DNA of 9,304 bases from positions 1-9,304 of the forward strand of contig JAGGVW010000183.1 in assembly GCA_021157805.1 (NCBI GenBank), given 5' to 3'. Under the pieces are notes generated by a model that did not search any database, had not been told where the DNA came from, and worked only from the letters and a program-made list of their open reading frames with translations. A program made the position numbers and the translations under genes. This DNA is from a bacterium. GTDB lineage: Bacteria > Ratteibacteria > UBA8468 > B48-G9 > JAFGKM01. Shown one piece after another: positions 1 to 9,304 of this stretch (position 1 is the stretch's first letter; every line of letters starts with the position of its first letter).

Positions 1-1
1 G

Positions 2-199
2 GTAATGATTGATTATGATTATAACGGAGAATATTTTGATATGGACGACAAATGGTTTGCTTCTGATTTGGAGAAAAATGATTATGAGATTAGATTTCCT
101 GTAGAAAAATTAACAGATCAAAAGATGATAATTTATATGGATGTTTTTGGAAATGAGAGGAGAGAGATAAAAGGGAAGAAGAATTTTAAGTTGAAGTGA
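2..199 (+). CDS. mod: C-terminal end of a DNA methyltransferase, probably type III Mod (5' truncated by window edge)
   Basis: The reading frame is open to the left edge, so this is the last ~66 codons of a longer gene; the ATG at position 5 is probably internal. The catalytic domain, with its SAM and DPPY-type motifs, is outside the window. The visible tail has an acidic aromatic start (DYDYNGEYF), then FPVEKL and IIYMDVFGNERREI. I recognise this as the pattern ending type III N6-adenine methyltransferases (Mod), where a FPxEKxxxKxMxIYxDxxGNExRE-like strand closes the protein. Type III Mod methylates one strand of an asymmetric site and supplies target recognition for Res. The complete res gene downstream on the same strand supports the call. 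Its stop (197-199) overlaps the GTG start of the STAND gene as GTGA, suggesting translational coupling. The identification rests on a short tail plus context; a different methyltransferase class is possible. Confidence 0.6.
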   Translation, partial: VMIDYDYNGEYFDMDDKWFASDLEKNDYEIRFPVEKLTDQKMIIYMDVFGNERREIKGKKNFKLK

Positions 200-3100
200 A
201 GCGGAGTATGAACACATCTATAAACAAAACTTGGCAGCAAAAACATCTTAAGGATATTAAGCAAAAAGCAGGAGAACGATATACTCCACACTTAAATGTA
301 GATCTTCCAATTGCAGAAATATTTGAAGGGATTAGCCGAACCTCCAAATTTTATGTTGAAATCCAAAAACATTATGGAAATTTAAAAAGAAAGTCCAGAT
401 ACATTTCTAAATTGAGTGATAAAAAATCCCAGAATCTATATAAGAAAATTAAGAAAGGATTGGATACTATATTTGAAATTTTAGTAAAGATAAGAGAATA
501 TGATACTACGAAAATACCATGGGATAAGTTAAACAAAAAATTGCAGGAAGTTGAAAAACTAGTTTTAGACTTGATTGCAGAATTAGAAAATCAAAGATCT
601 AAATTAAAAGAGAATAATAAAAAAGATTCTTTGAAAGAAAAAATAGAAGGAAATATACATTATCTTTTTAAGCTGCGGAAAGAGTTAGATTATTTTATTG
701 GACTTGCTTCAAGTATTAAAGGAAAATTATCAAATCAACCCTTTTTGTTACTTACAGGCGAAGCAGGGATTGGTAAAACTCATTTGTTGTGTGATGTAGT
801 AGAGAATAGAATAAAGGAAGGCTTGCCGGCTGTTTTAGTTTTTGGTGAGTTTTTTAAAAATGGGATTGATGTTTGGCACCAAATTATAGGTCAACTTAAA
901 TTACCTTCAGAAATAAATTCAAAAGGAAAATTTTTAGGTTTGCTAGACGCAGCAGGTTCCATTTCAAAATGCAGAGCTTTACTAATCATAGATGCTTTGA
1001 ACGAATCGGCTCCACCAGCTTTTTGGAAGAAAAATTTAAAAAAAGTGATTCGAGAAATAAAAAAATATAAAAATATTGCGTTGGTTGTTAGTGTACGAAG
1101 TGGGTTTGAACAGGAAGTTTTTACAGAAGAGGTAAAGAAGATATTTATTGAAGAGAAGCATAGAGGGTTTAATTTTAGAGAATGGGAAGCTGTGACAAAA
1201 TTTTTCAGAGAATTTTCTTTACCTCTTCCTGAAGTACCCTTGTTAACTCCTGAATTTCAAAATCCTTTATTTTTGTTTCTTTTTTGTAAGGCTTTAAAAG
1301 AAGGAGAAAAGAATAGAACGAAAAAGAAAAAAGAAATATTCAGAGGACAGGAAGGTTCTACATATATATTTGAAAAATTTGTTGATAATGTAGCTAAAAA
1401 GATAGAAACCAAATTTAATATTCCCCATTCTCCAAAAAAGAATATTTGGGATAAGGTTATTGAGAAAGTCGCTGAAGAAATGATAAACCATAATACGGAT
1501 AGAATAACTCAAGAAAAACTCTTTGAAATTATTAAATCCGCTTACTCGAATATAGAAGTTAATGAATTTATCAAAGAATTGGATAGAAATCTATTACTTG
1601 TAAAAGTCCCTAGATACTCTAAAGATTTTAAAAAAATCGATGGTTATGATTATAAGTTTCCTTTTAATAAATTTAGTGATCACCTAATTATCAGATATCT
1701 CTTAAAAAAGTGTAAATCTGAACACAAAAAACCTGAAGAATTTTTTGAGGAAAATACTCAAATAGCAAATCTGCTAAAATGGAATTACGGACTCGTTGAA
1801 GCATTAGCTATTCAATGTCCTGAGTGGTTTAAGGGAAAAGAGATTTTTGAAGTTGTTCCTTATCTTAAGAGCTCACATTACATATATGACGCTTTCATCG
1901 AAAGTATAATCTGGAGAAAGTCAAGGGCTTTTTCTAAAAAAACTATTAATAAAATTTCATCCTTTCTAAAAAAGAATGTAATGGATTCAGTTTTAAAAGA
2001 AAATGAAAAAAACGAAAGTTATTTTATTTATCCTGAGTTTACTTATAAATTATTGGATGCTTTACTAAGTATTACTTCGGTTCCTGATCATCCTTTAAAT
2101 GCTGAGTTCTTGCATAAACATTTAGAAAACTTTTCAATGCCAAAAAGAGATGCTTGGTGGTCTACTTTTCTTCATTTTCAATATGGGAGAAGAGATTCTG
2201 TCGAAAGAATAATTGAGTGGGCTTGGTCAGATTATGATAAATCACATGTAAATGATACTTCTATTTTCTTAACCTCCACTGCTCTTGCTTGGTTTTTAAC
2301 TACACCAAATAGATTTATCCGTGATAAATCTACAAAAGCATTAGTTTCTTTGCTTCAATATAGGCTACATTTAATTCCAAAACTCTTAGAAAAATTTAAA
2401 AATTTAAATGATATTTATGTATTGGAAAGATTATTTGTTGTGGCTTACGGTTGTGTTTTAAGGAATCAAGACGATTTAGAAAATATTAAGAAAATAGCTA
2501 AATGGACTTATGACAATATTTTCAGAGATGACAAACCACCTGTTCATATACTACTTAGAGACTATGCACGTGGAATAATTGAAGTTGCTCTAAGGAGAAG
2601 TATAAATCTTAAACTTGACAAAACTAAAGTCAATCCACCTTACAAAAGCAATTGGCCAAAACATATTCCATCAGATGATGAAATAAAGAAATATGAATTT
2701 GATTATAATTCTAAAGATTTTAAGAAATATTTTTGGAGTCAAAATTCTATAATTTATTCAATACAACCTGAACATTCTACTATTGGAATGTACGGGGATT
2801 TCGGAAGATATAAATTTCAAAATGCACTTCAAAGGTGGGATACAGGAAAGGTATCAATTCAACAATTAAGTAATTTAGCAGTAGAAATGGTTTTTAAGGA
2901 TTTAGGATATAATGTAGAACTTCATGGAAGATTTGATAGGTATCTGGATTATTATTTTAATCGTGGAAGAGAAGCACATAAACCTGAGAGGATAGGAAAA
3001 AAATATCAGTGGATTGCTTTTCATAAAATTTTAGCACTAGTTTCTGATAAATCCCCTTTAAAGAAAGATTTTTGGGCTAAAGAATATAAGAAATACATTG

Positions 3101-4035
3101 GTCCGTGGGAACCGTATGTGAGAGATATAGATCCTACTTTTCTTATAAGTAACGATGATCACCTAAAAAAGTCTTTATCAATAAACTTGTGGAAGGCAAA
3201 AATACAGAGCTATAATGCTTGGAATGTTGAAAAAAATACTTTAAAGTGGTTAAAAACAAAAAAAGATTTACCAGCCCCCAAACATATTATTCAAATTAAA
3301 GATGACAATAGTCAAGAATGGCTAATATTAGAAGGTTTCATAAAATGGGAAGAGAAAACTCCACCAGAATATGAAAAATATGAAATACCTTTTAGAGAGC
3401 TTTGGTACTGGGTGAAAAGTTATATAGTAAAAAAGGAAGGCCTTGATAAAATTTTTAAATGGAGTAAAGAACAAAACTTTTGGGGCAGATGGATGCCAGA
3501 ATCTCATGAATTTTATGAAATATTTTTAGGAGAATATCCAAACTCAGTAGTGTTTGAAAACTTAAGAAACAATTATAATACTTGGATTGATGAAATTTGG
3601 GGGGAGAACCGATCTTTACCTTCTCCAATCGTTGTTACAGATGATATTTATTTAAATGAGTTCATTTATGACTGCTCCCACGACGGTGCTGTAACTGTTA
3701 AACTACCCTGTAAATGGCTTGTAAATAAATTGAAGATAAAGCAAAAATATGTTGATGGTAGGTGGTTTAATGACAAAGATGAGCTTGTTTGCTTACCGAC
3801 AAAAATATTTGAAGAAAATTTTCTTTCAGCATTGCTTATCAAGAAAAATTTCTTATGCGAATTTTTAAAAGAAAACAATTATGGGATATTTTGGACATTA
3901 TTAGGTGAAAAGAGATTAATTGGAGGTAGATATGCAAACCAAGATTATCAAGGTCATTTAATAATAAATGGAGTTTATAAAATAAATAAAAACCACAATT
4001 TAGAAGGAAATCTTACTGTAAAATTTGAGAAATAA
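196..4035 (+). CDS. Large STAND-type NTPase, Avs-like candidate phage sensor
   Basis: This is a 1279-residue P-loop NTPase of the STAND class. Residues 1-165 are charged and mostly helical, starting with a TWQQKHL segment and containing a probable coiled coil near 115-155. Walker A is GEAGIGKT at 188-195 (Lys194). Walker B is LLIIDALNE with Asp266 and Glu270. A sensor-1-like VSVRSG has Arg301. The remaining ~850 residues lack recognisable catalytic motifs; they look helical in the middle, are Trp-rich around 650-680, and end in a compact region containing FWTLLGEK (1232-1239). A conserved ATPase followed by a long variable C-terminus is the build of Avs-type sensors, which oligomerise on binding a phage protein. 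No N-terminal nuclease, TIR, SIR2 or protease domain is seen. GTG at 196 overlaps the upstream stop by 4 bases; ATG at 208 is an equally possible start. The gene lies between mod and res, 2 bases before res. The NTPase class is secure; the subtype and defence role are inferred. Confidence 0.8.
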   Translation: MKRSMNTSINKTWQQKHLKDIKQKAGERYTPHLNVDLPIAEIFEGISRTSKFYVEIQKHYGNLKRKSRYISKLSDKKSQNLYKKIKKGLDTIFEILVKIREYDTTKIPWDKLNKKLQEVEKLVLDLIAELENQRSKLKENNKKDSLKEKIEGNIHYLFKLRKELDYFIGLASSIKGKLSNQPFLLLTGEAGIGKTHLLCDVVENRIKEGLPAVLVFGEFFKNGIDVWHQIIGQLKLPSEINSKGKFLGLLDAAGSISKCRALLIIDALNESAPPAFWKKNLKKVIREIKKYKNIALVVSVRSGFEQEVFTEEVKKIFIEEKHRGFNFREWEAVTKFFREFSLPLPEVPLLTPEFQNPLFLFLFCKALKEGEKNRTKKKKEIFRGQEGSTYIFEKFVDNVAKKIETKFNIPHSPKKNIWDKVIEKVAEEMINHNTDRITQEKLFEIIKSAYSNIEVNEFIKELDRNLLLVKVPRYSKDFKKIDGYDYKFPFNKFSDHLIIRYLLKKCKSEHKKPEEFFEENTQIANLLKWNYGLVEALAIQCPEWFKGKEIFEVVPYLKSSHYIYDAFIESIIWRKSRAFSKKTINKISSFLKKNVMDSVLKENEKNESYFIYPEFTYKLLDALLSITSVPDHPLNAEFLHKHLENFSMPKRDAWWSTFLHFQYGRRDSVERIIEWAWSDYDKSHVNDTSIFLTSTALAWFLTTPNRFIRDKSTKALVSLLQYRLHLIPKLLEKFKNLNDIYVLERLFVVAYGCVLRNQDDLENIKKIAKWTYDNIFRDDKPPVHILLRDYARGIIEVALRRSINLKLDKTKVNPPYKSNWPKHIPSDDEIKKYEFDYNSKDFKKYFWSQNSIIYSIQPEHSTIGMYGDFGRYKFQNALQRWDTGKVSIQQLSNLAVEMVFKDLGYNVELHGRFDRYLDYYFNRGREAHKPERIGKKYQWIAFHKILALVSDKSPLKKDFWAKEYKKYIGPWEPYVRDIDPTFLISNDDHLKKSLSINLWKAKIQSYNAWNVEKNTLKWLKTKKDLPAPKHIIQIKDDNSQEWLILEGFIKWEEKTPPEYEKYEIPFRELWYWVKSYIVKKEGLDKIFKWSKEQNFWGRWMPESHEFYEIFLGEYPNSVVFENLRNNYNTWIDEIWGENRSLPSPIVVTDDIYLNEFIYDCSHDGAVTVKLPCKWLVNKLKIKQKYVDGRWFNDKDELVCLPTKIFEENFLSALLIKKNFLCEFLKENNYGIFWTLLGEKRLIGGRYANQDYQGHLIINGVYKINKNHNLEGNLTVKFEK

Positions 4036-4037
4036 TC

Positions 4038-6554
4038 ATGCCTGAAATATTTACCATAAAAGCAAGTGATTTAGTTTTAAAAGTATCGGAAAATATAGAT
4101 CCGGCAAGGTTTGATATTTCCAAATATGAAGCGTTTTTGGATGCTTTGTGTGGGACAAGGGAATTTCAAAAAGAGGCTATAAGGACTCTCTTAAGATATC
4201 TTCTGGGTGGGAGATATAGAAATTTAAGAGAGTTAGCAGAGGAAAATTACAATCAAAATCCAAATTTAAGGGAGCTTTATCCCACCTTTTTTGACTTTGA
4301 AAGACACTTACAACTTCCTGATAAACTTTCCTGCACAATAGATTTAGCAACAGGAACGGGTAAAAGTTATGTTTTATATGGAATTGCAAGGATTATGCTT
4401 GCTGAGGGTGTAGTGGATAGGGTTTTGGTACTGGCTCCTTCTACGACTATTGAAAAAGGATTAATAGAAAAATTCAAACAACTATCAGCAGATACAGATT
4501 TATTAAGACTTATCCCAGAAGATGCAAAAATAAGAAATCCAAGAATTATAAATGCTACCGAAACAATCAGAGCAGGTGATATTTGTATTGAGAATATTCA
4601 TGCAGTTTATGAGTATGTTAAATCTTCTGTTCAAGATAGTTTAACCGGTAGAGGTGAAACTACACTTGTCTTAAACGATGAGGTTCACCATGCCTATAAT
4701 CCGCCGGGCAGAGATCAGGCAATAAAGAAATGGAAGGAATTTTTGTTAGATAAGAAATATAATTTTAAATATATAGTTGGAGCAACAGGAACGGCTTATA
4801 TTGGCAATGATTATTTTACCGATGTTGTTTATAGATATTCTTTAAGGCAGGCAATAGAGGAAAGAACAATTAAAACTATAAGGTATGTTGCAGAAGATAG
4901 TCCCGGTGGAGAAGATGAGAAGTTTCAGAAGATTTATGATAACCACTTGGAAAACAAGATGAGATATAGAAAAATAAAGCCTCTTACAATTATTGTTACA
5001 AAAAATATTTCTGCCTGTAAAAGATTAACTGAGAAGTGGATTAGTTTTATTGCTGAAAAAGAAAATATTCCAAAATCTGAAGCTGAGAAAAAAGTTTTAA
5101 TAGTAACATCATCACCTGATCATAAAGAAAATGTATTGAAATTAGATAGAGTGGATGAAAAAGATAATCCTGTGGAGTGGATTACCTCTGTCAGTATGCT
5201 TACAGAAGGATGGGATGTAAAAAATGTTTTCCAGATTGTGCCTCATGAAGAAAGAGCTTTTAACTCAAAACTTCTAATTGCTCAAGTATTGGGTAGAGGA
5301 TTGAGGATACCAGCAGAGTATAAAGGAGAACAACCAGTAGTTACTGTTTTCAATCATGATAATTGGGCAAGAAATATTAAGCACTTGGTAGAAGAGGTAA
5401 TGGAGATCGAAAAAAGATTGTATTCTTATCCCATAGAAAAAGAAAGAGATTCCAATTTTGAGATTTATCAGATTGAGTATAAAAAGAAGGAAATAGAAGA
5501 GGAATTTCCACAGGAAGAGCCTTATGAATTACTTAAGAAAGGATATATAACTTTTTCTTCGCAACTTGAAGGAGTAGAAAAAGAAACAGTTTATGAAAGA
5601 GCTTTAACAGGTGTTAGAGAGAAGAAAGCAACTTATATAACTTATAAAATGTATTCAATAGATGAGGTAGTTCAGGAAATTTGGAATAGATTAAAGGTAT
5701 TTGATGTAGAAGAAGGAACCACTTACTCTAAGGAATTTACAAAGGAAAGAATAAAAGAAATACTTAAGAATTCCTTAGATAAAATTGATTGGAATGAAGA
5801 TACAATAACCGAGGAGAATTACAGAAAGGCATTACAGGCTTTTGGTGTAATTAAGAGGAAAAGAGCAAAAACCTTAAGGTTTGAGATAGAGGCTGAGGAG
5901 TTAAAGAAACTCTCTACTAAGGATTTAAAGAAAACTTCTTTAGGAATTGGTTCTTTTCGTAGAGGAGCTTCTGTATTTTTTGATGAAGATTCTTTGAATA
6001 AAAGTTTGGAAGAGGATATAGCGGTTCTTAAGGAGTTGATAGAAGACGAAACACTTCCCAGAATGGCTATTAAAGAAGTGAGGAACAAATTTAATTTTAA
6101 GACACCTTTAAATGTTGTATTTACCCACTCTGAACCAGAAAGAAAGTTTGTTGAGAAGTTAATAGCCAATGCAGATTTAATTGATGCATGGATAAAATCA
6201 AGAGATACTGGTTTTTATAGTATAGATTATTCATGGAGGAAAGGGGAACATCCAAAGCAGGGAAAATTTAACCCAGATTTCTTTATAAAAGTTGGCAATA
6301 AGATAATAGTAATAGAGATCAAGGAAGATGCTTTAATCAACAAAATAAAGGAAAATGGGGACTTAGGTAAGGAAACAAGAGCTAAATACAGATATGCAGT
6401 AGATCACTTCCAGAGGTTAAACAATTTGCAAAATGAACAGATTTATTATTTCAGTTTTCTAACACCAACAGATTTTGATAATTTCTTTGGGGTATTAAGG
6501 AGAGGTATATTCTCAGGATTTAAATCCAAACTGGATGCCGAATTGGAAAAATGA
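4038..6554 (+). CDS. res: Type III restriction enzyme, Res subunit (SF2 helicase + PD-(D/E)XK nuclease)
   Basis: Res uses ATP-driven movement or diffusion on DNA, guided by Mod, to find paired head-to-head unmethylated sites and cut beside one of them. Its 838 residues are somewhat shorter than EcoP15I-type Res. The helicase motifs are all visible: Walker A ATGTGKS at 104-110, motif II DEVHH at 214-218, motif III GATGT at 248-252, motif V TEGWD at 389-393, and motif VI QVLGRGLR at 416-423. The C-terminus carries a PD-(D/E)XK nuclease with Pro746-Asp747 and Glu760-x-Lys762 (IVIEIKED), so helicase and nuclease both look intact. The ATG at 4038 is 2 bases after the STAND stop, with only a weak purine stretch upstream, so translation is probably coupled. 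Arginine is AGA/AGG at every position I checked except one CGT. No frameshift is seen. The type III assignment rests on the domain order and the adjacent Mod-like tail. Confidence 0.9.
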   Translation: MPEIFTIKASDLVLKVSENIDPARFDISKYEAFLDALCGTREFQKEAIRTLLRYLLGGRYRNLRELAEENYNQNPNLRELYPTFFDFERHLQLPDKLSCTIDLATGTGKSYVLYGIARIMLAEGVVDRVLVLAPSTTIEKGLIEKFKQLSADTDLLRLIPEDAKIRNPRIINATETIRAGDICIENIHAVYEYVKSSVQDSLTGRGETTLVLNDEVHHAYNPPGRDQAIKKWKEFLLDKKYNFKYIVGATGTAYIGNDYFTDVVYRYSLRQAIEERTIKTIRYVAEDSPGGEDEKFQKIYDNHLENKMRYRKIKPLTIIVTKNISACKRLTEKWISFIAEKENIPKSEAEKKVLIVTSSPDHKENVLKLDRVDEKDNPVEWITSVSMLTEGWDVKNVFQIVPHEERAFNSKLLIAQVLGRGLRIPAEYKGEQPVVTVFNHDNWARNIKHLVEEVMEIEKRLYSYPIEKERDSNFEIYQIEYKKKEIEEEFPQEEPYELLKKGYITFSSQLEGVEKETVYERALTGVREKKATYITYKMYSIDEVVQEIWNRLKVFDVEEGTTYSKEFTKERIKEILKNSLDKIDWNEDTITEENYRKALQAFGVIKRKRAKTLRFEIEAEELKKLSTKDLKKTSLGIGSFRRGASVFFDEDSLNKSLEEDIAVLKELIEDETLPRMAIKEVRNKFNFKTPLNVVFTHSEPERKFVEKLIANADLIDAWIKSRDTGFYSIDYSWRKGEHPKQGKFNPDFFIKVGNKIIVIEIKEDALINKIKENGDLGKETRAKYRYAVDHFQRLNNLQNEQIYYFSFLTPTDFDNFFGVLRRGIFSGFKSKLDAELEK

Positions 6555-6562
6555 TTTCATAG

Positions 6563-6579
6563 CTGGTTACTTATCCCAG
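6563..6579 (+). other. Short gap with a weak hairpin between res and the next gene
   Basis: The 66-base gap 6555-6620 holds one small hairpin: CTGG at 6563-6566 pairs with CCAG at 6576-6579 and can extend by a G-U and an A-T pair. No T-run follows, so it does not look like an intrinsic terminator. I see no convincing -35/-10 pair. The gap is wider than the other junctions in the block, so a separate promoter for the downstream pair is possible but not shown. Confidence 0.25.
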
Positions 6580-6620
6580 TTAAACAACCCGTATTAAGTG
6601 AACAGTTAATCAATTAATTT

Positions 6621-7352
6621 ATGTCTCAAAATGCAAGAATATTAGCATATAAAATAAAAGAGATTGCGGACATAAATCTTGTGGCCCGTCCCTTTAACCG
6701 TTTTAACCCAGATAAAACGATATGGTGGTTAATTCCCTCTAACGAATGGCCGGCTTATAAATACGGAAAGATTTTTTGTGATTTACAAAAGGAACCGAAC
6801 TTTCCCCACGAAGAGAAGTTATACTGTGGGTTTTATGTAGAGAAAGGTTTGGGAGAAATTACACGAAATGTGTTCCATCCTTCTTTAATAATGGATAGCA
6901 GTTGGTTATGGAACGATTTTTATGAGGATTGCTTAAATTATAGAATTTCTCCTTCACTTTTTCAAAATAAAATTCTTACTCTCCAGATTGGGTATATCTC
7001 CCCCGAAAAAGGAGAGTATATTAAACAACCAGAGGAGTTCGACTTAATAAAGAACAACTCTCAAGTAATTCGACCTACCTTTTTATGCACAAAAGAATAC
7101 AAATTAATATTGCTTGATCAAAAAATTGATCCTACACATAACCTTAAATTTAATTTAGATGAAAAAATCTCTCATGCCCAGCAATTTTTAGATTTACTTG
7201 CAAATATCAAAAAAATACCTGACATTGATTGGTTGTGGGTAGATTTATATATTGGTAAATTCATTCCCGCTGATTTGACAAGCATTTCTTTAACTGAATT
7301 ATGGGAAAAAGAACTCGCTCCTTGGAAGCCGTGGTTGCGGAAAGCTAAATAA
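6621..7352 (+). CDS. Hypothetical protein, aromatic-rich, 243 aa, unknown function
   Basis: I do not recognise this protein. It looks soluble, with no signal peptide, membrane segment, Cys cluster or P-loop. It is unusually rich in Trp, Tyr and Phe. A tryptophan-rich segment (IWWLIPSNEWP) lies at about 34-44, a second aromatic run (SSWLWNDFYEDC) sits near the middle, and DWLWVDLYIGKFIP lies at about 203-216, followed by a Trp-containing tail. This pattern suggests a globular alpha/beta fold with a binding surface, but no family can be named. The ATG at 6621 follows an A/T stretch without a Shine-Dalgarno motif. The gene begins 66 bases after res and ends 16 bases before the zinc-ribbon gene. 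By my count five of its seven arginines are CGN, unlike the AGA/AGG-dominated res gene, which hints at a separate origin. A defence accessory role is guessed from position only. Confidence 0.75.
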   Translation: MSQNARILAYKIKEIADINLVARPFNRFNPDKTIWWLIPSNEWPAYKYGKIFCDLQKEPNFPHEEKLYCGFYVEKGLGEITRNVFHPSLIMDSSWLWNDFYEDCLNYRISPSLFQNKILTLQIGYISPEKGEYIKQPEEFDLIKNNSQVIRPTFLCTKEYKLILLDQKIDPTHNLKFNLDEKISHAQQFLDLLANIKKIPDIDWLWVDLYIGKFIPADLTSISLTELWEKELAPWKPWLRKAK

Positions 7353-7368
7353 ATTATTTTAAATTTTT

Positions 7369-8100
7369 ATGGTTTTTAATGATTTTTTGCGAAAAATTAT
7401 TTCTAATAAGCCTAAATGTCCTTATTGTCATAGGGAACTTCCAAAATTTCCTTTACGTAAATCAAAATGTCCTTATTGTAAAGAAGTGATATTTATCAAA
7501 AGAAGACCTTCTTCGAAGAGAAAAATTCTTGTTACAAAAGAAGAGGCTGAAAAGATAGAAAAAGAATGGGAAGAGGTTTACTTTAGGGAAAGACTTAGAG
7601 ATGATTTTGGGCAAATGGGATTCTCTGAAAAAGATTATTATAGAGCTAGAAGAATATTAAAAAGAAAATTTGGCATCTCTCCCTCGTATAGTGATATTTA
7701 TTGGTATATTTCGAATTTATTTCTTGAAAAAGCAGCCAAGAAAAAAGATTTAGAAGCAATGAGACAAATTTATTTTCGTCAAGCTCTTTTTCTTCATGAA
7801 GAAGGAAAGGATTGTTTTTTAGCTCTTCAAATGAGCCAAAAATGTGAATTGTTACAATACCAACAACAGGGGATTAAGAAAGTGCGAATTTCTACAACAG
7901 GAGATAGGGCATGTGAGAATTGTAAATTACTTGAAGGTAAAGTTTTTTCCATCGAGGAAGCTCTAGAAAAAATGCCTCTCCCCGTTAAAAATTGTTTGCA
8001 TAAGTTAAACCCAGATGCTCCTACTGGATGGTGCCGATGCTTATATGAGCCGGTATTAGAAAATGAAGAACTATTTAAGGAATTCTGGAAAAATTCATAA
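7369..8100 (+). CDS. Zinc-ribbon protein with C-terminal phage Mu gpF / SPP1 gp7-like Cys-His module
   Basis: Residues 17-37 form an N-terminal zinc ribbon, CPYC-x13-CPYC, with a basic stretch after it. A long charged, mostly helical middle (about 55-165) follows. The C-terminus carries a second metal-binding pattern: Cys182 and Cys185 (CENC), then Cys209-x-His211, then Cys222-Arg-Cys224 (CRC), preceded by STTGDRA. The order D-x-x-C-x-x-C ... H ... CRC is the signature I know from the end of phage Mu gpF / SPP1 gp7-like head morphogenesis proteins. The portal-associated and other head genes expected around a phage gpF are absent, and the protein is short. It is more likely a domesticated or accessory protein than a working capsid gene. 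The ATG at 7369 is 16 bases after the previous stop, with an A/T-rich upstream region and no Shine-Dalgarno motif. The zinc sites are clear; the function is unknown. Confidence 0.8.
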   Translation: MVFNDFLRKIISNKPKCPYCHRELPKFPLRKSKCPYCKEVIFIKRRPSSKRKILVTKEEAEKIEKEWEEVYFRERLRDDFGQMGFSEKDYYRARRILKRKFGISPSYSDIYWYISNLFLEKAAKKKDLEAMRQIYFRQALFLHEEGKDCFLALQMSQKCELLQYQQQGIKKVRISTTGDRACENCKLLEGKVFSIEEALEKMPLPVKNCLHKLNPDAPTGWCRCLYEPVLENEELFKEFWKNS

Positions 8101-8121
8101 GTTTCCTTAATAGGAGATAAG

Positions 8122-8264
8122 CGGAGGAGTAAAAGAATGATATTCGTGTGGTAAAAGTAATTACCAGAACAGGACTTTTATTATGGGTATGGGGATATTA
8201 ATATAGGCACTAATTCTCCGTAGATTAATTATTAAATTATCAAAAGAAAGCGGTTACTCCTCCG
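8122..8264. repeat. 11-bp perfect inverted repeat spanning 143 bases
   Basis: CGGAGGAGTAA at 8122-8132 is exactly complementary to TTACTCCTCCG at 8254-8264. The left arm contains a Shine-Dalgarno-like GGAGGAG. The right arm contains TCCTCC, which resembles the 16S rRNA anti-Shine-Dalgarno tail. No target-site duplication flanks the pair, so it does not look like a small transposon. In RNA it would close a branched module. Confidence 0.6.
8123..8154 (+). promoter_or_regulatory. Strong Shine-Dalgarno-like motif followed by a five-codon mini-ORF
   Basis: GGAGGAG at 8123-8129 lies 7 bases before an ATG at 8137. That ATG opens five codons (Met-Ile-Phe-Val-Trp) ending at TAA 8152-8154. It is the best ribosome-binding motif I find in the window and lies in the left arm of the 8122-8264 repeat, so pairing would hide it. 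It might be a leader peptide, or chance purines in an RNA helix. Confidence 0.25.
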
Positions 8265-8303
8265 GTGAATTAGATAGAATATCTTAGCATTTTGGAAAGA
8301 GTG

Positions 8304-8434
8304 TTTGTAGCGCTCGCCTAGATTGCCGTAAGTGTCCAATAAAAGACATATATTTAATAGATATAGCAAGATAAAAACCCGGTTATTTAAGAAAAGACAA
8401 ATAAATAAAGAAATAACAATTAATGCGCTACAAA
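8304..8434. repeat. 10-bp perfect inverted repeat ending at the AbiV start codon
   Basis: TTTGTAGCGC at 8304-8313 is exactly complementary to GCGCTACAAA at 8425-8434. The right arm ends one base before the ATG at 8436, so the helix in an mRNA would block the ribosome from the start site. A second 7-bp pair (8383-8389 with 8411-8417) is nested inside. The GC-rich core GCGC stands out in this AT-rich sequence. Confidence 0.55.
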
Positions 8435-8435
8435 A

Positions 8436-8987
8436 ATGAAGAGATTAAAATTACAATTTTCAAAGAGTATTCATGGAGAATATGTAGAACTACTAGAAGC
8501 TATTTTAGATAATGCAATTAAACTGAAAAAAGCAAGTGCACAAATGTTAAAGAGAAAAGAATTGAGGCCATTTTATCAGTTTCTATTATTTACTGCAATA
8601 GAAGAATGCGGGAAATTTTTATTGGTGAAAGATTCTTATCCTAGAAAACTAACAAAGTCTTTATTAATAGAAATAGGCTTTTATGATCACAAAAAGAAGA
8701 TACGAAGAGTAGTAAAGAATCTGGAATTAGAATATGGGGAAATTAATCCCACAAAACTAAGTTTAGAAAGCAAGATGATAGACAATTTAAAAAGAAACTT
8801 AAGAGAAAATTCTTTATATATTGATTACGATGAAAAAAATAGAAAACCTGTTTCTCCGACATTTATTACCTCCGCCAAAGCTTTACAAGACACAGTGATA
8901 ATAATTGAGAATTTAATAAAATTTTGCTATTTAAAACTTGCAGAATTTAAGAAAACTCCTATTTTAAAGCATTATAAATTTACATAA
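8436..8987 (+). CDS. abiV: AbiV-family (HEPN-like) abortive infection protein
   Basis: This 183-residue, mostly helical protein carries the AbiV hallmarks. A first helix pair is followed by AIEECGK at 54-60 (the family's A-x-E-E-x-G-K). DHKKK at 84-88 corresponds to its F-x-DHKxK segment, and LRENSLYIDYD at 122-132 to its R-E-x-x-LYVD motif. The length suits the family. In Lactococcus, AbiV aborts phage infection by shutting down translation and interacts with the phage protein SaV; whether this homologue acts likewise is unknown. A canonical HEPN R-x4-6-H motif is not evident, so RNase activity should not be assumed. The ATG at 8436 has no Shine-Dalgarno motif, and the bases just before it form the right arm of a long-range inverted repeat, suggesting leader control. 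It lies 335 bases after the zinc-ribbon gene and is followed by a terminator at 9055, so it is probably its own transcription unit. Confidence 0.75.
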   Translation: MKRLKLQFSKSIHGEYVELLEAILDNAIKLKKASAQMLKRKELRPFYQFLLFTAIEECGKFLLVKDSYPRKLTKSLLIEIGFYDHKKKIRRVVKNLELEYGEINPTKLSLESKMIDNLKRNLRENSLYIDYDEKNRKPVSPTFITSAKALQDTVIIIENLIKFCYLKLAEFKKTPILKHYKFT

Positions 8988-9054
8988 CAAGAAAATTCAA
9001 TTTTATACTCTTGGTTCAAACAATTTCTAACTTTTTCATTAAGCGGAGCAATTC

Positions 9055-9095
9055 ACAAAAAGCAGGGTCAGAATCCCTGCTTTTTGTTTTATTTT
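9055..9095 (+). terminator. Strong rho-independent terminator after the AbiV-like gene
   Basis: ACAAAAAGCAGGG at 9055-9067 pairs perfectly with CCCTGCTTTTTGT at 9075-9087 around a 7-base loop, followed by a T-rich tract to 9095. The 13-bp stem with a GC core and T-run is a textbook intrinsic terminator. The A-run on the left gives a shorter T-run on the other strand, so it may also stop leftward transcription. It lies 67 bases after the AbiV stop. Confidence 0.88.
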
Positions 9096-9304
9096 CAAGC
9101 AATTCTGGAGGTTTTAACCTCTATAAAAGTTTTCTCTACCACTATTTTATAAAGAGAAGTAAGCCTACTTTAGGATTTCTAATATCAATTATTCTTCGTA
9201 CTGGCTGTGATTTATTGACTGATTGGCCACTACTTAATCATTTAGTTGACATCTTCGGAGAACTAGTTTAAGATAAACCTAATTGAAACGTGAATGTGAA
9301 TATA
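9096..9304. other. Downstream region with no supported gene
   Basis: A small hairpin, GAGGTT at 9108-9113 with AACCTC at 9116-9121, follows the terminator; no T-run follows it. A + strand frame is open through 9271, but its only start is a TTG at 9011, it contains no ATG, and it reads through the terminator stem, so I do not call it a gene. The - strand is broken by stops in the frames I checked. I see no tRNA, repeat array or mobile-element end here. Confidence 0.5.

What the first reader, a model, noticed from the sequence alone, without database searches (positions are those of the whole stretch)
2..6554. STAND NTPase gene embedded between type III mod and res
Type III mod and res are normally adjacent and co-transcribed. 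Here a 3.8-kb STAND NTPase gene sits between them with a 4-base overlap on one side and a 2-base gap on the other, which argues for one co-translated operon rather than a chance insertion. The NTPase could be a phage sensor that licenses or activates the restriction complex, or a backup triggered when restriction fails or is inhibited. The junctions are seen directly; the functional link is inference.
Basis: partly seen in the sequence, partly recalled or inferred. Interest (0 to 1): 0.7.

Follow-up and report, generated by a model that had tools for sequence, protein, structure and literature searches.

The report
Effectorless Avs2 inside type III restriction operon
A phage-sensor gene that lacks the DNA-cutting part its relatives carry sits as an inserted cassette between the two genes of a restriction-modification system, at a spot where related systems carry other, unrelated genes or nothing at all.

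Summary
A type III mod C-terminus (2-199), a 1279-aa STAND gene (196-4035) and a type III-like res (4038-6554) run head to tail. The STAND protein matches Avs2 but has about 15 residues where E. coli Avs2 carries its N-terminal effector; it falls in a supported clade with 129 of 132 short members.

The triad did not recur: 0 of 89 Avs2 loci had this Res within three ORFs. The closest restriction relative with readable context (Res 86% identical over 547 residues) has mod and res overlapping, with the window's flanks 38 bp apart, so Avs2 is a 3.9-kb cassette. The junction is reused: in this Res clade 4 of 6 assessable loci carry intervening genes, each different (Avs2; Ppl-like ATPase plus Schlafen AlbA; HNH protein; 145-aa gene plus DUF4145 protein). 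Outside the clade it is 1 of 18.

Best reading: a type III counterpart of the cargo sites known inside type I restriction operons, here loaded with an effectorless Avs2. Co-expression with restriction is likely. Direct wiring to Res (licensing, guarding, shared nuclease) is untested and not needed.

The parts
2..199 (+). C-terminal 65 aa of a type III DNA methyltransferase gene (mod), cut by the window's left edge
   Evidence: Matches the C-terminal ends of genes next to Res relatives: E=3e-8 in L090, 57% in L139, 69% in L184. Those of L090 and L139 carry PF01555
196..4035 (+). Avs2-like STAND NTPase, 1279 aa (GTG196; alternative ATG208), without the N-terminal effector domain
   Evidence: NF041813 1157 bits v cut-off 1000; PADLOC Avs2 1204 bits; query residue 16 aligns to residue 173 of EcAvs2 9o4e; Walker A 188-195, IIDALNE 264-270
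159..4030 (+). Stretch absent from relative L184 by blastn: window 1-158 and 4031-6374 align to L184 10620-10777 and 10816-13164, 38 bases apart. At protein level the mod match runs on to residue 62 of 65 (about base 187), so the real left edge is probably nearer the mod stop at 199
   Evidence: blastn, 80% and 77% identity; protein match
4038..6554 (+). Type III-like restriction subunit Res, 838 aa: helicase plus C-terminal PD-(D/E)XK-like motif
   Evidence: PF04851 57.7 bits; PADLOC REase_III 44 bits; ATGTGKS 104, NDEVHH 213, QVLGRGLR 416, FNPDF 744, EIK 760, largely invariant in 16 relatives
6621..7352 (+). Orphan 243-aa gene 66 bases downstream; membership of the operon uncertain
   Evidence: No Pfam, PADLOC, NCBIfam or PHROG match at E 0.1; 11 proteins at E 0.001, one of them its own sequence
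8436..8987 (+). AbiV-family HEPN abortive-infection gene, part of the surrounding defence island
   Evidence: PF18728 50.3 bits v cut-off 27.1; TIGR04498 43.4 bits v 27

Best explanation
[quoted passage not shown] In this window it is loaded with an effectorless Avs2. Shown: the extra stretch and its position, a relative without it, non-homologous genes at the junction in three other clade members, and absence of the N-terminal effector in nearly the whole Avs2 clade (129 of 132). Inferred: the three genes are read from one mod-driven transcript, so restriction (first layer, acting on unmodified DNA) and a phage-protein sensor (second layer) are expressed and transferred together. The Avs2 core would bind a phage protein (terminase large subunit, by analogy with EcAvs2, recalled), oligomerise through its NTPase domain, and act through a partner or by sequestering its target, since it has no recognisable nuclease of its own. 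No dedicated contact with Res is required.
For: 1) Site without Avs2: L184 (Res 86% over its first 547 residues, Mod tail 69%) has mod and res overlapping by 8 bases. Window 1-158 and 4031-6374 align to L184 10620-10777 and 10816-13164, so 3,872 window bases stand where L184 has 38. 2) Different genes at the same junction in the Res clade (support 1.0; 128 leaves): L139 Mod / Ppl-like PHP-SMC ATPase / Schlafen AlbA_2 / Res, gaps -4, 9, -4; L147 Mod / HNH 537 aa / Res, gaps 10, 2; L152 Mod / 145 aa / DUF4145 262 aa / Res, gaps 106, 12, 8. 3) Tally: 4 of 6 inside (window included) against 1 of 18 outside, Fisher p=0.006; without the window 3 of 5, p=0.021. 4) Same-strand junctions, tight except the 106 bases in L152. 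5) Effectorless clade: 129 of 132 members have 40 or fewer residues before query position 16, support 1.0 (some may be truncated). The model of residues 1-180 is all helical. [quoted passage not shown]
Against: Two of six assessable clade members are empty (L184, L185), the nearest one among them. The sample is small, the loci are related, and most are drafts: mod is broken in two loaded loci (L147, L152), res is cut in L147 and broken in L184. The inserted genes are not all proven defence genes (145-aa gene, DUF4145 and HNH by domain at best). Whether Avs2 was gained in the window or lost in L184 was not tested. Co-transcription was not measured. Terminase sensing and trans action are analogies. 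The contexts of the 59-93% Avs2 relatives and of the 120 listed Res relatives could not be read.
Confidence: 0.6

Rival explanations
1. Avs2 is the sensor and Res the effector: without its own nuclease, the oligomerised Avs2 recruits or unleashes the Res helicase-nuclease (alone or with Mod) on DNA when a phage protein is bound, turning sequence-specific restriction into infection-triggered cleavage.
For: Effector missing at the N-terminus; an intact-looking helicase-nuclease is encoded 2 bases downstream; another member of the same 13-member Avs2 subclade (G058, 57-63%, in two pieces around a run of N) lies downstream of a DNA methylase and a 355-aa gene without a Pfam match; effectorless Avs2 L032 lies beside a divergent type I HsdM-HsdR pair.
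Against: Of 11 effectorless genome loci inspected none has this Mod or Res next to it; L072 has a methylase three ORFs away and L032 a type I pair (the output of 34 was cut, and other neighbours were not scanned against family libraries except one in L001). The relative L184 has mod-res without Avs2. Unrelated genes occupy the same site.
Confidence: 0.15
2. The inserted genes are restriction guardians, like PrrC in EcoprrI: they are held silent by the restriction complex and fire when a phage anti-restriction protein inhibits it.
For: Position inside the restriction operon; the PrrC precedent (PMC12707154, passages); would explain why very different genes share one site.
Against: The inserted genes share no Pfam family in the hits obtained, apart from generic AAA/P-loop hits of the two ATPases; no interaction test was made. 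Effectorless Avs2 homologues without this restriction pair suggest an independent trigger; nothing shows activation by inhibition.
Confidence: 0.13
3. Neutral hitchhiking: Avs2 landed by chance where transcription and dispensable spacing allow insertion, and persists as a stand-alone gene with no functional relation to restriction.
For: Empty sites in the clade (L184, L185); the window has AbiV nearby, as in a defence island where unrelated systems cluster.
Against: Occupancy is higher in this clade (4 of 6 v 1 of 18); most junctions are tight; Avs2, Ppl-like and Schlafen AlbA genes are defence-type by family.
Confidence: 0.12

Closest known systems
Avs2 / AVAST type II (EcAvs2, PDB 9o4e; NCBIfam NF041813)
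   Same: STAND NTPase core and C-terminal sensor region align in two stretches (query 16-847 and 901-1263); passes NF041813's cut-off
   Different: The ~160-residue N-terminal region of EcAvs2 (its effector, recalled) is absent; a ~100-residue insert around query 835-905, which 94 of the 132 clade members carry, is absent too
darTG2 between hsdS and hsdR in a type I restriction island (RRDM; PMC12255303)
   Same: Defence genes inserted between specificity and restriction genes of one operon; the authors call the site a potential recombination hotspot
   Different: Type I system with a toxin-antitoxin pair; here type III mod-res with a STAND sensor and, in relatives, other genes
PrrC in the EcoprrI type IC locus (PMC12707154, passages)
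   Same: Accessory gene embedded in a restriction locus
   Different: PrrC is an anticodon nuclease activated when its restriction enzyme is inhibited; no nuclease is recognisable in this Avs2 and no such control is known
Type III systems with a third gene (PMC8259958, passages)
   Same: Third ATPase gene associated with mod and res
   Different: There a conserved helicase-like ATPase lies 5' of mod; here the extra genes are between mod and res and differ from locus to locus

Membership tests
Avs2 (AVAST type II) | Score above the curated NF041813 cut-off | tested here: met
   1156.7 v 1000 bits
Avs2 (AVAST type II) | STAND/NACHT NTPase with Walker A and B | tested here: met
Avs2 (AVAST type II) | N-terminal effector domain | tested here: not met
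   Query residue 16 aligns to residue 173 of 9o4e; an in-frame stop at 187 and the mod gene leave no room. Filed therefore as an effectorless Avs2-like protein, not as canonical Avs2
Avs2 (AVAST type II) | C-terminal sensor that binds a phage protein | tested here: inconclusive
   Region aligns (178 bits); binding not testable here
Type III restriction-modification | Mod with N6/N4 methylase domain | tested here: inconclusive
   Only the C-terminal 65 aa lie in the window; they match genes of which those of L090, L139 and L152 carry PF01555
Type III restriction-modification | Res with helicase and endonuclease | tested here: met
   PF04851 57.7 bits; helicase and FNPDF...EIK motifs largely invariant in 16 relatives. 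Activity not tested; the AlphaFold model of Res was poor (pLDDT 52.5)
Type III restriction-modification | mod and res adjacent | tested here: not met
   3.8-kb gene between them; adjacent in L184, L185 and 17 of 18 loci outside the clade. Adjacency is usual rather than defining
PrrC-type restriction guardian | Activation when the restriction enzyme is inhibited | not testable with these tools
   Needs phage and inhibitor assays

The most novel reading that the evidence does not exclude
A clade of type III restriction operons carries an exchangeable module slot between mod and res, and effectorless Avs2 proteins are sensors that borrow a trans nuclease. In this operon the partner is Res itself, so phage-protein sensing switches a restriction enzyme on.
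Probability: 0.13. Interest if true: 0.85.

Novelty: new variant of a known kind. Interest (0 to 1): 0.5.

Why it matters
Cargo sites inside type I restriction operons are known; one between mod and res of type III systems was not found in the papers searched (listings of an open-access library). If general, the site is a simple guide for finding new defence genes: read what lies between mod and res in this clade. The large effectorless Avs2 clade poses a question that can be tested now: how does a pattern-recognition NTPase protect without its own nuclease?

Tried and rejected
Fixed mod-Avs2-res system: rejected for the sample available (0 of 89 Avs2 loci with this Res within three ORFs; relative L184 without Avs2). 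One of the 89, L072, has a DPPY-motif methylase three ORFs away. The 89 are 25-53% identical and several sit on short contigs. Of 73 plasmid records with an Avs2 match (all under 60%) I opened two; neither shows mod or res nearby. Of the four WOR-3-phylum genomes with Avs2 matches, those in G016 and G084 have no Mod/Res beside them.

My own first reading, that every assessable member of the Res clade carries cargo (4 of 4 until), was overturned by the last genome search: L184 and L185 are empty. I give the final 4 of 6.

Contig-length matching between the two protein lists, as a proxy for co-occurrence, gave no shared length (120 v 120); uninformative.

Structure of Res: pLDDT 52.5, not used. 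Structure of Avs2 residues 1-1199: usable to about residue 950. Foldseek lists mainly Cdc6/ORC chains, with Avs4 at ranks 3-4; the VIA second look adds NLR NACHT domains, Avs3 and AVAST5. 9o4e is not among the rows shown in either.

Phage DNA similarity by megablast: none. Viral contigs: 9 Avs2 loci and 2 Res loci, none with the triad. Rfam: none. tRNA: none. Promoter and terminator counts are no more than in shuffles.

In one search, 29 of 147 genomes matched Res, but I followed only the three strong matches and one C-terminal fragment; later phylum and class searches used E 1e-60. The 14 genomes searched by handle gave no strong match. Rows dropped before the final tally: L176 (same Mod as L090), L146 (order res-mod), L138, L167, L159, L164, L168 (mod not visible) and L141 (72-aa Res fragment). 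L138 has a 488-aa AAA_14/DUF4143 ATPase 12 bases before Res, so it could be another loaded site.

Full report
WHAT IS THERE. The genes of interest lie on the + strand. The first is cut by the left edge. Its 65 residues match the extreme C-terminus of genes next to relatives of the window's Res: 32% and E=3e-8 in viral contig L090, 57% in L139, 69% in L184. Those of L090, L139 and L152 carry the N6_N4_Mtase domain. The 838-aa gene at 4038-6554 is a type III-like Res (PF04851 57.7 bits; PADLOC REase_III 44 bits) with helicase and nuclease-like motifs largely invariant in 16 relatives of 63-95% identity. Between them lies a 1279-aa STAND gene. The avs2-res gap is 2 bases. The mod-avs2 overlap of 4 bases holds if GTG196 is used; three of the five nearest full-length relatives begin within a residue of ATG208, which gives a gap of 8, and one begins where GTG196 would.

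WHAT THE STAND GENE IS. It matches Avs2 in NCBIfam (1157 bits, cut-off 1000), PADLOC (1204 bits) and PDB 9o4e (566 bits). In 9o4e the match begins at residue 173, in the window at residue 16, and the reading frame is closed by a stop at 187 inside mod. So the effector domain is missing. The predicted structure of residues 1-180 is a set of helices. This is not a local truncation. Of the 120 best homologues (of 1273), 116 have 6-28 residues before the same point, 2 are fragments that start inside it, and 2 are longer (81 and 144). In a tree of 207 proteins a clade with support 1.0 holds 132 members: 129 short, one long (P0059, whose extension has only a sub-threshold ASCH hit) and two counted as neither (P0058 and the G058 piece are the only such leaves in the tree). 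A few short members may be truncated genes. Short members among the genome loci bear titles from Patescibacteria groups, archaea, Neomarinimicrobiota and Bdellovibrionales, among others. Eleven effectorless genome loci were inspected. None has this Mod/Res pair next to it; L032 has a divergent type I HsdM-HsdR pair, and L072 a methylase three ORFs away. In the phylum of a WOR-3 bacterium, 4 of 147 genomes have an Avs2 match. One of them, G058, carries an Avs2 of 57-63% identity in two pieces around a run of N, downstream of a DNA methylase and a 355-aa gene with no Pfam match.

DOES THE TRIAD RECUR? Not in what could be read. Of 80 genome and 9 viral Avs2 loci, 0 of 89 have this Res family within three ORFs; some loci end sooner. 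The closest Avs2 relatives (59-93%) are mostly metagenomic proteins whose surroundings the tools do not give.

WHAT RECURS IS THE SITE. I collected relatives of Res from viral contigs (2), plasmids (3 of 51 records cover at least 80% of the query) and genome sets: 147 of the phylum of G003 (WOR-3), 39 of the phylum of G006, 246 of the phylum of G004, 198 of the phylum of G158 and 230 of the class of G613 (overlapping), 239 of the phylum of G153, 11 of the class of G234, 348 of the phylum of G154 and 369 of the phylum of G001. A Res tree places the window, all 120 listed homologues, L138, L139, L147, L152, L167, L184 and L185 in one clade with support 1.0. Among clade members with both genes visible, four are loaded and two empty. 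The loaded ones are the window (Avs2); L139 (924-aa PHP/SMC ATPase, PADLOC Ppl 184 bits, plus a 387-aa Schlafen AlbA_2 protein); L147 (537-aa HNH protein); and L152 (145-aa gene plus a 262-aa DUF4145 protein). L184 and L185 are empty. Outside the clade, 17 of 18 distinct mod-res loci are adjacent and one, L158, has a 260-aa gene of no Pfam family between. Fisher p=0.006, or 0.021 without the window. The loci are related and few, so these p-values are indicative only.

THE SITE WITHOUT AVS2. L184 is the closest relative with readable context (Res 86% in its first 547 residues; its res is broken and runs off the contig). Its mod and res overlap by 8 bases. Window 1-158 aligns to L184 10620-10777 at 80% and window 4031-6374 to 10816-13164 at 77%. 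The window thus has 3,872 bases where L184 has 38. The right boundary falls seven bases before the res start codon. On the left the DNA match stops at 158 but the protein match runs to residue 62 of 65, so the break is probably close to the mod stop. In the window the string before res (TAATCATG) is the same as that between mod and res in L154; one short match could be coincidence. Gain in the window or loss in L184 was not distinguished.

HOW IT MOST LIKELY WORKS. Restriction and an Avs2 sensor are delivered from one operon. Restriction meets unmodified DNA first; Avs2 would respond to a phage protein made later (terminase, by analogy with EcAvs2; recalled, not tested). Because no nuclease is recognisable, the sensor needs a partner or works by sequestration. 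Res is the nearest candidate partner, but the effectorless Avs2 loci inspected have no such neighbour, so I give the Res-as-effector model 0.15 and the guardian model 0.13.

COMPARISON. Inserted defence genes inside restriction operons are known for type I: darTG2 between hsdS and hsdR, described as a potential recombination hotspot (PMC12255303, abstract and passages), and prrC in EcoprrI (PMC12707154, passages). A third ATPase gene 5' of mod is known for some type III systems (PMC8259958, passages). I found no paper describing genes between mod and res or Avs2 in a type III operon (listings, open-access library only). Hence: new variant of a known kind.

LIMITS. Mod is seen only in its last 65 residues in this window, so its activity is unknown. 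Most relatives are unnamed draft genomes. Transcription, sensing and protection are untested.

Noticed in passing
window 8436-8987: AbiV-family HEPN abortive-infection gene downstream of the restriction operon, so the locus looks like a small defence island.
   Followed up: partly
window 7369-8100: Protein with cysteine pairs near its start and a C-terminal stretch (about 155-235) like phage minor head / Mu F proteins (PHROG 595 and 115; Pfam and NCBIfam matches below cut-off).
   Followed up: no
window 6621-7352: Orphan 243-aa gene with 11 proteins at E 0.001 among 5.8 billion, one its own sequence, 66 bases after res.
   Followed up: partly
L100 4915-12166: In genome G058 a methylase / 355-aa gene / Avs2 block lies between two ORFs that begin alike (by eye); the 143-aa one is a pyrimidine-dimer glycosylase. 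The block may have inserted with duplication of part of that gene.
   Followed up: no
L138 6772-8238: 488-aa AAA_14/DUF4143 ATPase (PADLOC PDC-S01) 12 bases before a 71%-identical Res; mod is not on the contig, so it may be another loaded site.
   Followed up: partly
P0059: Single long member of the effectorless Avs2 clade, 144-residue N-terminal extension, sub-threshold ASCH match: possibly a re-acquired domain.
   Followed up: no
L001 3591-4703: 370-aa gene with a sub-threshold NucS C-terminal nuclease match (21.6 v 24 bits) on the same strand about 500 bases upstream of an effectorless Avs2; a possible trans nuclease.
   Followed up: no
L153 4941-7358: IetS-like subtilase (PADLOC, 403 bits) upstream of an adjacent mod-res pair.
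   Followed up: no
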